DNA of 64,000 nt from Kitasatospora gansuensis. GTDB taxonomy: Bacteria; Actinomycetota; Actinomycetes; Streptomycetales; Streptomycetaceae. A program made the translations under genes and the position numbers. Location: NCBI RefSeq assembly GCF_014203705.1, contig NZ_JACHJR010000001.1:4960001-5024000 (forward strand). The letters are read 5' to 3'. The notes under the pieces are model-generated. The model was not told the origin of the DNA. It worked only from the letters and a program-made list of their open reading frames with translations, and did not search any database. Numbering within the stretch: the stretch's first letter is position 1; the number at the start of each line of letters is the position of its first letter. Below, one piece after another: positions 1 to 64,000 of the stretch.

Positions 1-440
1 TACAGGGCGGCGGAGTCGACCTCGACGGCCGGGTACTGACGGGCCAGCAGATCGGCGAACCGCCAGTGGGTGGTGGCCCGGCGGCCGTCGAGCAGCCCGG
101 CGGCCGCCAGGGCGAAGGCGCCGACGCAGTGGCTGGCGACCAGGGCGCCGCGCCGGTGGGCGGCTGACAGGGCGTCGAGTACGGCGGGCGCCGGCGGGGT
201 GCGGAAGTCCGCCCAGGGCAGGGTGAGGACCAGGTCGGCCTCGGCCAGCCGGTCCAGGCCGTGCCCGACCAGGAGCGGCAGCCCGGTGTCGGTCCTGACC
301 GGCCCTGGGCGGTCGGTGCAGAGCGCGAAGTCGAAGGCGGGCAGGCCGTTCCCGCGCGGGTCGAACACCTCGGCGACGATGCCCGCCGCCAGGATGCCGA
401 CACCGGCCGGGGCGTAGGCGGCGACGGTCAGGAAGGACAT
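1..440 (-). CDS. GlxA-family transcriptional regulator, N-terminal part (cut by window edge)
   Basis: The minus strand is open from an ATG at 440 to the left edge (146 codons) and its stop lies outside the window. The visible part is a DJ-1/PfpI-like amidotransferase fold, as found at the N-terminus of GlxA-type AraC regulators. The nucleophile-elbow region reads ASHCVGAFALAAAGLLDGR, followed by the family's ATTHW segment. In this family a C-terminal AraC helix-turn-helix normally follows, but it is not visible here, so a stand-alone DJ-1 protein cannot be excluded. The gene is divergent from the MBL-fold hydrolase, with 81 bases between the two starts, so they may share a regulatory region. 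Confidence 0.8.
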   Translation of the reverse strand, partial: MSFLTVAAYAPAGVGILAAGIVAEVFDPRGNGLPAFDFALCTDRPGPVRTDTGLPLLVGHGLDRLAEADLVLTLPWADFRTPPAPAVLDALSAAHRRGALVASHCVGAFALAAAGLLDGRRATTHWRFADLLARQYPAVEVDSAAL

Positions 441-521
441 GCGGGGAGTCTGGCACGAAACCCGCGATCAGCGGCAGGAAGGCCACTCGTACCGGCCGGG
501 CCCGCCCGGAAGACTCGAGCC

Positions 522-1112
522 ATGACAGACGCACCGCTCGGCCGCAGCGCCCAGTACACGATCCTGACCACCGGCTACACCCTCTCCACCGGCCCCGGCG
601 TGGCCGCCACGGTCTCCTACCTGCGGGACGGCGACCGGCACGTGATCGTCGACCCGGGCATGGTGGCGAGCCGGGACCGCATCCTCGGTCCGCTGGCCGA
701 GCTGGGGCTCGGCCCCGACGACATCACCGACGTGGTGCTCAGCCACCACCACCCGGACAACACCATGAACGTCGGCCTGTTCGGCCTGGCCCGGGTGCAC
801 GACCACAAGGCGGTCTACCAGGGCGACCAGTGGACCGACCGGGACGCCGAGGGCTACGAGCTCACCCCGTCCCTGCGGCTGATCCGCACCCCCGGCCACA
901 GCCCCGAGGACATCACCCTGCTGGCCGGCACCCCCGAGGGTGTGGTGGCCTTCGTCGGCGACCTCTGGTGGCGGCCGAACGGCCCGGTGGAGGACCCGGT
1001 CGCACCGGACCACGACCGGCACCGCGGCGCCCGGCAGCGGGTGCTGGCCGCCGCCGACGTGCTCGTCCCCGGCCACGGCGCCCCGTTCAAGGCGGCGGAC
1101 GCACTGCTTTAG
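522..1112 (+). CDS. MBL-fold metallo-hydrolase
   Basis: This 196-residue protein has a metallo-beta-lactamase fold. The metal motif near residue 70 is SHHHPDN, later metal-ligand regions are RTPGHS, VGDLWW and VPGHGAPF, and the size fits small single-domain MBL hydrolases such as the MBLAC1 group. The last residue of the canonical HxHxDH motif is Asn instead of His, which may alter the second metal site. The ATG at 522 is chosen because the protein then starts just before the fold; a reading further upstream is open but would add a low-complexity tail. Its 3' end overlaps the convergent response regulator by 4 bases. The substrate is unknown. Confidence 0.8.
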   Translation: MTDAPLGRSAQYTILTTGYTLSTGPGVAATVSYLRDGDRHVIVDPGMVASRDRILGPLAELGLGPDDITDVVLSHHHPDNTMNVGLFGLARVHDHKAVYQGDQWTDRDAEGYELTPSLRLIRTPGHSPEDITLLAGTPEGVVAFVGDLWWRPNGPVEDPVAPDHDRHRGARQRVLAAADVLVPGHGAPFKAADALL

Positions 1113-1776
1113 GGCTGCTCCGCCGCGCGGACCAGGCCCGATTCGTAGGCCGCGATGACCGCCTGGGCGCGGTCCCGGACGGCGAGCTTGTCGAAGATGC
1201 AGGTGATGTGGTTCTTCACCGTCGAGAGGCTGATCTCCAGGGCCCGGGCGATCCCCGCGTTGTCCAGGCCGGTGGCGATCAGCCGCCACACCTCGACCTC
1301 GCGCGGGGTGAGACCGCCCAGGTCGACGGGAACGGGGCGGGCAGCGCCGGGTGTCCGGACGTAGGTGGAGATCAGCCGGGTGAGCAGGCGCGGCGCGACG
1401 ACGGCCTCGCCGGCGTGCACGGTGCGGATCGCCGCCGCCAGGTCCTCCGGGGAGCTGTCCTTGGGCAGGAATCCGTAGGCTCCGGCGCGCAGGGCGCCCA
1501 CACGTACTCGTCCATGTCGAAGGTGCTGAGGGCCAGCACCCGGCAGTCGGGCACGGCGGTGGCGAGCTCCCCGGTCGCGGCGACCCCGTCGAGGACGGGC
1601 ATCCGGATGTCCATCACCGCCACGTCGGGGCGCAGTTGACGGGCGAGGCTGACCGCCTGGGCGCCGTTCTCCGCCTCGCCCACCACCTCGAAGGACGGGT
1701 CGGGGGAGAGGATCAGCGCCAGGCCGCGCCGGACCAGCGGCTGGTCGTCCACGATCAGCACCCTGATCGGCGTCAC
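1109..1776 (-). pseudogene. NarL/FixJ-family response regulator, frameshifted
   Basis: The GTG start at 1776 overlaps the kinase stop (GTGA). The first frame encodes a receiver domain (RVLIVDDQPLVRRG; phospho-acceptor Asp in DVAVMDIRMP; FDMDEYV). The reading then shifts near 1497-1500, and the second frame continues with ALRAGAYGFLPKDSSPEDL and a LuxR-type helix-turn-helix (LTPREVEVWRLIATGLDNAGIARAL), ending at 1109. The span is 668 bases, one short of a whole number of codons, so a single base restores a protein of about 222 residues. The break falls at a short run of C on the plus strand. It is either a real one-base deletion or a sequencing error; the intact motifs on both sides favour a recent event or an error. 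Confidence 0.82.
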
Positions 1777-2933
1777 CGGTGTGCCTCCTCGGCGGTCAGC
1801 GGCAGTTCGGCCAGCACGCCGAACCCGCCGTCGGGCCGCGGGCCGACGGTGAGCGTCCCGCCGTGCAGGGCGACCCGCTCGCGCATCCCGATCAGGCCGT
1901 AGCCGCCCGGGCCCGCCGGTGGCGGGGCCTCCCCGCCGTCGTCCCGCACCTCGACGGTGACGCCGTCCTGGCGGTACGTCAGCCGTACGGAAGCGTGGGC
2001 GGTGCCCGCGTACTTGCGGGTGTTGGTCAGGGCCTCCTGGACGATCCGGAACACCGTGAGACCGACGGTCGGCGGCAGCGGACGGACCGGCCCGTGGACC
2101 CCGAACTCGGTCGGCAGCCCGCCGAGTCGGGACTCGGCCACCAGGCGGTCGAGGTCCTCGGCGCCGGGCTGGGGGAGCGCGGGCGTGCTCTCCGGTTCGT
2201 CGTCGGTCCGCAGGACGTCGAGGAGTTGGCGCATCTCGCGGAGCGCGAGCCGCCCGGAGGACTCCAGGGTGACCAGGGCCTCCCGGGCCACCTCGGGGTC
2301 GGCGAGATTGGCCCGGGCGCCGCCGGCCATCAGCTGCATGGTGGTGATGTGGTGGGCCACGATGTCGTGCAACTCCCGTGCGATGCGCCGCCGTTCGTCG
2401 GCCACCGCACGGTCGGCGAGCAGCCCGCGGTGGGTCGCCAGCTCCCGCTGCCGGTGGTTGACCACCAGGGCGCCGCCGACCACGATCGCGGTGGAGAGCA
2501 GCGGGCTGACGGCCTCCCCCCAGGACGGGATCCGGCCGCTGCTCTGGCTCAGCAGCGTCACCGCCACCGTCGTGACGGCGGCGACCGCCGTCACCCGGCC
2601 GGGGCGGGTCCGGGCGACCGTGTACAGGGCGACCATCAGGACGGCCCCGAAGTGACCGGGCAGCGGCGCGACCAGCGAGGCCGTCGCGTCGAGGGCCAGC
2701 ACGGCGGCGAGCGCCGCCACCGGGTGGCTGCGCCGGGCCAGCAGCGGCAGCGCGGCCACCGCGAGCAGCAGGAAGCCGGCCGCGTTCACGTCGTACCGGC
2801 TGTCGGGGGAGTCGAAGAACACGTAGCTGAGCAGGTTCAGCGCGCAGGCCCCGCCGGTGATCAGCGCGTCGTTGCGGGACCACGGCTGCTCGGCGCGGTC
2901 GGTCCGCGGTGGCTCCCCGGCGGTGCTGGGCAT
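1773..2933 (-). CDS. Sensor histidine kinase, HisKA_3 type (NarL-system partner)
   Basis: This 386-residue kinase has four to five N-terminal membrane segments (about residues 25-165). The dimerisation/phosphotransfer helix follows, with its His in ARELHDIVAHHITTM, and a C-terminal HATPase domain carries an N-box (FRIVQEALTNTRKYA) and a glycine-rich lid (GGYGLIGMRERV). This is the architecture of DesK/NarX-like kinases. The ATG at 2933 follows a purine-poor leader. The reading frame stays open far upstream on the minus strand, but that extension is antisense to the MMPL gene. The kinase is translationally coupled to the response regulator, and the pair diverges from the MMPL exporter, which is its most likely target. 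Confidence 0.88.
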   Translation of the reverse strand: MPSTAGEPPRTDRAEQPWSRNDALITGGACALNLLSYVFFDSPDSRYDVNAAGFLLLAVAALPLLARRSHPVAALAAVLALDATASLVAPLPGHFGAVLMVALYTVARTRPGRVTAVAAVTTVAVTLLSQSSGRIPSWGEAVSPLLSTAIVVGGALVVNHRQRELATHRGLLADRAVADERRRIARELHDIVAHHITTMQLMAGGARANLADPEVAREALVTLESSGRLALREMRQLLDVLRTDDEPESTPALPQPGAEDLDRLVAESRLGGLPTEFGVHGPVRPLPPTVGLTVFRIVQEALTNTRKYAGTAHASVRLTYRQDGVTVEVRDDGGEAPPPAGPGGYGLIGMRERVALHGGTLTVGPRPDGGFGVLAELPLTAEEAHR

Positions 2934-2982
2934 GTCGGTCCCCTTCGGTGTCCGTCCTGACAGCCTCGCACAGCGATCAAGG

Positions 2983-2996
2983 CGTCCGACCGGACG
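2983..2996. promoter_or_regulatory. Palindrome between two-component system and MMPL gene
   Basis: CGTCCG-AC-CGGACG is a perfect 6-2-6 palindrome in the 237-base space between the divergent kinase and MMPL genes. A symmetric site at this place is a plausible binding site for the NarL-type regulator, but no consensus is known for it. Confidence 0.35.
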
Positions 2997-3011
2997 GTGG
3001 ACCTGGATCGG

Positions 3012-3033
3012 GACCAGGACCCTGCTCCTGGTC
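3012..3033. promoter_or_regulatory. 8-bp stem hairpin or operator upstream of MMPL gene
   Basis: Arms GACCAGGA (3012-3019) and TCCTGGTC (3026-3033) are perfectly complementary, with a 6-base spacer. The site lies about 140 bases upstream of the MMPL start. It may be an operator or a leader hairpin; nothing distinguishes the two. Confidence 0.3.
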
Positions 3034-3170
3034 GGAGGCCCGGGGAGGACCCAGGGCCCCGGCCCGGATCCTCCGCTGCCCCGACGCCCGACGGCCCCCA
3101 CCGGTGATGGTCTGGAGACCGGCCGGGAACCCCGGCGTCCGTACCCGACTTCGTCCGCCGGAGGACCACC

Positions 3171-5360
3171 GTGATCCGCGCCCTGACCGGATGCTCCATC
3201 AGAAACCCGTGGAAGGTGATCGCCCTCTGGGCGGTGCTCGGGCTCGCCCTGACGGCCCTGGCCCCGACCTTGATGGCCCGGGTGACGCAGCATCAGACCG
3301 GGGACTTCCTGCCCCGCGGCTACGACTCGGCCGCCGCGCTGCGGATCGCCGAGGAGCAGTTCGGGATCGACCCGAACGCCAGCACCGTGACGGTGCTGGT
3401 CGCCCGCTCCGACGGCGGGGCGCTCGGCGCCGCCGACCAGCAGCGGATCGAGGCCGAGGCGGCGAAGCTGGCCCAGCGCCGGGTGGTCATGCCCCGGGAG
3501 GACGACGTCCCGGCGTTCCTGGTCCCCGACAGCTCCCAGACGCCCCGGATCGCCCCGGCGATGACGGCGCCCGACCGGAGTTTCGAGCTGCTCTCCGTCC
3601 AGCTCACCGGCAACCCGGCCGACCAGGGGGTCCAGGGCGTCTACCGGACCTTCCGGGACGCGGCCCGGACGCAGTTCGCCGAGGCCGGGATGCGCACCGG
3701 CTTCACCGGGTCGCTCGCCGACACGGTCGACACCGCCGACGCCAACGAGACCGCCACGAAGGTCGGCGGCGCCCTGGTCACGGGGCTGATCGTGCTGCTC
3801 AACGTGCTGGTGTTCCGCAGCGTGCTGGCCGCCCTGCTGCCGCTGCTCGCGGTCGCCGTGATCGGCGGCGCGGCGGCGGGTGCCGTCGCGGGCACCGCGA
3901 TGCTCACCGGGCGCGAGCTCGACCCGGGCACCCCGGGGCTGATCAACGTGGTGCTGCTCGGCATCGGCATCGACTACCTGCTGTTCCTGCTGTTCCGCTT
4001 CCGCGAGCAGCTGCGCGCCCGGCCCGAACAGCCGGCCCGGGAGGCGGCGGCCGAGGTCGCCGGCCGGGTGGGCACCGCGATCACCTCGGCGGCGCTGACC
4101 ATCGTGGCCGCGTTCGCCACGCTTGGGGTCGCGACCTTCGGGCAGTTCCGCTCGCTCGGTCCGGCGATCGCCGTCGCGGTCCTGGTGATGCTGCTCGGCA
4201 GCCTCACCCTGATGCCGGCGTTGCTCGCCGCCGCCGGGCGCAAGATGTTCTGGCCGTCCCGGAGCCTGCGCCGCGAGCCGGCCGGGGGCCGTACCGCCCG
4301 CTTCGGCGCGCTGGTCGCCCGGCGGCCGCTGACCGCGCTGGCCGTCTCCGTCGCCCTGCTCGTCGCGCTGGCCGCCGGGCTGACCGGCATCCGGATGGAC
4401 TACGGCCGGGGCGACTCCGGTGCCCGGACCGCCGCCGCGGCCACCGCCGCCGAGATCGCCCGGGCGCTGCCGGCCGGGGTGTCGGACCCGACCAGCGTCT
4501 TCGTCACCAGCACGGACGGCGGCACCCTCGGCACCGACCGGCTGGCCGGCCTCGCCCGCGCGCTCGCCGCGGTCGACGGCGTCGGCCAGGTCGCCCCGAC
4601 CGTGCTGAACGGGGACCACCGGGCCGCCCGGATCGACCTCTACCCGACCGCCGACCCGCAGAGCCAGCGGGCCCGCGACCTGGCCTCGGGACCGATCCGG
4701 GCGGCCGTCGCCCGGCACACCCCTGCCGGGACGTCGGCCCACGTGGGCGGGACGGCGGCGATCCTCGCCGACGTGTCGACCGCCGTCGACCACGACCTCA
4801 GGATCGTGTTCCCGGTCGCGGCCGCGCTGATCGCGCTGATCCTGCTGCTGCTCCTGCGCAGCCTGCTCGCACCGCTGGTCCTGATGCTCGCCGTCGGGCT
4901 CGGCTTCGCCGCCACCCTCGGCGCCGCCACGCTGCTGTTCCAGCACGGCCTGGGCCGCCCGGGCGTCAGCTTCACCCTGCCGCTGGTGCTGTTCCTGTTC
5001 GTGGTGGCCCTGGGCACCGACTACAACATCCTGATCGCCGACCGGATCCGGGAGGAGATGCGGCAGCCGGGCCCGGCCCGGGCCGCCGTGGCCCGCGCCG
5101 TACGGCACACCGCACCGGCCATCGCGACGGCCGGACTGGTGCTGGCCGGCTCCTTCGCCTCGCTCGCCACCACGCCGGGCAGCGAACAAGTCGCGTTCGC
5201 GATGGCGCTCGGCATCATGCTCTCCGCGCTGGTGCTGGCCCTGGTGGTGGTCCCCGCCTTCGCCGCGCTGCTCGGCCGGGCCCTCTGGTGGCCGGTCCGC
5301 CCGCGGCCCGCCCGGCACTCTGTACCGGCCCCGGAGGCCGACCGGGTCTCGGTGCACTGA
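3171..5360 (+). CDS. MMPL-family (RND-like) transporter
   Basis: This 729-residue membrane protein has the duplicated MMPL layout: one N-terminal transmembrane helix, a large extracytoplasmic loop (about residues 35-180), five to six helices (about 190-345), then the same pattern repeated (helix near 390, loop, helices from about 540 to 705). The segment GIDYLLFLLFRFREQ and its second-half counterpart GTDYNILIADRIREE are typical of the family. MMPL proteins export lipids or hydrophobic small molecules; the cargo cannot be read from the sequence. The GTG at 3171 is preceded by GGAGG at the right distance. Divergence from a two-component system suggests that system controls it. Confidence 0.9.
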   Translation: MIRALTGCSIRNPWKVIALWAVLGLALTALAPTLMARVTQHQTGDFLPRGYDSAAALRIAEEQFGIDPNASTVTVLVARSDGGALGAADQQRIEAEAAKLAQRRVVMPREDDVPAFLVPDSSQTPRIAPAMTAPDRSFELLSVQLTGNPADQGVQGVYRTFRDAARTQFAEAGMRTGFTGSLADTVDTADANETATKVGGALVTGLIVLLNVLVFRSVLAALLPLLAVAVIGGAAAGAVAGTAMLTGRELDPGTPGLINVVLLGIGIDYLLFLLFRFREQLRARPEQPAREAAAEVAGRVGTAITSAALTIVAAFATLGVATFGQFRSLGPAIAVAVLVMLLGSLTLMPALLAAAGRKMFWPSRSLRREPAGGRTARFGALVARRPLTALAVSVALLVALAAGLTGIRMDYGRGDSGARTAAAATAAEIARALPAGVSDPTSVFVTSTDGGTLGTDRLAGLARALAAVDGVGQVAPTVLNGDHRAARIDLYPTADPQSQRARDLASGPIRAAVARHTPAGTSAHVGGTAAILADVSTAVDHDLRIVFPVAAALIALILLLLLRSLLAPLVLMLAVGLGFAATLGAATLLFQHGLGRPGVSFTLPLVLFLFVVALGTDYNILIADRIREEMRQPGPARAAVARAVRHTAPAIATAGLVLAGSFASLATTPGSEQVAFAMALGIMLSALVLALVVVPAFAALLGRALWWPVRPRPARHSVPAPEADRVSVH

Positions 5361-5424
5361 GGCCCGGCGCGGAGTCGTAGCCTGGCAGGCGGTGGCCGGT
5401 CGGCCGTGAAAGGGGTACGGACGG

Positions 5425-6240
5425 ATGGCACGGGCGACGGTACGGCGGCGGGTGTTGCGGCTGCGCGGGGACGAGCGCGGCGAGCGGGCGGACGCGCTGG
5501 CGGCGGAGGAGCCGCTGGAGATCCGGGTCGGCGGCGAGGCGCTGACCGTGACCATGCGCACCCCGGGGCACGACTTCGACCTGGTGGCCGGCTTCCTGGT
5601 CGGTGAGGGGATGCTGCACACGGCGGCCGAGCTGGCCGCGCTGCGGTACTGCGCCGGGACCGACGCGGACGGGCTGAACACCTACAACGTGGTGGACGCC
5701 ACCCTGCGCGGCGGCCGCCCGGCGCTGACGACCCATCGGAACCTGCTGACCACCAGCGCCTGCGGCCTGTGCGGCCGGGACACCGTCGAGGCGGTCCGCA
5801 CCCACGTCCGCTGGCCGGTCGGGGCGGACCAGGTCCGGGTGTCGCCGCGCGTGCTGTACGGGCTGCCGGACCAACTCCGGGCGGCGCAGCGGGCGTTCGA
5901 CTCGACCGGCGGCCTGCACGCGGCCGGGCTGTTCACGGCGGAGGGCGAGCTGCTCTGCGTCCGGGAGGACGTCGGGCGGCACAACGCGGTCGACAAGGTG
6001 GTGGGCTGGGCGCTCCGCGAGGACCGGCTGCCGCTGGCCGGGCACCTGCTGCTGGTGAGCGGGCGGGCCTCGTTCGAGCTGACCCAGAAGGCGGCGCTGG
6101 CGGGCATCCCGGTGCTGGCCGCCGTCTCGGCCCCGTCCTCGCTGGCGGTGGACCTGGCGGAGGAGCTCGGCCTGACCCTGGTCGGCTTCCTGCGCGGCGA
6201 GGGTGCCAACGTCTACACCGGAGCCGACCGGTTGGCCTGA
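5425..6240 (+). CDS. fdhD: Formate dehydrogenase accessory sulfurtransferase FdhD
   Basis: This 271-residue protein has the FdhD signature: a conserved N-terminal segment (TVTMRTPGHDFDLVAGFL), the Cys loop SACGLCG with C113 and C116, and the C-terminal motifs VREDVGRHNAVDKV and SGRASFELTQKAA. FdhD passes sulfur from a cysteine desulfurase to the molybdenum/bis-MGD cofactor of formate dehydrogenases, in the cytoplasm. The ATG at 5425 has GAAAGGGG upstream. No formate dehydrogenase lies in the window, so the client must be encoded elsewhere. The gene follows the MMPL gene by 64 bases and may be cotranscribed without a functional link. Confidence 0.93.
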   Translation: MARATVRRRVLRLRGDERGERADALAAEEPLEIRVGGEALTVTMRTPGHDFDLVAGFLVGEGMLHTAAELAALRYCAGTDADGLNTYNVVDATLRGGRPALTTHRNLLTTSACGLCGRDTVEAVRTHVRWPVGADQVRVSPRVLYGLPDQLRAAQRAFDSTGGLHAAGLFTAEGELLCVREDVGRHNAVDKVVGWALREDRLPLAGHLLLVSGRASFELTQKAALAGIPVLAAVSAPSSLAVDLAEELGLTLVGFLRGEGANVYTGADRLA

Positions 6241-6302
6241 TCCTGCAACAGCTTGGTGTCGTCCGGTTGTTGACTGTCCGTGAGCGGGCATCCCGTCAGG
6301 GA

Positions 6303-6320
6303 GGCCCTGACCTCAGGGCC
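6303..6320. promoter_or_regulatory. Perfect palindrome upstream of the small zinc-ribbon-like protein
   Basis: GGCCCTGA-CC-TCAGGGCC has perfect 8-base arms and ends 20 bases before the ATG at 6341. It could be an operator or, in RNA, a hairpin close to the ribosome binding site. Confidence 0.35.
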
Positions 6321-6340
6321 GAACGGGGGTCTGCTCAGCC

Positions 6341-6673
6341 ATGCGCGTGATCCACGAGATGAAACTGGTCGGCCGCCTCGCCTCGGGCGCCGACGAGTGG
6401 TCCTGCCCCACCTGCGGCCGCCGGATCGCTCTCCGCCAACCGCCCCAGCCCGAGCTCACCATTCTGGAGGAGGGCGACGAGACCGCCGTGCACGTCGGCG
6501 TGATCAACCCGGGCCCGGCCGCCTCGGCCGCCGCCGAGAAGTACGGCCTGGGCCCGATCCAGGAGATCCCCCGCCCGCCGAAACCCGTCGACCCCGAGAC
6601 CCCGCACGCCGACGACCGCGCCTGGCTCGCCGACATCGGCATCAGCTGGGACGGCGGCGACGCGGCGGCCTGA
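6341..6673 (+). CDS. Small hypothetical protein with a single CxxC knuckle
   Basis: This 110-residue soluble protein has one Cys pair near residue 22 ([12 protein letters not shown]), as in half of a zinc ribbon, then a beta-rich middle and a Pro-rich tail ending WDGGDAAA. No enzyme motif is visible. With only two Cys, metal binding would need a dimer or other ligands (His5 and His53 are candidates). It lies between fdhD and hutU on the same strand and is separated from hutU by an AT-rich promoter region. I do not recognise a function; short proteins of this kind are often conserved among streptomycetes. Confidence 0.65.
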
Positions 6674-6718
6674 AGAGCGCAATGCCACGCCGTTCCTCTG
6701 GCCGCCGTCCGAGTGATT

Positions 6719-6753
6719 GGATATATTCAGTCCAACAGACTTTGAATGAATCC
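6719..6753 (+). promoter_or_regulatory. AT-rich imperfect palindrome before hutU (candidate operator)
   Basis: The arms ATTCAGTC (6725-6732) and GACTTTGAAT (6738-6747) flank CAACA, and GGAT/ATCC pairs sit outside at 6719-6722 and 6750-6753. The block is strikingly AT-rich for this genome and ends 21 bases before the hutU ATG. This fits an operator overlapping the hutU promoter. The regulator is not evident, and no hutC- or hutR-like gene lies nearby. Confidence 0.4.
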
Positions 6754-6774
6754 ATCCGCAAGGAGACCGTGAGC

Positions 6775-8445
6775 ATGGTGCAGCAGCAGGGCAGTGGTCC
6801 GCGCGAGGTGCGCGCGGCGCGTGGGACGCAGCTGACGACGCAGGGCTGGCAGCAGGAGGCCGCCCTGCGGATGCTCATGAACAACCTCGACCCGGAGGTG
6901 GCCGAGCACCCCTCCAAGCTGGTGGTCTACGGCGGCACCGGCAAGGCGGCCCGGGACTGGCGCTCGTACGACGCGATGGTGCGCACGCTGCAGACGCTCA
7001 AGCAGGACGAGACCATGCTGGTCCAGTCCGGGCGGCCGGTCGGTGTGATGCAGACGCACGAGTGGGCGCCCCGGGTGCTGATCGCCAACTCCAACCTGGT
7101 CGGCGACTGGGCCAACTGGGAGGAGTTCCGCCGGCTGGAGAACCTCGGGCTCACCATGTACGGCCAGATGACGGCCGGCTCCTGGATCTACATCGGTACC
7201 CAGGGCATCCTGCAGGGCACGTACGAGACCTTCGGCGCGGTGGCCGCGAAGAAGTTCAACGACACCCTCGAAGGCACCATCACCCTCACCGCCGGTCTCG
7301 GCGGCATGGGTGGCGCCCAGCCGCTGGCCGTCACCATGAACGGTGGCGTGGCGATCTGTATCGACTGTGACCCGTCCCGGATCGCCCGCCGGATCGAGCA
7401 CCGCTACCTGGACGTGGAGGCGAAGAACCTCAGCCACGCGCTGGAGCTGGCCACCGCCGCCCGGGACAAGAAGCAGCCGCTGTCGATCGGCCTGCTGGGC
7501 AACGCGGCCGAGCTGTTCCCGCAGCTGCTCGCGATGGACGCGCCGATCGACATCGTCACCGACCAGACCAGCGCGCACGACCCGCTGGCCTACCTGCCGA
7601 TCGGCGTCGACTTCGACGACATGGCGGACTACGCGGCGGCCAAGCCGGCCGAGTTCACCCAGCGCTCGCGCGAGTCGATGGCCAAGCACGTCGAGGCGAT
7701 GGTCGGCTTCCAGGACCGTGGCGCCGAGGTCTTCGACTACGGCAACTCGATCCGTGGCGAGGCCCAACTCGCGGGCTACGACCGCGCGTTCGCCTTCCCG
7801 GGCTTCGTCCCGGCGTACATCCGGCCGCTGTTCTGCGAGGGCAAGGGCCCGTTCCGCTGGGCCGCGCTCTCGGGTGACGCGCAGGACATCTACAAGACCG
7901 ACAAGGCCGTGCTCGACCTCTTCCCGGAGAACGAGTCGCTGCACCGCTGGATCAAGATGGCCCAGGAGAAGGTGCACTTCCAGGGCCTCCCGGCGCGGAT
8001 CTGCTGGCTCGGCTACGGCGAGCGCGACAAGGCCGGTGAGCGGTTCAACGACATGGTGGCGAGCGGCGAGCTGTCCGCGCCGATCGTGATCGGCCGCGAC
8101 CACCTGGACTGCGGCTCGGTGGCCTCCCCGTACCGGGAGACCGAGGCGATGCTGGACGGCTCCGACGCGATCGCCGACTGGCCGCTGCTGAACGCCATGG
8201 TCAACGTCGCCTCCGGCGCCTCCTGGGTCTCCATCCACCACGGCGGCGGCGTCGGCATCGGCCGCTCGATCCACGCCGGTCAGGTCACGGTCGCCGACGG
8301 CACCCCGCTGGCGGGCGAGAAGATCCGCCGGGTGCTCACCAACGACCCGGGCATGGGCGTGATCCGGCACGTGGACGCCGGGTACGACCGTGCGGTCGAG
8401 GTCGCCGACGAGCGTGGTGTCCGCGTCCCGATGGGTGAGCTGTGA
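6775..8445 (+). CDS. hutU: Urocanate hydratase
   Basis: This 556-residue cytoplasmic enzyme hydrates urocanate to 4-imidazolone-5-propionate using tightly bound NAD, the second step of histidine degradation. Family hallmarks are [35 protein letters not shown] in the NAD-binding region, and the active-site block [18 protein letters not shown]. Length is normal. AAGGAG at 6760-6765 lies 9 bases from the ATG at 6775 but only 3 from an in-frame GTG at 6769, so the ATG is preferred. The stop overlaps the next gene (GTGA). Histidine ammonia-lyase (hutH), the first enzyme, is not in the window. Confidence 0.97.
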
Positions 8446-9641
8446 CCTTCGAAGAGATGTGGGCGGAGCTGCTCCCCGTGGGCCGCTCCGCCTCCTCCGG
8501 GGGCTACCGCCGGCACGCCTGGAACTCGGCCGACGCCGAGTGCCGGGCCTGGTTCGAGCAGCAGGCCACCAACCGTGGCCTGGCCTACGAGCTGGACCGC
8601 AACGGCAACCAGTGGGCCTGGCTGGGTGATCCTCGGGGTGACGGCGCGATCGTCACCGGCTCGCACCTGGACTCCGTCCCGGACGGCGGCGCCTTCGACG
8701 GCCCGCTCGGGGTGGTCTCCTCCTTCGCCGCCCTGGACGAACTCCGGGACAGGGGGACGGAGTTCACCCGCCCGCTGGCGATCGTCAACTTCGGCGACGA
8801 GGAGGGCGCCCGGTTCGGCGTGGCCTGCATCGGCTCCCGGCTGAGCGCCGGGGTGCTCGGTCGCGAGCAGGCGTACGAGCTGCGCGACGCCGACGGTGTC
8901 CGGCTGCCCGACGCGATGGAGCGGGCGGGGTACGACCCGGCCGCGATCGGCGCGGACGACGACCGGCTGCGCCGGATCGGCGCCTTCGTCGAGCTGCACG
9001 TCGAGCAGGGCCGGTACCTGACGGAGGATCAGCCGATCGGGGTGGCCAGTGCGATCTGGCCGCACGGCCGCTGGCGGTTCGACTTCCACGGCGAGGCCAA
9101 CCACGCCGGGACCACCCGGATCGAGGACCGCCGCGACCCGATGCTGACCTTCGCCGACACCGTCCTGTCGGCTCGTCAGCAGGCCGAACTGGCCGGGGCA
9201 CTGGCCACCTTCGGCAAGGTCGCGGTGGAGCCGAACGGCACCAACGCGATCGCCTCGCTGATCCGCGGCTGGCTGGACTCCCGGGCGGCCGACGAGACCG
9301 TGCTGACCGAACTGGTCGAGCGGATCCGGCAGTCCGCGCTGCGGCGCGGCGAGCAGGACGGCGTCCGGGTCGAGCTGACCCGCGAGTCGTACACCCCGGT
9401 GGTCGACTTCGACGGACCGCTGCGCGACCGGCTGGCCAAGCGCCTGGGTGGCGTACCGGTGCTGCCGACCGGAGCGGGACACGACGCCGGGATCCTGGCA
9501 TCGGCCGTCCCGACCGCCATGCTGTTCGTACGTAACCCGAGCGGGGTCTCGCACTCCCCGGCCGAGTACGCCGAGCAGGCCGACTGCCTGGCCGGAGTGA
9601 CCGCGCTCGCCGACGTCCTGGAGGATCTGGCGTGTCAGTGA
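8442..9641 (+). CDS. M20-family amidohydrolase (allantoate-amidohydrolase-like), probable N-formylglutamate hydrolase of the hut pathway
   Basis: This 399-residue protein belongs to the HyuC/AllC branch of M20 zinc hydrolases: metal-ligand regions [11 protein letters not shown] and [10 protein letters not shown], the ELHVEQG segment, the dimer-domain HAGTT block, and a C-terminal [10 protein letters not shown] His. By similarity alone it would be called allantoate amidohydrolase. It sits between hutU and hutF with overlaps on both sides, and the cluster contains no hutG. The missing step is hydrolysis of N-formylglutamate to glutamate and formate. I infer that activity from context. GTG at 8442 is the coupled start. 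Confidence 0.85.
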
Positions 9642-10981
9642 CCACCTACTGGGCGGAGTACGCCTGGCTGCCGCACGTCAACGGTCCGGCGGTCGAGCGG
9701 GACGTGCTGATCTCGGTGGCGGACGGCCGGATCACGGCGGTCGCGCCGGACAGCGGGCCCTGCCCGCCCGGCGCGGTCCGGCTGACCGGGCTGCTGCTGC
9801 CCGGCCAGGCGAACGCCCACTCGCACGCCTTCCACCGCGCGCTCCGGGGCAGCGTCCAGGTCGGCTCCGGCACCTTCTGGACCTGGCGGGACACCATGTA
9901 CCGGTTCGCCGGTGCGCTCGACCCGGACAGCTACCTGGCGCTGGCCACCGCGGTCTACGCCGAGATGGCGCTCGCCGGGATCACCAGCGTGGGCGAGTTC
10001 CACTACCTGCACCACGCCCCCGGCGGCGGCCGGTACGCCGACCCGAACGCGATGGGCCACGCCCTGATCGAGGCGGCGGCCCGGGCCGGCATCCGGATCA
10101 CCCTGCTGGACACCTGCTACCTCTCGTCCGGCTTCGGCGCCGAACCGACCCGGCACCAACTCCGGTTCAGCGACGGCGACTCGGACGCCTGGGCGGAACG
10201 GGTCAGCGCCCTCAAGCCGGCCGAACACGCCCGGATCGGTGCCGCCGTGCACTCCGTCCGGGCCGTCCCCGCCGCGCAGTTGAGCACCGTCGCCCAGTGG
10301 GCCACCGCAGCGGACGCCCAACTGCACGTCCACCTCTCGGAGCAGACCGCCGAGAACGACGCCTGCCTCACCGCCCACGGCGTCACCCCGACCAGGCTGC
10401 TCGCCGACCACGGCGTGCTCGGGCCGCGCACCTCCGCGGTGCACGCGACCCACCTGACGGACCAGGACATCCAGCTGCTCTCGGACTCCTCGACCAACAT
10501 CTGCATGTGTCCCACCACCGAACGCGACCTCGCGGACGGCATCGGGCCCGCCCGGCGGCTGGCCGGCGCGGGCTGCCCGATCACCCTCGGCAGCGACAGC
10601 CACGCGGTGATCGACCCGTTTGAGGAGGCCCGGGCCCTGGAGCTGGACGAACGCCTGCGCACCCGCACCCGCGGCCACTGGACGGCGAACGCCCTGCTCC
10701 GCGCGGGCAGCGAGGACGGCCACGCCTCGCTCGGCTGGCCCGAGGCGGGCCGGATCGAGGCCGGCGCCCTGGCCGACTTCACCGTGCTGGCCCTCGACTC
10801 GGTCCGCACCGCCGGGCCGCCGCCGGAACTCGGCGCCGAGACGGCCGTCTTCGCCGCCTCCGCCGCCGACGTCCGCCACGTGGTGGTCGGCGGCCGCCAC
10901 ATCGTCAAGGACGGGCACCACCAACTCGTCCCCGACGTCGCGACCGCCCTGAGCACGACAATCGCCGCCCTCCGGTCCTAG
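9632..10981 (+). CDS. hutF: Formimidoylglutamate deiminase
   Basis: This 449-residue amidohydrolase-superfamily enzyme converts N-formimidoyl-L-glutamate to N-formyl-L-glutamate and ammonia. The metal site is built from the HxH of GQANAHSHAFHRALRG, the HVHLSEQTAEND His, and the Asp of LGSDSHAVIDPFEEAR. These and the length match HutF. GTG at 9632 lies 7 bases after GGAGG at 9620-9624; a second GTG at 9638 would make a 4-base overlap but is 13 bases from the site, so 9632 is preferred. The cluster thus uses the formylglutamate branch of histidine degradation instead of HutG formimidoylglutamase. Confidence 0.93.
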   Translation: MSVTTYWAEYAWLPHVNGPAVERDVLISVADGRITAVAPDSGPCPPGAVRLTGLLLPGQANAHSHAFHRALRGSVQVGSGTFWTWRDTMYRFAGALDPDSYLALATAVYAEMALAGITSVGEFHYLHHAPGGGRYADPNAMGHALIEAAARAGIRITLLDTCYLSSGFGAEPTRHQLRFSDGDSDAWAERVSALKPAEHARIGAAVHSVRAVPAAQLSTVAQWATAADAQLHVHLSEQTAENDACLTAHGVTPTRLLADHGVLGPRTSAVHATHLTDQDIQLLSDSSTNICMCPTTERDLADGIGPARRLAGAGCPITLGSDSHAVIDPFEEARALELDERLRTRTRGHWTANALLRAGSEDGHASLGWPEAGRIEAGALADFTVLALDSVRTAGPPPELGAETAVFAASAADVRHVVVGGRHIVKDGHHQLVPDVATALSTTIAALRS

Positions 10982-10991
10982 ACTGCGAAGC

Positions 10992-11026
10992 GTGTGCCCG
11001 AGAGGGGCTGATCCTCTCGGGCACAC
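10992..11026 (+). terminator. Strong hairpin terminator after hutF
   Basis: Arms GTGTGCCCGAGAGG (10992-11005) and CCTCTCGGGCACAC (11013-11026) are perfectly complementary over 14 bases with a 7-base loop, 10 bases after the hutF stop. The following CCTTTC is only weakly T-rich, as is common in actinobacteria. It implies that hutI has its own promoter or is reached only by read-through. Confidence 0.8.
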
Positions 11027-11050
11027 CCTTTCGCGGCCCCGGACGTCAGC

Positions 11051-11169
11051 CACCAGGGGCTCGGGGAACTGCGACGCCGACCCCAGGAGCGTTCAACGTA
11101 CGTACCGGGTCAGGCACTTTGCATTTTGACCCGCACGCCAGATCTCCTCGCAGTTCCCCGAGCCCCTGG
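11051..11169 (-). repeat. Dispersed intergenic repeat, copy A, folded into a 22-bp-arm inverted repeat before hutI
   Basis: A 67-base unit (11051-11117, read on the minus strand) matches the unit at 25271-25337 at 63 of 67 positions. Its outer arm (11053-11074) is repeated as a perfect 22-base reverse complement at 11148-11169, so the whole region can fold into one long hairpin. Inside is a second stem, CGGGTCA (11106-11112) with TGACCCG (11127-11133). The structure ends 20 bases before the hutI GTG and would lie in its 5' leader. GGGGCTCGGGGAACTGCG-like sequences are, to my knowledge, frequent in streptomycete intergenic DNA. Confidence 0.8.
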
Positions 11170-11189
11170 ACCGTAGAAAGGCCCGCTCT

Positions 11190-12341
11190 GTGAGCACGCT
11201 CATCACCAACCTCGGTTCCCTGGTCACCAACGACCCCAGCCTGGGCACCCTCACTGACGCCGCCGTGGTGATCGACGGAGACCGGATCGCCTGGGTCGGT
11301 GCGGCCGCCGCCGCCCCGCAGGCCGACGCCCGCTTCGACGCCGAGGGCCGGGCGATGATCCCCGGCTTCGTCGATTCGCATGCCCACCTGGTCTTCGCCG
11401 GTGACCGCACCGCCGAGTTCAACGCCCGGATGAGCGGCCAGTCCTACACCGCCGGCGGTATCAGGACCACCGTCGCCGCCACCCGCGCCGCGACCGACGC
11501 CGAGCTGGAGGCGAACCTCACCCGCTTCATCGGCGAGGCGCTCCGCCAGGGCACCACCACCATCGAGTGCAAGTCGGGCTACGGCCTGACCACCGAGGAC
11601 GAGGCGCGTGCTCTGCGGATCGCCGCCGCGCACACCCCGGAGACCACCTACCTCGGCGCCCACGTGGTCGCGCCGGAGTTCAAGGAGGACCCGGCGGGCT
11701 ACGTCGAGCTGGTGACCGGCGAGATGCTGGACGCCTGTGCCCCGCACGCCCGTTGGGTGGACGTGTTCTGCGAGCAGGGCGCCTTCGACGGTGACCAGGC
11801 CCGGGCGATCCTTACCGCCGGGGCGAAGCGCGGGCTGATCCCGCGGGTGCACGCCAACCAGCTGCACCACGGCCCGGGCGTCCAGCTCGCGGTCGAGCTG
11901 GGGGCGGCCTCGGCCGACCACTGCACCCACCTGACCGACGCCGACGTGGACGCGCTGGCGAACGGCGAGACCGTCGCCACGCTGCTCCCCGGCGCGGAGT
12001 TCTCCACCCGGGCGAAGTACCCGGACGCCCGCCGCCTGCTGGACGCGGGCGTCACCGTCGCGCTCTCCACCGACTGCAACCCGGGCTCCAGCTTCACCAG
12101 TTCGATGGCCTTCTGCATCGCGGTCGCGGTCCGCGAGATGGGCATGACCCCGGACGAGGCGGTGTACGCCGCCACCGCCGGCGGCGCGCGCGCTCTGCGC
12201 CGGACGGACGTCGGCCTGGTGGCACCCGGCGCGCGGGCCGACCTGCTGCTGCTGGACGCGCCGTCCGCCGTGCACCTGGCCTACCGTCCGGGCGTCCCGC
12301 TCACCGCCGCCGTCTGGCAGGACGGCGTCCGCAAGGTCTGA
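11190..12341 (+). CDS. hutI: Imidazolonepropionase
   Basis: This 383-residue metal-dependent amidohydrolase converts 4-imidazolone-5-propionate to N-formimidoylglutamate, the third step of histidine degradation, supplying HutF. Seen are the HxH metal motif in [14 protein letters not shown], the substrate-loop region [10 protein letters not shown], a later metal His in RVHANQLHH, and STDCNPGSS in the last third. Length is slightly shorter than the usual 400 or so but no motif is missing. GTG at 11190 follows GAAAGG. The gene is separated from hutF by a terminator and the dispersed repeat, so its expression may differ from that of hutU-hutF. Confidence 0.95.
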
Positions 12342-12346
12342 ACACA

Positions 12347-12381
12347 CGTCAGCGGGCCGGTAGGGCACCGGCCCGCTGACG
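12347..12381. terminator. Bidirectional hairpin terminator between hutI and the POT transporter gene
   Basis: Arms CGTCAGCGGGCCGGT (12347-12361) and ACCGGCCCGCTGACG (12367-12381) form a perfect 15-base stem with a 5-base loop. It lies between the stop codons of two convergent genes, 5 bases from one and 12 from the other. Confidence 0.88.
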
Positions 12382-12393
12382 CTTGAGCAGAAG

Positions 12394-13902
12394 TCAGTGC
12401 ACGTCGCCCATCAGCTTCACGACCTTCTTCCGGTACATCAGCAGCGCCACCCCGGCCAGCACGGCCAGCAGGCCCTGGGAGGCGAAGTACCAGGTGCTGC
12501 CCGTGGAGTCGCCGACCAGCAGCTGGATGATCGAGGCGGTGCAGTCGCCCGCCGTGACGGCGAGGAACCAGATGCCCATCATCTGGCTGGCGTACTTGGC
12601 GGGCGCCAGCTTGGTGGTGACGGAGAGTCCGACCGGGGAGAGGGTCAGCTCGCCGACGGTCTGGATGAAGTAGACCAGGGCCAGCCAAAGCGGGGTGACC
12701 TTGGCGCCACCGGTGGCGGCGGCCATCGCCAGCATCATCACCAGGAACGAGCCGCCGATCATCAGCAGGCCGAAGGCGAACTTCACCGTGGTGGACGGGT
12801 TTCGCCGGCGTCGGTCCAGCCAGATCCAGAGCCAGGCGAAGACCGGGGCCAGCGCCATGATGTAGAGCGGGTTCAGCGACTGGAACCAGCTGCTCGGGAA
12901 CTCGAAGCCGAACACCGAGAGATCGGTGTTGTCCTTCGCGAACAGGTTCAGCGTCGAGCCGGACTGGTCGTAGATCATCCAGAACACGGCGGCCGCCACG
13001 AAGAACCAGACGTACCCGTTCATCTTGGACTTCTCGTCGGCGGTCAGGTCCTTGTCCCGGCGCAGCCGGGCGAAGTAGACCACCGGGATCACGATGCCGG
13101 CGATGGAGAGCGGCCAGATCAGCCAGTCGATGCTCAGGCTGCCGGTCAGCGCGACCACCGCGTAGAACACCACGGCGGCGGCCAGCCAGAGGGCGGCCTT
13201 GCGGAGCACGGCCCGCTTCTCCTCGGCGCCCATCGGCGCGGCGACCACGCTGCTGCGCTCGCTCAGGTGGCGGCTGCCGAGCAGGTACTGGACCAGGCCG
13301 ATCGCCATGCCGACGCCGGCCAGCGCGAAGCCGAGGTGCCAGCTGACCTTCTCGCCGACCGTGCCGATCACCAGCGGGGCGACGAAGGCACCGAGATTGA
13401 TGCCCATGTAGAAGATGGTGAAGCCACCGTCGCGGCGCGGGTCGTTGGGGCCGTCGTAGAGGTGGCCGACCATGGTGGAGATGTTGGCCTTGAGCAGACC
13501 GGAGCCGATCGCGATCAGGCCGAGCCCGGCGAAGAAGGTCGCCTCGGGCGGCAGGGCCAGCGCGAAGTGGCCGAGCATGATGATGCCGCCGCCGATCGCG
13601 ACGGTCTTCCGGGCGCCGAGGAAGCGGTCCGCGATCCAGCCGCCGGGCAGGGCGAGCAGGTAGACCATGGCGTTGTAGACGCTGTAGACGGCGGCCGCCG
13701 TGGCGGCCTGCATGCCGAGCCCGCCCTTGGAGACCTCGGCGGCCATGTAGAGCACCAGCAGGGCGCGCATCCCGTAGAAGCTGAACCGCTCCCACATCTC
13801 CGTCATGAAGAGGGTGGCGAGTCCGCGGGGGTGCCCGAAGAAGGTGGGGCCGCTGCTGGTCGGGCTCGGCGCGGTGCCGACGTCCAGAGTTGTTGACGCC
13901 AT
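12394..13902 (-). CDS. POT/PTR2-family proton-coupled oligopeptide transporter
   Basis: This 502-residue polytopic membrane protein imports di- and tripeptides with protons. The N-terminal TFFGHPRGLATLFMTEMWERFSFYGMRA holds the family's ExxER-type proton-coupling motif, the PTR2 signature appears in GGWIADRFLGARKT and the FTIFYMGINLGAF segment, and about 14 helices are evident. A loop near residues 225-290 is longer than in most MFS proteins, as is typical of bacterial POTs. The ATG at 13902 has AAGGA upstream. A fossil of a close paralogue lies 260 bases upstream on the same strand. Confidence 0.93.
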   Translation of the reverse strand: MASTTLDVGTAPSPTSSGPTFFGHPRGLATLFMTEMWERFSFYGMRALLVLYMAAEVSKGGLGMQAATAAAVYSVYNAMVYLLALPGGWIADRFLGARKTVAIGGGIIMLGHFALALPPEATFFAGLGLIAIGSGLLKANISTMVGHLYDGPNDPRRDGGFTIFYMGINLGAFVAPLVIGTVGEKVSWHLGFALAGVGMAIGLVQYLLGSRHLSERSSVVAAPMGAEEKRAVLRKAALWLAAAVVFYAVVALTGSLSIDWLIWPLSIAGIVIPVVYFARLRRDKDLTADEKSKMNGYVWFFVAAAVFWMIYDQSGSTLNLFAKDNTDLSVFGFEFPSSWFQSLNPLYIMALAPVFAWLWIWLDRRRRNPSTTVKFAFGLLMIGGSFLVMMLAMAAATGGAKVTPLWLALVYFIQTVGELTLSPVGLSVTTKLAPAKYASQMMGIWFLAVTAGDCTASIIQLLVGDSTGSTWYFASQGLLAVLAGVALLMYRKKVVKLMGDVH

Positions 13903-14154
13903 GAGTGGGGGTTCCTTGTGGCGGCGGGGGCAGGGACCAGAACACTCTACGTCGCTGTTTCAGTGGCTATCAGGGGACAAGGCCCCATTTAGGCCCAATG
14001 CCCGGGCAAAGAGAAACGCCATCGGATGGCATGGATCGATGGTCCCGGTGAAGTACGTCCTTGAAAACGCAGCCGTCGCGACCGAATCTCTCGCCCATCA
14101 CATGATCAGTCCGAAAATCCCACCCGGGCGCCGAGGGCCCGCCCCGCTCACGCT

Positions 14155-14172
14155 CTGTGAACTAGTTCACAG
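14155..14172. promoter_or_regulatory. 18-bp perfect palindrome at the end of the POT fossil
   Basis: CTGTGAACTAGTTCACAG is a perfect palindrome covering the last codons and the TAG of the degraded transporter gene. Its symmetry is that of a dimeric repressor site. It lies about 250 bases upstream of the intact POT gene and about 370 upstream of the response regulator. A second palindrome, GCCATC-G-GATGGC, lies at 14018-14030. Confidence 0.4.
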
Positions 14173-14389
14173 CCCCCATCAGCCGCTTGATCCGGCTCGC
14201 GGCCAGCCAGATCGCCACCCCGCAGACCGCCGATCAGCACCGCCCGGCGGGCACCCCAGAGCCGGTCGGCGATCCAGCCGCCGGGGCGAGCCCGCGCGGG
14301 TGACCGAAGAAGGCGTGCTCGTCCCCCGGCGGCATCCCCGACGCGGAGTACGGCTCCGACTCGTCCCGCAGTACCGCCTCGCCGGCCAC
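14162..14389 (-). pseudogene. Collapsed remnant of a POT-family peptide transporter
   Basis: Only about 230 bases remain of a gene that is normally about 1500. In order on the minus strand, fragments resemble the N-terminus (DEHAFFGHPRGLA, compare TFFGHPRGLA in the intact neighbour), the PTR2 signature (PGGWIADRLWGARRAVLIGG) and the extreme C-terminus (GVAIWLAASRIKRLMGAVN followed by TAG, compare VVKLMGDVH). The fragments are in different frames. A GTG at 14389 with GGGAGG upstream may be the old start. At least two large internal deletions are needed. The rest of the 641-base stretch 13903-14543 holds only promoter-type sequence. Confidence 0.75.
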
Positions 14390-14543
14390 CCGTACCTCCC
14401 GCGTCCGCTGGCCCTCTGCCGGCCCACGCTACGAGCCGACGGGCCGTCAGGCGCCCCGGCGGTGCCCCGGTTGCGCCGTCCGGGCCGTCCCGGGCGGCCG
14501 AAGCCCCTGAACGACGTGTCGCACTCGGACTACCATCTGCCAC

Positions 14544-15218
14544 ATGACCTGTGTGCTGCTGGCCGAGGACGACCCGGCGATCTCCGAACCGCTGGCCCGT
14601 GCGCTCCGACGGGAGGGCTACGAGGTGCTCGTCCGCGAGGAGGGCCCCGGGGCGCTCGCGGCCGGACTCACCGAGGACGTCGACCTGATCGTGCTCGACC
14701 TCGGCCTGCCCGAGATGGACGGTCTCGAGGTGGCCCGCCGGCTCCGCGCCGAGGGCCGGACCTGCCCGGTGCTGGTGCTCACCGCCCGGGCCGACGAGGT
14801 GGACACTGTGGTCGGCCTGGACGCCGGGGCGGACGACTACGTCACCAAGCCGTTCCGGCTGGCCGAGCTGCTGGCCCGGGTCCGGGCCCTGCTCCGGCGC
14901 GGCAACGTGGACCAGCTGACCACCGGCGCGCACGGCGTGAAGATCGACATCGAGTCGCACCGCGCCTGGCTGGGTGAGGAGGAGCTGACCCTCTCCGCCA
15001 AGGAGTTCGAGCTGCTCCGGGTGCTGGTCCGGGACGCCGGCCGGGTGGTCACCCGGGAGGAGATCATGCGGCAGGTCTGGGACACCACCTGGTGGACCTC
15101 GACCAAGACCCTGGACATGCACATCTCCTGGCTGCGCAAGAAGCTCGGCGACGACGCGGCCAACCCGCGCTACATCTCCACCGTCCGCGGCGTCGGCTTC
15201 CGCTTCGAGAAGAACTGA
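14544..15218 (+). CDS. OmpR/PhoB-family response regulator
   Basis: This 224-residue protein has a receiver domain (acidic EDD near residue 9, phospho-acceptor Asp in LIVLDLGLPEMDG, Lys in YVTKPF) and a C-terminal winged helix (LSAKEFELLRVLVRDAGRVVTREEI through TVRGVGFRFEKN). It is the cytoplasmic, DNA-binding half of the two-component system with the kinase that starts 17 bases downstream. The ATG at 14544 directly precedes the receiver fold. The regulon is unknown; a target outside the operon is likely because the convergent GtrA gene and the purine genes are not typical targets. Confidence 0.92.
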   Translation: MTCVLLAEDDPAISEPLARALRREGYEVLVREEGPGALAAGLTEDVDLIVLDLGLPEMDGLEVARRLRAEGRTCPVLVLTARADEVDTVVGLDAGADDYVTKPFRLAELLARVRALLRRGNVDQLTTGAHGVKIDIESHRAWLGEEELTLSAKEFELLRVLVRDAGRVVTREEIMRQVWDTTWWTSTKTLDMHISWLRKKLGDDAANPRYISTVRGVGFRFEKN

Positions 15219-15234
15219 TCAGGGGTCAGCCCGC

Positions 15235-16479
15235 GTGAAACGCCGGATGATCAACTCGCTGCTCGGCGTGGTCCTGGTGATGGTGGTGGTGTTCTGCGTC
15301 CCGATCGCGCTGATCGAGAAGCAGTCCATCGTGAACGCCGCCGACGCCCGGGTGGACGCCCAGGCGGTCCGGGTGCTCGGCCTGGTGGAGAGCCGGCTCG
15401 CGGCGCAGGAGCCGATCACCGGGGAGAAGTTCACCGCCCAGCTCCCCGAGGGCGGCTACGTCACCATCGCGGTGCCCGGGCAGCCGGTGCTGGCGATCGG
15501 TACCCCGCCGGGGCCGCCGGTGCTGAGCGCCACCGAGTCCGGCGCCGACGGCGAGACGGTCACCGTGGTGCAGTCCCGCGGCGGGGTGGACCACGAGATC
15601 GCCAACATGCTGCTGCTGCTCGGCGTGGTCGCGCTGCTCGCGGTCCAGGCGGCGGTGGCGCTCGCGGTCTGGCAGGCCAAGCGGCTGGCCCGGCCGCTGG
15701 TCGACCTGGCCGAGACCGCCGAGCGGCTCGGCTCCGGCGACCCGCGGCCCCGGGACCGCCGGTACGGCGTCCCCGAGCTGGACCGGGTGGCCGAGGTGCT
15801 GGACGCCAGCGCCGAGCGGATCGCCCGGATGCTCTCCGCCGAGCGCCGGCTCTCCGCCGACGCCTCGCACCAGCTCCGCACCCCGCTCACCGCGCTCTCG
15901 ATGCGGCTGGAGGAGATCAACACACTGGCGAGCGAGCCGGACACCGTGAAGGAGGAGTCCACCATCGCGCTCCAGCAGGTGGAACGGCTCACCGACGTGG
16001 TGCAGCGGCTGCTCACCAACCAGCGCGACCCGCGCAGCCCCACGGCGGTGGTCTTCGAGCTGGACGAGGTGGTCAAGCAGCAGCTGGCCGAGTGGAGCCC
16101 GACCATGCGCGGCACCGGCCGCACCCTGCGGGTCGAGGGCCTGCGCGAGGTCCGGGTGCTGGGCACGCCGGGGATGGTGGCCCAGGTGCTGGCCACCCTG
16201 ATCGAGAACTCGCTGATGCACGGCGCCGGGACGGTCATCGTCCGGGCCAGGCCGTCCGGCCGTTCGGTGGTGGTCGAGGTGCAGGACGAGGGCCCCGGCG
16301 TACCGACCGAGCTGGGCAACCGGGTCTTCGAACGGGCCGTCAGCGGCCGCAACTCCACCGGCATCGGCCTCGCGGTGGCCCGGGACCTGGCCGAGGCGGA
16401 CGGGGCGCGGCTGGAGCTGCTCTCGCTCCAGCCGCCGGTCTTCGCGCTCTTCCTCACCCGGGCGGACGAGGAGAACTGA
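15235..16479 (+). CDS. Sensor histidine kinase (HAMP-HisKA-HATPase)
   Basis: The 414-residue kinase has a first membrane helix (residues 5-25), a short extracytoplasmic segment, a second helix (about 125-145), and a HAMP-like linker ending near 190. The H-box is ADASHQLRTPLTALSMRLEE, and the HATPase domain has an N-box (TLIENSLMHG) and G-boxes (VQDEGPGV, STGIGLAVARDLAE). The H-box has HQLRTP instead of the common HELRTP, as in some streptomycete kinases. It forms an operon with the preceding regulator. The small sensor domain suggests that it senses a membrane or envelope signal. Confidence 0.92.
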   Translation: MKRRMINSLLGVVLVMVVVFCVPIALIEKQSIVNAADARVDAQAVRVLGLVESRLAAQEPITGEKFTAQLPEGGYVTIAVPGQPVLAIGTPPGPPVLSATESGADGETVTVVQSRGGVDHEIANMLLLLGVVALLAVQAAVALAVWQAKRLARPLVDLAETAERLGSGDPRPRDRRYGVPELDRVAEVLDASAERIARMLSAERRLSADASHQLRTPLTALSMRLEEINTLASEPDTVKEESTIALQQVERLTDVVQRLLTNQRDPRSPTAVVFELDEVVKQQLAEWSPTMRGTGRTLRVEGLREVRVLGTPGMVAQVLATLIENSLMHGAGTVIVRARPSGRSVVVEVQDEGPGVPTELGNRVFERAVSGRNSTGIGLAVARDLAEADGARLELLSLQPPVFALFLTRADEEN

Positions 16480-16491
16480 GACCGGGTCAGC

Positions 16492-17007
16492 TCACTTGGC
16501 GTACTGCGGCTGCAGCGCGGCCTCGGCGGGCGCCGGGACGGTGGCGGGCTCGGCCAGCTCGGGCAGCGCCTTGAAGACCCAGGTGCGGTACGAGAAGAAT
16601 CGGAAGACCGTACCGGCGGCCAGGCCGACCACGTTCTTGGCGATCAGCTGCTCGGCGTGCGAGGAGTAGCCCAGCACGTGCACCGAGAAGGCCAGGATGC
16701 CGTTCTCGATCAGCATGCCGATCCCGCTGAAGATCAGGAAGAGGGTGATCTCGCGCTTGCGGGACGCGGCGTCGCGGTCGGCGTACAGCCAGTACCGGTA
16801 GCCGATGTAGTTGGTGCCGATCGCGACCGCAGTGGCGATGAAACCGGCCAGCGAGCCGATCACACCGGGCGTCTGGAGGCAGACCCAGAAGACCCCGGCG
16901 TTGACCACCACACCGACCAGACCGATGACCGCGAAGCCGGTCACCTCCCGGGAGAGGCTGCGGAGCTTCTGCGTCAGCGAGGCCTTCGGGCCGGTCGTGC
17001 TCGTCAT
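16492..17007 (-). CDS. GtrA-family membrane protein
   Basis: This 171-residue protein has four transmembrane helices (about residues 22-44, 48-70, 85-105, 115-140), with the GtrA signatures FAVIGLVGVVVNAGVFW, NYIGYRYWLYAD and FRFFSYRTWVFK. GtrA proteins are thought to move polyprenyl-linked sugars across the membrane or assist glycosyltransferases. Its stop lies 12 bases from the convergent kinase stop, and it is divergent from purK (196 bases between starts). The region 17008-17203 between the starts holds the two promoters but no clear palindrome. Confidence 0.9.
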   Translation of the reverse strand: MTSTTGPKASLTQKLRSLSREVTGFAVIGLVGVVVNAGVFWVCLQTPGVIGSLAGFIATAVAIGTNYIGYRYWLYADRDAASRKREITLFLIFSGIGMLIENGILAFSVHVLGYSSHAEQLIAKNVVGLAAGTVFRFFSYRTWVFKALPELAEPATVPAPAEAALQPQYAK

Positions 17008-17203
17008 CCGCGGGTCTCCAGTGTGTGCCGACGAAACGTTGCTCGCGTGGGCTGCTTCGCAAGCACATCATCCGACAGTGTGCTTCGGGCCCGGCCATCC
17101 AGGCTACTCGCTCCCGTCGGACCCTCCGTCGCGCTCCGTCCGTCCCGCCCCACCGGCGACGGCTGGTGCACCGCCCCCGACCGGCCCGGATATCCTGGGC
17201 AGC

Positions 17204-18361
17204 GTGACTTTCGCGGGCAATGCAAATTTTCCAGTGGTGGGCATGATCGGCGGCGGCCAGCTCGCCCGGATGGCGCACCAGGCGGGCATCCCGCTGGGGA
17301 TCCGCTTCCGGCTCCTCGCCGACACCCCTCAGGACTCCGCCGCACAGGTGGTCTCCGACGTGGTGCTCGGTGACTACCGGGACCTCGACACCCTGCGCCG
17401 CTTCGCGGCCGGGTGCGACGTGATCACCTTCGACCACGAGCACGTGCCGACCGAGCACCTGCGCGCCCTGCAGGCCGACGGCATCGCCGTCCGCCCGGGC
17501 CCGGAGGCCCTGGTCAATGCCCAGGACAAGGGTGTGATGCGGGCCAAGCTGGACTCGATCGGCGTGCCCTGCCCCCGGCACCGGCTGGTCGCCGACCCGG
17601 CCGACGTGACCGCCTTCGCGAACGAGGGCGACGGCTACCCGGTCGTACTGAAGACGGTGCGCGGCGGCTACGACGGCAAGGGCGTCTGGGTCGTCGACGA
17701 CGAGACCCAGGCGCAGGCCCCGTTCCTCGCGGGTGTGCCGGTGCTGGCCGAGGAGAAGGTCGACTTCCTCCGTGAGCTGGCCGCCAACGTGGTCCGCTCG
17801 CCCAGCGGCCAGGCGGTCGCCTACCCGGTGGTGGAGAGCGTCCAGGAGAACGGCGTCTGCGCCGAGGTCACCGCCCCCGCGCCCGAGCTCGACCCCGCGC
17901 TCTCCGACGAGGCCCAGCAGCTGGCCCTGCGGATCGCCGGCGAGCTGGACATCACCGGCCACCTCGCGGTCGAGCTGTTCCAGACCCGGGACGGCCGGAT
18001 CCTGGTCAACGAGCTGGCCATGCGGCCGCACAACTCCGGCCACTGGACCCAGGACGGCGCCGTCACCTCGCAGTTCGAGAACCACCTGCGGGCCGTCCTC
18101 GACCTCCCGCTCGGCGACCCGCGCCCGCGCGCCAAGTGGACCGTGATGGTCAACGTGCTCGGCGGCGACTACCCGGACATGTACCACGCCTTCCTGCACT
18201 GCATGGCCCGCGACCCCGGCCTGCGGATCCACATGTACGGGAAGGACGTGAAGCCCGGCCGCAAGGTCGGCCACGTCAACGTCTTCGGGGACGACCTCGA
18301 AGACGTCCGCGAGCGCGCCCGTCACGCGGCCGCCTACCTGCGAGGAACGATCACCGAATGA
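17204..18361 (+). CDS. purK: 5-(carboxyamino)imidazole ribonucleotide synthase
   Basis: This 385-residue ATP-grasp enzyme makes N5-CAIR from AIR, ATP and bicarbonate in purine synthesis. Seen are [13 protein letters not shown] at the N-terminus, the ATP-grasp lysine region [15 protein letters not shown], the central [19 protein letters not shown], and the C-terminal [18 protein letters not shown] at 17204 is chosen because it starts just before the nucleotide fold; the frame is open far upstream, but that stretch is the GtrA promoter and antisense region. The stop overlaps the purE start (ATGA), so PurK and PurE are translationally coupled. Confidence 0.96.
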
Positions 18362-18882
18362 CTCAGCCCGTTATCGGCATCGTCATGGGCTCCGACTCCG
18401 ACTGGCCCGTGATGGAGGCCGCCGCCCAGGCGCTCGACGAGTTCGAGATCCCGTACGAGGTCGACGTGATGTCCGCGCACCGGATGCCGCGCGAGATGAT
18501 CGCGTACGGCGAGCAGGCGCACACCCGGGGCCTGAAGGCGATCATCGCGGGCGCGGGCGGCGCCGCCCACCTGCCGGGCATGCTCGCCTCGGTCACCCCG
18601 CTGCCGGTGATCGGCGTGCCGGTGCCGCTGCGCTACCTGGACGGCATGGACAGCCTGCTGTCGATCGTTCAGATGCCCGCCGGGGTGCCGGTCGCCACCG
18701 TCTCGGTCGCCGGGGCCCGCAACGCCGGGCTGCTGGCGGTCCGGATCGTGGCCGCCTTCGACCCCGAGCTGACCGAGAAGATGACCGAGTTCCAGGCCGA
18801 GCTGAACAGCCAGGCCACCGAGAAGGGCAAGAAGCTGCGCGCCAAGGTGGCGGGCTCCAGCTCCTTCGGTTTCGGTAAGTAA
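18358..18882 (+). CDS. purE: N5-carboxyaminoimidazole ribonucleotide mutase
   Basis: This 174-residue protein is class I PurE, which rearranges N5-CAIR to CAIR after PurK. Motifs are [14 protein letters not shown] (phosphate loop), SAHRMP with the catalytic His, [14 protein letters not shown], and [21 protein letters not shown]. Length is normal for the octameric bacterial enzyme, with a Lys-rich C-terminal tail. It directly follows purK in a two-gene unit. A TAXI lipoprotein gene begins only 4 bases after its TAA, and could be reached by read-through. Confidence 0.97.
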
Positions 18883-18886
18883 GACG

Positions 18887-19819
18887 TTGTTACTGTCACG
18901 CCGGGCGGCCCTCGCGCTGGGGGCCGCCGCGGTGCTGACGGGATGTTCGGCGCCCGCGCCGCGCGGGGTGCTGCGGCTGGCGGCCGGCCCCGAGGGCGGG
19001 CCGTACCAGACCTTCGGCCGGCGGCTCGCCGAGGAGATCGGGCAGGCCCACCCCGGCCTGACCGTCGAGGTGCTGGCGACGGCCGCGAGCGTGCGCAACC
19101 TGCGGCTGATCGGCGAGGGCGGGGCCGAGCTGGGGCTGACCCTGGCCGACAGCGCGGCCGACGCGGTGGCCGGGCGGGGGACCTTCGGCCGGCCGGTCAC
19201 GGTGACCGCGATCGCCCGGCTGTACCTCAACTACCTGCACCTGGTGGTCCCTTCGGACCGGCCGGTGTCGAGCGTCGGTGAGCTGACCGGACGCAGGTAC
19301 TCGCTGGGCGCGACCGGATCCGGCACCGCCGTGGTGGCCGAACGGGTGCTGACCGCCGCCGGGTTGAGCACCGCGGGTGCCCAACTGCTCGGCCCGGCCG
19401 AGTCGGTGGCGGCGCTGCGGGCCGGGGAACTGGACGCGTTCTTCTGGTCCGGCGGCGTGCCGACCCGGGCGATCACCGAGCTGGCCGAGCGGCTGCCGGT
19501 CCGGCTGGTCCCGCTGGCGGCGCAGGCGGCCGCGCTGCGGGTCGCGTACGGGCCGGTGTACGAGAACGTCTCGATCCCGCTCGGCGCCTACCGCCAGCCG
19601 GGGCCGACCCCGACCGTCGGCACCCCGAGCTACCTGGTCTGCGCCGCCGGGCTCGACCCGGAGATCGTGCGGGCCGTCACCGAGGTGCTGTTCCGCCGCC
19701 GGGACCACCTGCAGACCCCGGACGCGCCGGGCGGGCGGCTGGACGAGCGGTACGCGATCGGCACCGGCACCGTCCCGCTGCACCCGGGCGCGGCCGAGTA
19801 CTACCGCTCGGTCTACTGA
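18887..19819 (+). CDS. TAXI-family solute-binding lipoprotein (with a TTA codon at codon 2)
   Basis: This 310-residue protein has a lipoprotein signal peptide (SRRAALALGAAAVLTGC, lipobox LTGC) and the TAXI TRAP solute-binding fold, seen in AAGPEGGPYQTFGRRLAEEI, LGATGSGTAVVAERVL and LDAFFWSGGVPTRAI. TAXI proteins bind dicarboxylates, glutamate or similar acids. No TRAP permease subunit is nearby; instead the gene converges on a kinase/regulator pair and a dicarboxylate-type MFS permease. No ATG or GTG can start it: the only start upstream of the twin-Arg n-region is TTG at 18887, and the next codon is TTA (18890-18892). TTA is rare in streptomycetes and is read by the developmentally controlled bldA tRNA. 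The 3' end overlaps the kinase by 7 bases. Confidence 0.87.
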   Translation: MLLSRRAALALGAAAVLTGCSAPAPRGVLRLAAGPEGGPYQTFGRRLAEEIGQAHPGLTVEVLATAASVRNLRLIGEGGAELGLTLADSAADAVAGRGTFGRPVTVTAIARLYLNYLHLVVPSDRPVSSVGELTGRRYSLGATGSGTAVVAERVLTAAGLSTAGAQLLGPAESVAALRAGELDAFFWSGGVPTRAITELAERLPVRLVPLAAQAAALRVAYGPVYENVSIPLGAYRQPGPTPTVGTPSYLVCAAGLDPEIVRAVTEVLFRRRDHLQTPDAPGGRLDERYAIGTGTVPLHPGAAEYYRSVY

Positions 19820-21147
19820 GCGAGCGTCAACTCGACCACCAGGCCCGACGGTTGGTTCGGCAGCAGGGCGAGCGTGCCGCCGCAGCCGCGGGCCAGTTCG
19901 ACCGCGATGGCGAGCCCCAGGCCGCTGCCGGTGACGTTGCGCTGCTCCGGCGCCCGCCAGAACCGGCCGAGCGCCGCCCGGCGGCCGGTCTCGTCCAGCC
20001 CGGGGCCGTCGTCGGCGATCCGCAGCACCCGGCCGGTCAGCGAGACCTCGACCCGGCCACCGGGCGGGACGAACTTCGCCGCGTTGTCGAGCGCGATGTC
20101 GGCGATCCGGGCCACGGCGGCGGGCAGCGGCTCCGGGTCCGGCACGTGCACGGTGAGGGTCAGGCCCTTGGCGGCGTACAGCTCCTGCCAGCCCGTCAGC
20201 CGGGCGAGCAGCCGGTCGGCCGGCAGGGTCTCCGGCAGCCCGGCGTCGGCCTCCACCCGGGCGAGCGTCAGCAGGTCCTCCAACAGGGCCTCCAGCCGGT
20301 CGAGTTCGGCCAGCGCTTGCTGCCACTCGGGGTGTCCCTCGGCGGTCAGGAACGGCTCCAGGTTCTCCAGTCGCAGCGAGAGCACGGTGAGCGGGGTGCG
20401 CAGTTCGTGCGAGGCGTCCGCGACGAAGGCGCGCTGGCGTTCCACGGCGACCGAGATGGCGTCCGCCATGGCGTTGAACCGCTCCTCCAGGCGGCGCAGT
20501 TCGACCGGGCCGCGTACGGTGCCGATCCGGGCGCCGAGCCGTCCCGCGGCGATCTCCCGGGTGGTGCGGTCGAGTTCGCCGACCGGCCGGAGCACCCAGC
20601 CGGTCAGCCTGCGGGCGGCGACCAGCGAGCAGAGCAGCGCCAGTACCGAGCCGACCGCCAGCGCGCCCCAGACCACGGCCACCGAGCGACGGGCCGCCGC
20701 AGTGGACACCCGCAGCACCACCACCCCGGACACCTGGTCGTCCCGCCCGGCCGGTTCGGCGACCAGCACCGAGGCCGGGCCGAACGGGGTGAGCAGCGGC
20801 AGCCCGTCGGTGGTCCGGCCGGACAGCGCCCGCCCGGCCGCCCCGCCCCCGTCCACCCGGTCCCCGCCGACCGGGGTGCCCGCGATCAACTGCCCGTCCC
20901 GGTCCCGGATCTCCACCGCCGTGCCGTACAGCTCCGCGTACCGGGCCACCTCCGCCGCCAGCCCGGACGGGCCGCCCTCGCGCAGCGCCCGGTCGGTGAG
21001 CTCGGCGAACCGGGTGGCGTCCGCCCGGCGGGCGAGCAGCAGCTGCCCGGTCCGGTGCGAGGACCAGGCCAGCGCGAGCGGGACCGCCAGCGCCGCCACC
21101 AGGCAGCCGATCAGCAGGAGCTGGACCACCAGCAGCCGACGCTGCAT
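19813..21147 (-). CDS. Sensor histidine kinase (HAMP-HisKA-HATPase) beside TAXI protein
   Basis: This 444-residue kinase has a first helix at residues 5-27, an extracytoplasmic domain of about 125 residues, a second helix (about 158-180), HAMP (TGWVLRPVGELDRTTREIAAGRLGARI as separate segments), an H-box ADASHELRTPLTVL, an N-box (DIALDNAAKFV) and G-boxes (RIADDGPGLDE, GSGLGLAIAVELA). Its ATG overlaps the response-regulator stop by one base. The outer domain is large enough to bind a small ligand or a loaded binding protein. I infer that it is the receptor partner of the convergent TAXI lipoprotein. Confidence 0.92.
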   Translation of the reverse strand: MQRRLLVVQLLLIGCLVAALAVPLALAWSSHRTGQLLLARRADATRFAELTDRALREGGPSGLAAEVARYAELYGTAVEIRDRDGQLIAGTPVGGDRVDGGGAAGRALSGRTTDGLPLLTPFGPASVLVAEPAGRDDQVSGVVVLRVSTAAARRSVAVVWGALAVGSVLALLCSLVAARRLTGWVLRPVGELDRTTREIAAGRLGARIGTVRGPVELRRLEERFNAMADAISVAVERQRAFVADASHELRTPLTVLSLRLENLEPFLTAEGHPEWQQALAELDRLEALLEDLLTLARVEADAGLPETLPADRLLARLTGWQELYAAKGLTLTVHVPDPEPLPAAVARIADIALDNAAKFVPPGGRVEVSLTGRVLRIADDGPGLDETGRRAALGRFWRAPEQRNVTGSGLGLAIAVELARGCGGTLALLPNQPSGLVVELTLAQ

Positions 21148-21809
21148 CAGCCGGTGCCGAGCCGGTAGCCGGTGGCCCGGAGCGTCTCGACCAGCCGCGG
21201 GCGGCCGGTCTTGGAGCGGATACCGGCGATGTGCACGTCCAGCGAGCGGGAGGCCGACAGCTGGACGTCGCCCCAGAGTTCGTCCAGGATCTCCTCCCGG
21301 CCGCGCACCACGCCGGGCTCGCGGGCGAGCACGGCCAGCACGTCGAACTCCCGGCGGGTGAGCGCGACCGGCTCCCCGGCCACGGTGACCCGCCGGGTCT
21401 CCAGGTCGATCCGGACGTCGCCGATCTGCGCCACCCGGCCGGTCACCGCCAGCGGCCGGGTGCCGCGCCGGACCACGGCGGCCATCCTGGCGGCCAGTTC
21501 GGCGGTCCGGAACGGCTTGGCCAGGTAGTCGTCGGCGCCCGAGCGCAGGCCGCGCAGGATGTCCCGCTCCTCGGTCCTGGCGGTCAGCACGATCACCGGC
21601 ACGCTGGACACCCGGCGCAGTCGGCGCAGCAGTTCGAGCCCGTCCAGGTCGGGCAGGCCCAGATCGAGCAGCACGAACTCGCAGGTGTCCTTCAGCCGGA
21701 ACGCGTCGTCCGCCCGCCCGGCCCGGACCACCTGGTGGCCGTGCCGGGCGAGCGCCGGGACCAGGGCGGCGGCAAGACGGTCGTCGTCCTCGACCAGAAG
21801 CACGCGCAT
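21147..21809 (-). CDS. OmpR/PhoB-family response regulator
   Basis: This 220-residue regulator has a receiver (acidic VEDDDR, phospho-acceptor in FVLLDLGLPDLDG, Lys in YLAKPF) and a winged helix (LTRREFDVLAVLAREPGVVRGREEILDEL as separate segments, ending TLRATGYRLGTG). It is coupled to the kinase downstream. The MFS permease gene lies just downstream on the same strand in map position but upstream in transcription: it ends at 21819, 10 bases before the regulator ATG at 21809. The three genes (permease, regulator, kinase) can therefore form one minus-strand operon. Confidence 0.92.
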   Translation of the reverse strand: MRVLLVEDDDRLAAALVPALARHGHQVVRAGRADDAFRLKDTCEFVLLDLGLPDLDGLELLRRLRRVSSVPVIVLTARTEERDILRGLRSGADDYLAKPFRTAELAARMAAVVRRGTRPLAVTGRVAQIGDVRIDLETRRVTVAGEPVALTRREFDVLAVLAREPGVVRGREEILDELWGDVQLSASRSLDVHIAGIRSKTGRPRLVETLRATGYRLGTG

Positions 21810-21818
21810 GCGCCCACC

Positions 21819-23120
21819 CTAGGCGGGGACCGCCGCCTTGGTGGCCGGTCGGCTGCCCTCGGTGAGCTCGTTGTCCCTGGTCTCACGCATCGTCAGGTAG
21901 ACCACCAGGGAGACCGCCGCCAGCGCGGAGACGTACCAGTAGTAGCCCGACTCGACGCCCGCGTCCTTGAACCAGAGCGCCACGTACTCGGCCGTGCCGC
22001 CGAACAGCGCGTTGGCCAGCGCGTACGGCAGCGCCACCCCGAGCGCCCGGATCTGGGTCGGGAACAGCTCGGCCTTCACCACGGCGTTGATCGAGGTGTA
22101 GCCGGTGACGATGACCAGCGCGGTCACCGCGAGCAGCAGCGCCCCGCCGAAGCTGCCGGTGTGCGAGAGCGTGGTCATCAGCGGCACCGTGCCGAAGGTG
22201 GCGCCGACCCCGAAGGTGATCAGCAGTGGTCGGCGGCCGATCCGGTCGGAGAGCGAACCGGCCAGCGGCTGCAGCAGCATGAAGACGGTCAGCGCGCAGA
22301 AGCTGACCAAGGCGGCGTCGTTCTTGCTCAGCCCGACGGTGTTGGAGAGGTACTTGGTCAGGTAGGTGGTGTAGGTGTAGTACGCCACCGTGCCGCCCAT
22401 GGTCAGCGCCATCACCAGGGCGAACTCCCGCTTGTGCGCCAGCAGTCGGCGCAGCGTGCCGCGTTCGGTCTCCGTGCCCTCGAGCTCCGTGTACGCCTCG
22501 GTCTCCACCAGGTTGCGCCGCAGCCAGAACACCACCGCCGCGCCGAGCGCCCCCGCGACGAACGGGATCCGCCAGCCGTACGAGTGCAGGTCGGCCGTGG
22601 TCATGGTGTGCTGGAGCACGATCTGCAGCCCCAGGCCGAGCAGTTGACCGAAGGTCATCGAGACGTACTGGAAGCTGGAGACGAAGCCGCGGCGGCCGGG
22701 GGTGGACGCCTCGGTCAGGTAGGTGGCGCTGGCCGCGTACTCGCCGCCGACCGACAGGCCCTGCAGCAGCCGGGCGATCAGCAGCACCACGGCGCCCGCG
22801 TAGCCGACCTGCTCGTACGTCGGGGCGATCGCGATCAGCAGGGCGCTGACCGACATCAGCGACACGGTCAGGGTCAGCGCCGCCTTCCGGCCGCGCCGGT
22901 CCGCGTACCGGCCGAGCAGCCAGCCGCCGACCGGGCGCATGAAGAAGCCGACCGCGAAGATGCCCGCGGTGTTGAGGAGTTGGGCGGTCGGATTGCCGTG
23001 CGGGAAGAACGCCGAGGCGAAGTAGGTGGCGAAGCTGGCGTAGACGAACCAGTCGTACCACTCGACCAGATTGCCGACCGAGCCGCCGATCACGGCCTTC
23101 CAGGGTGTCGCTGACTTCAT
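21819..23120 (-). CDS. MFS transporter, metabolite:H+ symporter (KgtP/dicarboxylate-like)
   Basis: This 433-residue, 12-helix permease belongs to the MHS group. It has the characteristic N-terminus GGSVGNLVEWYDWFVYASF, the A-motif GRYADRRGRKAALT, the RLLQGLSVGGEY motif with EASTPGRRGF, and the second A-motif LSDRIGRRP. MHS members import alpha-ketoglutarate, citrate, proline or related organic acids with protons. ATG at 23120 is preceded by GGGAG; an upstream start at 23171 is open but has no better site and would add an unusual tail. First gene of an apparent permease-regulator-kinase operon. Confidence 0.9.
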   Translation of the reverse strand: MKSATPWKAVIGGSVGNLVEWYDWFVYASFATYFASAFFPHGNPTAQLLNTAGIFAVGFFMRPVGGWLLGRYADRRGRKAALTLTVSLMSVSALLIAIAPTYEQVGYAGAVVLLIARLLQGLSVGGEYAASATYLTEASTPGRRGFVSSFQYVSMTFGQLLGLGLQIVLQHTMTTADLHSYGWRIPFVAGALGAAVVFWLRRNLVETEAYTELEGTETERGTLRRLLAHKREFALVMALTMGGTVAYYTYTTYLTKYLSNTVGLSKNDAALVSFCALTVFMLLQPLAGSLSDRIGRRPLLITFGVGATFGTVPLMTTLSHTGSFGGALLLAVTALVIVTGYTSINAVVKAELFPTQIRALGVALPYALANALFGGTAEYVALWFKDAGVESGYYWYVSALAAVSLVVYLTMRETRDNELTEGSRPATKAAVPA

Positions 23121-23245
23121 GGGGTCGCTCCCGGGTGGGTGGAGGGTTCCGCTGTGCCTCGCAGCGTCCATCAGGGTGAGCGGACCGGCCCAGAGCGTCG
23201 GCAGAGAACTAACCTCCGGTTAACAGAGGCGGTAGAACTGAAGGT

Positions 23246-24421
23246 ATGACTACCGAACTGCTGGCCCGAGCTCGTGAGCTTCTCCGAACCGCACCCGTGG
23301 TGGACGGTCACAACGACCTGCCGTGGGCGATGCGTGCCCAGGTGGGGTACGACCTCGACGCCGTGGACCTGACGACCGATCAGCGATCCCGGCTGCACAC
23401 CGACTTCGGCCGGCTCCGGGAAGGCGGGGTCGGCGCGCAGTTCTGGTCGGTGTACGTGCGCTCCGACTACGCGGGCGACCAGGCCGTCAGCGCCACCCTG
23501 GAGCAGATCGACTTCGTCCGGACGCTGACCGAGCGCTACCCGGACCACCTGCGGCTCGCGCTCACCGCCGAGGACATGGAGACGGCGCGGCGCGAGGGCC
23601 GGATCGCCTCGCTGATGGGCGCCGAGGGCGGACACTCGATCAACTCCTCGATGGCCACCCTGCGCGTGCTCCACGAGCTCGGCGTCCGCTATCTGACGCT
23701 CACCCACAACGACAACGTGCCGTGGGCCGACTCGGCCACCGACAAGCCCGAGCACGGCGGCCTGACCGAGTTCGGCGAGGAGGTGGTGCGGGAGATGAAC
23801 CGGCTCGGCATGCTGGTCGACCTCTCGCACGTCTCCGCCGACACCATGCGGGACGCCCTGCGGGTCACCGAGGCGCCGGTGATCTTCTCGCACTCCTCGG
23901 CCCGGGGGGTCTGCGACCACCCGCGCAACATCCCCGACGACGTGCTGGCCCAGCTGGCCGCCAACGGGGGCGTCGCGATGGTCACCTTCGTGCCCAAGTT
24001 CATCCTGCCCGCCGCGATCGAGTGGACCGTCGACGCCGATCAGAACATGCGGGCGCACGGCTTCCACCCGTTGGAGACCACCCCCGAGGCGATGGCCGTG
24101 CAGCACGCCTTCGAGGCCGCCCACCCCCGCCCGGTCGCCACCGTGGCCACCGTCGCCGACCACCTCGACCACATGCGGCAGCTGGCCGGGATCGACCACC
24201 TCGGCATCGGCGGCGACTTCGACGGCACCGCCTTCACCCCGGCCGGCCTGGACGACGTCGCCGGCTACCCGCACCTGATCGCCGAACTGCTCGGCCGGGG
24301 CTGGTCGGAGACCGACCTGGCGAAGCTCACCTGGCACAACGCGGTCCGGGTGCTGCGGCACGCGGAGGCGGTGGCCCGCGACCTGCGGGCCGTCCGGCGG
24401 CCCTCGATCGCCACTCTCTAG
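23246..24421 (+). CDS. Membrane dipeptidase (M19), renal-dipeptidase homologue
   Basis: This 391-residue binuclear-zinc dipeptidase matches the streptomycete homologue of human renal dipeptidase; the S. coelicolor enzyme Sco3058 is structurally characterised and accepts L-Xaa-D-Xaa dipeptides. Metal residues are visible: H22 and D24 in DGHNDLPW, the bridging Glu in LMGAEGGHS, His in VDLSHVS and IFSHSSARG, and Asp in IGGDFDG. There is no signal peptide, so it is cytoplasmic, unlike the GPI-anchored mammalian enzyme. The start context GAAGGTATG supports ATG 23246. An inverted repeat TAACC-tcc-GGTTA lies at 23210-23222. Confidence 0.94.
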
Positions 24422-24455
24422 GCATGGCCACGACGAGCGGCTATCGTCCCTGCGC

Positions 24456-25262
24456 GTGACCTTTTCCGTAGTGGCCCGTTCGGGCAGCGCCGTCGGTGTC
24501 GCGGTGGCCAGCAAGTTCCTCGCCGCAGGCGCGGTCGTCCCGGCCGCCGAGGCGGAGGTCGGCGCGCTGGCCACCCAGGCGATGGCCAACTTCGCCTACC
24601 GGCCGCAGGGCCTCACCCTGCTCCGCACCGGCGTCGCCCCCGCCGACGTGGTGGCCGGCCTGACCGCCGCCGACCCGGGCCGGGCGGACCGTCAGCTCGG
24701 CGTGGTCGGCTGCTCCGGCGACGGCGCGACCTACACCGGGGCGGACTGCCTGGACTGGGCGGGCGGCGTCGCGGGCCCCGGCTACGCGATCCAGGGCAAC
24801 ATCCTGACCGGGCCCGAGGTGGTCGAGGCGATGGAGTCCGCCTGGCTGGGCGGAGCCGAACTCCCGTTCGCAGAGCGGCTGGTGGCCACGTTGGCGGCCG
24901 GTGACGCAGCGGGCGGCGACAGCCGGGGCCGGCAGAGCGCCGCCCTGTACATAGCCGACCGGGGCGCCGGCTACGGCGGCCTCAGCGACACCGCGTACGA
25001 CCTCCGGGTGGACGACCACCCCGACCCGGTCACCGAGCTCGCCCGCCTGCTGGCCGGCCACGAGATCCTCTTCGGCACCCCCGACCCGGCCACCCTGCTC
25101 GCCCTCACCGGCACCCTGGCCACCGAGGTCGCCGCCCTCCTCACGGCCGTCGGCCACCCCACCCTGGACCGCTGGGCCGGCGTGGAGAACCTGGAGGGGC
25201 GCCTCGTCCCGGGGTTCATCGACCCCCTGGTCCTGGAGCACCTGCGCACGAAGGCCCAGTAG
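24456..25262 (+). CDS. DUF1028-family protein (Ntn-hydrolase-like)
   Basis: This 268-residue protein carries the DUF1028 pattern: TFSVVARSGSAVGVAVASKFLAAGAVVPAAEA in parts, ALATQAMANFAYRPQGL, and GYAIQGNILTG. The family is related to Ntn-hydrolases, but no substrate is established. A C-terminal region (about 200-268) has the putative peptidoglycan-binding-like tail seen in some members. GTG at 24456 places TFSVVAR at the N-terminus, as usual; Thr2 or a Ser would be the nucleophile if it is processed. It follows the dipeptidase by 34 bases, which suggests an operon and perhaps a role in peptide or cell-wall recycling. Confidence 0.85.
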   Translation: MTFSVVARSGSAVGVAVASKFLAAGAVVPAAEAEVGALATQAMANFAYRPQGLTLLRTGVAPADVVAGLTAADPGRADRQLGVVGCSGDGATYTGADCLDWAGGVAGPGYAIQGNILTGPEVVEAMESAWLGGAELPFAERLVATLAAGDAAGGDSRGRQSAALYIADRGAGYGGLSDTAYDLRVDDHPDPVTELARLLAGHEILFGTPDPATLLALTGTLATEVAALLTAVGHPTLDRWAGVENLEGRLVPGFIDPLVLEHLRTKAQ

Positions 25263-25270
25263 ATGCGAAA

Positions 25271-25337
25271 GTGCCCGACCAGTTACGTACGTTGAACGCT
25301 CCTGAGGTCGGCGTCGCAGTTCCCCGAGCCCCTGGTG
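25271..25337 (+). repeat. Dispersed intergenic repeat, copy B
   Basis: This 67-base unit matches the reverse complement of 11051-11117 with only four differences; weaker similarity extends upstream to about 25263. It lies between the convergent stops of the DUF1028 and CoA-binding genes. The arm at 25314-25335 is identical to the 22-base arm at 11148-11169. Unlike copy A, there is no second arm, so a full hairpin cannot form here. Confidence 0.85.
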
Positions 25338-25345
25338 GTCGCTCC

Positions 25346-25747
25346 TCAGAGGCGCGGCAGCTCGATCGCCGGGCAGCGGTCCATGACCATGTCCAGGCCG
25401 GCCGCCGTGGTGCGGGCGTACGCCTCCTGGTCGATCACGTCGAGCTGGAACCAGACCGCCTTGGCCCCCTTGGCGACCGCCTGGTCGGCGACCGCCCCGG
25501 CCAGCGCCGAGTTCACGAAGACGTCCACCACGTCCACCGCGAACGGGATGTCCGCGAGCGTGGCGTAGCCCGGTTCGCCGAGCACCGTCTCGGCCTTGGG
25601 GTGCACGGGCACGACCCGCTTGCCGGCCCGCTGCAGCACCCGGGCCACCCCGTACGCGGCCCGGGCGGTGTTGTTGGACAGCCCGACCACCGCCCAGGTG
25701 TCGCCGCTGTCCTGGAGGATCTTCCGCACCGTCGTGTCGTCGCTCAT
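25346..25747 (-). CDS. CoA-binding-domain protein (YccU-like)
   Basis: This 133-residue protein is a single CoA_binding Rossmann domain: TWAVVGLSNNTARAAYGVARVLQ at the N-terminus, VVPVHPK, VDVVDVFVN in the middle and KAVWFQLDVIDQEA near the end. It resembles the nucleotide-binding domain of succinyl-CoA synthetase alpha and YccU. Stand-alone members bind CoA or a related nucleotide; no reaction is known. ATG 25747 fits the family N-terminus. It lies downstream of UDP-glucose dehydrogenase on the same strand (29 bases between) and may be cotranscribed. Confidence 0.88.
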   Translation of the reverse strand: MSDDTTVRKILQDSGDTWAVVGLSNNTARAAYGVARVLQRAGKRVVPVHPKAETVLGEPGYATLADIPFAVDVVDVFVNSALAGAVADQAVAKGAKAVWFQLDVIDQEAYARTTAAGLDMVMDRCPAIELPRL

Positions 25748-25776
25748 ACCGGCTGCAACTCCGCGCCGGACAGCGG

Positions 25777-27120
25777 CTATTCCACCGTCGGGCGGCCCAT
25801 CGCGCGGTAGCTCCAGCCGGCCGCGCGCCACTTGGCGTCGTCCAGGATGTTCCGTCCGTCCAGGATCCGGCGTTCGGCGACCACGGTGCCCAGGACGGCC
25901 GGGTCGAGGTCGCGGAACTCCTGCCACTCGGTCAGGTGCAGGACGACGTGGGCGCCCTCGGCCGCCTCCAGGGGGGAGTCGGCGTAGGTGAGGCCGGGGA
26001 ACATCTTGCGGGCGTTGTCCATCGCCTTGGGGTCGTAGACCGAGACCTGGGCGCCCTGGAGCTGGATCTGTGCGGCGACGTTGAGTGCGGGGGAGTCCCG
26101 GATGTCGTCCGAGTTGGGCTTGAACGCGGCGCCGAGCACGGCGACCCGGCGGCCGAGGAAGCCGCCGCCGCACTGCTCGCGGGCGAGTTCGACCATTCGG
26201 GAGCGGCGGCGCATGTTGATCGAGTCGACCTCGCGCAGGAAGGTCAGCGCCTGGTCGGCGCCCAGTTCGCCGGCCCGGGCCATGAAGGCCCGGATGTCCT
26301 TGGGGAGGCAGCCGCCGCCGAAGCCGACGCCGGCGTTGAGGAACTTGCCGCCGATCCGCTCGTCGAAGGAGAGCGCCTTGCTGAGCTGGACCACGTCCGC
26401 GCCCGCGCTCTCGCAGACCTCGGCCATCGCGTTGATGAAGGAGATCTTGGTGGCCAGGAAGGAGTTGGCCGCGGCCTTGACCAGCTCCGCGGTGGCGAAG
26501 TCGGTCACCACGAACGGCACGCCTTCGGCGACCGGGGTCGCGTACACCTCGCGGAGCAGCGCCTCGGCCCGCTCGCTGCGGACCCCGACCACCAGCCGGT
26601 CGGGGTGCAGGGTGTCGCCGACGGCGAAGCCCTCGCGGAGGAACTCCGGGTTCCAGGCCAGCTCGGCGGCCGCGCCGACCGGGGCCAGCTCGGCCAGCCT
26701 GACGGCCAGTCGGTTGGCGCTGCCGACCGGCACGGTGGACTTGCCGACCACCAGGGTGGGGCGCTTGAGGTGCGGGGCGAGCGAGTCCAGCGCGGCGTCG
26801 ACATAGGACATGTCGGCGGCGAACTCACCCTTCTTCTGCGGGGTGTTGGTGCAGAGGAAGTGCACGTCGCCGAAGTCGGCGACCTCCTCGTACGAGGTGG
26901 TGAAGCGCAGCCGGCCGGAGGAGCCGGGGTGCCCGGGCACGTGCTTGACCAGCAGTTCGGCCAGCCCGGGCTCGTACATCGGGATCTTCCCGGCGGCCAG
27001 GGTGGCGATCTTCTCCGGGTCGATGTCCAGGCCGAGCACCTCGAAACCGAGCTCCGCCATGCAGGCGGCGTGCGTCGCGCCGAGGTATCCGGTGCCGATC
27101 ACCGTGATGCGGAGGGTCAC
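25777..27120 (-). CDS. UDP-glucose 6-dehydrogenase
   Basis: This 447-residue enzyme oxidises UDP-glucose to UDP-glucuronate with two NAD. Three domains are visible: an N-terminal Rossmann fold (TVIGTGYLGATHA), a central helical region with NPEFLREGFA, the catalytic Cys in GVGFGGGCLPKDIRAF, and a C-terminal UDP-binding domain (GAAFKPNSDDIRDSPA). GTG at 27120 has AAGGGGAA upstream. With LCP ligases, glycosyltransferases and a sugar N-acetyltransferase within 25 kb, its product is probably destined for an acidic cell-wall glycopolymer or exopolysaccharide, an inference from context. Confidence 0.94.
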   Translation of the reverse strand: MTLRITVIGTGYLGATHAACMAELGFEVLGLDIDPEKIATLAAGKIPMYEPGLAELLVKHVPGHPGSSGRLRFTTSYEEVADFGDVHFLCTNTPQKKGEFAADMSYVDAALDSLAPHLKRPTLVVGKSTVPVGSANRLAVRLAELAPVGAAAELAWNPEFLREGFAVGDTLHPDRLVVGVRSERAEALLREVYATPVAEGVPFVVTDFATAELVKAAANSFLATKISFINAMAEVCESAGADVVQLSKALSFDERIGGKFLNAGVGFGGGCLPKDIRAFMARAGELGADQALTFLREVDSINMRRRSRMVELAREQCGGGFLGRRVAVLGAAFKPNSDDIRDSPALNVAAQIQLQGAQVSVYDPKAMDNARKMFPGLTYADSPLEAAEGAHVVLHLTEWQEFRDLDPAVLGTVVAERRILDGRNILDDAKWRAAGWSYRAMGRPTVE

Positions 27121-27276
27121 GCGCTTCCCCTTTGGGTCGGTCTGCTCGGGTCGGGCAGTGACCGATGCTATCCGGCGGGGACCCTGCCGCGTAGCCGTCC
27201 GCCGAGAGGTAACGACTTCACCCTCCTCCTGCCGGTTCCGGCCCGGCGCGCTCCGGTCCGACCGGACAATGCCCGC

Positions 27277-28404
27277 ATGAGCACCGAGGACGGGGCGGAC
27301 TCCGCCGGACTGAGCATCTTCGCCGACCGGTCCGAGCAGGCCGGTCAGACCGAGGAGACCGCGGCGCCCGAGGCTCCGCCCAGGCCCCGGCGGCGCGGCC
27401 GCCGGCTGCTGCTGGCCGTCCTGCTGACGGTGCTGCTGATCACCGGCGGCTGCGCGGGAGCGGTGTACTGGACGGCCGAGCACTACGCCTCCTCGGTGGC
27501 CCGGATCCCGGGCGCGCTGCCCAGCCTCGCCGAGTCGGAGCGCCCCAAGCCGCTCTCCAACGCCGGCGTCACCTTCCTGCTGGTCGGCCTGGACGCCAGG
27601 ACCGACCCGGGCGCACCCGCCAAGGCCCCGGTCTGGAAGGCGGGGGCGGCCCGCAGCGACACCATGATGCTGCTGCACCTCTCGGCGGACCGGAAGAACG
27701 CCTCGGTGATCTCGCTGGCCCGGGACACCTGGGTGGACGTCCCCGGCCACGGCAAGGCCAAGCTCAACGCGGCGTACTCGCTGGGCGGCCCGGCCCTGAT
27801 GGTGCGCACCATTCAGGACCTCACGGGCATCCCGATCGACCACCTCGCGGTGGTGGACTGGAACGGCTTCCGGTCCCTGACCGACGCGGTCGGCGGGGTG
27901 GACATCACCATCCCCAAGGAGATCGAGGGCAAGGGCGAGGCCAGGCACTGGGCGGCCGGCACCCAGCACATGGACGGCGCGACCGCGCTGCTCTACGTCC
28001 GCGAGCGGTACGGCCTGCCCAACGGCGACCTGGACCGGACGAAGCGTCAGCAGAACTTCCTGCGCGCCCTGATGCAGCAGACCCTGACCTCCGGCACCCT
28101 GGGCAACCCCGGCAAGCTGACCGGTCTGCTCGGCTCGGTCGGCGAGGTGGTCAGCGTGGACGACAAGCTGAGCAACTCCGACCTGTACGACCTGGCCTGG
28201 AGCCTGCGCGGGTTGCGGGGTGACGGCGTGCGGTTCATGAACGCGCCGTTCGGCGGCTTCGGTGACGAGGGCGGCCAGTCGGTGGTCTACCTCGACCAGC
28301 GGGTGGCCAAGCAGCTCTGGGAGGCGGTCCGCAACGACCAGGTGCTGGAGTACCTGGCCCAGCACCCCGGCACCGGCGACACGCTGGAGGAGAACGTCCG
28401 CTGA
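27277..28404 (+). CDS. LytR-CpsA-Psr (LCP) family ligase 1
   Basis: This 375-residue protein has a Pro/Arg-rich cytoplasmic N-terminus, one membrane helix (about residues 44-66), and an extracytoplasmic LCP domain: TFLLVGLDAR, RSDTMMLLHLSADRKNASV, SLARDTWVDVPG, KLNAAYSLGGPALMVRTIQDL and the acidic VGGVDITIP region. LCP enzymes transfer polyprenyl-phosphate-linked glycopolymers to peptidoglycan. The usual S-x-P-R-D motif reads SLARD, with Ala for Pro, but the catalytic Arg and Asp are kept. It is divergent from UDP-glucose dehydrogenase, with 156 bases between starts. Confidence 0.93.
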   Translation: MSTEDGADSAGLSIFADRSEQAGQTEETAAPEAPPRPRRRGRRLLLAVLLTVLLITGGCAGAVYWTAEHYASSVARIPGALPSLAESERPKPLSNAGVTFLLVGLDARTDPGAPAKAPVWKAGAARSDTMMLLHLSADRKNASVISLARDTWVDVPGHGKAKLNAAYSLGGPALMVRTIQDLTGIPIDHLAVVDWNGFRSLTDAVGGVDITIPKEIEGKGEARHWAAGTQHMDGATALLYVRERYGLPNGDLDRTKRQQNFLRALMQQTLTSGTLGNPGKLTGLLGSVGEVVSVDDKLSNSDLYDLAWSLRGLRGDGVRFMNAPFGGFGDEGGQSVVYLDQRVAKQLWEAVRNDQVLEYLAQHPGTGDTLEENVR

Positions 28405-28471
28405 GGCGGTGTCACTCCGGTGTCACGCATGTCACGTACGGGGTAGGCAGGGCGCGAGCCTAGAATTACGC

Positions 28472-28485
28472 TTACTTAACGGTAA
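28472..28485 (+). promoter_or_regulatory. TTAC-N6-GTAA inverted repeat upstream of acyl-CoA dehydrogenase
   Basis: TTAC TTAACG GTAA sits in an AT-rich patch 33 bases before the ATG at 28518. The symmetric half-sites are of the kind TetR or GntR (FadR-like) repressors bind. TAGAAT at 28461-28466 could be a -10 element, which would place the site over the transcription start. Confidence 0.35.
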
Positions 28486-28517
28486 CTAACGTGGTCCGAA
28501 TTCAAGGGGCGAGGCAC

Positions 28518-29681
28518 ATGGCGGGCAACTCCGGGGCGGATTTCGATCTCTTCCGGCTTTCCGAGGAGCACGAGATGCTCCGGGAGGCGGTGCGGTCGCT
28601 GGCGGAGGCGAAGATCGCCCCGTTCGCGGCGGAGGTGGACGAGCAGGGCCGGTTCCCGCAGGAGGCGCTGGACGCGTTGCAGGCCAATGAGCTGCACGCG
28701 GTGCACGTGCCGGAGGAGTACGGCGGTGCGGGTGCGGACGCGCTGGCGACGGTGATCGTGATCGAGGAGATCGCGCGGGTGTGCGCTTCGTCCTCGCTGA
28801 TCCCGGCGGTCAACAAGCTGGGTTCGCTGCCGGTGCAGCTGTCGGGCTCGGAGGAGCTGAAGGCGAAGTACCTGGGTGCGCTGGCCCGGGGCGAGGGCAT
28901 GTTCTCGTACTGCCTCTCGGAGCCGGACGCGGGTTCGGACGCGGCGGGGATGAAGACCCGCGCGGTGCGCGACGGCGACTTCTGGGTCCTCAACGGCGTG
29001 AAGCGCTGGATCACCAACGCGGGTGTCTCGGAGTTCTACACGGTGCTCGCCGTGACCGACCCGGAGCTGCGCACGAAGGGCATCTCGGCGTTCGTGGTGG
29101 AGAAGGGCGACGCGGGTGTGTCGTTCGGCGCGCCGGAGAAGAAGCTCGGGATCAAGGGCTCGCCGACCCGCGAGGTCTACTTCGACAACGTGCGGATCCC
29201 GGCGGACCGGATGATCGGCGCCGAGGGCACCGGTTTCGCGACCGCGATGAAGACCCTGGACCACACCCGGGTGACCATCGCGGCGCAGGCGGTGGGCATC
29301 GCGCAGGGCGCGCTGGACTACGCCAAGGGCTACGTGCGGGAGCGCAAGCAGTTCGGCAAGCCGATCGGTGACTTCCAGGGCGTGCAGTTCATGCTGGCCG
29401 ACATGGCGATGAAGCTGGAGGCCGCCCGGCAGCTCACCTACGCGGCCGCCGCGAAGTCCCAGCGGGTCGACGCCGACCTGACGTTCTTCGGCGCGGCCGC
29501 CAAGTGCTTCGCCTCGGACGCCGCGATGGAGATCACCGTCGACGCCGTCCAGCTGCTCGGCGGTTACGGGTACACCCGTGACTACCCGCTGGAGCGGATG
29601 ATGCGCGACGCCAAGATCACCCAGATCTACGAGGGCACCAACCAGATCCAGCGGATCGTGATGTCCCGCAACCTCCCGTAG
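28518..29681 (+). CDS. Acyl-CoA dehydrogenase
   Basis: This 387-residue FAD enzyme introduces the alpha-beta double bond of acyl-CoA. The two PROSITE-type signatures are present: YCLSEPDAGSDAAGMKTRA and QLLGGYGYTRDYPLERMMRDAKI, with the catalytic Glu in the C-terminal YEGTNQIQRIVMSR. It resembles short/branched-chain acyl-CoA dehydrogenases, but chain-length preference cannot be read here. ATG 28518 has GGGGCGAGG upstream and gives the normal N-terminus; an in-frame GTG at 28491 lacks a ribosome site. It is monocistronic, with a hairpin right after it. Confidence 0.94.
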   Translation: MAGNSGADFDLFRLSEEHEMLREAVRSLAEAKIAPFAAEVDEQGRFPQEALDALQANELHAVHVPEEYGGAGADALATVIVIEEIARVCASSSLIPAVNKLGSLPVQLSGSEELKAKYLGALARGEGMFSYCLSEPDAGSDAAGMKTRAVRDGDFWVLNGVKRWITNAGVSEFYTVLAVTDPELRTKGISAFVVEKGDAGVSFGAPEKKLGIKGSPTREVYFDNVRIPADRMIGAEGTGFATAMKTLDHTRVTIAAQAVGIAQGALDYAKGYVRERKQFGKPIGDFQGVQFMLADMAMKLEAARQLTYAAAAKSQRVDADLTFFGAAAKCFASDAAMEITVDAVQLLGGYGYTRDYPLERMMRDAKITQIYEGTNQIQRIVMSRNLP

Positions 29682-29683
29682 CG

Positions 29684-30166
29684 TCAGCTGCCGTACAGGG
29701 CCCCGTCGGTGTGACCGGCGGGGCCCTCGCGCATGCCGATCCGGCGGGCGGGGACGCCGGCCCAGATCTCGTTCGGTCCGGTGGAGCCGGTGAGGACGGC
29801 GTTGGCGCCGATGATGCTGCCCGCGCCGACGGTGAGGATGCCGCTCTTGCAGACGATCTTGGCGCCCGCGCAGACCAGCACGCCGTCCTCCAGGACGATC
29901 CGGCGCATCGCGCTGCGCTGCTGCGGCACCCAGGGGTCGGCCCGGCCGATGGTGACGCCGTTGTAGAGGGTGACGTCCGCGCCGAGGGTGGTGTACGGGT
30001 GCAGCACGGTGCCGAAGCCGCGGTGGAAGACCCGCAGTCCGGGGCCGATCTCGGCGGCGGCCGGCACCTCCATCCCGTACAGCGCGAGGGCCTCCTGCAC
30101 CAGGCGCCCGAACAGGCGGCTGCGGCGGCGGTAGATCAGAGCGGTCACCAGCGACATGGAGCACAT
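29684..30166 (-). CDS. Serine-acetyltransferase-like left-handed beta-helix protein
   Basis: This 160-residue protein has the hexapeptide-repeat fold of CysE-type acyltransferases: EIGPGLRVFHRGFGTVLHPYTTLGADVTLYNGVTIGRAD in parts, GAGSIIGANAVLTGS, and the terminal IWAGVPARRIG. His49 (FHRGFG) occupies the place of the catalytic region GLLIGHGTG-like loop, but the long helical N-terminal domain of true CysE is missing. The substrate is therefore open; sugar O-acetylation is possible. ATG 30166 has GGAG upstream; ATG 30157 is the alternative. It is convergent with the acyl-CoA dehydrogenase (2 bases apart). Confidence 0.82.
   Translation of the reverse strand: MCSMSLVTALIYRRRSRLFGRLVQEALALYGMEVPAAAEIGPGLRVFHRGFGTVLHPYTTLGADVTLYNGVTIGRADPWVPQQRSAMRRIVLEDGVLVCAGAKIVCKSGILTVGAGSIIGANAVLTGSTGPNEIWAGVPARRIGMREGPAGHTDGALYGS
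29697..29727. terminator. Hairpin terminator embedded in the 3' end of the acetyltransferase gene
   Basis: Arms AGGGCCCCG (29697-29705) and CGGGGCCCT (29719-29727) pair perfectly, and an inner CGGT/ACCG extends the stem. The site follows the acyl-CoA dehydrogenase stop by 15 bases and can terminate that transcript while lying inside the last codons of the convergent gene. Confidence 0.75.
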
Positions 30167-30308
30167 TGTGACGGCTCCGGTACTGACGGTGGGTCAGCGG
30201 CGCGAAATTGTCCCGGTGCTGTCACAGGCGGGGGCGGGCGGTAACCGGGACGGCCGGCCGATCCGTATGCAGCGTTGACCTTGTCTTTTCGTACCGGGGG
30301 AACCTGCC

Positions 30309-30905
30309 ATGAACGCTCGCCGCCTGCCCGTCGCCGTCGCCGTCCTCGCCACCGCCGTGCTGGCCCTGACCGCCTGCGGGCCGAAGGACCCGGCGCCCGC
30401 CTCCGGGCCCTCGCTGACCGCCACGGCCACGCCCGCCGCCACCGTCACGCCCACGGCCGGCGCGTCGGCCGGTGCCTCGGTCAAGCCGACCGCGGCTTCG
30501 AAGACCTCGCCCAAAGCGAGTGGCACCAAGGCGGCGGACTGCACGGCCAACGCGGCCCAGGTCGGCCGGGTGATCGAGGCCGCCGAGGTCGGGTACGCCA
30601 CCCACGTCTGGATGAAGGCCAAGGAGACCAAGTTCGTCTGCGGCCCGGATGTCCCGGGGGAGAGCTACTTCGCCGCGACCGGGGCGGTGAAGGTCTTCGA
30701 GTTCAGCAACGACGTCAAGACCTACGTCCTCGCCGACCTGAAGGAGAAGCAGCTCCCGCTGAACGACTTCATGGCCCGGGCGGAGGCCTGCCTGACCAAC
30801 GCGGCTTCGGTGAAGCTGCCGTACGGCTGCTACGGCAACCAGTTCGCCATCACGGTGGACCCGGCCGGCAAGATCAGCGCGATCCACCAGATGTACCGCG
30901 CCTGA
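30309..30905 (+). CDS. Putative secreted lipoprotein, function unknown
   Basis: This 198-residue protein has a lipoprotein signal (MNARRLPVAVAVLATAVLALTAC, lipobox LTAC at residues 20-23 in two segments), a Thr/Ala/Pro/Lys-rich linker to about residue 75, and a folded C-terminal domain with four Cys (in ADCTAN, FVCGPD, EACLTN and YGCYGN) that could form two disulfides. It ends IHQMYRA. No known domain is recognised. Its stop is 2 bases from the convergent LCP gene. The linker suggests display at a distance from the membrane, into or beyond the peptidoglycan. Confidence 0.75.
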   Translation: MNARRLPVAVAVLATAVLALTACGPKDPAPASGPSLTATATPAATVTPTAGASAGASVKPTAASKTSPKASGTKAADCTANAAQVGRVIEAAEVGYATHVWMKAKETKFVCGPDVPGESYFAATGAVKVFEFSNDVKTYVLADLKEKQLPLNDFMARAEACLTNAASVKLPYGCYGNQFAITVDPAGKISAIHQMYRA

Positions 30906-30907
30906 GC

Positions 30908-31972
30908 TCAGGACGGGGCGGGCACCGGCCGGTCGTTCTGGATCTGCTCGAACAGCTCCTTGGAGGCGTTCGGGGCCCAGAGGATCGAGGACCCGGCCGG
31001 GGTCCGGTAGTCCTCGTCGGCGATCGGCACCGTGACGGTCCGGCCGCCGGCGCCCGCCACCTTGTCCATCTGCAGTCCGAACTGCGCCAGCGTCCAGAGC
31101 GAGCTGGCCTGATCCACCGTCAGGGCGCCGAGGGCGGCGCTCAGGAACGGGTACAGGACGAACGGGTTGAGCAGGGTGGACGGGCTGAGCACCTCCTTGG
31201 CCAGCGCCTGCAGGAACGCCTGCTGGTTGCCGATCCGGCTCAGGTCGGAGTTGGGCAGCGAGTACCGGGTGCGGACCAGCGCGAGGGCCTGGGTGCCGTT
31301 CAGGGTCTGGCAGCCGGCCGGCAGGTCGGCGCCGGACTTCGAGTCGACCACCGGCTGGTCCAGGCACATGGACACGCCGCCGAGCGAGTCCACGATGCTC
31401 ACGATGCCGGTGAAGCCGACCTCGACGTAGTGGTCGATCCGGATGCCGGTGTTCTGCTCGACGGTCTGCACCAGCAGCTGTGGGCCACCCTGGGCGAAGG
31501 CCGCGTTGATCTTGTTCTTGCCGTGGCCGGGGATCGCCACGTAGCTGTCGCGCGGGATGCTCATCAGCACCGGGCCGTTGTCGCCCCGGTGCAGCACCAT
31601 GATGGTGTCGGTGTTGATCCCCGACTCGCCGCCGACGTGCAGGTCCCGCTCCTGCTGCTCGGTCAGCCCGGCCCGGCTGTCCGAGCCGACCAGCAGCCAG
31701 TTGGTCCCGGGGCCGTCACCCGGGCGGCCGGACCAGTCGGCGATCGCGTCCACGTGCCGGATCTTCGCGTCGGCCCAGACGTAGCTGCCGACCGCCGTAC
31801 CGACCAGGGCCAGCACCAGCAGTCCGACCGTCCAGCGGGTGACCCGCCACCAGTTCCGGCGCCGCCCGGGCGGCTTGACGGCCGGGCCCCCGCGCGGGTC
31901 CAGCGAGGGCGGCAGCGGGGGTTCGGAGCCGTACGTCCCCGGAGTGCCGCCGGACCGGCCAGTGCTGCTCAT
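30908..31972 (-). CDS. LCP family ligase 2
   Basis: This 354-residue protein has a Pro/Gly-rich N-terminus, a membrane helix near residues 46-68, and an LCP domain: WLLVGSDSRAG, NTDTIMVLHRGDNGPV, SIPRDSYVAIPGHG, KINAAFAQGGPQLLVQTVEQ and VDSLGGVSMCLD. All catalytic Arg/Asp motifs are canonical, with no LytR_C domain. It is probably the second gene after LCP 3 on the minus strand (87 bases between), and the two share closely similar cytoplasmic N-termini (LPPSLDPRG and LPPGLNPRG), which points to tandem duplication. Confidence 0.93.
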   Translation of the reverse strand: MSSTGRSGGTPGTYGSEPPLPPSLDPRGGPAVKPPGRRRNWWRVTRWTVGLLVLALVGTAVGSYVWADAKIRHVDAIADWSGRPGDGPGTNWLLVGSDSRAGLTEQQERDLHVGGESGINTDTIMVLHRGDNGPVLMSIPRDSYVAIPGHGKNKINAAFAQGGPQLLVQTVEQNTGIRIDHYVEVGFTGIVSIVDSLGGVSMCLDQPVVDSKSGADLPAGCQTLNGTQALALVRTRYSLPNSDLSRIGNQQAFLQALAKEVLSPSTLLNPFVLYPFLSAALGALTVDQASSLWTLAQFGLQMDKVAGAGGRTVTVPIADEDYRTPAGSSILWAPNASKELFEQIQNDRPVPAPS

Positions 31973-32059
31973 GCTTCCAGGGTGGGCGAGCGGCGCCCGG
32001 ACGGCCGTTCCGTGTGGGCCGTCCGGGTGAGGCGGACTGACGACAGGTCAGATCTGACG

Positions 32060-33409
32060 TCACTTCACGTCCGGCACCGCGCTGTCGCTCTTGAAGGCGT
32101 CGAAGACCTGCTTGGCCTTGGTGGCGTCCCACTTCACCGCGGACTCGCCGGTGGAGGTGCGGAAGTCGGGGTTGGCGATCGGCACGGTCATCGACTTCCC
32201 CTCGCCGCCGGAGACCGAGCGCATCGCCAGGAAGAGCGAGCCGAGGTCGCCGAGGCCGGCGTCGTCGTCCACGATCAGGGTGCCCAGGCCGGAGCTGACC
32301 ATCGGGTAGAAGGTGAACGGGTTCAGCAGGGTGCCCGGCGAGGCGGCCTGGCCGGCCAGCGCGGAGAGGAACTTCTGCTGGTTGCGCATCCGGCCCAGGT
32401 CCTGGTCGGCCATCTGGTGCCGCTGCCGGACGAAGGCCAGCGACTCCTTGCCGCTCAGCGACTGGCAGCCCGCCTTGAGGTTGAGCCCCGAGTCCTTGTC
32501 GGCGATCGCCTTGTCGATGCACATGTCCACGCCGCCGACCGAGTCCACGATCCCGACGAAGCCGGCGAAGCCGATCTCGGCGTAGTGGTCGATCCGGAGG
32601 CCGGTGTTGTGCTCGACGGTCTGCACCAGCAGCTTGCCGCCGCCGGTGTTGAAGGCCGCGTTGATCTTCGAGGTGGTGGCCGGGACGGCCTTGCCGCTCC
32701 CGTTGGTGTTGGGGTGCGCCGGGATCTGCACCCAGGAGTCGCGCGGGATGCTCATCAGGGTGTTCCCGTTGTCCCCGATGTGCAGCAGCATCATCGAGTC
32801 GCTGCGCTTGCCCACCGCGGAGCCGGTGTGCAGCGCGTCCTCGTCGGCATCGGACAGACCCTGCCGGCTGTCCGAACCGACGATCAGCCAGTTGGTGCCC
32901 TTCCCGGCCGGCGGTCTGCCGTCGTACGAGGCCAGCACGTTCTCGTGGTTGAGCTGGGAGTCGGCCCAGAAGTAGGTGCCGACGGCGGTCACCATCAGCG
33001 CGGCCAGCGTGCCGTAGATGCCGTACTTGATCTTCCGGCTGCGCGGCCATCGCGCATTGGCCGGCCGCGGCGCGGCGGGCGGGCGCGGCGGGCCGGACGG
33101 CCCGGCCGGTGCCGGCGGGCCGGGCGGTATCGGGGTGCCGGGGGTGCGCGACGGGGCGCCCGGGCCACGCGGGTTGAGCTCCGGCGGCAGGGCCGGACCG
33201 GCCTGCGGGGGCACGGGCTGGGCGACCGGAGCCGCCTGCGACGGCACGGCCGGGCGGTGCGGCGCCGGCGCACCAGGACCGCGCGGGTTCAGCCCGGGCG
33301 GCAGCGGGGGCTCGTCCCGGTACGGGTTGGGCCCGCCCTCCGAGCCGTACGACCCGTACGCGCCGCCGCCACTGCCGCCGCTCGGGCGGCCCTCCTGCCA
33401 CGTGTTCAT
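32060..33409 (-). CDS. LCP family ligase 3, long Pro-rich cytoplasmic N-terminus
   Basis: This 449-residue protein has about 130 cytoplasmic residues rich in Pro, Gly and Arg, including two related motifs (PGLNPRGPGAPAP and PELNPRGPGAPSR), one membrane helix (about 133-155), and an LCP domain: WLIVGSDSRQG, KRSDSMMLLHIGDNGN, SIPRDSWVQIPAH, KINAAFNTGGGKLLVQTVEH and VGGVDMCIDKA. Catalytic residues are normal. The disordered N-terminus may bind cytoplasmic partners. ATG 33409 has no clear ribosome binding site, so the exact start is uncertain. Confidence 0.92.
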   Translation of the reverse strand: MNTWQEGRPSGGSGGGAYGSYGSEGGPNPYRDEPPLPPGLNPRGPGAPAPHRPAVPSQAAPVAQPVPPQAGPALPPELNPRGPGAPSRTPGTPIPPGPPAPAGPSGPPRPPAAPRPANARWPRSRKIKYGIYGTLAALMVTAVGTYFWADSQLNHENVLASYDGRPPAGKGTNWLIVGSDSRQGLSDADEDALHTGSAVGKRSDSMMLLHIGDNGNTLMSIPRDSWVQIPAHPNTNGSGKAVPATTSKINAAFNTGGGKLLVQTVEHNTGLRIDHYAEIGFAGFVGIVDSVGGVDMCIDKAIADKDSGLNLKAGCQSLSGKESLAFVRQRHQMADQDLGRMRNQQKFLSALAGQAASPGTLLNPFTFYPMVSSGLGTLIVDDDAGLGDLGSLFLAMRSVSGGEGKSMTVPIANPDFRTSTGESAVKWDATKAKQVFDAFKSDSAVPDVK

Positions 33410-33560
33410 GTGGGAGAGGATGCCCGAAACCGCGGCCGAGCACCGCAGTGGGGTCTCCCACCAGGGCCCTTGTAGCAGAGTTGATGCACGTCCCGGACCG
33501 GTCGGCCGTATGTTCACGAGCTGGAACGAACCTTGACCCGTTCGAACGCCGCGTGGTCCC

Positions 33561-33647
33561 ATGACGGCTATGGAGCAGCAACGGATTCTCACGCGGAGGC
33601 GGCACGTCGACCTGCTGCGCGTGTCCTGCTCCCTCTGTAGTGGCTGA
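33561..33647 (+). CDS. Cysteine-type leader peptide upstream of ssuE
   Basis: A 28-codon frame starts at ATG 33561 (second ATG at 33570) and ends at TGA 33645-33647. Its middle and end, LTRRRHVDLLRVSCSLCSG, match the pattern of the actinobacterial leader peptides placed before sulfur-metabolism genes (Arg-rich RRHVDL then a short Cys-containing tail). Such upstream frames are thought to couple ribosome progress at Cys codons to expression of the next gene. It lies 84 bases before the SsuE start. The protein itself is unlikely to have a function. Confidence 0.85.
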   Translation: MTAMEQQRILTRRRHVDLLRVSCSLCSG

Positions 33648-33731
33648 CCGCTCGCCACCTTCGTTTCCTCCCTCTTCTCGCGCACCGTCGCGCGGTCAGC
33701 CCTGCCCGCTTCCACTTTTCTGGGGTGCCTC

Positions 33732-34286
33732 ATGGCCACCGTCCTGTCCGTCTCCGGCTCGCCCTCCGCCACCTCCCGCACCACCCGCCTGCTGCGTCAC
33801 GTCGATGCCCGGCTGACCGGGCACGGCCACCGGGTGATCCCGCTGGAGGTGCGCAGCCTGCCGCCCGCCGCGCTGCTCTCCGCCGACACCAGTGACCCCC
33901 AACTCGCCCGCGCCATCGAGCTGTTCGCCGAGGCGGACGGTGTGGTGATCGGCACCCCGGTCTACAAGGCCGCGTACTCGGGACTGCTGAAGACCCTGCT
34001 GGACGTGCTGCCGCAGTACGCGCTCACCGGGAAGACGGTGCTGCCGCTGGCCACCGGCGGCTCGACCGCGCACGTGCTCGCGGTGGACTACGCGCTGCGG
34101 CCGGTGCTCTCCTCGATGGGGGCCGGGCACATCACCCAGGGCTGGTTCGTGCTGGACCGCCACATCGGCACTCGGGAGGACGGCTCGACGCTGATCGAGC
34201 GGGAGACCGAGGCGCTGCTCACGCCGGTGGTGGACGCCTTCGCGACCGCGCTGGTCCGGCAGGCCGAGCCGGCCCTGGTCGGCTGA
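33732..34286 (+). CDS. ssuE: NAD(P)H-dependent FMN reductase (SsuE-like)
   Basis: This 184-residue flavodoxin-fold protein has the FMN phosphate loop VSGSPSATSRTTRL and the second loop GTPVYKAAYSGLLKTLLDVLPQYALTGK in parts, with the C-terminal ATGGSTAHVLAVDYALRPVLSSMG. SsuE supplies reduced FMN to the alkanesulfonate monooxygenase SsuD during sulfur starvation. No ssuD or transporter genes are adjacent, so it may serve another FMNH2-dependent oxygenase. The Cys-type leader peptide upstream supports a sulfur role. ATG 33732 follows a weak site (GGGGTGCCTC). Confidence 0.88.
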   Translation: MATVLSVSGSPSATSRTTRLLRHVDARLTGHGHRVIPLEVRSLPPAALLSADTSDPQLARAIELFAEADGVVIGTPVYKAAYSGLLKTLLDVLPQYALTGKTVLPLATGGSTAHVLAVDYALRPVLSSMGAGHITQGWFVLDRHIGTREDGSTLIERETEALLTPVVDAFATALVRQAEPALVG

Positions 34287-34591
34287 GCTCCGGGCCGGCT
34301 CCGGGCCGATCGTCCGGCCGATCCTCGGCCGACCCCTGAGGCGGGCGGCGGGAACCCCTAGGGGGAGGGGGCCCGCAGCCCGTACATCGGTCGATGGTCG
34401 GCTTCCTCCCGGCGGATGACGATCCGTCCGGACGGCGCTCCTAACGTGGTTCTTACCTCGCCACTCCACTCAGCACCACCTGGAGGGTGGGGGCAGCCCC
34501 AGGGTGAAGACGGCAGACCGCACCATGTCCGAGGACGGGTGCGCTGCGAAATCCTGAGGCCGACGGGTGGACCACAATCGAGGAGACTCCA
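34287..34591 (+). other. 305-base intergenic region upstream of the ABC exporter
   Basis: No gene was found here. The first part has direct copies of GGCCGATC and CTCCGGGCCGG. A nested symmetric element sits at 34341-34376: GCGGGC (34341-34346) pairs with GCCCGC (34371-34376) around CCCCTAGGGG (34355-34364). It may end ssuE transcription. A possible promoter for the ABC genes lies around the CCTAACGTGG region near 34440-34450, but no hexamers stand out. Confidence 0.5.
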
Positions 34592-35380
34592 GTGACGACG
34601 GCAGCCAGCGCCGTGCAGGACCAGCAGCTTTCCGCCGGCCCCGAGGCCCCGGCCGCGGCCGCGCGGCAGGTGACCAAGGCGTACGGCGCGGGGGAGACCC
34701 GGGTCACCGCCCTCGATGCGGTGGACGTGGACATCCACCGTGGCCGGTTCACCGCGATCATGGGCCCCTCGGGCTCGGGCAAGTCCACCCTGATGCACTG
34801 CCTGGCGGGCCTGGACACGGTCTCCGAGGGCCGGATCTGGATCGGTGACACCGAGATCACCGGTCTGAAGGACCGTCAGCTCACCAAGCTGCGCCGGGAC
34901 AAGATCGGCTTCATCTTCCAGTCCTTCAACCTGCTCCCCACGCTGAACGCGCTGGAGAACATCACGCTCCCGATGGACATCGCCGGCCGCAAGCCGGACG
35001 CCGCCTGGCTGGACACCGTGGTCTCCACCGTCGGCCTCGCCGACCGCCTCAAGCACCGGCCGACCCAGCTCTCCGGCGGCCAGCAGCAGCGCGTCGCGGT
35101 GGCCCGGGCGCTGGCCGCCCGTCCCGAGATCATCTTCGGCGACGAGCCCACCGGTAACCTCGACTCCCGCTCCGGCGCCGAGGTGCTCACCTTCCTGCGC
35201 CGCTCGGTCGACGAGCTGGGCCAGACCATCGTGATGGTCACCCACGACCCGGTCGCCGCCTCGTACGCCGACCGCGTGCTGTTCCTGGCGGACGGCCGCC
35301 TGGTGGACGAGATGCACGCCCCGACCGCCGATTCCGTCCTCGAGCGCATGCGTCGCTTCGACGGCAAGCGCACCAGCTGA
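34592..35380 (+). CDS. ABC transporter ATP-binding protein (MacB/LolD type)
   Basis: This 262-residue ATPase has Walker A GPSGSGKST, Q-loop FQSFNLLPTL, signature LSGGQQQR, Walker B IIFGDEPTGNLD and the H-loop TH in VMVTHDP. The sequence belongs to the MacB/FtsE/LolD branch, which pairs with FtsX-like permeases and often moves cell-envelope substrates or peptides mechanically. A disordered stretch of about 27 residues precedes the fold. GTG at 34592 has GAGGAG upstream. It is the first gene of a two-gene operon; the permease starts 17 bases after its stop. Confidence 0.95.
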   Translation: MTTAASAVQDQQLSAGPEAPAAAARQVTKAYGAGETRVTALDAVDVDIHRGRFTAIMGPSGSGKSTLMHCLAGLDTVSEGRIWIGDTEITGLKDRQLTKLRRDKIGFIFQSFNLLPTLNALENITLPMDIAGRKPDAAWLDTVVSTVGLADRLKHRPTQLSGGQQQRVAVARALAARPEIIFGDEPTGNLDSRSGAEVLTFLRRSVDELGQTIVMVTHDPVAASYADRVLFLADGRLVDEMHAPTADSVLERMRRFDGKRTS

Positions 35381-35397
35381 GACGGGGTCAGAAACCG

Positions 35398-37977
35398 ATG
35401 TTGCTCAAGACTTCGCTACGGAGCTTCTTCGCCCACAAGGGGCGGATGGCGCTCTCGCTCATCGCTGTGGTCCTCTCGGTCGCGTTCGTGTCCGGCACCC
35501 TGGTGTTCTCGAACACGGCGACCGCCACCTTCGACAAGCTGTTCGCCACCACCGCCTCCGACATCTCGGTCCGGCAGGCCGTCCCGGACGCCGCCGCCGA
35601 CGCCGATGACGAGCAGGACGGCGGCCGCGGCAAGCCCCGCACCGTCCCGGTCGCCACCGAGCAGAAGATCGCCGCCCTGCCGGGCGTGAAGTCGGCGCGC
35701 GGTGAGGTCTCGGTCCAGAACGCGGTGCTGACCAACCCGCTCACCAACAAGGCGGTCGGCCCGACCTCCGGCGCCCCGACCATCACCGGCTCCTGGCACG
35801 ACAACCAGAACATGCTGAAGATCACCTCCGGCAAGGCACCGGCCGGCGGCGGCCAGATCGTGCTGGACGCCGACACGGCCAAGAAGGCCGGCCTGGGGAT
35901 CGACAGCAAGCTGCGGGTGATCACCGCCGCCGGTGACCGCGTCTTCACCATCTCCGGCATCGCCACCTTCCAGACCACCAACCCCGGCGCGGCGCTGGCC
36001 TTCCTGGACTTGCCGACCGCCCAGGAGCATCTGCTGGGCACGACCGCGCTCAGCACGGTCGAGGTGACCGGCGACGGCTCGAAGAGCAACGACGAGCTGA
36101 AGGCCGCCGCCCTGGCCACCCTCGGCGACGGGTACAAGGTGCTCACCGCCGCGGAGCAGAAGGCCGAGGGCAAGGCCGACATGGGCTTCCTCGACTACAT
36201 GAAGTACGCGATGCTCGGCTTCGCCGGCATCTCGCTGCTGGTCGGCGGCTTCCTGATCATCAACACCTTCTCGATGCTGGTCGCCCAGCGCACCCGGGAG
36301 ATCGGCCTGCTCCGGGCCATCGGCGGCAGCCGCAGCCAGGTCAACCGCTCGGTGCTGATCGAGGCCCTGATCCTCGGCGTGCTCGGCTCGACCCTCGGCC
36401 TGCTGGCCGGGATCGGCCTGGCCATCGGCCTGATCCAGCTGATGAAGGCGACCGGGATGAACCTGTCCTCCGCCGACCTGGAGATCGGCGCCAGCGTGCC
36501 GATCGCCTCGTACGCGGTGGGCGTGGTGATCACCGTGCTGGCCGCCTGGATCCCGGCCCGCCGAGCCTCCCGGATCTCGCCGATGGCCGCCCTGCGCGAC
36601 CACGGCACGCCCAGCGAGGCCAAGGCCAACCGCATCCGGGCCGCGATCGGGGTGCTGCTCACGGCCGGCGGCGCGGCCCTGCTGGCCGCTGCGGCGGCCG
36701 CCTCGACCGCCTCGGCCGGTGGTCAACTGCTGGGCCTGGGCGTGGTGTTGAGCCTGGTCGGCCTGGTGGTGCTCGGCCCGCTGCTGTCCACCGCCGTGGT
36801 CCGGGTGCTCGGGGCGGTGCTGCCCGCGCTGTTCGGCCCGTCCGGCAAGCTGGCGCAGCGCAACGCCACCCGCAACCCGCGCCGTACCGGTGCCACCGCC
36901 GCGGCGCTGATGATCGGCCTGGCGCTGGTCACCGGAGCCTCGGTGGTCACCTCCTCGATGGTCTCCTCGGCCAACGACCAGATCGACCAGTCCGTGGGCG
37001 CCGACTACGTGGTCGCGTCCAGGACGAACGCCGATCTCACCCCCGCGATGGTGACGGCTGCTCAGGGCGCCCAGGGCCTCAAGCACCTGACGCTGCAGAA
37101 GAGCATCCCGGTGGCGTTCACCACCTCCGACGGCAAGCGCACCAAGGAGCACCTGGCGGCCGCCACGAAGACCTTCGTCGAGGACTTCAAGATCCCGGCG
37201 GAGTCCGGTTCGGCGGAGCAGGCCTTCGCGGTCGGTGGCGTGGCGGTCGGCAGCGAGTTCGCCAAGGAGCACGGCCTGAAGACCGGCGACCGGATCACGG
37301 CCGACTACGGCCAGGGCCACACCCAGGAGCTCACGGTCGGGCTGATCATCAAGGCCGGCAGCGACATGTTCAACGGGACGTTCGCCAACCTCGACACGGT
37401 CGCCAAGGCCATCCCGGCGGCGGACCTGCCAGCCGACAAGGCGATGTTCGCCAAGATCGTCGACGGGGCCGATCCGGCGAAGACGCTGGCCGCGCTGGAG
37501 GACTCCCTCAAGGCGTACCCGCAGCTCACCGTCACCGACAAGGCGGGCTACAAGGAGATCATCCAGAGCCAGGTCAACACCCTGCTCTACATGGTCTACG
37601 GCCTGCTCGGCCTGGCGATCGTGGTCGCCGTCCTGGGCGTCGTCAACACCCTCGCCCTCTCGGTGGTCGAGCGGACCAGGGAGATCGGTCTGCTCCGCGC
37701 GATCGGCCTGTCCCGCCGTCAGCTCCGCCGGATGATCCGCCTGGAGTCCGTGGTGATCGCCATCTTCGGCGCCCTCCTCGGCACCGGCCTCGGCCTCGCC
37801 TGGGGCGTCACCTCCCAGCAGGTGCTGGCGGGCTCGGGGATCAGCCTGCTGACCATCCCGGTCGGCACCATCGTGGCCATCCTGTTCGCCTCCGCCGTGG
37901 TCGGCCTGCTGGCCGCCCTGCTCCCGGCCTTCCGGGCCGGCCGGATGAACGTCCTGGCGGCCATCGCCACGGACTGA
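35398..37977 (+). CDS. FtsX-like ABC transporter permease
   Basis: This 859-residue permease has two FtsX domains. There is an N-terminal helix (about residues 18-38), an extracytoplasmic MacB_PCD-like domain (about 40-270), three helices with the coupling segment RTREIGLLRAIGGSRSQV (about 275-390), a middle helical pair (about 420-480), another outer domain (about 510-715), and a second FtsX core with RTREIGLLRAIGLSRRQL. It works with the preceding ATPase. Such large double-FtsX permeases in actinobacteria are usually controlled by two-component systems and linked to envelope stress or antimicrobial peptides, but no such system is adjacent here. Confidence 0.93.
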   Translation: MLLKTSLRSFFAHKGRMALSLIAVVLSVAFVSGTLVFSNTATATFDKLFATTASDISVRQAVPDAAADADDEQDGGRGKPRTVPVATEQKIAALPGVKSARGEVSVQNAVLTNPLTNKAVGPTSGAPTITGSWHDNQNMLKITSGKAPAGGGQIVLDADTAKKAGLGIDSKLRVITAAGDRVFTISGIATFQTTNPGAALAFLDLPTAQEHLLGTTALSTVEVTGDGSKSNDELKAAALATLGDGYKVLTAAEQKAEGKADMGFLDYMKYAMLGFAGISLLVGGFLIINTFSMLVAQRTREIGLLRAIGGSRSQVNRSVLIEALILGVLGSTLGLLAGIGLAIGLIQLMKATGMNLSSADLEIGASVPIASYAVGVVITVLAAWIPARRASRISPMAALRDHGTPSEAKANRIRAAIGVLLTAGGAALLAAAAAASTASAGGQLLGLGVVLSLVGLVVLGPLLSTAVVRVLGAVLPALFGPSGKLAQRNATRNPRRTGATAAALMIGLALVTGASVVTSSMVSSANDQIDQSVGADYVVASRTNADLTPAMVTAAQGAQGLKHLTLQKSIPVAFTTSDGKRTKEHLAAATKTFVEDFKIPAESGSAEQAFAVGGVAVGSEFAKEHGLKTGDRITADYGQGHTQELTVGLIIKAGSDMFNGTFANLDTVAKAIPAADLPADKAMFAKIVDGADPAKTLAALEDSLKAYPQLTVTDKAGYKEIIQSQVNTLLYMVYGLLGLAIVVAVLGVVNTLALSVVERTREIGLLRAIGLSRRQLRRMIRLESVVIAIFGALLGTGLGLAWGVTSQQVLAGSGISLLTIPVGTIVAILFASAVVGLLAALLPAFRAGRMNVLAAIATD

Positions 37978-37995
37978 CGCACCACCGGCAGGACA

Positions 37996-38035
37996 CGACG
38001 GAGGGGCCGCCCACGGGGGAGCGGCCCCTCCGTCG
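37996..38035. terminator. Bidirectional hairpin terminator between the ABC operon and the EF-hand gene
   Basis: Arms CGACGGAGGGGCCGC (37996-38010) and GCGGCCCCTCCGTCG (38021-38035) pair perfectly over 15 bases with a 10-base loop, between two convergent genes. Confidence 0.88.
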
Positions 38036-38051
38036 CTGCTGTGACGGTGGG

Positions 38052-38615
38052 TCAGTTCAGCGCGTCGCCGAACAGGTGGTTGCCGACCTGATCCGGGTCG
38101 GTGCTGGTGTAGAAGCCCCGGAACGCCGACAGCACCTCAGACTCGGAGAGCACCCCGTTCCGGTCGGTGTCCAGCTTCTCGAAGGCGAACCGCGCCGCCG
38201 CCTCGGACGAGCCGAACGCCCGCTGGAAGTCCCAGAACTCGTCCGCCGAGATCGTCCCGTCGTCGTTCCGGTCCATCAGCCGGAAGACCGCCAGCGCCAT
38301 CGGCCGCAGCACGTCGTCGAACGCCCCCGGCGCCTCCGCCAGCAGCCGCATCCCGGCCCGGTACTCGTGCCGCTGGATCTTCCGGTCCCGGTTGGTGTCC
38401 AGATCCGCGACCAGTGCCCGCCACCACCCCTGGGACGCCGTCAGCATCGCGACCGCCTTCGGTGAGTCGAAGTCCTGACCCGAGGCGGAGATCGTCCGAG
38501 CGGCGAGCCCGAGCACGTCCGAGGCGTCGATCAGCCCGTTCCGGTCCAGGTCGATCTGTCCGAAGTTCAGGTCGATCTTCCGGTCGAGTGCATCGGGGCT
38601 GGCTGCGATGGTCAT
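38052..38615 (-). CDS. EF-hand calcium-binding protein (CabC/calerythrin-like)
   Basis: This 187-residue soluble protein has four EF-hand loops. Loop 1 is DLDRNGLIDASD (residues 22-33), loop 3 DRNDDGTISADE and loop 4 DTDRNGVLSESE are canonical. Loop 2, DTNRDRKIQRHE, lacks the usual Gly at position 6 but keeps the acidic ligands. The arrangement and size match actinobacterial calmodulin-like proteins such as calerythrin and the CabC group, which buffer calcium or act in development. The ATG at 38615 has GGAGG at 38622-38626. Just upstream of that site begins the decayed TnpB element, so its original promoter may be lost. Confidence 0.92.
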   Translation of the reverse strand: MTIAASPDALDRKIDLNFGQIDLDRNGLIDASDVLGLAARTISASGQDFDSPKAVAMLTASQGWWRALVADLDTNRDRKIQRHEYRAGMRLLAEAPGAFDDVLRPMALAVFRLMDRNDDGTISADEFWDFQRAFGSSEAAARFAFEKLDTDRNGVLSESEVLSAFRGFYTSTDPDQVGNHLFGDALN

Positions 38616-38633
38616 CGGGGACCTCCGGGGAAA

Positions 38634-39513
38634 CCCCCGGTTTGAGCCGGGGGAGGGAACGGATTGCCTGCGGAGCAGGTCGGGGAGCGGTGTTTCGCCG
38701 TCAGGGCGAACCGTCGTGCGGGTGCCCGCAGGTGGTTGTCAGTGCCCGCCGCCAGGTTGATCGTGTGCATCTTCGGTACTCGTATCGTAGCTATCCGACG
38801 GTGGGTCAGCGGCGGTCGCTGGGCCGTACGTTCGGGTGCACACGGGTGGTGTTCATCGACAACCCGCGCTTCCTGCGCAAGGCCGAGAAGCGGTTGAAGA
38901 CCTTGCAGCGGGCACTGTCGCGTAAGGCGAAGGGGTCGAAGAACCGGGCGAAGGCCCGCCGCAAGGTCGCCAAGGCGCACGCCAAGGTGGCCGACACCCG
39001 CAACGACTGGCTGCACAAGCAGACGACCAGGATCATCCGCGAGAACCAAGCGGTGTACCTGGAGGATCTGAACGTGCGCGGCCTGGCCCGCACCCGCCTG
39101 GCCAAGTCCGTCCACGGCGCCGGATGGTCGACCTTCCGCCGACTCCTGGAAGAGAAAGCCGCCAGGTACGGACGGCACGTCGGCATCATCGGCCGGTACG
39201 AACCCACGTCGCAGGTGTGCTCCACCTGCGGAGTTCCGGACGGTCCCAAGCCCCTGAACGTCCGCACGTGGAAGTGCGGCGCGTGCGGTACCTCTCATGA
39301 CCGTGACCTCAATGCTGCTCGGAACATCCTGGCCGCCGGACGGGCGGACAGGCTAAACGCCTGCGGAGGGCCGGTAGGACCCGGCGTGGCGATCCCACGC
39401 CAGGCACGGCCCGTTGAAACAGGAACCCACCGGAACGCCCGCCGCACAGGGCGCAAGCCCCGCGCCGCAGGCGCGGCCGGAATCCCCGCGCATCAGCGCG
39501 GAGAGGATGTCAA
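38634..39513 (+). mobile_element. Decayed IS200/IS605-type (TnpB-only) element
   Basis: The tnpB remnant is flanked by two structured ends. On the left, CCCCCGG-TTTGAG-CCGGGGG (38634-38653) follows GAAA. On the right, a hairpin at 39483-39504 follows GAAT and precedes GAGGATGTCAA (39503-39513), the usual right-end layout of these elements. No TnpA transposase is present, so it could move only in trans if at all. The left hairpin resembles the right-end type and might be the remnant of a second copy. Exact boundaries are uncertain. Confidence 0.65.
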
Positions 39514-39556
39514 ACCGTGTTCCTTCATCCTGGGCCGGTTGCGTGGGCGAGCCTAG
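38765..39556 (+). pseudogene. tnpB: TnpB (RNA-guided nuclease/transposase accessory), internally deleted
   Basis: The frame from GTG 38765 (263 codons) begins as a normal TnpB (HLRYSYRSYPTVGQRRSLGR, FGCTRVVF), then jumps directly to IDNPRFLRKAEKRLKTLQ. Family members have nearly 200 residues in between, including the RuvC-I catalytic Asp (usually in GIDLG). The rest is normal: Glu of RuvC-II in YLEDLNVRGLARTRLAKSVH, the zinc ribbon (CSTCG, CGACG), and the RuvC-III Asp in DRDLNAARN. Without RuvC-I it cannot cleave DNA. The reading frame is intact across the deletion, so a shortened protein may still be made. Confidence 0.83.
39483..39504 (+). repeat. Right-end hairpin of the TnpB element
   Basis: Arms TCCCCGCGC and GCGCGGAGA, with one mismatch, flank ATCA. 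The site overlaps the 3' part of tnpB and is followed by GATGTCAA. In these elements the 3' region also gives rise to the guide (omega) RNA, whose scaffold may end here. Confidence 0.7.
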
Positions 39557-39647
39557 GGAGCGGCAGCGACCAGCGGCAACAGGCGCCGCACCGGATGCAC
39601 CAATCGGCAGCCGATCGGACAAACCGCGCACCAGTGTTGTGCTGCTC

Positions 39648-40328
39648 TCACGTCAAGAACGTTGCGACTGCCTCCGTGAACGCTTCCGGCTCGGCGCTGT
39701 GGATCAGATGCCCGGCAGGGATGGTGACGACCCGTCCGCCGGGGATGCGGCGGGCCAGCTCGGCGACACCCTCCTGCGACAGGTGACTGCGCGGGCCGCC
39801 CGCGAGCACGAGGGTCTCGGCGGTGATCCGGTCGAGCCGCTCCAGCCAGGCCGGATCAGGCGTGTCGAGTTGCCTCCGGACCGCCAGCACCATCTCCCAG
39901 TCGAAGGTCAGCGCCCCCTCCGGCCTGGTCGGAGCGGTCGGCTGACGGGGACGCGGAGCCGGAACGTCCTCCAGGACCAGCCGGTTCACGCGCTGCGGAT
40001 GCTCCTCGGCGAAGAGGTAGGCCACCACCCCACCCATCGAGTGCCCGATCACGTCGACCCGGTCGACACCCACGGCGGCCAGGAAGCCGAGCACGTCGTC
40101 CCGCATGAGTTCCAGGGAGTACCGCCCCGGCCAATCGCTCCGGCCGTGCCCCCGAAGGTCGAGGGCGTACACCCGCCGGCTCACGGCGAGCGCGGGCGCC
40201 ACCGTGTCCCAGTCCGTGGCGTCCTCGCCCAGAGCGTGCAGCAGGAGAAGTGGCGGAGCATCCACCGGCCCTGAGACCTGACAGGCCAGCCGGATCCCGC
40301 CCACGTCAACCAAACGGTGCTCAGTCAT
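39648..40328 (-). CDS. Alpha/beta-fold hydrolase
   Basis: This 226-residue enzyme has the oxyanion region LLLHALGEDATDW, the LDLRGHGRSDWPG strand-loop, the nucleophile elbow GHSMGGVVAYLF (Ser in GHSMG), an acid candidate near ETLVLAGGPRSHLS and the C-terminal His in IPAGHLIHSAEP. It is shorter than most (about 260), with a reduced cap. The substrate is not known. ATG 40328 begins MTEHRLVDVGGIRLAC, a typical N-terminus; a longer frame upstream is open but antisense to the Uma2 gene. The Uma2 gene is divergent, with 109 bases between starts. Confidence 0.88.
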   Translation of the reverse strand: MTEHRLVDVGGIRLACQVSGPVDAPPLLLLHALGEDATDWDTVAPALAVSRRVYALDLRGHGRSDWPGRYSLELMRDDVLGFLAAVGVDRVDVIGHSMGGVVAYLFAEEHPQRVNRLVLEDVPAPRPRQPTAPTRPEGALTFDWEMVLAVRRQLDTPDPAWLERLDRITAETLVLAGGPRSHLSQEGVAELARRIPGGRVVTIPAGHLIHSAEPEAFTEAVATFLT

Positions 40329-40437
40329 GTCCGGACGATACGCGGCACGGCCCACCACCCGAGCGAGGTTCACCGGCGGCGGAACCGCCCTGGGGGCTGG
40401 AATGTGTCGAGCCGTCGTGCCGACTACGTCGAGGCCC

Positions 40438-40983
40438 ATGAATCCCGAGCGCTTCGCACTCCTCGAAGAGGTCCGCAGGAGTCTGCCCGATGGGTTCAAG
40501 GCCGAGCTCTCCGGCGACATCATCGTCATGACGGTCAGTCCGTCCGGCATCCACCAACGCAACCTCCTGACGGTCCGTCGCCAGTTCGACGCCCACACCC
40601 CGGACGGACTGCTGCCGAGCGAGAACACCGACCTCGTCTCGCCCAACGCCGGCAAGAGCCGGAACCCGGACCTGACGTACCTTCCGGAAGGCGTCCTGGA
40701 GACCACCGACAACCAGGTCCCCGCCGAAGCGGCAGCGATCGCGGTCGAGCTGGTCTCACCCTCCAACCCGGAGAACGACTGGGTGGGCAAGGTCCGGGAC
40801 TACCCGCTGATGGGCATCCCGCTCTACCTGCTGATCGACGCCCGCCAGAAGACCGTCACGCTGTTCAGCCGCCCCGACGGCACGAAGTACCACCGCCGGG
40901 AGGACGTCGACTTCGGTGAGACCCTCCGGATCCCCGAGCCCTTCGACTTCGAGCTGCTCACCACCGGCCTGCTGCCGTACTGA
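40438..40983 (+). CDS. Uma2-family (DUF820) restriction-endonuclease-fold protein
   Basis: This 181-residue protein belongs to the Uma2 family, abundant in actinobacteria and cyanobacteria. The PD-(D/E)xK core is seen as the Asp of NPDLTYLPEG, the Glu of IAVELVSPSN and the Lys of VGKVRDYPLMGIPLYLLID. Molecular function is not settled for the family; nuclease activity is predicted from the fold. ATG 40438 gives the usual N-terminus. It stands alone beside the alpha/beta hydrolase and ahead of asnB, in a stretch that looks like acquired DNA. Confidence 0.88.
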   Translation: MNPERFALLEEVRRSLPDGFKAELSGDIIVMTVSPSGIHQRNLLTVRRQFDAHTPDGLLPSENTDLVSPNAGKSRNPDLTYLPEGVLETTDNQVPAEAAAIAVELVSPSNPENDWVGKVRDYPLMGIPLYLLIDARQKTVTLFSRPDGTKYHRREDVDFGETLRIPEPFDFELLTTGLLPY

Positions 40984-41188
40984 GGGGCCGTCGGTCCTGC
41001 GTTCACGCGTCCGCTCCGGTACTTCACCCGGTAGGGCAGTGACCTGGTCGTCCCTTGATCGTTCCAGTGGTGGTGGCCGGTGCACGAGCCCGGCCACGGA
41101 CTTCGCCACGCGTGCAGCATTCGCGCGGCCGAGGCGAGGTCCCGGATCGCATGGTCGGCCCCCGTGAGGGGCAGGGGGAGCCGCGACG

Positions 41189-43012
41189 GTGTGCGGGCTG
41201 GTTGGTTATGTCGGTTTCGCCGGACGGGTTCCCCGGGCGACCGGGGGCACCACGCTGAAGGAGATGACCGAGACCCTGGCCTGCCGGGGACCTGACGCGT
41301 CGGCCGCCTGGACCGAGGGCCCGGCCGGGCTCGGGCACACCCGGCTGGCCACCGTCGACCTGGTCGGTGGCCGGCAGCCGCTGGTGCTGACCCGCGGCGG
41401 ACGTACGGCGCTGGCGGTGGTGTTCACCGGCGAGGTCTACAACCACGCCTCGTTGCGGGCGGAACTGACCGCGCTCGGACACCGGTTCAGGACCCGCAGC
41501 GACAGCGAGGTGGTGCTGCGGGCCGTCGACGCCTGGGGTGAGCAGGCGCCCACCCGGTTCGAGGGCATGTTCGCCTACGCCGCCTGGGAGCCGGGCCCCC
41601 GGCGGCTGACGCTGGTCCGCGACCGGCTCGGCATCAAGCCGTTGTGCTGGGCGGAGCTCGACGACGGGCTGGTGTTCGGCTCCGAGCCCAAGGCGGTGCT
41701 GGAGCATCCCGCGGTGACGACGCGGCTGGATCTGGACGGGCTGCGGGAGCTGCTGCTGTCCGCCCACCCGATGATCAAGACCCCCGGCCGCAGCGCCTTC
41801 GCCGGGCTCCGCGAGGTGGCACCGGGCACACTCGTCGTCCGCACACCCGAGGGAACCCGCACCCGCCGCTACTGGTCGCTGACCCCGGCCGAACACCCGG
41901 ACGACCTGCCCACCACCGTGGCACACGTGCGGCACCTGCTGGACGAGGCCGTCACCGGGCAGCTCGCGGCCGACGTCCCGGTGAGCGTCCTGCTGTCCGG
42001 CGGACTGGACTCCAGCGCCATCGCCGCGCTGGCCCGCCCCGCGGCCGGAACCCTGCACACGCTGTCGGTGGACCTGGGCGCCCATGCCTCGGGTCAGGAC
42101 GCCATGGGACGCGACCCGGACGAGCCGTACGCCGAGCTGATGGTGCGCCACCTTGGCACCGAACACCGCCGGGTGCCGCTGACCGCCCACTCGCTCGCCG
42201 ACCCCGCCCGGCGCGCCCAGGTCGGGCGCCTGCGCGACGCGCTGAGCCTGGGGGACTTCGACACCTCGCTGTTCCAGCTGTTCCGCGCGGTCCGCGAGCA
42301 CTTCCCGGTCACCCTGGCCGGCGACGGGGCCGACGAACTCTTCGGCGGATATCGCTGGTTCACCCCCGAGGCCGCAGCGGCAGAAACCTTTCCCTGGGAC
42401 ACCGTGCTGGACCGTGCCGACCTCACCCGGCTGCTCGACCCCGGCCTCGCCGCCGCACTCGACCTGCCCGCCCACCGCGCCGAACTCCACCGCACCGCCG
42501 CCGCCGAGCTCGAGCACCTGCCCGGCACCGCACCCGGCGAGGCCGCGCTGCGGCGCGACAGCTACCTCAACCTGACCCGGTTCCTGCCCTGCCTGCTGGA
42601 CCGCGCCGACCGGCTGAGCATGGGGTGCGGCCTGGAGGTCCGGGTGCCGTTCCTGGACCACCGGCTGGTCGAGTACGTCTTCAACGCCCCGTGGGAGTTC
42701 AAGACCTTCGACGGCCGGGAGAAGAGCCTGCTGCGTGCCGCCGTCGCCGACCTGCTCCCCGCCCCGGTGCTGGCCCGCCGCAAGAGCCCCTACCCGATGG
42801 TCCGCGACCCCGCCTACCGAGCGGCACTTGTCAGCCAGGTCCGCCGACTCCTCGCCGACGGCGGCCCCGCGACCGACCTGCTGGATCCGGGCGCCGTCCG
42901 CAGCCTGCTGCTGGAGCCCGTCGGCCGGGACCGCTTCCCCCGCGAGGGACTGGAACTCGTCCTGGACCTGGACCAGTGGCTGCGCACCCACCGCCCCACC
43001 CTGCACCTCTGA
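41189..43012 (+). CDS. asnB: Asparagine synthase (glutamine-hydrolysing), AsnB type
   Basis: This 607-residue enzyme has an N-terminal class II glutaminase domain that starts with the nucleophile Cys2 (VCGLVGYVG after GTG), with RGPDAS and the GEVYNH loop, and a C-terminal synthetase domain with the PP-loop SVLLSGGLDSSAIAAL and GDGADELFGGYRW. It makes asparagine from aspartate, glutamine and ATP, or an amide on another acid. The intact Cys2 argues against the beta-lactam synthetase branch, which loses glutaminase. GTG 41189 has GGGGAG upstream. It lies 64 bases before a thiolase-like gene, an unusual neighbour. Confidence 0.93.
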   Translation: MCGLVGYVGFAGRVPRATGGTTLKEMTETLACRGPDASAAWTEGPAGLGHTRLATVDLVGGRQPLVLTRGGRTALAVVFTGEVYNHASLRAELTALGHRFRTRSDSEVVLRAVDAWGEQAPTRFEGMFAYAAWEPGPRRLTLVRDRLGIKPLCWAELDDGLVFGSEPKAVLEHPAVTTRLDLDGLRELLLSAHPMIKTPGRSAFAGLREVAPGTLVVRTPEGTRTRRYWSLTPAEHPDDLPTTVAHVRHLLDEAVTGQLAADVPVSVLLSGGLDSSAIAALARPAAGTLHTLSVDLGAHASGQDAMGRDPDEPYAELMVRHLGTEHRRVPLTAHSLADPARRAQVGRLRDALSLGDFDTSLFQLFRAVREHFPVTLAGDGADELFGGYRWFTPEAAAAETFPWDTVLDRADLTRLLDPGLAAALDLPAHRAELHRTAAAELEHLPGTAPGEAALRRDSYLNLTRFLPCLLDRADRLSMGCGLEVRVPFLDHRLVEYVFNAPWEFKTFDGREKSLLRAAVADLLPAPVLARRKSPYPMVRDPAYRAALVSQVRRLLADGGPATDLLDPGAVRSLLLEPVGRDRFPREGLELVLDLDQWLRTHRPTLHL

Positions 43013-43076
43013 CGATCCGTCATCGAACCCCGTCGTCGAGCCCCACCCGCCACCGAGACCGCCCAGGAAGCCCGCC

Positions 43077-44297
43077 ATGCAGCACGCCGTGATCACCGCC
43101 ACCGTCCGCACGCCGATCGGACGCGCCCACAAGGGCGTCCTCGCCGGCGTCCGCCCCGACGACCTGCTGGCCGCCACCGTCGCGGAGGCCGTCGCCCGCG
43201 TCCCCGGCCTGGCGGCCGCGAGCGTGGACGACCTGATCGTCGGCTGTGCCCTGCCCGGTGGCGAGCAGGGCTTCAACATCGCCCGCATCGCCGCGTTCCT
43301 GCTCGGCTGGGACCACGTTCCCGGCGTCACCGTCAACCGGTTCTGCACCTCCTCCCTGCAGGCCGTGCGGATGGCCGCGCAGGCGGTCCGCTGCGGCGAC
43401 GCCGAGGTGGTCGTCGCGGCCGGTGTCGAGTCGCAGTCCCGGCTGGCGCACGGCAGTTCGGACACCTGGCCCGGGACGGAGAACCCCGCCTTCCGGCAGG
43501 CCGCCGACCGCACAGCGCTCCGCTCGCTGCCCAACACCGCGCCCTGGGGTGACCCGCGCGCCCGCCAGGCGCTGCCCGACCCGTACATCCCGGTCGGCCT
43601 GGCCGCCGAGAACGTCGCCGACGTCTACGGCATCACCCGCACCCAGATGGACGCCTACGCCGCCCGCTCCCACCGGCTCACCCAGCAGGCGCTCGCCGGG
43701 GGTTTCCACTTCGGCGACATCGTCCCGGTGAAGGCCCCGGACGGCAGCACCGCCACGGCCGACGACTGCCCGCGGACCGGCGTCACCGTCGAGACCCTGG
43801 CCGCCCTCGCCCCGCGCTTCCGGCCGGACGGGCGCGTCACCGCCGGGAACAGCGCCCCGCTGTCCGACGGGGCCGCCGCGGTCGTCGTCATGTCCGAGGA
43901 CTACGCCCGCACCCACGGTCACCTCCCGCTGGCCCGGATCCTGGGCACCGCGGTCTCGGCCGCCACCCCCGAGACCGAGGGGCCCGCTCCGGTCGCCGCC
44001 ACCCGCTCCGTCCTCGCCCGGGCCGGCCTGTCCCTCGCGGACGTCGACACCGTCGCCGGCAACGAGCCGTTCGCCGCCCAGGTCCTGGCGTACTGCGCCG
44101 AACTCGGCCTGGACCCGGGGCGGATGAACACCCACGGCGGTTCGATCGCCCTCGGCGAACCGTACGGCGCGGCCGGTGCCCGGCTCACCGCCACCGCCCT
44201 GACCACCCTGCGCCACGACGATCACAGCACCGCCCTGATCAGCATCGTCGCCGCCGGCGGACAGGGCATGGCCATGCTCCTGGAACGCACCTCCTAG
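43077..44297 (+). CDS. Thiolase-like acyltransferase with altered active site
   Basis: This 406-residue protein is a thiolase by overall sequence (TVRTPIGRAHKG, GCALPGGEQGFNIAR, VNRFCTSSLQAVRMA). The acyl-accepting Cys90 is present. Three canonical elements differ: NEAF is NEPF (329-332), the GHP His is Glu361 (ALGEPYGAAGAR), and the second Cys of CxGGGxG is Val391 (VAAGGQG). Without that His and Cys, ordinary thiolysis or Claisen condensation is unlikely; a different acyl transfer is possible. A related superfamily, HMG-CoA synthases, uses a Glu-Cys-His set, but the geometry differs. It appears to form an operon with asnB. ATG 43077 gives the normal family start. Confidence 0.85.
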   Translation: MQHAVITATVRTPIGRAHKGVLAGVRPDDLLAATVAEAVARVPGLAAASVDDLIVGCALPGGEQGFNIARIAAFLLGWDHVPGVTVNRFCTSSLQAVRMAAQAVRCGDAEVVVAAGVESQSRLAHGSSDTWPGTENPAFRQAADRTALRSLPNTAPWGDPRARQALPDPYIPVGLAAENVADVYGITRTQMDAYAARSHRLTQQALAGGFHFGDIVPVKAPDGSTATADDCPRTGVTVETLAALAPRFRPDGRVTAGNSAPLSDGAAAVVVMSEDYARTHGHLPLARILGTAVSAATPETEGPAPVAATRSVLARAGLSLADVDTVAGNEPFAAQVLAYCAELGLDPGRMNTHGGSIALGEPYGAAGARLTATALTTLRHDDHSTALISIVAAGGQGMAMLLERTS

Positions 44298-44348
44298 TCC
44301 GCAGGGGTGCGGGGTTGTCGTTCGTGCGCTGGTGAGATCATCTGCCGC

Positions 44349-46196
44349 ATGCCCAGTACCGACCCGCCACTGCCCTCCGGCGTGCCCTTCACCGCCGTCG
44401 CGGCCGACCGGTGGCGTGCCGCTCGCGCCGCCCAGCGATGGGACAGCCGTTGGCTGGTGCTGCTCCCGCTCGGGCTCTGCCTGTTCGCCATGGTCAGGGC
44501 CGGGCTGCCCGCCGTCTGCAGCCCGGCCCAGCCGTGCGGGCAGGACTGGGCCGGTGACCTGGTGGCCGCCGCGCTGCTGGGCGAGGCCCTGGTGCTGCTG
44601 GCCCGGCCCCAGGGGCAGGTGCTCGTGCCGTACGCGCTGCTGCCGGTGGTCTGGTACCTGCCCGAGGGGCTGCCGGACGAGCCGAGTCGCTGGGCGGTCC
44701 TGATCGGGCAGGCGCTGCTGGCCTGGCTGCTGACCGTCGTCGAGGTCGGCCGCCGCCGGGCGCGGCAGCAGCTCGCCGACCTGATGGGGCCCGAGGTGCC
44801 GTACCCGTGGACGGCGGCGGGCGGGCCGTCCCCGTTCGCGGCCGACCCGGTCCGGGCGACCGGGCGGCGGGTGCTGGGGTGGCTGCTGCTCGGTACGGCC
44901 GTACTGCTGCTCGGCCTCGGGTTGTACCGGCAGGCCGCGAGCGACGAACGGGCCGCCGGGGCCCAGCTCGTCCAGGGCACCGTGCTCTCCTCGGACGACG
45001 TCGGCGACACCACGCTCAGGTACCGGCTGCCCGGCGACCAGGACGTCCGCTCCGCCGAACTGGAGGTCTGGTGGGACGCCGCCCCGCAGCCGGGCGACAC
45101 CCTGCCGCTGCTGGCCGACGAGGACGGCTGGGTCCGGCTCGCGGGCGACCCGTACGACCCGACGGTCTGGCTGATGTCCGCGACGGTGGTCGGCGGGGTC
45201 GGGCTGATCGCGCTGGCCTCCGCCACCAGGGCGGTCCGGATCAGGCGCGGCTTCGACCGGCCGGGCGCGCCGGCGCTGCGGGTGCTCGCGTACCCGAGCG
45301 AAGACGCCGAAGCGGTCGGGCCGCTGTCCGGGGTACCGTTTTGGAGCCTGAGCGCCCAGGGGATCAGCTGCTGGCACGAGGGGGTCTGGGCCCGCAGTCC
45401 CGTGGTGGAGCACGACGAGGACGAGGACTTCGAGCATCCGGAGGGCCCGGTGGAGGCCCTGCTCTACCAGGCACCTGACGGAGCGTCCGCCCAACTGCTG
45501 GTCCGTCCCTGGACGGCCGGCGACTCCCCGGACATCAGCTGGCCTCCGGTCGACTGGCTGGCCGTGGTCTGCGCACCGGGCGTCCGACTGCTCGACCACC
45601 GGCCATCGGCACTCGAGCCCCCCACGCCCGCGCCCGCCGCACCCACCCCAGCCGGGCCGGTGCCGGCCGCTCGCTGGTCGATGCCCGGGCCGGTACGGCT
45701 GGCGTCCGGACCGGTGGCCGCGCTGCTGCTCGGCTTCGTGGTGGTCAGCCGGTCGGAGCACGGCTGGTGGGGTGGGCTGCTCCAGCCGCTCACGTTCGGG
45801 GTGTTCGCGTTCGTCGGTATGGTGGCCGCGCTCGGCTGGCAGGCGGGGGTCGACCGGCGCGGTGTCTGGGTGGCCACCGGGCTCACCTGCCGTCAGGTTG
45901 ACTGGGAGGACGTGATCGGCGCCAACGCCAGGAACGGCCGGGTGACCATCCGGATCCGAGATGGTGACGAGATCGGGTTCGGGAACTGGCTCACCCGGTG
46001 GGTCGGCCCGCGGGGTTACCGGGCGGAGGAGCTGGCGTCCGCCGTCGCCCATGCGGCCGGGGCGGAGGAGTACCGGCCGACCGGGCAGGGGCCCGGCCCG
46101 CTGTCGCACCGTCAGCTGACGGTCAATCGGGCGGCTCTGGCGGCGTACCTGCTGCTCACCGTCGTGCTCTTCCTCAATGCCCACGGCTGGTTCTAG
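44349..46196 (+). CDS. Multi-pass membrane protein with PH-like domain
   Basis: The 615-residue protein has three to four N-terminal helices (about residues 33-55, 68-95 and 105-128), another at about 172-192, then a soluble DUF3592-like segment (VQGTVLSSDDVGDTTLRYRL) and a helix near 275-295. A Pro/Ala-rich linker and two helices (about 455-500) follow, then a PH-like strand-rich domain (VDRRGVWVATGLTCRQVDWEDVIG in parts) and a final helix. I do not recognise a specific family; proteins like this are common and conserved in streptomycetes. Its TAG overlaps the convergent LCP gene by 4 bases. ATG 44349 is preferred over GTG 44307. Confidence 0.8.
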   Translation: MPSTDPPLPSGVPFTAVAADRWRAARAAQRWDSRWLVLLPLGLCLFAMVRAGLPAVCSPAQPCGQDWAGDLVAAALLGEALVLLARPQGQVLVPYALLPVVWYLPEGLPDEPSRWAVLIGQALLAWLLTVVEVGRRRARQQLADLMGPEVPYPWTAAGGPSPFAADPVRATGRRVLGWLLLGTAVLLLGLGLYRQAASDERAAGAQLVQGTVLSSDDVGDTTLRYRLPGDQDVRSAELEVWWDAAPQPGDTLPLLADEDGWVRLAGDPYDPTVWLMSATVVGGVGLIALASATRAVRIRRGFDRPGAPALRVLAYPSEDAEAVGPLSGVPFWSLSAQGISCWHEGVWARSPVVEHDEDEDFEHPEGPVEALLYQAPDGASAQLLVRPWTAGDSPDISWPPVDWLAVVCAPGVRLLDHRPSALEPPTPAPAAPTPAGPVPAARWSMPGPVRLASGPVAALLLGFVVVSRSEHGWWGGLLQPLTFGVFAFVGMVAALGWQAGVDRRGVWVATGLTCRQVDWEDVIGANARNGRVTIRIRDGDEIGFGNWLTRWVGPRGYRAEELASAVAHAAGAEEYRPTGQGPGPLSHRQLTVNRAALAAYLLLTVVLFLNAHGWF

Positions 46197-47665
46197 GGAC
46201 AGCTGATCTCGGTGCCGGTGCTGGCGGTGACCGCCGGCGCCTGCGCGGAGGAGGAGGGAGCGGCGGGCGAAGGCGACGGCGGGGCGGCCACGCCGGTGAC
46301 GCCCGTGTAGTCGGTGCCCGCGATGACCTGCATGGTGGCGCCGAGGCCCGGGGTGGGGACGAGTTCGGCGTGTGGGAGGGCGGCGGCCATGGTCTTGACC
46401 GACTCGTCCCAGCGCGGGTCGTAGCGGACGGTGGTGCGGGTGGTGGAGCCGCCGCCCGCGTTGGAGGGGGCGCCGGTGGTGGCGAAGCCGGCCTTGCGGA
46501 GGTCGGTGTCGACCCGGGCGCCGAGCCCTACGACGCCCGCGCCGTTGAGCACCTGGACGTGGATCTGACCGGGCGGCACGGTGACCGCGACCGGGGTGGA
46601 GGCAGTGGCGGCGGCGGGCCGGTCGGTGAGCGGCCGCCCCTCCCGGACGGCGGCGAACAGCGCCTTGGCCCCCGCGGCGTCCCACCGCACCGTCGAACCC
46701 CACCCCTCCACCTGGTAGTTGACGTCGCTCACCGGAACGGTGGTGAAGTCCGCCCGGGCGGGGGAGAGGTCCTTGAGCCGGGTGGCCAGCCGGAGCAGGT
46801 CCTCGGAGGAGAGGTCCTGGTCGGCCTTGACGGACTTGAGCACGGCGTCCGTCACCCGGGTGAGCTTCACCGGGTTGAGCAGGGTGCCGCTGCCGGTGGC
46901 CTGGTGCAGCAGCTGGGCCAGGAACTTCTGCTGACGCTGCATCCGCCCCAGGTCGGAGCTGCCGTCCAGGTGCCGGGCCCGGACGTACTTGAGCGCCCCG
47001 GCACCGTCCAGCCGGGTGGTCCCGGCGGGCAGGTCGAGGCCGGAGTACTCGTCCTTGAGCGGCCGGGAGCTGCACACCTCGACGCCGCCCAGCGCGTCCA
47101 CGGTGGAGACGAAGGAGAGGAAGTTGATCTGGAGGTAGTGGTCGATCCGCAGGCCGGTGTTCTGCTCCACGGTGCGGACGGTGAGCGGGGCGCCGCCCAT
47201 CCCGTACGCCGCGTTGATCTTGCCGTGGCCGTCCGGCACCTGCTTGCCGCTGAGGTCCTGGTGGGCCGGGATGGTGACGTAGGAGTCGCGCGGGATGCTG
47301 ACCACGCTGGCCCGGCCGCCGTCCTCGGCGAGCTGGACGATCATCATCGTGTCGGTGCAGTGGCAGGACTCGCCGCCCGCGTGCAGCACGTTCTTCAGGG
47401 TGTCGGCGGGGATGCCCTCGCGGTCGTCGGTGCCGACCACCAGGAAAGTGGTCACCCCGTCGTCGGCGGGCCGGTCCTTCGTCCGGTCGAAGGCGTCCAC
47501 CCGGCCGATCGCGTCGCCGACGCCGTCCAGCAGGGCCCGCCCCCCGCAGGAGGTGACCAGCACGGCGAGCGAGACGGCGCCCGCCAGCCAGCGACCCCAG
47601 CGGCGGCGCGGGGTGCGGGCCGGTGGGGTGCGTTCCGGCTCGGGGCGGTGGGCGGTGGGCGGCAT
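46193..47665 (-). CDS. LCP family ligase 4, with LytR_C domain
   Basis: This 490-residue protein has a Pro/Arg-rich N-terminus, a membrane helix with Cys (LAGAVSLAVLVTSCGG, possibly lipid-modified), and an LCP domain: TFLVVGTDDREG, CTDTMMIVQLAEDGGRASV, SIPRDSYVTIPAHQ, KINAAYGMGGAPLTVRTVEQ and VDALGGVEVC. A LytR_C domain follows (IHVQVLNGAGVVGLG through LVPTPGLGATMQVIAG), then a Pro/Ser tail. LytR_C domains probably help bind wall polymer. The Cys pair near ESCHCTD is unusual. It is divergent from the glycosyltransferase (152 bases between starts). Confidence 0.93.
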   Translation of the reverse strand: MPPTAHRPEPERTPPARTPRRRWGRWLAGAVSLAVLVTSCGGRALLDGVGDAIGRVDAFDRTKDRPADDGVTTFLVVGTDDREGIPADTLKNVLHAGGESCHCTDTMMIVQLAEDGGRASVVSIPRDSYVTIPAHQDLSGKQVPDGHGKINAAYGMGGAPLTVRTVEQNTGLRIDHYLQINFLSFVSTVDALGGVEVCSSRPLKDEYSGLDLPAGTTRLDGAGALKYVRARHLDGSSDLGRMQRQQKFLAQLLHQATGSGTLLNPVKLTRVTDAVLKSVKADQDLSSEDLLRLATRLKDLSPARADFTTVPVSDVNYQVEGWGSTVRWDAAGAKALFAAVREGRPLTDRPAAATASTPVAVTVPPGQIHVQVLNGAGVVGLGARVDTDLRKAGFATTGAPSNAGGGSTTRTTVRYDPRWDESVKTMAAALPHAELVPTPGLGATMQVIAGTDYTGVTGVAAPPSPSPAAPSSSAQAPAVTASTGTEISCP

Positions 47666-47817
47666 CTCTCGGATGGTAGGCGGGTGCCCGGGTGGCCAGG
47701 CGGGGACGCGCCGACCGGGTACGCCGGACGCCGGGGTGGTCGATGAAACGTTCCTGCGGACTTCGCGCAGCAGACCGAACCTGACAAGGCCGGGCGGCCG
47801 CCGGTACGGTGGCCCCG

Positions 47818-48858
47818 ATGAACACCAAGGCTGCTGAGGAGCTGCCGGCGGTCTCCGTGATCATGCCGGTGCTCAACGAGGAACGTCACCTGCGCACCGC
47901 CGTGCGGCACATCCTGGAACAGGACTACCCGGGCGAGCTGGAGGTGGTGATCGCCCTCGGCCCGTCCACCGACCGGACCGACGCGATCGCCGCCGAACTG
48001 GTCGCCGCGGACCCCCGGGTGCGCACCGTGCCCAACCCGACCGGCCGGACCCCCGCCGGGCTGAACGCCGCGATCCGCGGCTCCCGTCACCCGATAGTGG
48101 TACGGGTGGACGGGCACGGGCTGCTCACGCCCGGGTACATCACCACCGCCGTCCGGCTGCTCGGTGAGATGGACGCGGCCAACGTCGGCGGCATCATGCA
48201 CGCCGAGGGCGAGACCGAGTGGGAGAACGCGGTCGCCGCCGCGATGACCTCGAAGATCGGCGTCGGCAACGCGGCCTTCCACACCGGCGGTCTGGCCGGT
48301 CCGGCCGAGACGGTCTACCTCGGGGTGTTCCGCCGCGAGGTGCTGGAGCGCCTCGGCGGCTACAACGAGGAGTTCATCCGGGCCCAGGACTGGGAGCTGA
48401 ACTACCGGATCCGCCAGGACGGCGGCCTGATCTGGTTCACCCCCCAGCTCAAGGTGACCTACCGGCCCCGGCCGAGCGTCCGGGCACTGGCCAAGCAGTA
48501 CAAGGACTACGGCCGCTGGCGCCGGGTGGTGACCCGCTACCACAAGGGCTCGGTCAACCTGCGCTACCTGGCCCCGCCGGCCGCCCTGCTCGGCGTGCTG
48601 AGCGGCCTGGTGCTCGGCGCCGCGCTGCACCCGGTCTTCTTCGTGCTGCCCGCCGGCTACCTGCTGGCAATCGCGGGCGGTTCGGTGCTGGAGGGGCGCG
48701 GCCTCACCGCCAAGGCCCGGCTCCAGCTCCCGGTGGCCCTCGCCACCATGCACCTGACCTGGGGCTTCGGCTTCCTGACCTCCCCGCGCAAGCTGGCCCG
48801 CCGGGTGATCGCCAGCACCGCGCCGGAGCCGATGAAGCCGGTCTCCGAATCCAAGTAG
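47818..48858 (+). CDS. Family 2 glycosyltransferase (ExoA-like)
   Basis: This 346-residue GT-A enzyme starts with VSVIMPVLNEERHLRTAVRHIL, has the GPSTDRTDAI loop, a metal-binding Asp in VVRVDGHGLL (DGH in place of a classical DxD), and the acceptor-site RAQDWELNYRIRQDG. Two to three C-terminal helices (about 255-320) anchor it to the membrane. It resembles ExoA, which builds exopolysaccharide repeat units. Context (UDP-glucose dehydrogenase, sugar N-acetyltransferase, LCP ligases) supports synthesis of a wall glycopolymer. An in-frame GTG at 47809 is an alternative start. Confidence 0.9.
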   Translation: MNTKAAEELPAVSVIMPVLNEERHLRTAVRHILEQDYPGELEVVIALGPSTDRTDAIAAELVAADPRVRTVPNPTGRTPAGLNAAIRGSRHPIVVRVDGHGLLTPGYITTAVRLLGEMDAANVGGIMHAEGETEWENAVAAAMTSKIGVGNAAFHTGGLAGPAETVYLGVFRREVLERLGGYNEEFIRAQDWELNYRIRQDGGLIWFTPQLKVTYRPRPSVRALAKQYKDYGRWRRVVTRYHKGSVNLRYLAPPAALLGVLSGLVLGAALHPVFFVLPAGYLLAIAGGSVLEGRGLTAKARLQLPVALATMHLTWGFGFLTSPRKLARRVIASTAPEPMKPVSESK

Positions 48859-48895
48859 CCCACCCCGCGGTCCCCGTGGCGCTATCTTCGGCGCC

Positions 48896-49498
48896 ATGGG
48901 GAACTCCGTACGGGTGGAACAGAGCGCCGACGTCGACCCGCGGGCGGTGATCGGGCCCGGCAGTACGGTCTGGCACCTGGCCCAGGTCCGTGAGGACGCG
49001 GTGATCGGCGCGGACTGCATCGTCGGCCGGGGCGCGTACGTCGGCCCCGGCGTCCGGATCGGTGACCGGGTCAAGCTGCAGAACCACGCCCTGGTCTACG
49101 AGCCCGCCGTCCTGGAGGACGGCGTCTTCGTCGGCCCGGCGGCCGTCCTCACCAACGACCTCTACCCGCGCTCGGTCGACCCCGACGGGAAGCTCAAGCG
49201 CGGCGACGACTGGCACGCCAAGGGCGTGACGCTCCGTCAGGGCTGCTCGATCGGCGGCCGCGCGGTGCTGGTCGCGGGCGTCACCGTGGGCCGCTGGGCG
49301 CTGGTCGCGGCGGGCGCCGTGGTGCACCGGGACGTCCCCGACTTCGCCCTGGTGGCCGGCGTCCCGGCCCGCCGGATCAAGTGGGTCGGCCGAGCGGGCG
49401 AACCCCTCACCGACGAGGGCAACGGCCGCTGGCGCTGCCCCCGCACCGGCGAGGGCTACCTGGAGATCAACGGCACCCTGCGCGAAGCGCGACCCTAG
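48896..49498 (+). CDS. Left-handed beta-helix sugar N-acetyltransferase (WbpD/WlbB-like)
   Basis: This 200-residue protein has hexapeptide repeats throughout (VIGPGSTVWHLAQVREDAVIG in parts, GRGAYVGPGVRIGDRVKLQNHALVYEPAVLEDG in parts, VFVGPAAVLTND) and the terminal GVPARRIKWVGRAG. This layout is that of acetyltransferases of UDP-2-acetamido-3-amino-dideoxy-glucuronate. His82 region KLQNHALVYE corresponds to the catalytic His/Asn site. With the UDP-glucose dehydrogenase it suggests acidic, N-acetylated sugars in the polymer, though the specific substrate is inferred. It follows the glycosyltransferase by 37 bases, probably in one operon. Confidence 0.88.
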   Translation: MGNSVRVEQSADVDPRAVIGPGSTVWHLAQVREDAVIGADCIVGRGAYVGPGVRIGDRVKLQNHALVYEPAVLEDGVFVGPAAVLTNDLYPRSVDPDGKLKRGDDWHAKGVTLRQGCSIGGRAVLVAGVTVGRWALVAAGAVVHRDVPDFALVAGVPARRIKWVGRAGEPLTDEGNGRWRCPRTGEGYLEINGTLREARP

Positions 49499-49510
49499 CG
49501 ACCTGGCGGC

Positions 49511-50554
49511 CTAGCGCCCCTGCAGGTGGGCCGACCAGGTGCGGATGGCCGGGAGGCGCTGGTAGAGGGTGTTGCCCGGGCACTCGGTGTTGAAGGCGTC
49601 GCGGTGGCCGGAGACGGCGCGGAAGGTGGCGTTGGTGCCCTTCTTGAACTTGCTCCCGTCCGAGGCCGAGGTCAGGGTGACCGAGCCGTTGGCGTCCAAG
49701 CCGGTGAGGCCGAGCTTCCAGGCCGCGACCTTGGCGATCCCGTCGACCTGGGCCTGCGGGGCGGTCTCGGAGCTGTAGCGGCCGAGCGCGGCGACCCCGG
49801 CGGTGTCGGTGTTGAAGCCGAGTGTGTGGGCGCCCAGCACGGGTTGGGCCACCCCGCCGGCCCGGCCCTCGTAGATGGTGCCGCAGCGGTCGACCAGGAA
49901 GTTGTAGCCGATGTCCCGCCAGCCGCTGCTCTTCACGTGGTACTGGTAGATCGCCCGGATCACCTTGGGCGCGTCCGAGCAGGCGTAGTCGTTGGCGGTG
50001 TCGGTGTGGTGCACGAACACCGCCCGGACCGGCCCGGTGTAGCCGAAGCCGGGCTCCCGCAGGCTCTCGTCGGCACCCCAGCCCGCGCGGGTGACGATGC
50101 CCGGGCGCGGCCCCTCGTGGTCCACCGCCGGGAGTGCCCGGGCGGAGCTGCGGCCCGGGTCGACCAGTTCGGCCCGCAGCCCGCGCGGCAGGCTGCCGGT
50201 GACCCGGACCGCGACCCCGTCGCTGGGTCCGACCCAGAGCGGCGCGGTGGCACCCCGGCCGGCCCGTTCGGTGCCCTCGGGGTCGGGCCGGTCGTCCGCC
50301 TCGACGTCGAGCGGGCGCCAGTCGCTCCACACTCCGGCGACCGAGCGGACCTTCACCTGGACGGAGCCGTCGAGCACCGTCCCGGGGTCGTCCCAGCTCA
50401 CCCCGACCAGGGAGAACGCGGCGGTGTCCCGCTCGGCCAGCCCACGCTGACTCGCCGTCAGCGGGAAGGTGCTGACGCCGCCGGAGGACTGGGCGTAAGC
50501 GGGTTGCGGGAGCAGGAGCAGGGAGCCGACGGCGGCGAGCAAGGAGAGGCGCAT
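49511..50554 (-). CDS. Secreted N-acetylmuramoyl-L-alanine amidase / peptidoglycan-recognition protein
   Basis: This 347-residue protein has a signal peptide (MRLSLLAAVGSLLLLPQPAYA, cleavage likely after AYA), an N-terminal beta-rich domain (about 30-150), and an Amidase_2/PGRP domain. Zinc ligands are visible as VFVHHTDTANDY, GYNFLVDRCGTIYEGRAGG and SGHRDAFNTECPG, with Tyr and Lys/Thr positions usual for the family. It cuts the bond between MurNAc and L-Ala in peptidoglycan outside the cell. It sits among LCP ligases and wall-sugar genes. ATG 50554 gives a clean signal peptide. Confidence 0.92.
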   Translation of the reverse strand: MRLSLLAAVGSLLLLPQPAYAQSSGGVSTFPLTASQRGLAERDTAAFSLVGVSWDDPGTVLDGSVQVKVRSVAGVWSDWRPLDVEADDRPDPEGTERAGRGATAPLWVGPSDGVAVRVTGSLPRGLRAELVDPGRSSARALPAVDHEGPRPGIVTRAGWGADESLREPGFGYTGPVRAVFVHHTDTANDYACSDAPKVIRAIYQYHVKSSGWRDIGYNFLVDRCGTIYEGRAGGVAQPVLGAHTLGFNTDTAGVAALGRYSSETAPQAQVDGIAKVAAWKLGLTGLDANGSVTLTSASDGSKFKKGTNATFRAVSGHRDAFNTECPGNTLYQRLPAIRTWSAHLQGR

Positions 50555-50655
50555 AGAACGGATATTGCGCCCATAACGGACCTGACGCCACGCCAGTTCG
50601 TCCGGTTGACCTCCCCTCCCGGGGCGCCGTCCGAGGTCGTAGGCTGGACTGCACC

Positions 50656-51447
50656 ATGACTGCGCCCTTCGCTGCCGACGCCCGCACTCCCGCCGAGCTG
50701 CTGCACGCATACCTGCGCGCGGGAGCCCCCGACGCCGATCCGTCCCGCCCCCTGGTCACGTTCTACGACGACGCGACCGGCGAGCGGGTGGAACTCTCCG
50801 CCAAGACCTTCGACAACTGGGTGGCCAAGACCGCCAACCTGCTCCAGGACGAGCTGAACGCGGGCCCCGAGACCCGCGCCGCGCTGCTCCTCCCGGCCCA
50901 CTGGCAGAGCGCCGTCTGGCTGCTCGCCTGCTGGTCGGTCGGGGTGACGGCGGTGCCGGGCGGGGACCCGGCCGACGCCGACCTGGTGATCAGCGGGCCG
51001 GACGGTCTGGACACCGCCAAGGACTGTTCCGGCGAGCGGGTGGCGCTGGCGCTCCGTCCGCTCGGCGGCCGGTTCCCCGAACGCCCCGACGGCTTCCTGG
51101 ACTACGCCGCCGAAGTACCGGGCCAGGGCGACCGGTTCGCCCCGTACTCGCCGGTGGACCCGCTGGCCCCCGCGCTGGAGACGCTGGTGGACGGCCTGCC
51201 GCTGAAGCTGACGGGGGAACAGACCGTGGCGCTGGCCCGGGAGGGCGCGCTCCGGCTCGGCCTGGAGCCCGGCAGTCGGGTGCTCAGCACCTTCGGCTAC
51301 GACGACTGGACCGGCCTGGAGGCCGGGCTGCTCGCCCCGCTGGCCGCCGGTGCCTCGGTGGTGCTCTGCCGGAACTCCGGTGAGCTGACGGAGGAGCAGT
51401 GGACGAAGCGGATCGAATCCGAACGGGTGACTCTGCGCCTGGGCTGA
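50656..51447 (+). CDS. TIGR03089-family protein (truncated adenylation-domain homologue)
   Basis: This 263-residue protein resembles the N-terminal half of AMP-binding enzymes: TFYDDATGERVELSAKTFDNWVAKTANLLQDELNAG in parts, and a middle region LLPAHWQSAVWLLACWSVGVTAVPGG. It lacks the P-loop and the C-terminal adenylation core, so it cannot activate a substrate in the usual way. The family is conserved in actinobacteria beside LCP and wall genes, but its role is unknown. It is divergent from the amidase (101 bases between starts). Confidence 0.85.
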   Translation: MTAPFAADARTPAELLHAYLRAGAPDADPSRPLVTFYDDATGERVELSAKTFDNWVAKTANLLQDELNAGPETRAALLLPAHWQSAVWLLACWSVGVTAVPGGDPADADLVISGPDGLDTAKDCSGERVALALRPLGGRFPERPDGFLDYAAEVPGQGDRFAPYSPVDPLAPALETLVDGLPLKLTGEQTVALAREGALRLGLEPGSRVLSTFGYDDWTGLEAGLLAPLAAGASVVLCRNSGELTEEQWTKRIESERVTLRLG

Positions 51448-51484
51448 CCCCGGCCGGGCGGCCATCGGGGTAGGCATCCCCGTC

Positions 51485-52777
51485 ATGGCCGAGGACGATG
51501 ACGACAGCGCACGCCCCCCGACCTCCCGAGGCGGGGGGCGTCGCCGGTTCCTGCTGATCACCGCCGCCGTGCTGGCCTTCTTCCTGCTGGCCGGGGGAAC
51601 GCTGGCCTGGCTCGCCTACCGCAAGCTGGACGGCAACATCGGGACCGACGCCACCACCGGACGGCTGCTGGAGCACGACGCCTCCGAGCGGCCGGACCGC
51701 GGCCCGCTGCAGGCCGAGAACATCCTGCTGATCGGCAGCGACGACCGCAGCGGCGCCAACGCCGCGTACGGCTACGCGGGCGGCCGCCGCTCCGACACCA
51801 CGATCCTGCTGCACCTCTCGGCGGACCGGCGGCACGCGACGGCGGTGAGCATCCCGCGGGACGCGATGGTCCGGGTGCCGGCCTGCGAACTCCCGGACGG
51901 GACGCGGACCCAGGCCCGCTTCATGCAGTTCAACTGGGCCTTCGAGGCGGGCGGCCCGGCCTGCACCATCCGCACCGTGGAGCGGCTCAGCGGCATCCGG
52001 GTGGACCACCACCTGATCCTGGACTTCACCGGCTTCAAGCAGATGGTGGACGCGGTCGGCGGGGTGGAGGTCTGCGTGCCCCGGGCGATCCACGACAAGG
52101 ACGCCCAACTCGACCTGCCCGCCGGGCGGCAGACCCTCGGCGGCGAGCAGGCGCTCGGCTTCGTCCGGGTCCGGGAGACCCTGGGCGACGGCAGCGACAC
52201 CCAGCGGATGGGGCGTCAGCAGCAGTTCCTCGCCTCGCTGATCCGCAAGGTGCAGTCGCAGGGGGTGCTGCTCAACCCGACCAGACTGTGGCCGCTGCTG
52301 GACGCCGCGACCTCCGCGATCACCGCCGACGAGGGGCTGAGCCGGGTCGGCGAGCTCTACGACCTGGCCCAGGACCTGCGCTCGATGCCCACCGAGAACG
52401 TGGTCTTCCTGACCACCCCGCGCCGCCCGTACCCCGGCAACTGGGACCGCGACCAGCTGGTCCAGCCGCAGACCGACCAGCTGTTCGCCGCGCTCCGGGC
52501 GGACCTGCCGGTCGCCGTCCAGCCGTACCAGGTCACGCCGTCACCCTCGCCGTCACCCTCGCGGACGCCGTCACCGTCACCGTCCGCCTGGGCCTCCACC
52601 TACGCCGGGCCGTTCGCTCCGGCGTACACGCCCTGGCCGAGCGCCGCCGCGGCGGAGGACGCCACCGTGGAGACACCCACCCCCGACGCCTCGTCAGCCT
52701 CCGCCGCCCCGCTGCCCACCACCAGCCCCACCCTGGAGGGCCGGACCGCCGACCAGGACTCCTGCGCGATGCACTGA
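51485..52777 (+). CDS. LCP family ligase 5
   Basis: This 430-residue protein has a short acidic/Arg-rich N-terminus, a membrane helix (about residues 21-45), and an LCP domain: ILLIGSDDRSG, RRSDTTILLHLSADRRHAT, SIPRDAMVRVPAC, FNWAFEAGGPACTIRTVERL and VGGVEVCVPRAI. The tail from about residue 350 is rich in Ser/Pro (TPSPSPSPSRTPSPSPS) and probably spans the peptidoglycan. There is no LytR_C domain. It is the first of three LCP genes in a row on the plus strand and follows the TIGR03089 gene by 37 bases. Confidence 0.93.
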   Translation: MAEDDDDSARPPTSRGGGRRRFLLITAAVLAFFLLAGGTLAWLAYRKLDGNIGTDATTGRLLEHDASERPDRGPLQAENILLIGSDDRSGANAAYGYAGGRRSDTTILLHLSADRRHATAVSIPRDAMVRVPACELPDGTRTQARFMQFNWAFEAGGPACTIRTVERLSGIRVDHHLILDFTGFKQMVDAVGGVEVCVPRAIHDKDAQLDLPAGRQTLGGEQALGFVRVRETLGDGSDTQRMGRQQQFLASLIRKVQSQGVLLNPTRLWPLLDAATSAITADEGLSRVGELYDLAQDLRSMPTENVVFLTTPRRPYPGNWDRDQLVQPQTDQLFAALRADLPVAVQPYQVTPSPSPSPSRTPSPSPSAWASTYAGPFAPAYTPWPSAAAAEDATVETPTPDASSASAAPLPTTSPTLEGRTADQDSCAMH

Positions 52778-52847
52778 GGCCCGGCGGCCGAAATGTGTAG
52801 GTTCAGTGCGCGCGGGTCGCGAACTTTGCCCGTTTTTAAGGCGGTTG

Positions 52848-52889
52848 TCCGCCATGACGCCGGTCACACTCCGGCCGGATCATGGCGGA
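52848..52889 (+). promoter_or_regulatory. Inverted repeat in the leader of LCP 6
   Basis: Arms TCCGCCATGA (52848-52857) and TCATGGCGGA (52880-52889) are perfect reverse complements with a 22-base spacer, ending 21 bases before the ATG. It may form an RNA hairpin that affects translation or be a widely spaced operator. Confidence 0.45.
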
Positions 52890-52910
52890 AGCTCGTCTAG
52901 GGTGTCCGGG

Positions 52911-54626
52911 ATGAACAGCGGACACCGGCACAGGGCGGACCTCGCGGATCAGAACCCGCCCGAGGTCGATCCGGCCGATCAGTGGGTGCTCGACCCGGCC
53001 ACGGGCGAGTTCCGGCTGGACCTGGACGCGGTGCCCGCGCAGGTGCCCCGCCCCCGGGCGGCCGAGCACCCCCGGCGGGTGGCCGAGCCGCCGGCCGGTG
53101 GCCGGGCCGACCGGCGCCGGCAGGCGCACGGCGGGCAGGCACACGGCGGAAGGGCGCACGGCGGTAAGACGGCGAAGCCGAACGGAAAGCCGCGCGGCAG
53201 GCGACGGGCCCTCAAGTGGACCGCCGGGGTGGCCGCGCTGGTGCTGGTGGCCGGCTGCGGCGGCGCGTACTACGCGTACCAGCACTTCAACGGGAACCTC
53301 TCCTCGGTCGAGGTCAAGGTCGGCTCCGAGGCCGAGCGGCCGAAGGCGGCCACCGGGGCGCTGAACATCCTGGTGATCGGCACCGACAGTCGAAAGGGCC
53401 TGGGGCGCGACTACGGCGACGAGGGCAGCGAGGGCCACGCCGACACCACCCTGCTGTTCCACATCTCCAAGGACCGCACCAACGCGACCGTGCTGAGCAT
53501 CCCGCGCGACCTGATGGTGCCGATCCCGGAGTGCGAGAACGCGGCCGGCAAGAAGATCCCGGGCTCGGCCCGGGGCATGTTCAACACCAGCCTGGGTCAG
53601 GACGGCCGCGATCCGGGCTGCACCTGGAAGACCGTCGAGAAGATGACGGGCATTCACGTCGACCACTTCGTGATGGTGGACTTCAACGCGGTCAAGACCC
53701 TCTCGACCGCCGTCGGCGGGGTGGAGGTCTGCGCGGCCAAGGACATCAACGACAAGGACTCGCACCTGAAGATGTCCAAGGGCAAGCACGTGGTGCAGGG
53801 CGAGGAGGCACTCGCCTTCGTCCGCACCCGGCACGCCGTGGGCCTCGGCGGGGACCTGACCCGGATCCCGCTCCAGCAGCAGTTCATCAGCTCGATGATC
53901 CGCAAGATCAAGAGCAGCGACACCCTGACCAGCCCGACCAAGCTGTGGAACCTCGCGGACGCCGCCACCAAGGCGCTCACCGTGGACTCCGCGATCAAGA
54001 GCGTGGACAAGCTCAAGGACCTGGCGCTCGACCTCTCCAAGGTGAACACCCAGAACATCACCTTCACCACGGTGCCGGTGCTGGACGACCCCAAGGACGA
54101 GAACCGGCTGGTCCTGAACGACAAGGACGCCACCCAGCTGTTCGCGATGGTCGCCGCCGACCGCTCGCTCACCCAGGTCGAGGGCGCCCCCGCCGAGACG
54201 CCGGCGGCGACGCCCACGGTGGCCCCGACGCCCACGCCGGCCGCACCGCAGGTGGACGCGGCCGCGGTCAAGGTGACGGTGCGGAACGGCACCGGGGCCG
54301 GTGGCCAGGCGGGCAAGGCCGTCACCGCCCTGGAGGGCAAGGGCTTCACCGGCGCGACCCCGGGCAAGGACGCCACCGCCGTCGCCACCAGCTCGATCAG
54401 CTACCCGCGCGGCAAGTCCGACCAGGCCGTCGCACTGGCGGCGGCGCTCGGGCTGCCCGCCGAGGTGGCCAAGGAGAGCAGCACGCTCGGGCCGAAGGAC
54501 TCGCTGCAGGTGGTGCTCGGCAAGGACTTCACCACCCTGGGCAAGCCAGCCGCCCCGGTGCCCACCGAGGCCCCCAAGGACCTCCAACGCGTACAGGCCG
54601 ACGACGTCAACGTGTGCGCCAAGTAA
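52911..54626 (+). CDS. LCP family ligase 6, with LytR_C domain and HGG repeats
   Basis: This 571-residue protein has a long hydrophilic N-terminus (about 100 residues) with three 5-residue repeats (QAHGG, QAHGG, RAHGG), a membrane helix (about 104-124), an LCP domain (NILVIGTDSRKG, HADTTLLFHISKDRTNA, SIPRDLMVPIPEC, MFNTSLGQDGRDPGCTWKTVEKM in parts, VGGVEVCAAKDI) and a LytR_C domain (VKVTVRNGTGAGGQAG onward). Catalytic residues are normal. ATG 52911 is chosen because the hydrophilic N-terminus starts there; the frame upstream is open but covers the leader inverted repeat. Confidence 0.93.
   Translation: MNSGHRHRADLADQNPPEVDPADQWVLDPATGEFRLDLDAVPAQVPRPRAAEHPRRVAEPPAGGRADRRRQAHGGQAHGGRAHGGKTAKPNGKPRGRRRALKWTAGVAALVLVAGCGGAYYAYQHFNGNLSSVEVKVGSEAERPKAATGALNILVIGTDSRKGLGRDYGDEGSEGHADTTLLFHISKDRTNATVLSIPRDLMVPIPECENAAGKKIPGSARGMFNTSLGQDGRDPGCTWKTVEKMTGIHVDHFVMVDFNAVKTLSTAVGGVEVCAAKDINDKDSHLKMSKGKHVVQGEEALAFVRTRHAVGLGGDLTRIPLQQQFISSMIRKIKSSDTLTSPTKLWNLADAATKALTVDSAIKSVDKLKDLALDLSKVNTQNITFTTVPVLDDPKDENRLVLNDKDATQLFAMVAADRSLTQVEGAPAETPAATPTVAPTPTPAAPQVDAAAVKVTVRNGTGAGGQAGKAVTALEGKGFTGATPGKDATAVATSSISYPRGKSDQAVALAAALGLPAEVAKESSTLGPKDSLQVVLGKDFTTLGKPAAPVPTEAPKDLQRVQADDVNVCAK
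53121..53165 (+). repeat. Three 15-base in-frame repeats in LCP 6
   Basis: Three units CAGGCGCACGGCGGG, CAGGCACACGGCGGA and AGGGCGCACGGCGGT encode the His-Gly-Gly repeats of the cytoplasmic N-terminus of LCP 6. The number of units may vary between strains. Confidence 0.8.
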
Positions 54627-54767
54627 CCGGGCGTTCGACGGACCGTCAGGCCATGCTCGCTCAAGCGTTCTGATTACGTAACAGGATTCGGGCCCGTGCT
54701 GTGATCTCGGGTAGGTTCCGAACAGGTGGCCTACGGGGGTCGACCACTTGAGCAGGGGGGCCTACCG

Positions 54768-56345
54768 ATGACCGACGTCCAGACCCGCCCGACGGGTGGC
54801 CGGGCAGCCGACCGCCGGGCCGCCAGGAAAGTGCGCTCCGGACGCCGCCGCTGGCTGCGGATCACCGCGCTGGCGCTCGGCTTCGTCCTGGTCGCCGGCT
54901 GCGGCGCCGGCTACTGGTACTACCAGCACCTGAACGGCAACTTCCAGGCCGGCGAGCTCAACCTCAGCGACGTGACCGGCGCCAAGACCGCGCCGAACGC
55001 CGCCGGCCAGACCCCGCTGAACATCCTGCTGATCGGCACCGACAACCGCGGCTCGGCCGCCAACGTCGACCTCGGCGGCGGAGCCGACGACGCCAACCGG
55101 CCCGGGCTGGCGGACGTCCAGATGCTGCTGCACGTCTCGGCCGACCGCAGCAACGCCTCGCTGATCAGCATCCCGCGCGACACCCTGGTGGACATCCCGG
55201 CCTGCCACAGCGAGGACGGCAAGACCAACTACCCGGCGCTCAGGAAGACGATGATCAACGAGGCGCTGGCCCGGGGCGGCCCCGGCTGCCTGGTCGGCAC
55301 CTGGCAGGCCCTCACCCAGGTGCACATCGACCACTACATGATGGTCGACTTCGCGGGCGTGGCCAGCATGGCCACCGCGGTCGGCGGGGTGCCGGTGTGC
55401 GTCAACATGAACCTCTGGGACCGGTACCAGAAGGGCATCGGCGGCACCGACCTCAAGCTCTCGAAGGGTACGCACTACCTCGAGGGCGCGGACGCGCTCA
55501 AGTGGCTGCGGGTCCGCGACGCCTGGGGCGACGACATCGGCCGCACCAAGGCCCAGCACATGTACCTCTCGGCGATGGTGCGGGAGTTGAAGGCCAAGGG
55601 CTCGCTCACCGACCCCGGCCGGCTGATGTCGCTGGCCGAGGCCGCCACCAAGTCGCTCAGTGTGGACAAGCCGCTGGCCGACATCCGCAAGCTGTACGAG
55701 CTCGGCACCGAACTGCGCGAGGTGCCGACCGAGCGGATCACCACCCTCACCGTCCCGGTGGACAGTGCCAAGAGCGATCCGGACCGGCTGGAGCTCAGGC
55801 AGCCGGACACCGACCAGATATGGAAGCTGCTGCTGGCCGACCGTCCCTTCGACGACAAGGGCCCGGCGCCCAGCGCGGCCCCGCAGAGCCCGGCCCCGCA
55901 GAGCCCGGCCCCCACCCCCACGCCCGACCCCACGCCGAGCGTCCCGGTGGCCAAGGGCGAGATCGAGCTCACCGTGCAGAACGCCTCCGGTACCGAGGGC
56001 CGGGCCAAGGAGATCAGCACCGCCCTCGGCCACCTCGGCTTCACCGGCGCCACCGCGATCGCCGGCGGCGGCACCCGGCCGGCCACCCAGCTCAGCTACC
56101 CCGCGACCCGGTCCGCCCAGGCCCACGCGGTCGCCGCCGCCCTCGGCCTGCCGGCCACCGCCCTCAAGGAGACCGGCACCGGCCGGACCCTGACCCTGGT
56201 GCTCGGCGCGGACTGGCCGACCGGCGCCACCTTCCCGGTCACGGCCGCTCCGACCCAACTGCCCAAGTCCGCCGAGGCGGTCACCGCCGACGACGACAAG
56301 TCCTGCATGACCGTGAATCCCCAGGGCCGCATCTACACCTACTGA
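54768..56345 (+). CDS. LCP family ligase 7, with LytR_C domain
   Basis: This 525-residue protein has a short Arg-rich N-terminus, a membrane helix with Cys (LGFVLVAGCGAGYWYY), and an LCP domain: NILLIGTDNRGS, DVQMLLHVSADRSNAS, SIPRDTLVDIPAC, MINEALARGGPGCLVGTWQAL and VGGVPVCVNMNL. A Pro/Gln linker and a LytR_C domain (IELTVQNASGTEGRAKEIS) follow. ATG 54768 has a strong G-rich site. Upstream, TTACGTAA (54674-54681), inside CTGATTACGTAACAG, may be an operator. The stop codon overlaps the first base of the inverted-repeat element. Confidence 0.93.
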   Translation: MTDVQTRPTGGRAADRRAARKVRSGRRRWLRITALALGFVLVAGCGAGYWYYQHLNGNFQAGELNLSDVTGAKTAPNAAGQTPLNILLIGTDNRGSAANVDLGGGADDANRPGLADVQMLLHVSADRSNASLISIPRDTLVDIPACHSEDGKTNYPALRKTMINEALARGGPGCLVGTWQALTQVHIDHYMMVDFAGVASMATAVGGVPVCVNMNLWDRYQKGIGGTDLKLSKGTHYLEGADALKWLRVRDAWGDDIGRTKAQHMYLSAMVRELKAKGSLTDPGRLMSLAEAATKSLSVDKPLADIRKLYELGTELREVPTERITTLTVPVDSAKSDPDRLELRQPDTDQIWKLLLADRPFDDKGPAPSAAPQSPAPQSPAPTPTPDPTPSVPVAKGEIELTVQNASGTEGRAKEISTALGHLGFTGATAIAGGGTRPATQLSYPATRSAQAHAVAAALGLPATALKETGTGRTLTLVLGADWPTGATFPVTAAPTQLPKSAEAVTADDDKSCMTVNPQGRIYTY

Positions 56346-56507
56346 GACCCTCCGTCGGTTGGGGGGGGCGGCGTCGCGTCGCCGGGGCACGCACCTCGCC
56401 GGCTTCTCGTCAGTCGCCGATGCTCCGCATGGACTCCTTCCTCGGCGCCGCCGAGGCACGCACCCCAACGCCGCTCCTTCATCCGCCCCCCAACCGACGG
56501 AGGGTCT
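56345..56507. repeat. 163-base element with 22-bp perfect terminal inverted repeats
   Basis: The first 22 bases (56345-56366, beginning AGACCCTCCGTCGG) reappear as an exact reverse complement at 56486-56507. Inside, GCCGGGGCACGCACC (56381-56395) is nearly repeated as CCGAGGCACGCACC (56451-56464). The element starts at the last base of the LCP 7 stop and ends 37 bases before alkA. It may be a miniature inverted-repeat mobile element or a very long terminator hairpin. No target duplication is obvious. Confidence 0.8.
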
Positions 56508-56544
56508 GATCGGCGTAGGGTGCACCCCGGAGAGGTGGTGCGAG

Positions 56545-57453
56545 ATGCCGGGCGCGGTGCGACGCTGGCGGCCGGGGTTCCCGCTGGACCTCGGGCGGAC
56601 CTTGCTGCCGCTGCGGCGCGGGCCCGCCGACCCGGCGTACCGGACGGATCCGGAGGGCGGGATCTGGCGCGCCTCCCGGACGCCGGGCGGGATCGGTACG
56701 CTCCGGCTGACCGTCCGGGCCGGGGAGGTCGAGGGGCGGGCCTGGGGCCCCGGCGCGGATTGGCTGCTGGAGCGGCTGCCGACGCTGCTGGGCGAGGGTG
56801 ACGACCCGTCAGGACTGGTGCTGCCGCCGGGACCGCTGCGCGAGGCACAGCGCACCCACGCGGGTGTCCGGCTGGTCAGGACCGGGCTGGTGCTGGAGTC
56901 GCTGGTCCCCTCGATCCTGGAACAGAAGGTCACCACCGACGAGGCCTACCGCGCCTGGCGCACCCTGCTGCGCGACTTCGGCACCCCGGCGCCCGGCCCG
57001 GCCCCCGGCCTGTGGGTGGCGCCGTCCGCCCGGGAGTGGGTGCTGATCCCGAGCTGGGAGTGGCACCGCGCGGGCGTCGACCCCCGGCGGTCCGCCACCG
57101 TGGTCCGTGCCGCCCGGCTGGCCCCCCGGCTGGAGGAGGCCTCGGCCCTCCCGCACGACGAGGCCTTCGCCCGCCTGACCACCGTGCCCGGCATCGGCCA
57201 CTGGACCGCCGCGGAGACGCTGCAGCGCAGCAACGGCGACCCGGACGCCGTCTCGGTCGGCGACTACCACCTCCCCAACCTGGTCGGCTGGGCCCTCGCC
57301 GGCCGCCCCCGCAGCGACGACGACCAGATGCTCGCCCTGCTCGCCCCGTACGCGGGCCACCGCCACCGCGTCTGCCGCCTGCTCGCCCTGTCCGGCGCCC
57401 GAGCTCCCCGCTACGGTCCCCGCCTCACCCCCGAGGATCACCGCCGGCGCTGA
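56545..57453 (+). CDS. AlkA-type DNA-3-methyladenine glycosylase
   Basis: This 302-residue base-excision enzyme has an N-terminal AlkA-like beta domain (DLGRTLLPLRRGPADPAYR), then the HhH-GPD fold: LEQKVTTDEAYRAWRTLL, the helix-hairpin-helix LTTVPGIGHWTAAETLQ, and the catalytic Asp in AVSVGDYHLPN. It removes alkylated bases. The C-terminal segment is shorter than in E. coli AlkA, but all core elements are there. ATG 56545 has GAGAGG nearby; upstream GTGs in the frame lie inside the repeat element. Confidence 0.88.
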   Translation: MPGAVRRWRPGFPLDLGRTLLPLRRGPADPAYRTDPEGGIWRASRTPGGIGTLRLTVRAGEVEGRAWGPGADWLLERLPTLLGEGDDPSGLVLPPGPLREAQRTHAGVRLVRTGLVLESLVPSILEQKVTTDEAYRAWRTLLRDFGTPAPGPAPGLWVAPSAREWVLIPSWEWHRAGVDPRRSATVVRAARLAPRLEEASALPHDEAFARLTTVPGIGHWTAAETLQRSNGDPDAVSVGDYHLPNLVGWALAGRPRSDDDQMLALLAPYAGHRHRVCRLLALSGARAPRYGPRLTPEDHRRR

Positions 57454-57566
57454 CCCGGCCGGGCCGCGGCCAATTGGGGGCGAATTCGCTTGACCATTCA
57501 AGAGCTGCCAGGGGGTTGCCATTCACCTGGCCCCGAGCGCAGGGTTAATGTATAGCCGCAAATCCA

Positions 57567-57630
57567 GGCGTGCCCTCAGGTGCGGCCAGTCCCTACTGTC
57601 ATGCGATCTGAAATGCCGCACGCCTTTTTT
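57567..57630 (+). promoter_or_regulatory. Mutually exclusive hairpins ending in T6 (attenuator-like) before the SLT-CHAP gene
   Basis: GGCGTGC (57567-57573) can pair with GCACGCC (57618-57624), which is followed at once by TTTTTT, a terminator layout. GTGCGGC (57580-57586) can pair instead with GCCGCAC (57615-57621), which uses four of the same bases, so only one stem can form. The site is 64 bases before the ATG at 57694. The rest of the 57454-57693 space is unusually AT-rich and holds TATAGC and TTGACC patches. No known riboswitch family matches by eye. Confidence 0.55.
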
Positions 57631-57693
57631 GCGTACCGCTCTCGTCGCTGCCCGGGTTTCGCCAGGGAACCGCCGGGCGGGTAAGGGGTTGCC

Positions 57694-58842
57694 ATGAATG
57701 TCAATGAGCTGAGATCCCTGGCGGAACAGGCCGGCTTCTCCGGTCAGGATGTCGGGATCGCCGCCGCCGTGGCCATGGCGGAGTCCGGGGGAAACCCGGA
57801 CATCCTCGGTGACACTGCTCTGGTGGACGACAAGTGGGGGCCTTCCGTCGGGCTCTGGCAGATCCGCTCACTGCGGAAGCCCCAGGCCTACGGATATCCC
57901 GACACCCTCCGGGTGGAGTCCGCCTTGCACGACCCGAGGAAGAACGCTGACGCTGCCTACGCCATCTTCAAGAGCGGTGGCGGGTGGCAGCAGTGGAGCA
58001 CCTTCACGAATGGCGCCTACAAGGCCCACCTCCAGCCGACAACAGGAGCATCGGGCATGTACGAGCGAGATCTCGTCATCAACAAAGCGAAATCGTACAT
58101 CGGCCTCCAGGAGACCGACGACAATCGGACGGAGTTCGGCAAGGAATTCGGCGAGGACGGTGTCGCCTGGTGCGACATCTTCGTCTGGTGCATCTTCAAC
58201 CGGGTCGGCTTGGTGGGCCTGCTCCCCGGGAAGTTCGACAACTGCGCCAGGTCCACCGAGGCATGGAAGAGCGAGGGTCGCTTCTCGGAGTACCCGGGCC
58301 TGGGGGCACAGGTGGTCTTCGGCCCGGGCGGCGGTGAACACACCGGCATCGTCGTGAGCTACACCGAGACCACCGTCACCTCCGTGGAGGGCAACTGGAA
58401 CGACCAGGTCTCCCTGGTCACCCGTCAGCGCAGGGACGACTACGTCTACGGGTACGGATATCCCAGGTTCGCGGAGGGCATTCGCAGTGCGGACCCCGCC
58501 TACCAGCCCCAGGACGGCCAAGGGGGCAGTGCCGAGGAGCCGCTGCCCGACGTGCTGTACGTCGGCCAGGTCAACCACGCGGCGTCCTGGGACCCGCCCG
58601 CCGAGCAGGGCCACCGCTCCTACTCCTGGCCGCAGGTGCTCCGCCTGGAGAAGGCGCTGGAGTCCGAGGGGCTGCTGGACCATCCGTACGTGGACGGCTC
58701 CTACGGGACGGTGACCATCGACGCGTACCGGCAGCTCCAGCTCAACCTCGGATACAGCGGCCCGGACGACGCCAACGGCAAGCCGGGCATCGAGTCGCTG
58801 TCCTGGCTCGGCCGCAGGCACGGCTTCCGCGTCGAACCCTGA
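57694..58842 (+). CDS. Muralytic protein: lysozyme-like + CHAP + peptidoglycan-binding domains, no signal peptide
   Basis: This 382-residue protein has three domains. Residues about 5-115 resemble soluble lytic transglycosylase or phage-type muramidase (AAAVAMAESGGNPDILG, SVGLWQIRSLR). Residues about 120-265 are a CHAP-like amidase/endopeptidase domain with Cys in AWCDIFVWCIFNRVG and His in GGGEHTGIVVSYTE. Residues about 285-382 contain a peptidoglycan-binding domain (SYSWPQVLRLEKALESEG, VDGSYGTVTIDAYRQLQLNLGYSG in parts). No signal peptide or membrane segment is present, as in phage endolysins or tail lysozymes. Its codons are less GC-biased than those of its neighbours, which suggests transfer. 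AAGGGG precedes ATG 57694. Confidence 0.85.
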   Translation: MNVNELRSLAEQAGFSGQDVGIAAAVAMAESGGNPDILGDTALVDDKWGPSVGLWQIRSLRKPQAYGYPDTLRVESALHDPRKNADAAYAIFKSGGGWQQWSTFTNGAYKAHLQPTTGASGMYERDLVINKAKSYIGLQETDDNRTEFGKEFGEDGVAWCDIFVWCIFNRVGLVGLLPGKFDNCARSTEAWKSEGRFSEYPGLGAQVVFGPGGGEHTGIVVSYTETTVTSVEGNWNDQVSLVTRQRRDDYVYGYGYPRFAEGIRSADPAYQPQDGQGGSAEEPLPDVLYVGQVNHAASWDPPAEQGHRSYSWPQVLRLEKALESEGLLDHPYVDGSYGTVTIDAYRQLQLNLGYSGPDDANGKPGIESLSWLGRRHGFRVEP

Positions 58843-58905
58843 TCCGGCCGTACCGTAGTTCCCGACCCGCGCCGCTCGGACCTGACCGGACGGCGCGTCT
58901 GCCGG

Positions 58906-60195
58906 TCAACGTACCGTCACGAATGCTTCGGCCGAGCGGGCCTGACGTTCCTTCGGTCCCTCCGCCGGCCGCCCCACCGCGATGGCCCCCATCGGGTCCC
59001 AGCCCTCCGGCAGGTCGAGCACGTCGCGCACGGTGTCCCGGCAGAACATCGTGGAGGAGACCCACGCGGAGCCGTAGCCCTCCCCGGTCAGCGTGACCAG
59101 CAGGTTCTGCACGGCGGCGCCGATCGCGACGGTGAACATCTCCCGTTCGGCGGCGGCCCGGCGGGCGTCCGGGTAGTCGTGCGAGCCGTCCATCACCAGG
59201 CAGGGGACCACCAGGTACGGGGCGTCCCGCAGGACGTCGCCCCGGGCGGTGCGGCGGGCCACCTTGGCGTCGTCCCAGCCGTCCAGCTCGCGCAGGTCGC
59301 GCTGCCAGGCGGCGAGCATCGCGTCGAGCAGCCGGGTCCGTACCTCGGGGGTCTCCAGCAGCACGAACCGCCAGGGCGTGGTGTGGTGCGGGGCCGGGGC
59401 GGTGACGGCGGCGGCGACCGCGCGGCGGACGGCGGCCGGGTCGACCGGCTCGGGGGTGAAGGAGCGGATGGTGCGCCGCAGCGTGACGGCCTGACGGAGC
59501 GCCTCGGAGGTGCCGAGCCGGAACATGTCGTCCGCGGCCGGCCGGATCAACGGGCGGATCCCCTCGCCGTCCTCGGCCGTCACCAGCTCACCCAGGCCGC
59601 GGACCACGGCGACCGGTACGCCGCTGGTCTTGCCCTTCACCAGGTCACCGGCGGCGGCCAGTTCGTCGGCGGTGGCGGTGACCGTGAGGGCCAGCTCGTT
59701 GCCGTGGCTGTCCTGACGGCCCCGGTGGTCGTCGAGGACGGCCAGCCCGGCGGCGCCGATCGCCACGTCGGTCAGGCCGTTGCGCCAGGGGCGGCCGAAG
59801 GTGTCGGTGACCAGCACGGCCAGCCGACGGCCGGTCAGCTGCTGGAGCCCGGCCCGCAGGGCGCGCGCCGAGGCGTCGGGGTCGAGCGGCAGCAGCAGGA
59901 CGGTGCCGGGGGCGGTGTTGGAGGCGTCCACGCCCGCCGCCGCCATCACCAGCCCGTTCCGGTTCTCGACGATCCGGGCCGGGCCGCGCCGGGCGACCAC
60001 CCGGACGGTCTCGGCGTCGATCGCCGCCTCCCGGTCGGCGGCCCGCAGCAGCCGGCCCTCGGCCTTGCTGACGATCTTCGAGGTGACCAGCAGGATGTCA
60101 CCGTCCTCGAACGTCCCGGCCTTGGCGATCAGTTCGGCCAGGTCGGCGTCGGCGGTGATCTCCGGCAGTCCCGCCACCGGCAGGACCGAGATCAC
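58906..60195 (-). CDS. fbiB: Coenzyme F420:L-glutamate ligase with C-terminal nitroreductase domain (FbiB)
   Basis: This 429-residue protein is a CofE ligase domain (about residues 1-240: [39 protein letters not shown]) fused to an FMN-binding nitroreductase-like domain (about 245-429: [42 protein letters not shown]). In mycobacterial FbiB the first adds glutamates to F420-0 and the second reduces dehydro-F420. The fusion is typical of actinobacteria. GTG 60195 overlaps the fbiA stop (GTGA), so the two are coupled. Confidence 0.95.
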
Positions 60196-61151
60196 GACCG
60201 GACCTGCTCGGCCAGCTCCAGCGCGGCGCGGGCCATCTCGGCGGTGGCCGGGACGTCGGTCATCAGCAGCGGGATCGCCCGGCAGCTGATCCCGGCGGCC
60301 TCGACCGCGGCCACGGCCTCGGCGTCGGCGGTGTCCACCAGCCACCCGTCGAGCAGTCCGGAGCCGTAGTGCAGCGCCACCGCCTCGGCGGTGGCCTCGA
60401 CGCCGACCGCCGCCAGCACCTTGTCGGCCATGCCGCGCACCGGCGCCCCGCCGATGATCGGGGAGAGCCCGACCACGGGGGCGGCGGCGTCGCTGACGGC
60501 CTGTCGGATGCCGGGGACGGCCAGGATGGTGCCGATGGAGACCACCGGGTTGGACGGCGGGAGCAGGATCACGTCCGCCGCGGCGATCGCCTCCAGCACG
60601 CCGGGGGCGGGCTTGGCGGTCTCGGCGCCGACCGGGACGATCGCCTCGGCGGCCACGGCGGCGTGCAGCTTGACCCAGTACTCCTGGAAGTGCACCACCC
60701 GGGGCCCGGACTCATCGGTGATCTTGACGTGCGTCTCGACCCGGTCGTCGGTCATCGGCAGCAGCCGCACCCCGGGCTGCCAGCGGTCGCAGAGCGCCTC
60801 GGTGACGGCGCTCAGCGGGTAGCCCGCGCCGAGCATCTGGGTCCGCACGATGTGGGTGGCGAAGTCCCGGTCGCCGAGGCCGAACCACTCGGGCCCGACG
60901 CCGTACGCCTTCAGCTCCTCCTTGACCGACCAGGTCTCGTCGGCCCGGCCCCAGCCCTGTTCCTCGTGGATGCCACCGCCGAGGGTGTACATCACGGTGT
61001 CCAGGTCGGGGCAGACCTTGAGACCGAAGAGGTGGATGTCGTCGCCGGTGTTGCCGATGACGGTGATCTCGTCCTGAGGGCCGGTCAGCTCACGGAGTCC
61101 GCGCAGGAAACGCGCTCCACCGATCCCGCCTGCCAGTGCCACGATGCGCAT
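60192..61151 (-). CDS. fbiA: 2-phospho-L-lactate/phosphoenolpyruvyl transferase for F420 (FbiA/CofD)
   Basis: This 319-residue enzyme joins 7,8-didemethyl-8-hydroxy-5-deazariboflavin (Fo) with an activated phosphoenolpyruvyl or lactyl group in F420 synthesis. CofD hallmarks are the N-terminal [37 protein letters not shown], and [17 protein letters not shown] 61151 is the family start. It is the first gene of the fbiA-fbiB operon. F420 serves redox enzymes in secondary metabolism and elsewhere; fbiC and fbiD are not in the window. Confidence 0.96.
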
Positions 61152-61211
61152 GCGCTCATCCTGCCAGGCGGGCCGGTGGCTCCGGGCCGGGGCCCGGTCG
61201 TAGGGCGAGGG

Positions 61212-61811
61212 TCAGTGCGTCTCGACGCGGGCCTCGGGGGCGACCGCGCCGCCGTACTGGTTCATCTCGACCAGGCCGGGGGAGTACAGGTGGATCGAGA
61301 CGGCGGGTTCCAGCGAGGCGTTGACCACCTCGTGCAGGTACCCGGCCGAGAACACCCGCTGGCCGCCCGGGCGGAGCGGGCGGGTGCCCTCACCGGCGTG
61401 CGTGAGGGAGCGCTCGACCAGCTCGCCCTGAAGCACCGTCATCACACCGGAGGACTGGCCGTGGTCGTGGAACCCGCTGCTCTGGCCGGGCAGCCAGCTG
61501 AGCAGCCAGACCTCGTAGCCGGGGCCGGTCTCCAGCCGGGCGTACCAGCGGGTGAGCGCGTCGTAGCGGACCAGCGGCTCCCAGCGGGAGCGGTCGGCCG
61601 CGATCTCGCGGACCAGCTGGGCGTAGCCGGCCACGGTGCTGGGGTGCTGCGGCAGGTCGGTGCGGGCCAGGTGCGGGAAGGCCAGCGGGTCGCCGGCGAT
61701 GGAGACGTCGCTCAGCCCGTCGGTCCACCGGGGGGCCGGTACGGCCACGGTGGCGAGGGCGGAGTGCTTGGCACGGTCTCGGTTGCGCTTGCGGAAGCGG
61801 GGCATTCGCAT
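61212..61811 (-). CDS. Cysteine dioxygenase
   Basis: This 199-residue cupin oxidises cysteine to cysteine sulfinate with non-heme iron. Iron ligands are seen in SGFHDHGQSSGVMTVLQGEL (His pair) and SAGYLHEVVNAS (third His); the SVSIHLYSPGL-like segment is present as AVSIHLYSPGL. An N-terminal Arg/Lys-rich stretch (about 20 residues) precedes the fold. ATG 61811 has GAGG 9 bases upstream; ATG 61805 is an alternative. GAGGATTCCTC around that site is itself palindromic. A Cys-rich leader peptide lies upstream, and the gene is 60 bases from fbiA on the same strand. Confidence 0.92.
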   Translation of the reverse strand: MRMPRFRKRNRDRAKHSALATVAVPAPRWTDGLSDVSIAGDPLAFPHLARTDLPQHPSTVAGYAQLVREIAADRSRWEPLVRYDALTRWYARLETGPGYEVWLLSWLPGQSSGFHDHGQSSGVMTVLQGELVERSLTHAGEGTRPLRPGGQRVFSAGYLHEVVNASLEPAVSIHLYSPGLVEMNQYGGAVAPEARVETH

Positions 61812-61930
61812 GGGAGGAATCCTCGGAGCGGCTGGTCGGCGGGAGATTCAGCCGAACCGCGGGATTCAGGGGGGACTGTCGCGCGGGCGGCCTCGATGTT
61901 CCTGGGCGGCGCGCGGTGGGACGCGAGCGC

Positions 61931-62023
61931 CTAGATACAGGAACAGAGGCGACAACAGAGCGAGCTCGCGGCAGCACCGAGCAGCGCCTGGCGGCGGCTC
62001 CGGGTGATGGCGAACTCTGACAT
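61931..62023 (-). CDS. Cys-rich leader peptide upstream of cysteine dioxygenase
   Basis: A 30-codon frame runs from ATG 62023 to TAG 61931-61933. It begins MSEFAITRSRRQALLG and ends SSLCCRLCSCI, with four Cys codons in the last eight. The Arg-rich middle and Cys-containing end resemble the leader peptides found before sulfur genes in actinobacteria, such as the one at 33561. It lies 119 bases before the dioxygenase ATG. No clear ribosome binding site precedes it, so it may be translated from a nearly leaderless mRNA. Its Cys codons probably sense charged Cys-tRNA. Confidence 0.78.
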   Translation of the reverse strand: MSEFAITRSRRQALLGAAASSLCCRLCSCI

Positions 62024-62107
62024 GCGTGCAAGGAGACCGCACGAGGGGTCCGAGTGTCAAGCCAACTCTGGGACATTCAGGGCAGATCACTCCTGAACTA
62101 CCGGATG

Positions 62108-62123
62108 GGGTGATAAATCACCC
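62108..62123. promoter_or_regulatory. GGGTGAT-AA-ATCACCC palindrome upstream of cysteine dioxygenase
   Basis: This perfect 7-2-7 palindrome lies 85 bases before the leader-peptide ATG and about 250 bases upstream of the whiB promoter. Its form and AT-rich centre are those of a dimeric repressor or activator site. By position it more likely controls the dioxygenase. Confidence 0.5.
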
Positions 62124-62375
62124 TTGATGTTTCGATGTGAAGATCGCCGGGAAGGCAGCCGGTGACCAGGCAACCAGCGCGATCCGTTCCGGCGTCCCCC
62201 CGTTCGGGGGGTGGTCGGGGCGACGGTGTGTCAGGTTGACTGCCTGTCAGGCGGTGGGTGGTTCCGGATGATTGAGGCCCATCAGGGCGGGAAATCCTGG
62301 ATGTCCGGATATGTACACTTATCGTAGTGCCTTGGTTCCGGGGAGTGAATCCTCGGCCCAATACCAGAGCTCGGC

Positions 62376-62405
62376 TTGACTGGGCCAGAGTGACGCACAT
62401 GTAAT
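62376..62405 (+). promoter_or_regulatory. Sigma-HrdB-type promoter of whiB
   Basis: TTGACT (62376-62381) and TGTAAT (62400-62405) are separated by 18 bases and fit a vegetative promoter. Transcription would start near 62412, giving a leader of about 70 bases before the whiB ATG. Confidence 0.6.
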
Positions 62406-62411
62406 TTCACT
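62389..62411 (+). promoter_or_regulatory. Candidate BldD site over the whiB promoter
   Basis: AGTGA (62389-62393) and TCACT (62407-62411) face each other across the spacer and -10 of the whiB promoter. BldD sites contain AGTGA and TCACC-like half-sites, and whiB is an established BldD target in S. coelicolor. The match is by eye. Confidence 0.45.
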
Positions 62412-62482
62412 CGTGTCGTTCCGCCGCTCCAGGCAACGGCAACACCACGGGGACGCCAAAAGGGGCAGAGGAGGCGCGCCAG

Positions 62483-62755
62483 ATGAGCGAGCTCTTTGAG
62501 CTGTTGATCGGTGAGGGCATCGAAGAGGACGAAGAGGAACTCGGTTGGCAGGAGCGCGCGCTGTGCGCTCAGACCGACCCGGAGTCCTTCTTCCCGGAGA
62601 AGGGCGGCTCCACCCGCGAGGCGAAGAAGGTCTGCCTCGCCTGCGAGGTCCGGTCCGAGTGCCTCGAGTACGCGCTGAACAACGACGAGCGTTTCGGTAT
62701 CTGGGGTGGCCTCTCCGAGCGCGAGCGCCGTCGGCTCAAGAAGAGCGCGGTCTGA
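62483..62755 (+). CDS. whiB: Developmental transcription factor WhiB
   Basis: This 90-residue Wbl protein has four conserved Cys (C28, C51, C54, C60) that hold a [4Fe-4S] cluster, the GIWGG turn and the basic C-terminus RERRRLKKSAV. The segment CAQTDPESFFPEKGGSTREAKKVCLACEVRSECLEYAL, seen here in full, marks the WhiB clade itself rather than other Wbl proteins. With WhiA it switches on sporulation septation genes in aerial hyphae. The acidic N-terminus is a little longer than in S. coelicolor. GAGGAGG precedes ATG 62483. In synteny it corresponds to SCO3034. Confidence 0.97.
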   Translation: MSELFELLIGEGIEEDEEELGWQERALCAQTDPESFFPEKGGSTREAKKVCLACEVRSECLEYALNNDERFGIWGGLSERERRRLKKSAV

Positions 62756-62952
62756 CCGGGCCGTCATCCACTGGTCCCACACCAGTTCTGTGCAGCGCCT
62801 CACCGACGACGGTGGGGCGCTTTCGCATTCTCCCGAGCCGTCTCCACACACTCCGGGCGCGAGCCCGCCACCTGGAGCCGTTAGTGTGGTGCGCCACCTG
62901 ACTTCGCCGTTCTCGGCCGCGTCCACTGAGAAGCTTGGGGCCCACGCACTCG

Positions 62953-64000
62953 ATGACCGTCTACAGCCACCAGAGCGGCTTCTCCGCAACCCGGCCGCCC
63001 GCGTACCCGCGCCACCTGGTCACCGCCGTGATCGTCTCGCACGACGGCGCCCGCTGGCTCCCGCAGGCCCTCGCCGGGCTGCTCGGCCAGGACCGGCAGG
63101 TGCAGCGGATCCTCGCCGTGGACACCGGCTCCACCGACACCTCGCCGCAGCTGCTCCAGGACACCCTCGGTGACTGGCTGCCCGAGAGCGGGCCGCTGAT
63201 CCTCGGCCGCCGCTCCGGCTTCGGCAACGCCGTCGGCCAGGCCGTCTTCAACAGCCCGCCGCTGCGCCCCGAGGACCTCCCGTACAGCCTCGACCCGTCC
63301 GGCTACGACCCGGTCACCGGTGGCTGGGACGACTTCGGCGACCCGCTCGGCGCCGAGGACGACCTCGGCCGGGGCGGCCCGCGCGAGACCCAGCCGGTCG
63401 AGTGGCTCTGGCTGCTGCACGACGACTGCGAGCCGCAGACCGACGCCCTGCGCCGGCTGCTCCAGGTCGCCGACTCCACCCCGACCGCCGCGGTGGTCGG
63501 CCCCAAGCTGCGCAGCTGGTACGACCGCCGGCAGCTGCTCGAAGTGGGCGTCACCATCGCCCGCTCCGGCCGCCGTTGGACCGGCCTGGACCGCCGCGAG
63601 CAGGACCAGGGCCAGCACGACCAGGTCCGTCCGGTGCTCGCCGTCTCCACCGCGGGCATGCTGGTCCGGCGCGACGTCTTCGAGGAGCTCGGCGGCTTCG
63701 ACAAGGCGCTGCCGCTGATGCGCGACGACACCGACTTCTGCTGGCGGGTCAACGCGGCCGGCCACCGGGTGGTGGTCGCCCCCGACGCGGTGCTCCGGCA
63801 CGCCGAGGCGGCCAGCCGCGAGCGCCGCGCGATCGACTGCGGCGCCGCCCACCCGCACCGGGTCGACAAGGCCGGCGCGGTCTACACCCTGCTGGCCAAC
63901 TCCAAGGGCCTGCTGTTCCCGTACGTCCTGCTCCGGCTGGTGCTCGGCACGCTGTTCCGGGTGCTGGTCAACGTGGTCGGCAAGGACCCCAAGCAGGCCT
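62953..64000 (+). CDS. Family 2 glycosyltransferase, N-terminal part (cut by window edge)
   Basis: The frame from ATG 62953 is open to the right edge (349 codons). The GT-A fold is seen in HLVTAVIVSHDGARWLPQALAG, LAVDTGSTDTS, a long loop with Gly/Asp-rich insert (about 105-140), the metal site LWLLHDDCEPQ and a second motif DTDFCWRVNAAGHRV. The last residues (FPYVLLRLVLGTLFRVLVNVVG) start a membrane region. In streptomycetes the gene next to whiB encodes a very large glycosyltransferase with many helices, probably for a cell-wall polymer; the rest is outside the window. Confidence 0.9.
   Translation, partial: MTVYSHQSGFSATRPPAYPRHLVTAVIVSHDGARWLPQALAGLLGQDRQVQRILAVDTGSTDTSPQLLQDTLGDWLPESGPLILGRRSGFGNAVGQAVFNSPPLRPEDLPYSLDPSGYDPVTGGWDDFGDPLGAEDDLGRGGPRETQPVEWLWLLHDDCEPQTDALRRLLQVADSTPTAAVVGPKLRSWYDRRQLLEVGVTIARSGRRWTGLDRREQDQGQHDQVRPVLAVSTAGMLVRRDVFEELGGFDKALPLMRDDTDFCWRVNAAGHRVVVAPDAVLRHAEAASRERRAIDCGAAHPHRVDKAGAVYTLLANSKGLLFPYVLLRLVLGTLFRVLVNVVGKDPKQA

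Follow-up and report, generated by a model that had tools for sequence, protein, structure and literature searches.

What does a TAXI solute-binding lipoprotein do in a genome that holds no TRAP permease, and why does its gene converge on that of a sensor kinase? The question is raised by a stretch of 64,000 nucleotides from Kitasatospora gansuensis (hereafter the window), for which the original prediction proposed an orphan TAXI gene, a kinase/regulator pair and an MHS permease. All four genes were confirmed in their proposed places, with the following features:

18887 to 19819, plus strand: TAXI solute-binding lipoprotein of 310 aa, in the sensor clade and of the MHS-linked type (profile search, tree, structure model)
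18887 to 18946, plus strand: signal peptide with LTGC and Cys20, which we take to be a lipobox (sequence)
19142 to 19144, plus strand: Leu86, at the position of VcGluP Q93 (alignment)
19229 to 19231, plus strand: Asn115, at the position of VcGluP E125 (alignment)
19813 to 21147, minus strand: GluK-type sensor histidine kinase, 444 aa (profile search, homology; model pLDDT 87)
20704 to 21051, minus strand: Cache-like extracellular domain of the kinase, residues 33-148, candidate TAXI docking and/or ligand domain (DSSP of model, conservation)
21147 to 21809, minus strand: OmpR-family response regulator, GluR-type, 220 aa (profile search, recognition-helix comparison)
21819 to 23120, minus strand: MHS-family (KgtP-like) permease, leading the permease-regulator-kinase run (profile search; 14/14 readable loci)
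23205 to 23224, minus strand: predicted regulator operator, GTTAACCGGAGGTTAGTTCT (promoter comparison, genome scan)

The TAXI gene starts with TTG at 18887, 4 bases past the purE stop (18882), and ends at 19819; as the kinase stop lies at 19813, the predicted convergence with a 7-base overlap is real (19813-19819). The permease likely starts at 23120, about 10 bases downstream of GGGAG, and not at an ATG farther upstream (23171). Dipeptidase M19 (23246-24421), DUF1028 and purEK were considered as further members and rejected, being absent beside the block in L117, Streptomyces and the L112-L116 loci. A scan for sigma-70 promoters and terminators, uninformative at this G+C content, found none.

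The TAXI protein scored 217 bits against TIGR02122 (cut-off 84) and 179 bits against PF16868, and its structure model (pLDDT 93) was closest in the PDB to the glutamate-bound TAXI structures 8u79 and 1us4 (TM 0.83-0.86). TAXIs of the sensor clade are lipoproteins in the branch of the window and in many Streptomyces apparently keep a membrane anchor that is not cleaved; a lipobox tally by a single regular expression was not used, as it undercounts where starts are called too late, as they often are, and disallows LQGC-like forms. Profile searches found neither DctM nor a fused TRAP permease in the whole genome, so that the claimed lack of TRAP permease genes extends beyond the locus, the protein is a true orphan and the fused DctQM permease of a TAXI-TRAP system is missing. 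Fused TRAP permeases are likewise lacking in 58 of 60 same-genus relatives. The adjoining transporter is of the MHS/MFS type and no gltS is linked or fused, which separates the locus from TAXI-GltS; the best NCBIfam model for the permease, PRK10406, gave 475 bits, below the cut-off of 550 for the KgtP subfamily. The kinase carries HAMP, HisKA and HATPase_c domains and the regulator Response_reg and Trans_reg_C. The elements of the modelled outer domain of the kinase run a-a-b-b-a-b-b (DSSP), and Cache profiles matched the kinases of two relatives weakly, below cut-off; Foldseek with the whole kinase model listed 50 matches, mostly to the kinase core and none usable for the outer domain.

Failure of the genes to co-occur had been set beforehand as the outcome that would speak against a common function. 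Among 100 relatives a GluK-type kinase was found within 3 kb of 74 of 79 TAXI genes (70 convergent), all 72 kinases above 200 bits had a TAXI gene inside the same distance, and four of the five kinase-less TAXIs adjoined TRAP_fused permeases. In a class-wide draw of 148 genomes TAXI genes lay within 6 kb of every kinase of at least 341 bits (35/35; 33 within 2.1 kb), beside three of seven kinases of 303-336 bits and beside none of the 12 below 300 bits; the lack of a TAXI beside some kinases in this outer range of the family counts against the module preferred below. A survey of 80 loci in named genomes found the kinase within 3 kb in 69 (60 convergent, 9 codirectional), gluABCD in 58, an MHS permease in eight and both transporters in none; these are the exact counts, as the label 'gluABCD' in our tree was assigned by exclusion (63 rows, with gluABCD unseen in some). 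TAXI, kinase and regulator thus travel together, in differing gene arrangements, across six actinobacterial orders. Binder and kinase form the conserved genetic pair expected of a co-receptor, and the four-gene arrangement exceeds chance. The kinase-linked TAXIs form one clade (SH-aLRT 99), separate from the TRAP-linked ones. Evolution of TAXI and the kinase outer domain is correlated beyond that of the kinase core, if modestly (partial r 0.34 overall, null maximum 0.15; 0.24 in gluABCD-type loci, null maximum 0.20).

The same trio adjoins gluABCD elsewhere, and this genome has such a copy too, within C1:2380000-2399500, the kinase of which is 42% identical to that of the window. By synteny, the gluABCD-side trio corresponds to the GluK/GluR glutamate system of Streptomyces, which in S. 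coelicolor regulates the neighbouring gluABCD (reviews PMC9739842, PMC10345050, both in part). The window shares with it a homologous kinase and OmpR regulator, and the TAXIs of both fall in one clade, but an MHS permease stands where gluABCD would be expected. All 14 loci of the branch that could be read show this exchange, with the four genes together in each; the other two of its 16 loci were not counted, as L113 ends inside the kinase and the sequence of L037 stops before the permease position. A separate TAXI-TRAP was the third kind of transporter beside the trio. L045 holds kinase, regulator and TAXI and was left out for the transporter, having no gene calls there, while L044, L081, L084 and L093 are truncated, at the end of either the contig or the retrieved sequence.

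Before the permease, about 85 bp from its start, lies a direct repeat GTTA(A/G)C/GTTAG with an 11-bp period. Across the branch 125 of 154 letters matched (mean 93 and maximum 103 in 200 shuffles), and with up to three mismatches the element occurs once in the window and once in the whole genome (8.3 Mb). A script found the repeat in 13 of 14 permease promoters; in the last (L115) visual inspection shows it, with a single letter of one half-site different. The element could be the target of some other regulator. Because the TAXI gene of the window directly follows purE, it probably belongs to the purine operon and lies outside the control of this element.

The binding pocket may indicate what is sensed. 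In VcGluP, Q93 and E125 contact the amino group of the ligand, and Q93 is the strongest determinant of glutamate binding (PMC11574862). By alignment, the E125 position is Asn in all 16 MHS-linked TAXIs and Asp or Glu in 68 of 70 readable other kinase-type TAXIs; since a single clade accounts for the change, it may have arisen only once. As the acidic residue expected to hold the amino group is lost, 2-oxoglutarate or a related 2-oxo or dicarboxylic acid seems a likelier ligand than glutamate, and the change argues against a glutamate response of the window system, as far as alignment can tell. Of the 70 readable sensor TAXIs outside the MHS branch, 56 likewise have a residue other than Gln at position Q93; this variation, which runs through the whole sensor clade, makes ligand calls from the pocket weak, and glutamate as ligand from this position was dropped.

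We consider it probable that the four genes work as one module for sensing and uptake, with the TAXI protein as extracellular co-receptor of the kinase and the regulator turning on the permease. The membrane-tethered TAXI would take an extracellular carboxylate into its cleft, and the loaded, closed protein would act on the GluK-type kinase at its small extracellular domain. In turn the kinase would phosphorylate the OmpR-type regulator, which would bind the 11-bp repeat and switch on the permease-regulator-kinase run. The module would be a paralogue of the TAXI-GluK-GluR-gluABCD locus, its importer exchanged and its TAXI pocket altered. The original prediction of such a module is partly supported, by co-occurrence and by the single-copy element, though it missed that the trio is a GluK/GluR-type system.

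It is conceivable, if unlikely, that the kinase senses its ligand directly by its own Cache-like domain and that TAXI is a nearby scavenging or buffering binder without part in signalling. A review reports, in its available part, that in biolayer interferometry GluK binds glutamate but fails to recognise glutamine (PMC9739842), which would make a co-receptor less needed and TAXI possibly dispensable; the invariant D43, Y70, P121 and P132 of the outer domain and its Cache-like element order agree with this. A near-obligate pairing across six orders and varied arrangements, with a dedicated TAXI clade, is however beyond the needs of a loose helper, and gluB already provides a binder for the ABC importer. 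That TAXI instead hands its substrate to the permease, as a binding-protein-dependent secondary transporter, is very improbable, since the constant partner of the sensor clade is the kinase and not a transporter, and the sensor TAXI is retained even where the importer is of the ABC type and has a binder already, or where a neighbouring TAXI-TRAP system brings a TAXI of its own. MHS permeases are rocker-switch carriers of the MFS. The precedent for pairing a TAXI with a secondary transporter other than TRAP, the proposed TAXI-GltS system of Bordetella pertussis, comes from authors who link such binders to elevator-type transporters (PMC12344293, in part). Mere neighbourhood without joint function agrees with the position of TAXI directly behind purE in the Kitasatospora group, yet the block recurs in several unrelated settings, without purE in L117, L112, L114-L116 and Streptomyces, and the element before the permease is conserved; we regard this explanation as hardly credible.

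The joint travel of binder, kinase, regulator and uptake system, preferred here as a module, suggests a known glutamate sensor with an unrecognised third sensing part and a swappable pump. It is tempting to generalise, and on balance we lean towards this, that actinobacterial GluK/GluR-type sensing is three-component: a TAXI branch would have left TRAP transport to become a membrane-tethered receptor subunit of a kinase, re-used with gluABCD, an MHS permease or TAXI-TRAP and with retuned pockets. If so, TAXI becomes a further solute-binding family with signalling by way of kinases, and the TAXI genes of a genus almost without fused TRAP permeases gain a role. The module also lets one ask whether GluK, which in S. 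coelicolor has a link to antibiotic output (PMC9739842, in part), senses glutamate alone or via a partner, and the transporter swap and pocket change offer a natural experiment in nutrient-sensing rewiring.

The closest known system is GluR-GluK/gluABCD of S. coelicolor (SCO5778/5779, SCO5774-77), in which a kinase and an OmpR regulator of the same type control the uptake operon next to them. In other Streptomyces the syntenic locus has a convergent TAXI gene beside gluK, of which the review accounts make no mention in their available parts; the copy in the window differs in permease and pocket. In DctB-DctS-DctA of Bacillus subtilis, DctB belongs to a DctP-type family and not to TAXI, DctS is a CitA-type kinase, and the transporter DctA itself belongs to the sensor. 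It likewise joins an extracellular accessory co-receptor to a kinase and a permease in a Gram-positive (PMC6978683, in part), so the novelty claimed for Gram-positives may hold for TAXI alone and not for co-receptors as such. BctC-BctE/BctD with BctBA of Bordetella pertussis has a citrate-loaded binder that activates a kinase controlling the transporter, but is Gram-negative and of the TctC family, and BctC serves transport as well (PMC5812351, PMC9602780, both in part). TAXI-GltS (BP0403/BP0402) also places a TRAP-free TAXI beside another secondary transporter, but was proposed for transport, with no kinase and a dimeric three-domain TAXI (PMC12344293, as far as available). In Pseudomonas aeruginosa the two-component system MifS/MifR controls PA5530, an alpha-ketoglutarate permease of the PRK10406 type; as a difference from the window system, this control is RpoN-dependent, and the available part of the report mentions no binding protein (PMC4482717).

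The locus consists of four genes, which lie where the original prediction had placed them, including an overlap of 7 bases between the 3' ends of the TAXI (solute-binding lipoprotein) and kinase genes:

18887-19819, + strand, TAXI protein (TIGR02122)
19813-21147, - strand, sensor kinase (HAMP/HisKA/HATPase_c)
21147-21809, - strand, regulator (Response_reg/Trans_reg_C)
21819-23120, - strand, MHS permease (PRK10406 is the best model, with a score below cut-off)

The predicted structure of the TAXI protein (pLDDT 93) finds its best structural matches in glutamate-bound TAXI structures, and genome-wide searches found neither DctM nor a fused TRAP permease. A close relative is Kitasatospora sp. Root107 (L032), whose TAXI protein is 93% identical. 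In the Kitasatospora group to which the window belongs, the TAXI gene starts directly behind purE (18355-18890; a gap of 4 bases in the window) and is therefore probably co-transcribed with the purine genes rather than with its own kinase. Upstream of purEK lies another two-component pair (14544-16479), which is unrelated to the TAXI module; its kinase carries an N-terminal DraK domain (PF18092).

Association of TAXI and kinase was assessed in 80 loci of named genomes, in 100 relatives and in a draw of 148 genomes across the class. In the named genomes a kinase lies within 3 kb of the TAXI gene in 69/80 loci and within 8 kb in 75/80; gluABCD is present in 58, an MHS permease in 8 and both together in none. 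The two genes are convergent in 60 loci and codirectional in 9 (Leucobacter, Microbacterium, Jiangella and Phytoactinopolyspora), with the same-strand order regulator-kinase-TAXI-gluABCD in Leucobacter and Microbacterium. Among the 100 relatives, most of them from one genus and with up to 17 kinase candidates scored per genome, all 72 kinases above 200 bits have a TAXI gene within 3 kb, and a kinase lies within the same distance of 74 of the 79 TAXIs (E <1e-20); among the remaining five, four adjoin TRAP_fused and one lies at a contig edge. In the class-wide draw a TAXI gene was found within 6 kb of 35/35 kinases of at least 341 bits, 3/7 of 303-336 bits and 0/12 of those scoring lower. Among the 64 TAXIs of this draw, a kinase is found within 3 kb of 40 and within 6 kb of a further 2; 11 adjoin TRAP_fused and 11 have neither neighbour, ten of these last being weak matches (<160 bits). 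The remaining one (264 bits; G182:C26:40431-41315) is sensor-like, has no kinase within 3 kb and belongs to a genome without a TRAP_fused permease.

A quick-search tree of 93 TAXIs unites the 85 rows from kinase-type loci, a few of them without a kinase in reach, in one group (SH-aLRT 99) that excludes the TRAP-linked TAXIs, and the 15 MHS-linked rows form a single branch (SH-aLRT 100). At three loci (L046, L049 and L120) TAXIs of both kinds are neighbours: the one next to the kinase belongs to the sensor group and the one next to TRAP does not. The trio of TAXI, kinase and regulator therefore has three kinds of transport partner: gluABCD, an MHS permease or a complete TAXI-TRAP system. A natural TRAP_fused permease-TAXI fusion occupies one 993-aa frame at L118:8557-11538. 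The original prediction had proposed co-occurrence of the four genes as a check, and this was borne out in the MHS branch: of its 16 loci 14 are readable as far as the permease (window, L032-L036, L038-L040, L112, L114-L117), and the MHS permease and the trio are together in 14/14. The block lies at purEK only in the window, L032, L033 and L034; in L117, L112/L116, L114, L115 and the Streptomyces set it is found elsewhere, and thus stays intact while its genomic surroundings change. In Streptomyces himastatinicus (L038:9244-10612) the kinase matches as two separated pieces, reflecting a break, an insertion or an assembly fault.

Next to miaB the same genome holds a second TAXI gene, a second kinase and regulator, and an ABC importer whose binder is of the SBP_bac_3 family and whose two permeases are HEQRo-type. 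The same block, made up of a TAXI gene convergent to a kinase, a regulator and an importer operon in divergent orientation, is found repeatedly in Streptomyces and relatives. GluK/R (SCO5779/78) of S. coelicolor are adjacent to the divergent gluABCD (SCO5774-77), which they control (parts of the reviews PMC9739842 and PMC10345050). By synteny, from loci among which S. coelicolor is absent, we infer that the recurring block corresponds to gluK/gluR-gluABCD; the name SCO5780, the locus tag next beyond gluK, was not found in the open-access literature searched. Streptomyces sensor TAXIs (L053, L055, L060, L066 and other gluABCD-type loci) often carry LLxWWL within a hydrophobic N-terminal stretch and lack a lipobox, which suggests that an uncleaved membrane anchor replaces the lipid.

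The permease upstream regions contain GTTAACCGGACGTTAGCTCT or a variant of it in 14/14 cases (13 by script, 1 by eye). This element is a direct repeat, and its period of 11 bp is typical of OmpR-family regulators. In eight divergent loci the best 22-base block matched 125/154 letters (null mean 93.4, max 103; 200 shuffles), and column identity was 0.89 inside the element vs 0.54 outside (10 rows). A search that tolerated up to 3 mismatches found a single site in the window and a single site in the 8.3-Mb genome, against none in 100 shuffles of the window. The gluR-gluA spacers have a separate conserved block (197/264 letters in 12 spacers; null max 164, 60 shuffles), with CTCA half-sites 11 bp apart in a number of spacers. 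The recognition helices are alike (RSLDVHIAGIR vs the consensus RTLEVHvASLR). The window regulator is predicted to bind the element before the permease. As the element ends about 21 bases before the start of a divergent M19 dipeptidase gene (23205-23246), this gene may be co-regulated in the window's group.

The predicted kinase structure (pLDDT 87, pTM 0.53) has an outer domain at residues 33-148 with the order a-a-b-b-a-b-b; Cache matches in two relatives' kinases were both below cut-off. Conservation of the outer domain (mean top-letter share 0.63) is close to that of the ATPase domain (0.68). TAXI distances correlate with those of the outer domain at 0.94 and of the kinase core at 0.95, and the partial correlation for the outer domain is 0.34 (null max 0.15), or 0.24 without the MHS branch (null max 0.20). 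Judged from these distances, co-inheritance of TAXI and kinase is clear and specific co-evolution with the outer domain is only hinted at.

In the TAXI protein VcGluP the glutamate amino group is held by the side chains of Y45, Q93 and E125 and the M201 main chain (PMC11574862, in part). Position 125 is Asn in 16/16 MHS-linked TAXIs; in the 70 non-MHS sensor TAXIs it is Asp in 62, Glu in 6 and Asn in 2, both Spongiactinospora sensors. At L046 (4049-10320) a TAXI-TRAP operon is divergent from the adjoining regulator-TAXI-kinase block, and its TAXI shares 11/12 compared pocket letters with the adjoining Spongiactinospora sensor TAXI. The Q93 position, Leu in 11/11 of the nearer MHS branch, has no discriminating value among the proteins compared because Gln is also missing from 56/70 non-MHS sensor TAXIs. 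PRK10406 has been linked to alpha-ketoglutarate transport (part of PMC4482717). Given Asn at position 125 and a permease of this type, 2-oxoglutarate or a similar acid would be the favoured ligand of the window TAXI, tentatively and at slightly less than an even chance.

No paper on a TAXI protein paired with a two-component system was found in the open-access literature searched, outside which most subscription papers lie. Binding proteins acting as kinase co-receptors are known in about ten cases (PMC9602780); BctC-BctE (PMC5812351) and DctB-DctS of B. subtilis (PMC6978683) are examples of such pairs, according to the parts of these sources consulted.

Follow-up and report, generated by a model that had tools for sequence, protein, structure and literature searches.

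A conserved cysteine-rich leader peptide upstream of the cysteine dioxygenase gene in Streptomycetaceae

The gene for cysteine dioxygenase (CDO) in Kitasatospora gansuensis is preceded by a hitherto unannotated leader peptide rich in cysteine. The leader was identified in the window, meaning the whole 64,000-nucleotide stretch analyzed, which belongs to an 8.3 Mb genome of the Kitasatospora/Streptomyces group. It occupies positions 61931 to 62023 of the minus strand, on which all features below lie unless stated otherwise, and comprises 30 codons (MSEFAITRSRRQALLGAAASSLCCRLCSCI*, with CCRLCSCI at the C-terminus) separated from CDO by 119 nt. Such a Cys-rich leader before CDO is real, far above chance, and very well conserved: it was recovered in 163 of 168 Streptomycetaceae CDO loci by a uniform scan, compared with 1 of 3,040 control windows. 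On balance, the leader probably belongs to a cysteine attenuator of the ordinary sign, translational or linked to Rho, which would tie a cysteine-consuming enzyme to the sulfur-assimilation programme.

To pass the scan, a locus needed a TTGAC element followed at leaderless spacing by a start codon, and the resulting ORF had to carry three or more Cys within its final 12 codons. Eighty relatives of the locus were retrieved by name and further loci through family-wide whole-genome searches. The count of 163 of 168 contains a few genomes that entered twice by the two routes, and a few of the loci that failed were CDO paralogs or incomplete. The controls were random windows of 800 nt drawn from the same loci. 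An earlier note on this DNA had placed a Cys-codon-based leader ahead of a cysteine-degrading enzyme and had named a lack of conservation of the frame or its Cys codons among relatives as one finding that would refute it; both were conserved, and the claim is strongly supported by these counts.

In alignment A2, length changes inside the leader were multiples of three, so that the reading frame is preserved, while length changes in the spacer were not. The stop codon was mostly TAG in Kitasatospora and Streptacidiphilus and TGA in Streptomyces, and the number and order of the Cys residues differed between leaders as well. Among 19 diverse leaders, invariance was confined to the start Met and a single Cys, and one Ala was nearly invariant. 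When a profile of these 19 leaders was run against this genome, the CDO leader was the sole strong match (E 1e-9), followed by a match at E 0.02. It was again the sole strong match in each of two Streptomyces genomes, and no other UGU-rich poly-Cys leader occurred among the profile matches in the three genomes. Searching the genome by pattern for further Cys runs lacked the specificity to be of use.

The leader ORF is followed on the minus strand by CDO (61212 to 61811) and then by cofD and fbiB of F420 biosynthesis, while the sporulation gene whiB lies divergently upstream. CDO encodes a type I cysteine dioxygenase of the cupin fold, with matches to Pfam PF05995 (E 1e-19) and to cysteine dioxygenases of the PDB (E 3e-15), by which the family is fixed. 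The frame and its position 119 bases upstream of a cysteine dioxygenase, as given in the earlier note, were confirmed. The RWYARL motif of the enzyme is a plausible source of the Arg that binds the cysteine carboxylate, but its alignment with mammalian CDO is ambiguous, and the substrate is therefore unproven by sequence. The adjoining downstream gene, cofD/fbiA (2-phospho-L-lactate transferase; 60192 to 61151; TIGR01819, E 5e-125), is possibly cotranscribed with CDO. Gene order around CDO was kept among the 76 long loci: all of them had a divergent whiB, and in 71 CDO was followed by cofD. From its position next to whiB, SCO3035 is taken here to be the likely ortholog in Streptomyces coelicolor. 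In that species whiB is SCO3034 (PMC3293853).

Upstream of the leader, a −35 element TTGACA (62055 to 62060), whose TTGAC core is part of the rule that recovered the 163 loci, is followed by the −10-like hexamer TCTCCT (62031 to 62036) of the family T[CG]T[CGT]CT. The two elements were 17-18 nt apart in 161 of 162 loci. Position 5 of the hexamer was C in all 162 loci and position 1 was T in 160 of them; oddly, the usual A at position 2 was missing in every locus. The spacing from promoter to start was conserved, usually with 6-8 nt between the hexamer and the ATG. In 39 loci the first in-frame start was a GTG 1 nt past the hexamer, with the ATG six nt beyond. Since 6-8 nt separate the conserved promoter (TTGACA-N17/18-TNTNCT) from the start of the leader, the transcript is probably leaderless, with the 5′ end at the leader start codon.

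The proposed sensor is the Cys tract TGT TGT CGC CTC TGT TCC TGT (61937 to 61957). Over all loci, the Cys codons of the tails were 582 TGT and 149 TGC (80% UGU), while only 123 of the 1,213 non-Cys codons in the same tails (10%) ended in T. In ordinary genes TGT makes up about 8-10% of Cys codons (12 of 114 and 25 of 321 in nearby genes), and UGU is therefore selected at the Cys codons of the leader specifically. Together with the near-total freedom of the other residues, this bias points to the decoding of Cys codons, rather than to a peptide product, as what counts. In some clades, pairing within the RNA may be part of the reason for the UGU bias.

The leader RNA of the window folded better than shuffled sequence (z −2.5), and the predicted fold contained a hairpin in the 5′ half of the leader, a hairpin from the leader stop codon on (61908 to 61931; GGCGC...GCGCC), and a proposed hairpin enclosing the CDO Shine-Dalgarno sequence (61817 to 61867; GAATCC..CGG..CGGCTG / CAGCCG..CCG.GGATTC). 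All five pairs of the stop-codon hairpin were present in 26 of 26 sequences, with loops of varying length. The Shine-Dalgarno sequence itself, GAGGA (61820 to 61824), was nearly invariant in alignment A2, and its accessibility lay below the mean of shuffled spacers in about 90% of 40 Kitasatospora-group loci. Segment 2 of the spacer (61882 to 61903; AGGAACATCGAGGCCGCCCGCG) is predicted to have two alternative partners, the Cys tract and segment 3, the latter forming part of the Shine-Dalgarno hairpin. In the minimum-energy fold, the Cys tract was paired with the downstream AGGAACATCGAGGC..CGACAG of segment 2. No covariance-model match near a gathering score was obtained with Rfam.

The earlier note had also asked whether an RNA fold is conserved. 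The GAGGCCG of segment 2, which is non-coding, was invariant in 26 of 26 sequences, and the alternative helices kept 83 and 96% of their paired cells, compared with 32-51% when slid. Covariation, however, was weak, both in the Shine-Dalgarno hairpin and in the alternative helices, and a classical 1:2, 2:3, 3:4 layout with Shine-Dalgarno masking in the last place is for this reason put forward as a proposal.

Pairing between the Cys tract and the CDO start differed among clades. In clades other than that of the window, the partner of the Cys tract in alignment folds was the CDO start region or the Shine-Dalgarno sequence itself (GUUGUUCCU:AGGAACAC; UGUCGCUGUUC:GAACAGCGACA). In Streptomyces, contiguous pairing runs of this kind exceeded random DNA at p<0.05 in 36 of 72 loci (two groups). 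General selection for such pairing in Streptomyces was rejected, as duplex energies were not above those of random DNA, and direct pairing of tract and CDO site in the window clade was likewise rejected, with complementarity below that of random DNA.

Stalling on the Cys codons was simulated by masking the stretch covered by the ribosome at a single mask position, and the cost of opening the CDO site was read out. Counting changes of more than 0.5 kcal/mol, this cost fell in 93 of 162 loci and rose in 29. In one Streptomyces clade stalling opened the site in 14 of 14 loci (14 to 0), by about 5.5 kcal/mol, and in two genomes of another family whose leader is MRCCC, the stalled ribosome freed it by about 5-7 kcal/mol. 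Mycobacterium-like CDO leaders gave no consistent sign. The Kitasatospora group, to which the window belongs, was neutral (12 to 14), and equilibrium folding with a moving ribosome left Shine-Dalgarno accessibility in this clade unchanged upon stalling and so carries no information on the sign in this clade. Masking of the CDO ribosome site that a ribosome stalled at the Cys codons would relieve is thus predicted in several clades, though not in that of the window at equilibrium.

Published expression data fall on both sides. In S. coelicolor treated with 0.15 mM H2O2, RNA-seq recorded a 6.5-fold rise of SCO3035 and an 8-fold rise of SCO5772, together with cysN, cysD, cysC, cysH, cysI, cysM, ssu, and met transport genes, in a response dependent on HbpS-SenS-SenR (PMC4991794). 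This co-induction may reflect a shared transcriptional signal, or an increase in cysteine after induction of the synthesis genes. On feather, a diet rich in cysteine, cdo1 of Streptomyces SCUT-3 rose 50-fold and cdo2 8-fold (PMC7181669). The H2O2 data fit a common shortage signal while the feather data fit induction by cysteine, and both concern the genes rather than the leader.

In the favored model, transcription would begin at the leader ATG and the leader would be translated without a Shine-Dalgarno sequence, the UGU-rich Cys tract gauging charged tRNA-Cys. With ample Cys-tRNA, the ribosome would pass and depart, the Cys tract would pair with segment 2, and the free segment 3 would lock the CDO Shine-Dalgarno sequence in its hairpin, which would keep CDO output low, with a possible further contribution from premature Rho-type termination in the C-rich spacer. 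With scarce Cys-tRNA, the ribosome would stall at the UGU codons, segment 2 would pair with segment 3, and the CDO site would open. Because stalling would open the site, the sign would be the ordinary one of amino-acid attenuators, though the enzyme consumes cysteine. Switching on a consumer of cysteine during cysteine shortage is biologically odd and speaks against this sign. A possible reason for such an arrangement is that CDO partners sulfur assimilation, turning thiols into sulfinates and then into sulfite for sulfite reductase, and would not be an overflow valve. The stronger statement, that a cysteine-starvation attenuator of ordinary sign turns on a cysteine-consuming dioxygenase throughout a bacterial family, is advanced tentatively, as a serious possibility that falls somewhat short of probable.

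A variant of ordinary sign, in which output depends mainly on Rho-dependent termination in the spacer instead of Shine-Dalgarno masking, is rather unlikely, although several findings are consistent with it. The spacer was cytosine-rich and G-poor in all clades (C 0.46-0.51, G 0.24-0.29), figures that describe the spacers alone. The published H2O2 response is one at the mRNA level (PMC4991794), and a Rho model has already been proposed for mycobacterial cys leaders (PMC1262725). The low accessibility of the Shine-Dalgarno sequence relative to shuffled spacers in the window clade, however, argues for masking.

A reversed attenuator, as proposed in the earlier note, in which stalling for shortage of Cys-tRNA lowers CDO by refolding or by permitted termination, appears improbable. 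It agrees with the textbook role of the enzyme and with the rise of CDO mRNA in feather-grown Streptomyces (PMC7181669), and the 29 of 162 loci in which simulated stalling raised the cost of opening the CDO site go in its direction; closing was nevertheless dominant in no Streptomycetaceae clade, the folds being neutral or opening upon stalling. Neither of the two routes offered in the note was sustained. The exposed terminator lacks a counterpart, as no intrinsic terminator of the trp type was found on the minus (coding) strand between leader and CDO, and the CDO start that was supposed to be hidden is out of direct reach, lying about 100 nt beyond the edge of a ribosome stalled at the Cys codons. 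Moreover, the Shine-Dalgarno sequence is already masked in the unstalled fold, and the likely ortholog SCO3035 rises together with the cysteine synthesis genes (PMC4991794). The cautious reading of the folding results is that nothing indicates a reversed sign, while some lineages lean toward the ordinary one; taken together, structure and expression leave the reversed reading unsupported.

Substrate-induced arrest like that of TnaC, where high cysteine would halt the ribosome near the leader stop, block Rho, and turn the catabolic gene on, is held to be very unlikely. Arrest peptides require specific residues, but in the 19 leaders little beyond Cys was conserved, and leaders differed in how many Cys they carry, in their order, and in the stop codon; the UGU bias would also be left unexplained. 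In its favor are the precedent of the tna operon for a catabolic enzyme, the C-rich spacer, and the induction on feather (PMC7181669). Sensing of something other than Cys-tRNA, for example through an effect of oxidants or metals on the Cys-rich nascent chain, is likewise very unlikely. In its favor, H2O2 is the published condition under which the ortholog rises within the cys gene set (PMC4991794), but the codon-level UGU bias and the freedom of the other residues indicate decoding.

Two palindromes described in the earlier note were poorly conserved. The palindrome GAGGATTCCTC around the CDO Shine-Dalgarno sequence was present in just 2 of 40 Kitasatospora-group loci. The supposed operator GGGTGATAAATCACCC (62108 to 62123, without assigned strand) retained exact symmetry in 12 of 40 Kitasatospora-group loci and in none elsewhere; it is probably a piece of the whiB-leader intergenic control region, outside the attenuator. 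The surrounding block at 62090-62130 (minus strand GAAAC..GGGTGATTTATCACCCCATCCGGT) was conserved in Kitasatospora relatives, often with the symmetry lost, and probably belongs to the whiB control region.

Cys leaders were also found at other CDO genes. In this genome, the leader MDTGTTLVCRLHVDLRRQASDMCAC (L186:2166-2241, near 1472200) stands at leaderless-type spacing before the second CDO paralog and scores below the NF042934 cut-off; the paralogs of Streptomyces have (V/M)TDTDVRLWRRVHMDLVRYAGCVCRPSC before them, which passes it. NF042934 also covers the sulfite-reductase leader MPSAGTTLVGRLHVDLLRVSSAICPVT of this genome (L185), a relative of MDTGTTLVCRLHVDLRRQASDMCAC, and by sequence the CDO2 leaders are of the kind found before sulfite reductase. 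Other actinobacterial families have Cys leaders before CDO too, among them mycobacterium-like genomes, a family with the leader MRCCC, and two more; in two families that were checked, CDO is followed by a rhodanese-like gene. With such leaders in several lineages, actinobacterial CDO genes look like members of a Cys-leader regulon. In mycobacterium-like genomes (L258-L265, L292), short ORFs ending in ECCR or GCCR with two TGT codons lie 36-66 nt before CDO, and a rhodanese-like gene comes after CDO in both loci that were checked. In L274 and L275 the CDO leader has five codons, MRCCC, and the next bases, CUCCGG, are complementary to the Shine-Dalgarno region CCGGAG. The 'metL' leader published for S. 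lividans metNIQ ends in CMCRRMCAF (PMC8079986). Given this ending and the co-induction of metNIQ with cysteine genes (PMC4991794), it could be a leader for cysteine rather than methionine.

An unannotated conserved regulatory peptide is thereby added to a group that includes model antibiotic producers, and the locus allows a clean test of whether a Cys attenuator keeps its sign ahead of an enzyme destroying the same amino acid. If the ordinary sign is true, the role of bacterial cysteine dioxygenases needs rethinking: the 'catabolic' CDO would act in vivo in sulfur scavenging or in stress chemistry, and the actinobacterial CDO class, with both paralogs and several lineages, would fall within the Cys-leader regulon. 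If the reversed sign is true, the attenuator is of a new design. The UGU-only bias is in either case a natural experiment on wobble decoding within a sensor.

Among known systems, TnaC of the E. coli tryptophanase operon likewise stands before an amino-acid-degrading enzyme, with a possible Rho-type spacer as here, but a conserved arrest sequence of its type was absent from the 19 diverse CDO leaders. NF042934, a cis_reg_atten family of putative leader peptides of sulfite reductase and the second CDO, shares the leaderless-type spacing, the Cys on the C-terminal side, and the sulfur genes; its members have an RxHxDLxR core with 1-4 Cys, whereas the CDO1 leader has no such core. Four CDO1 leaders matched no family at E up to 10, NF042933, NF042934, and NF042936 included, and six CDO leaders of other lineages had no NCBIfam leader match either. 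The candidate cys leaders described for Mycobacterium, Propionibacterium, and Bifidobacterium (Seliverstov et al. 2005, PMC1262725) have Cys runs near the stop and no terminators, as here, but precede cys operons or cbs, and a dioxygenase is unmentioned there.

The closest relatives are the mycobacterial polycysteine leaderless attenuators (Canestrari et al. 2020, doi 10.1111/mmi.14498; NCBIfam Ms4527A, Ms5788A). They are reported to share the short ORF at the presumed 5′ end, the Cys run near the stop, and the downstream cysteine-metabolism gene without an intrinsic terminator, and stalling is reported to unmask the downstream ribosome site, as it would in the model proposed here. The UGU-specific bias measured here and a spacer of some 120 nt that has hairpins of its own set the CDO leader apart. 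Cys codons clustered toward the end of a short ORF, ahead of a cysteine-metabolism gene, were present in the 163 of 168 loci, and the CDO leader is of the same kind as these attenuators, differing in that it has no NCBIfam match and stands before an enzyme that consumes cysteine.
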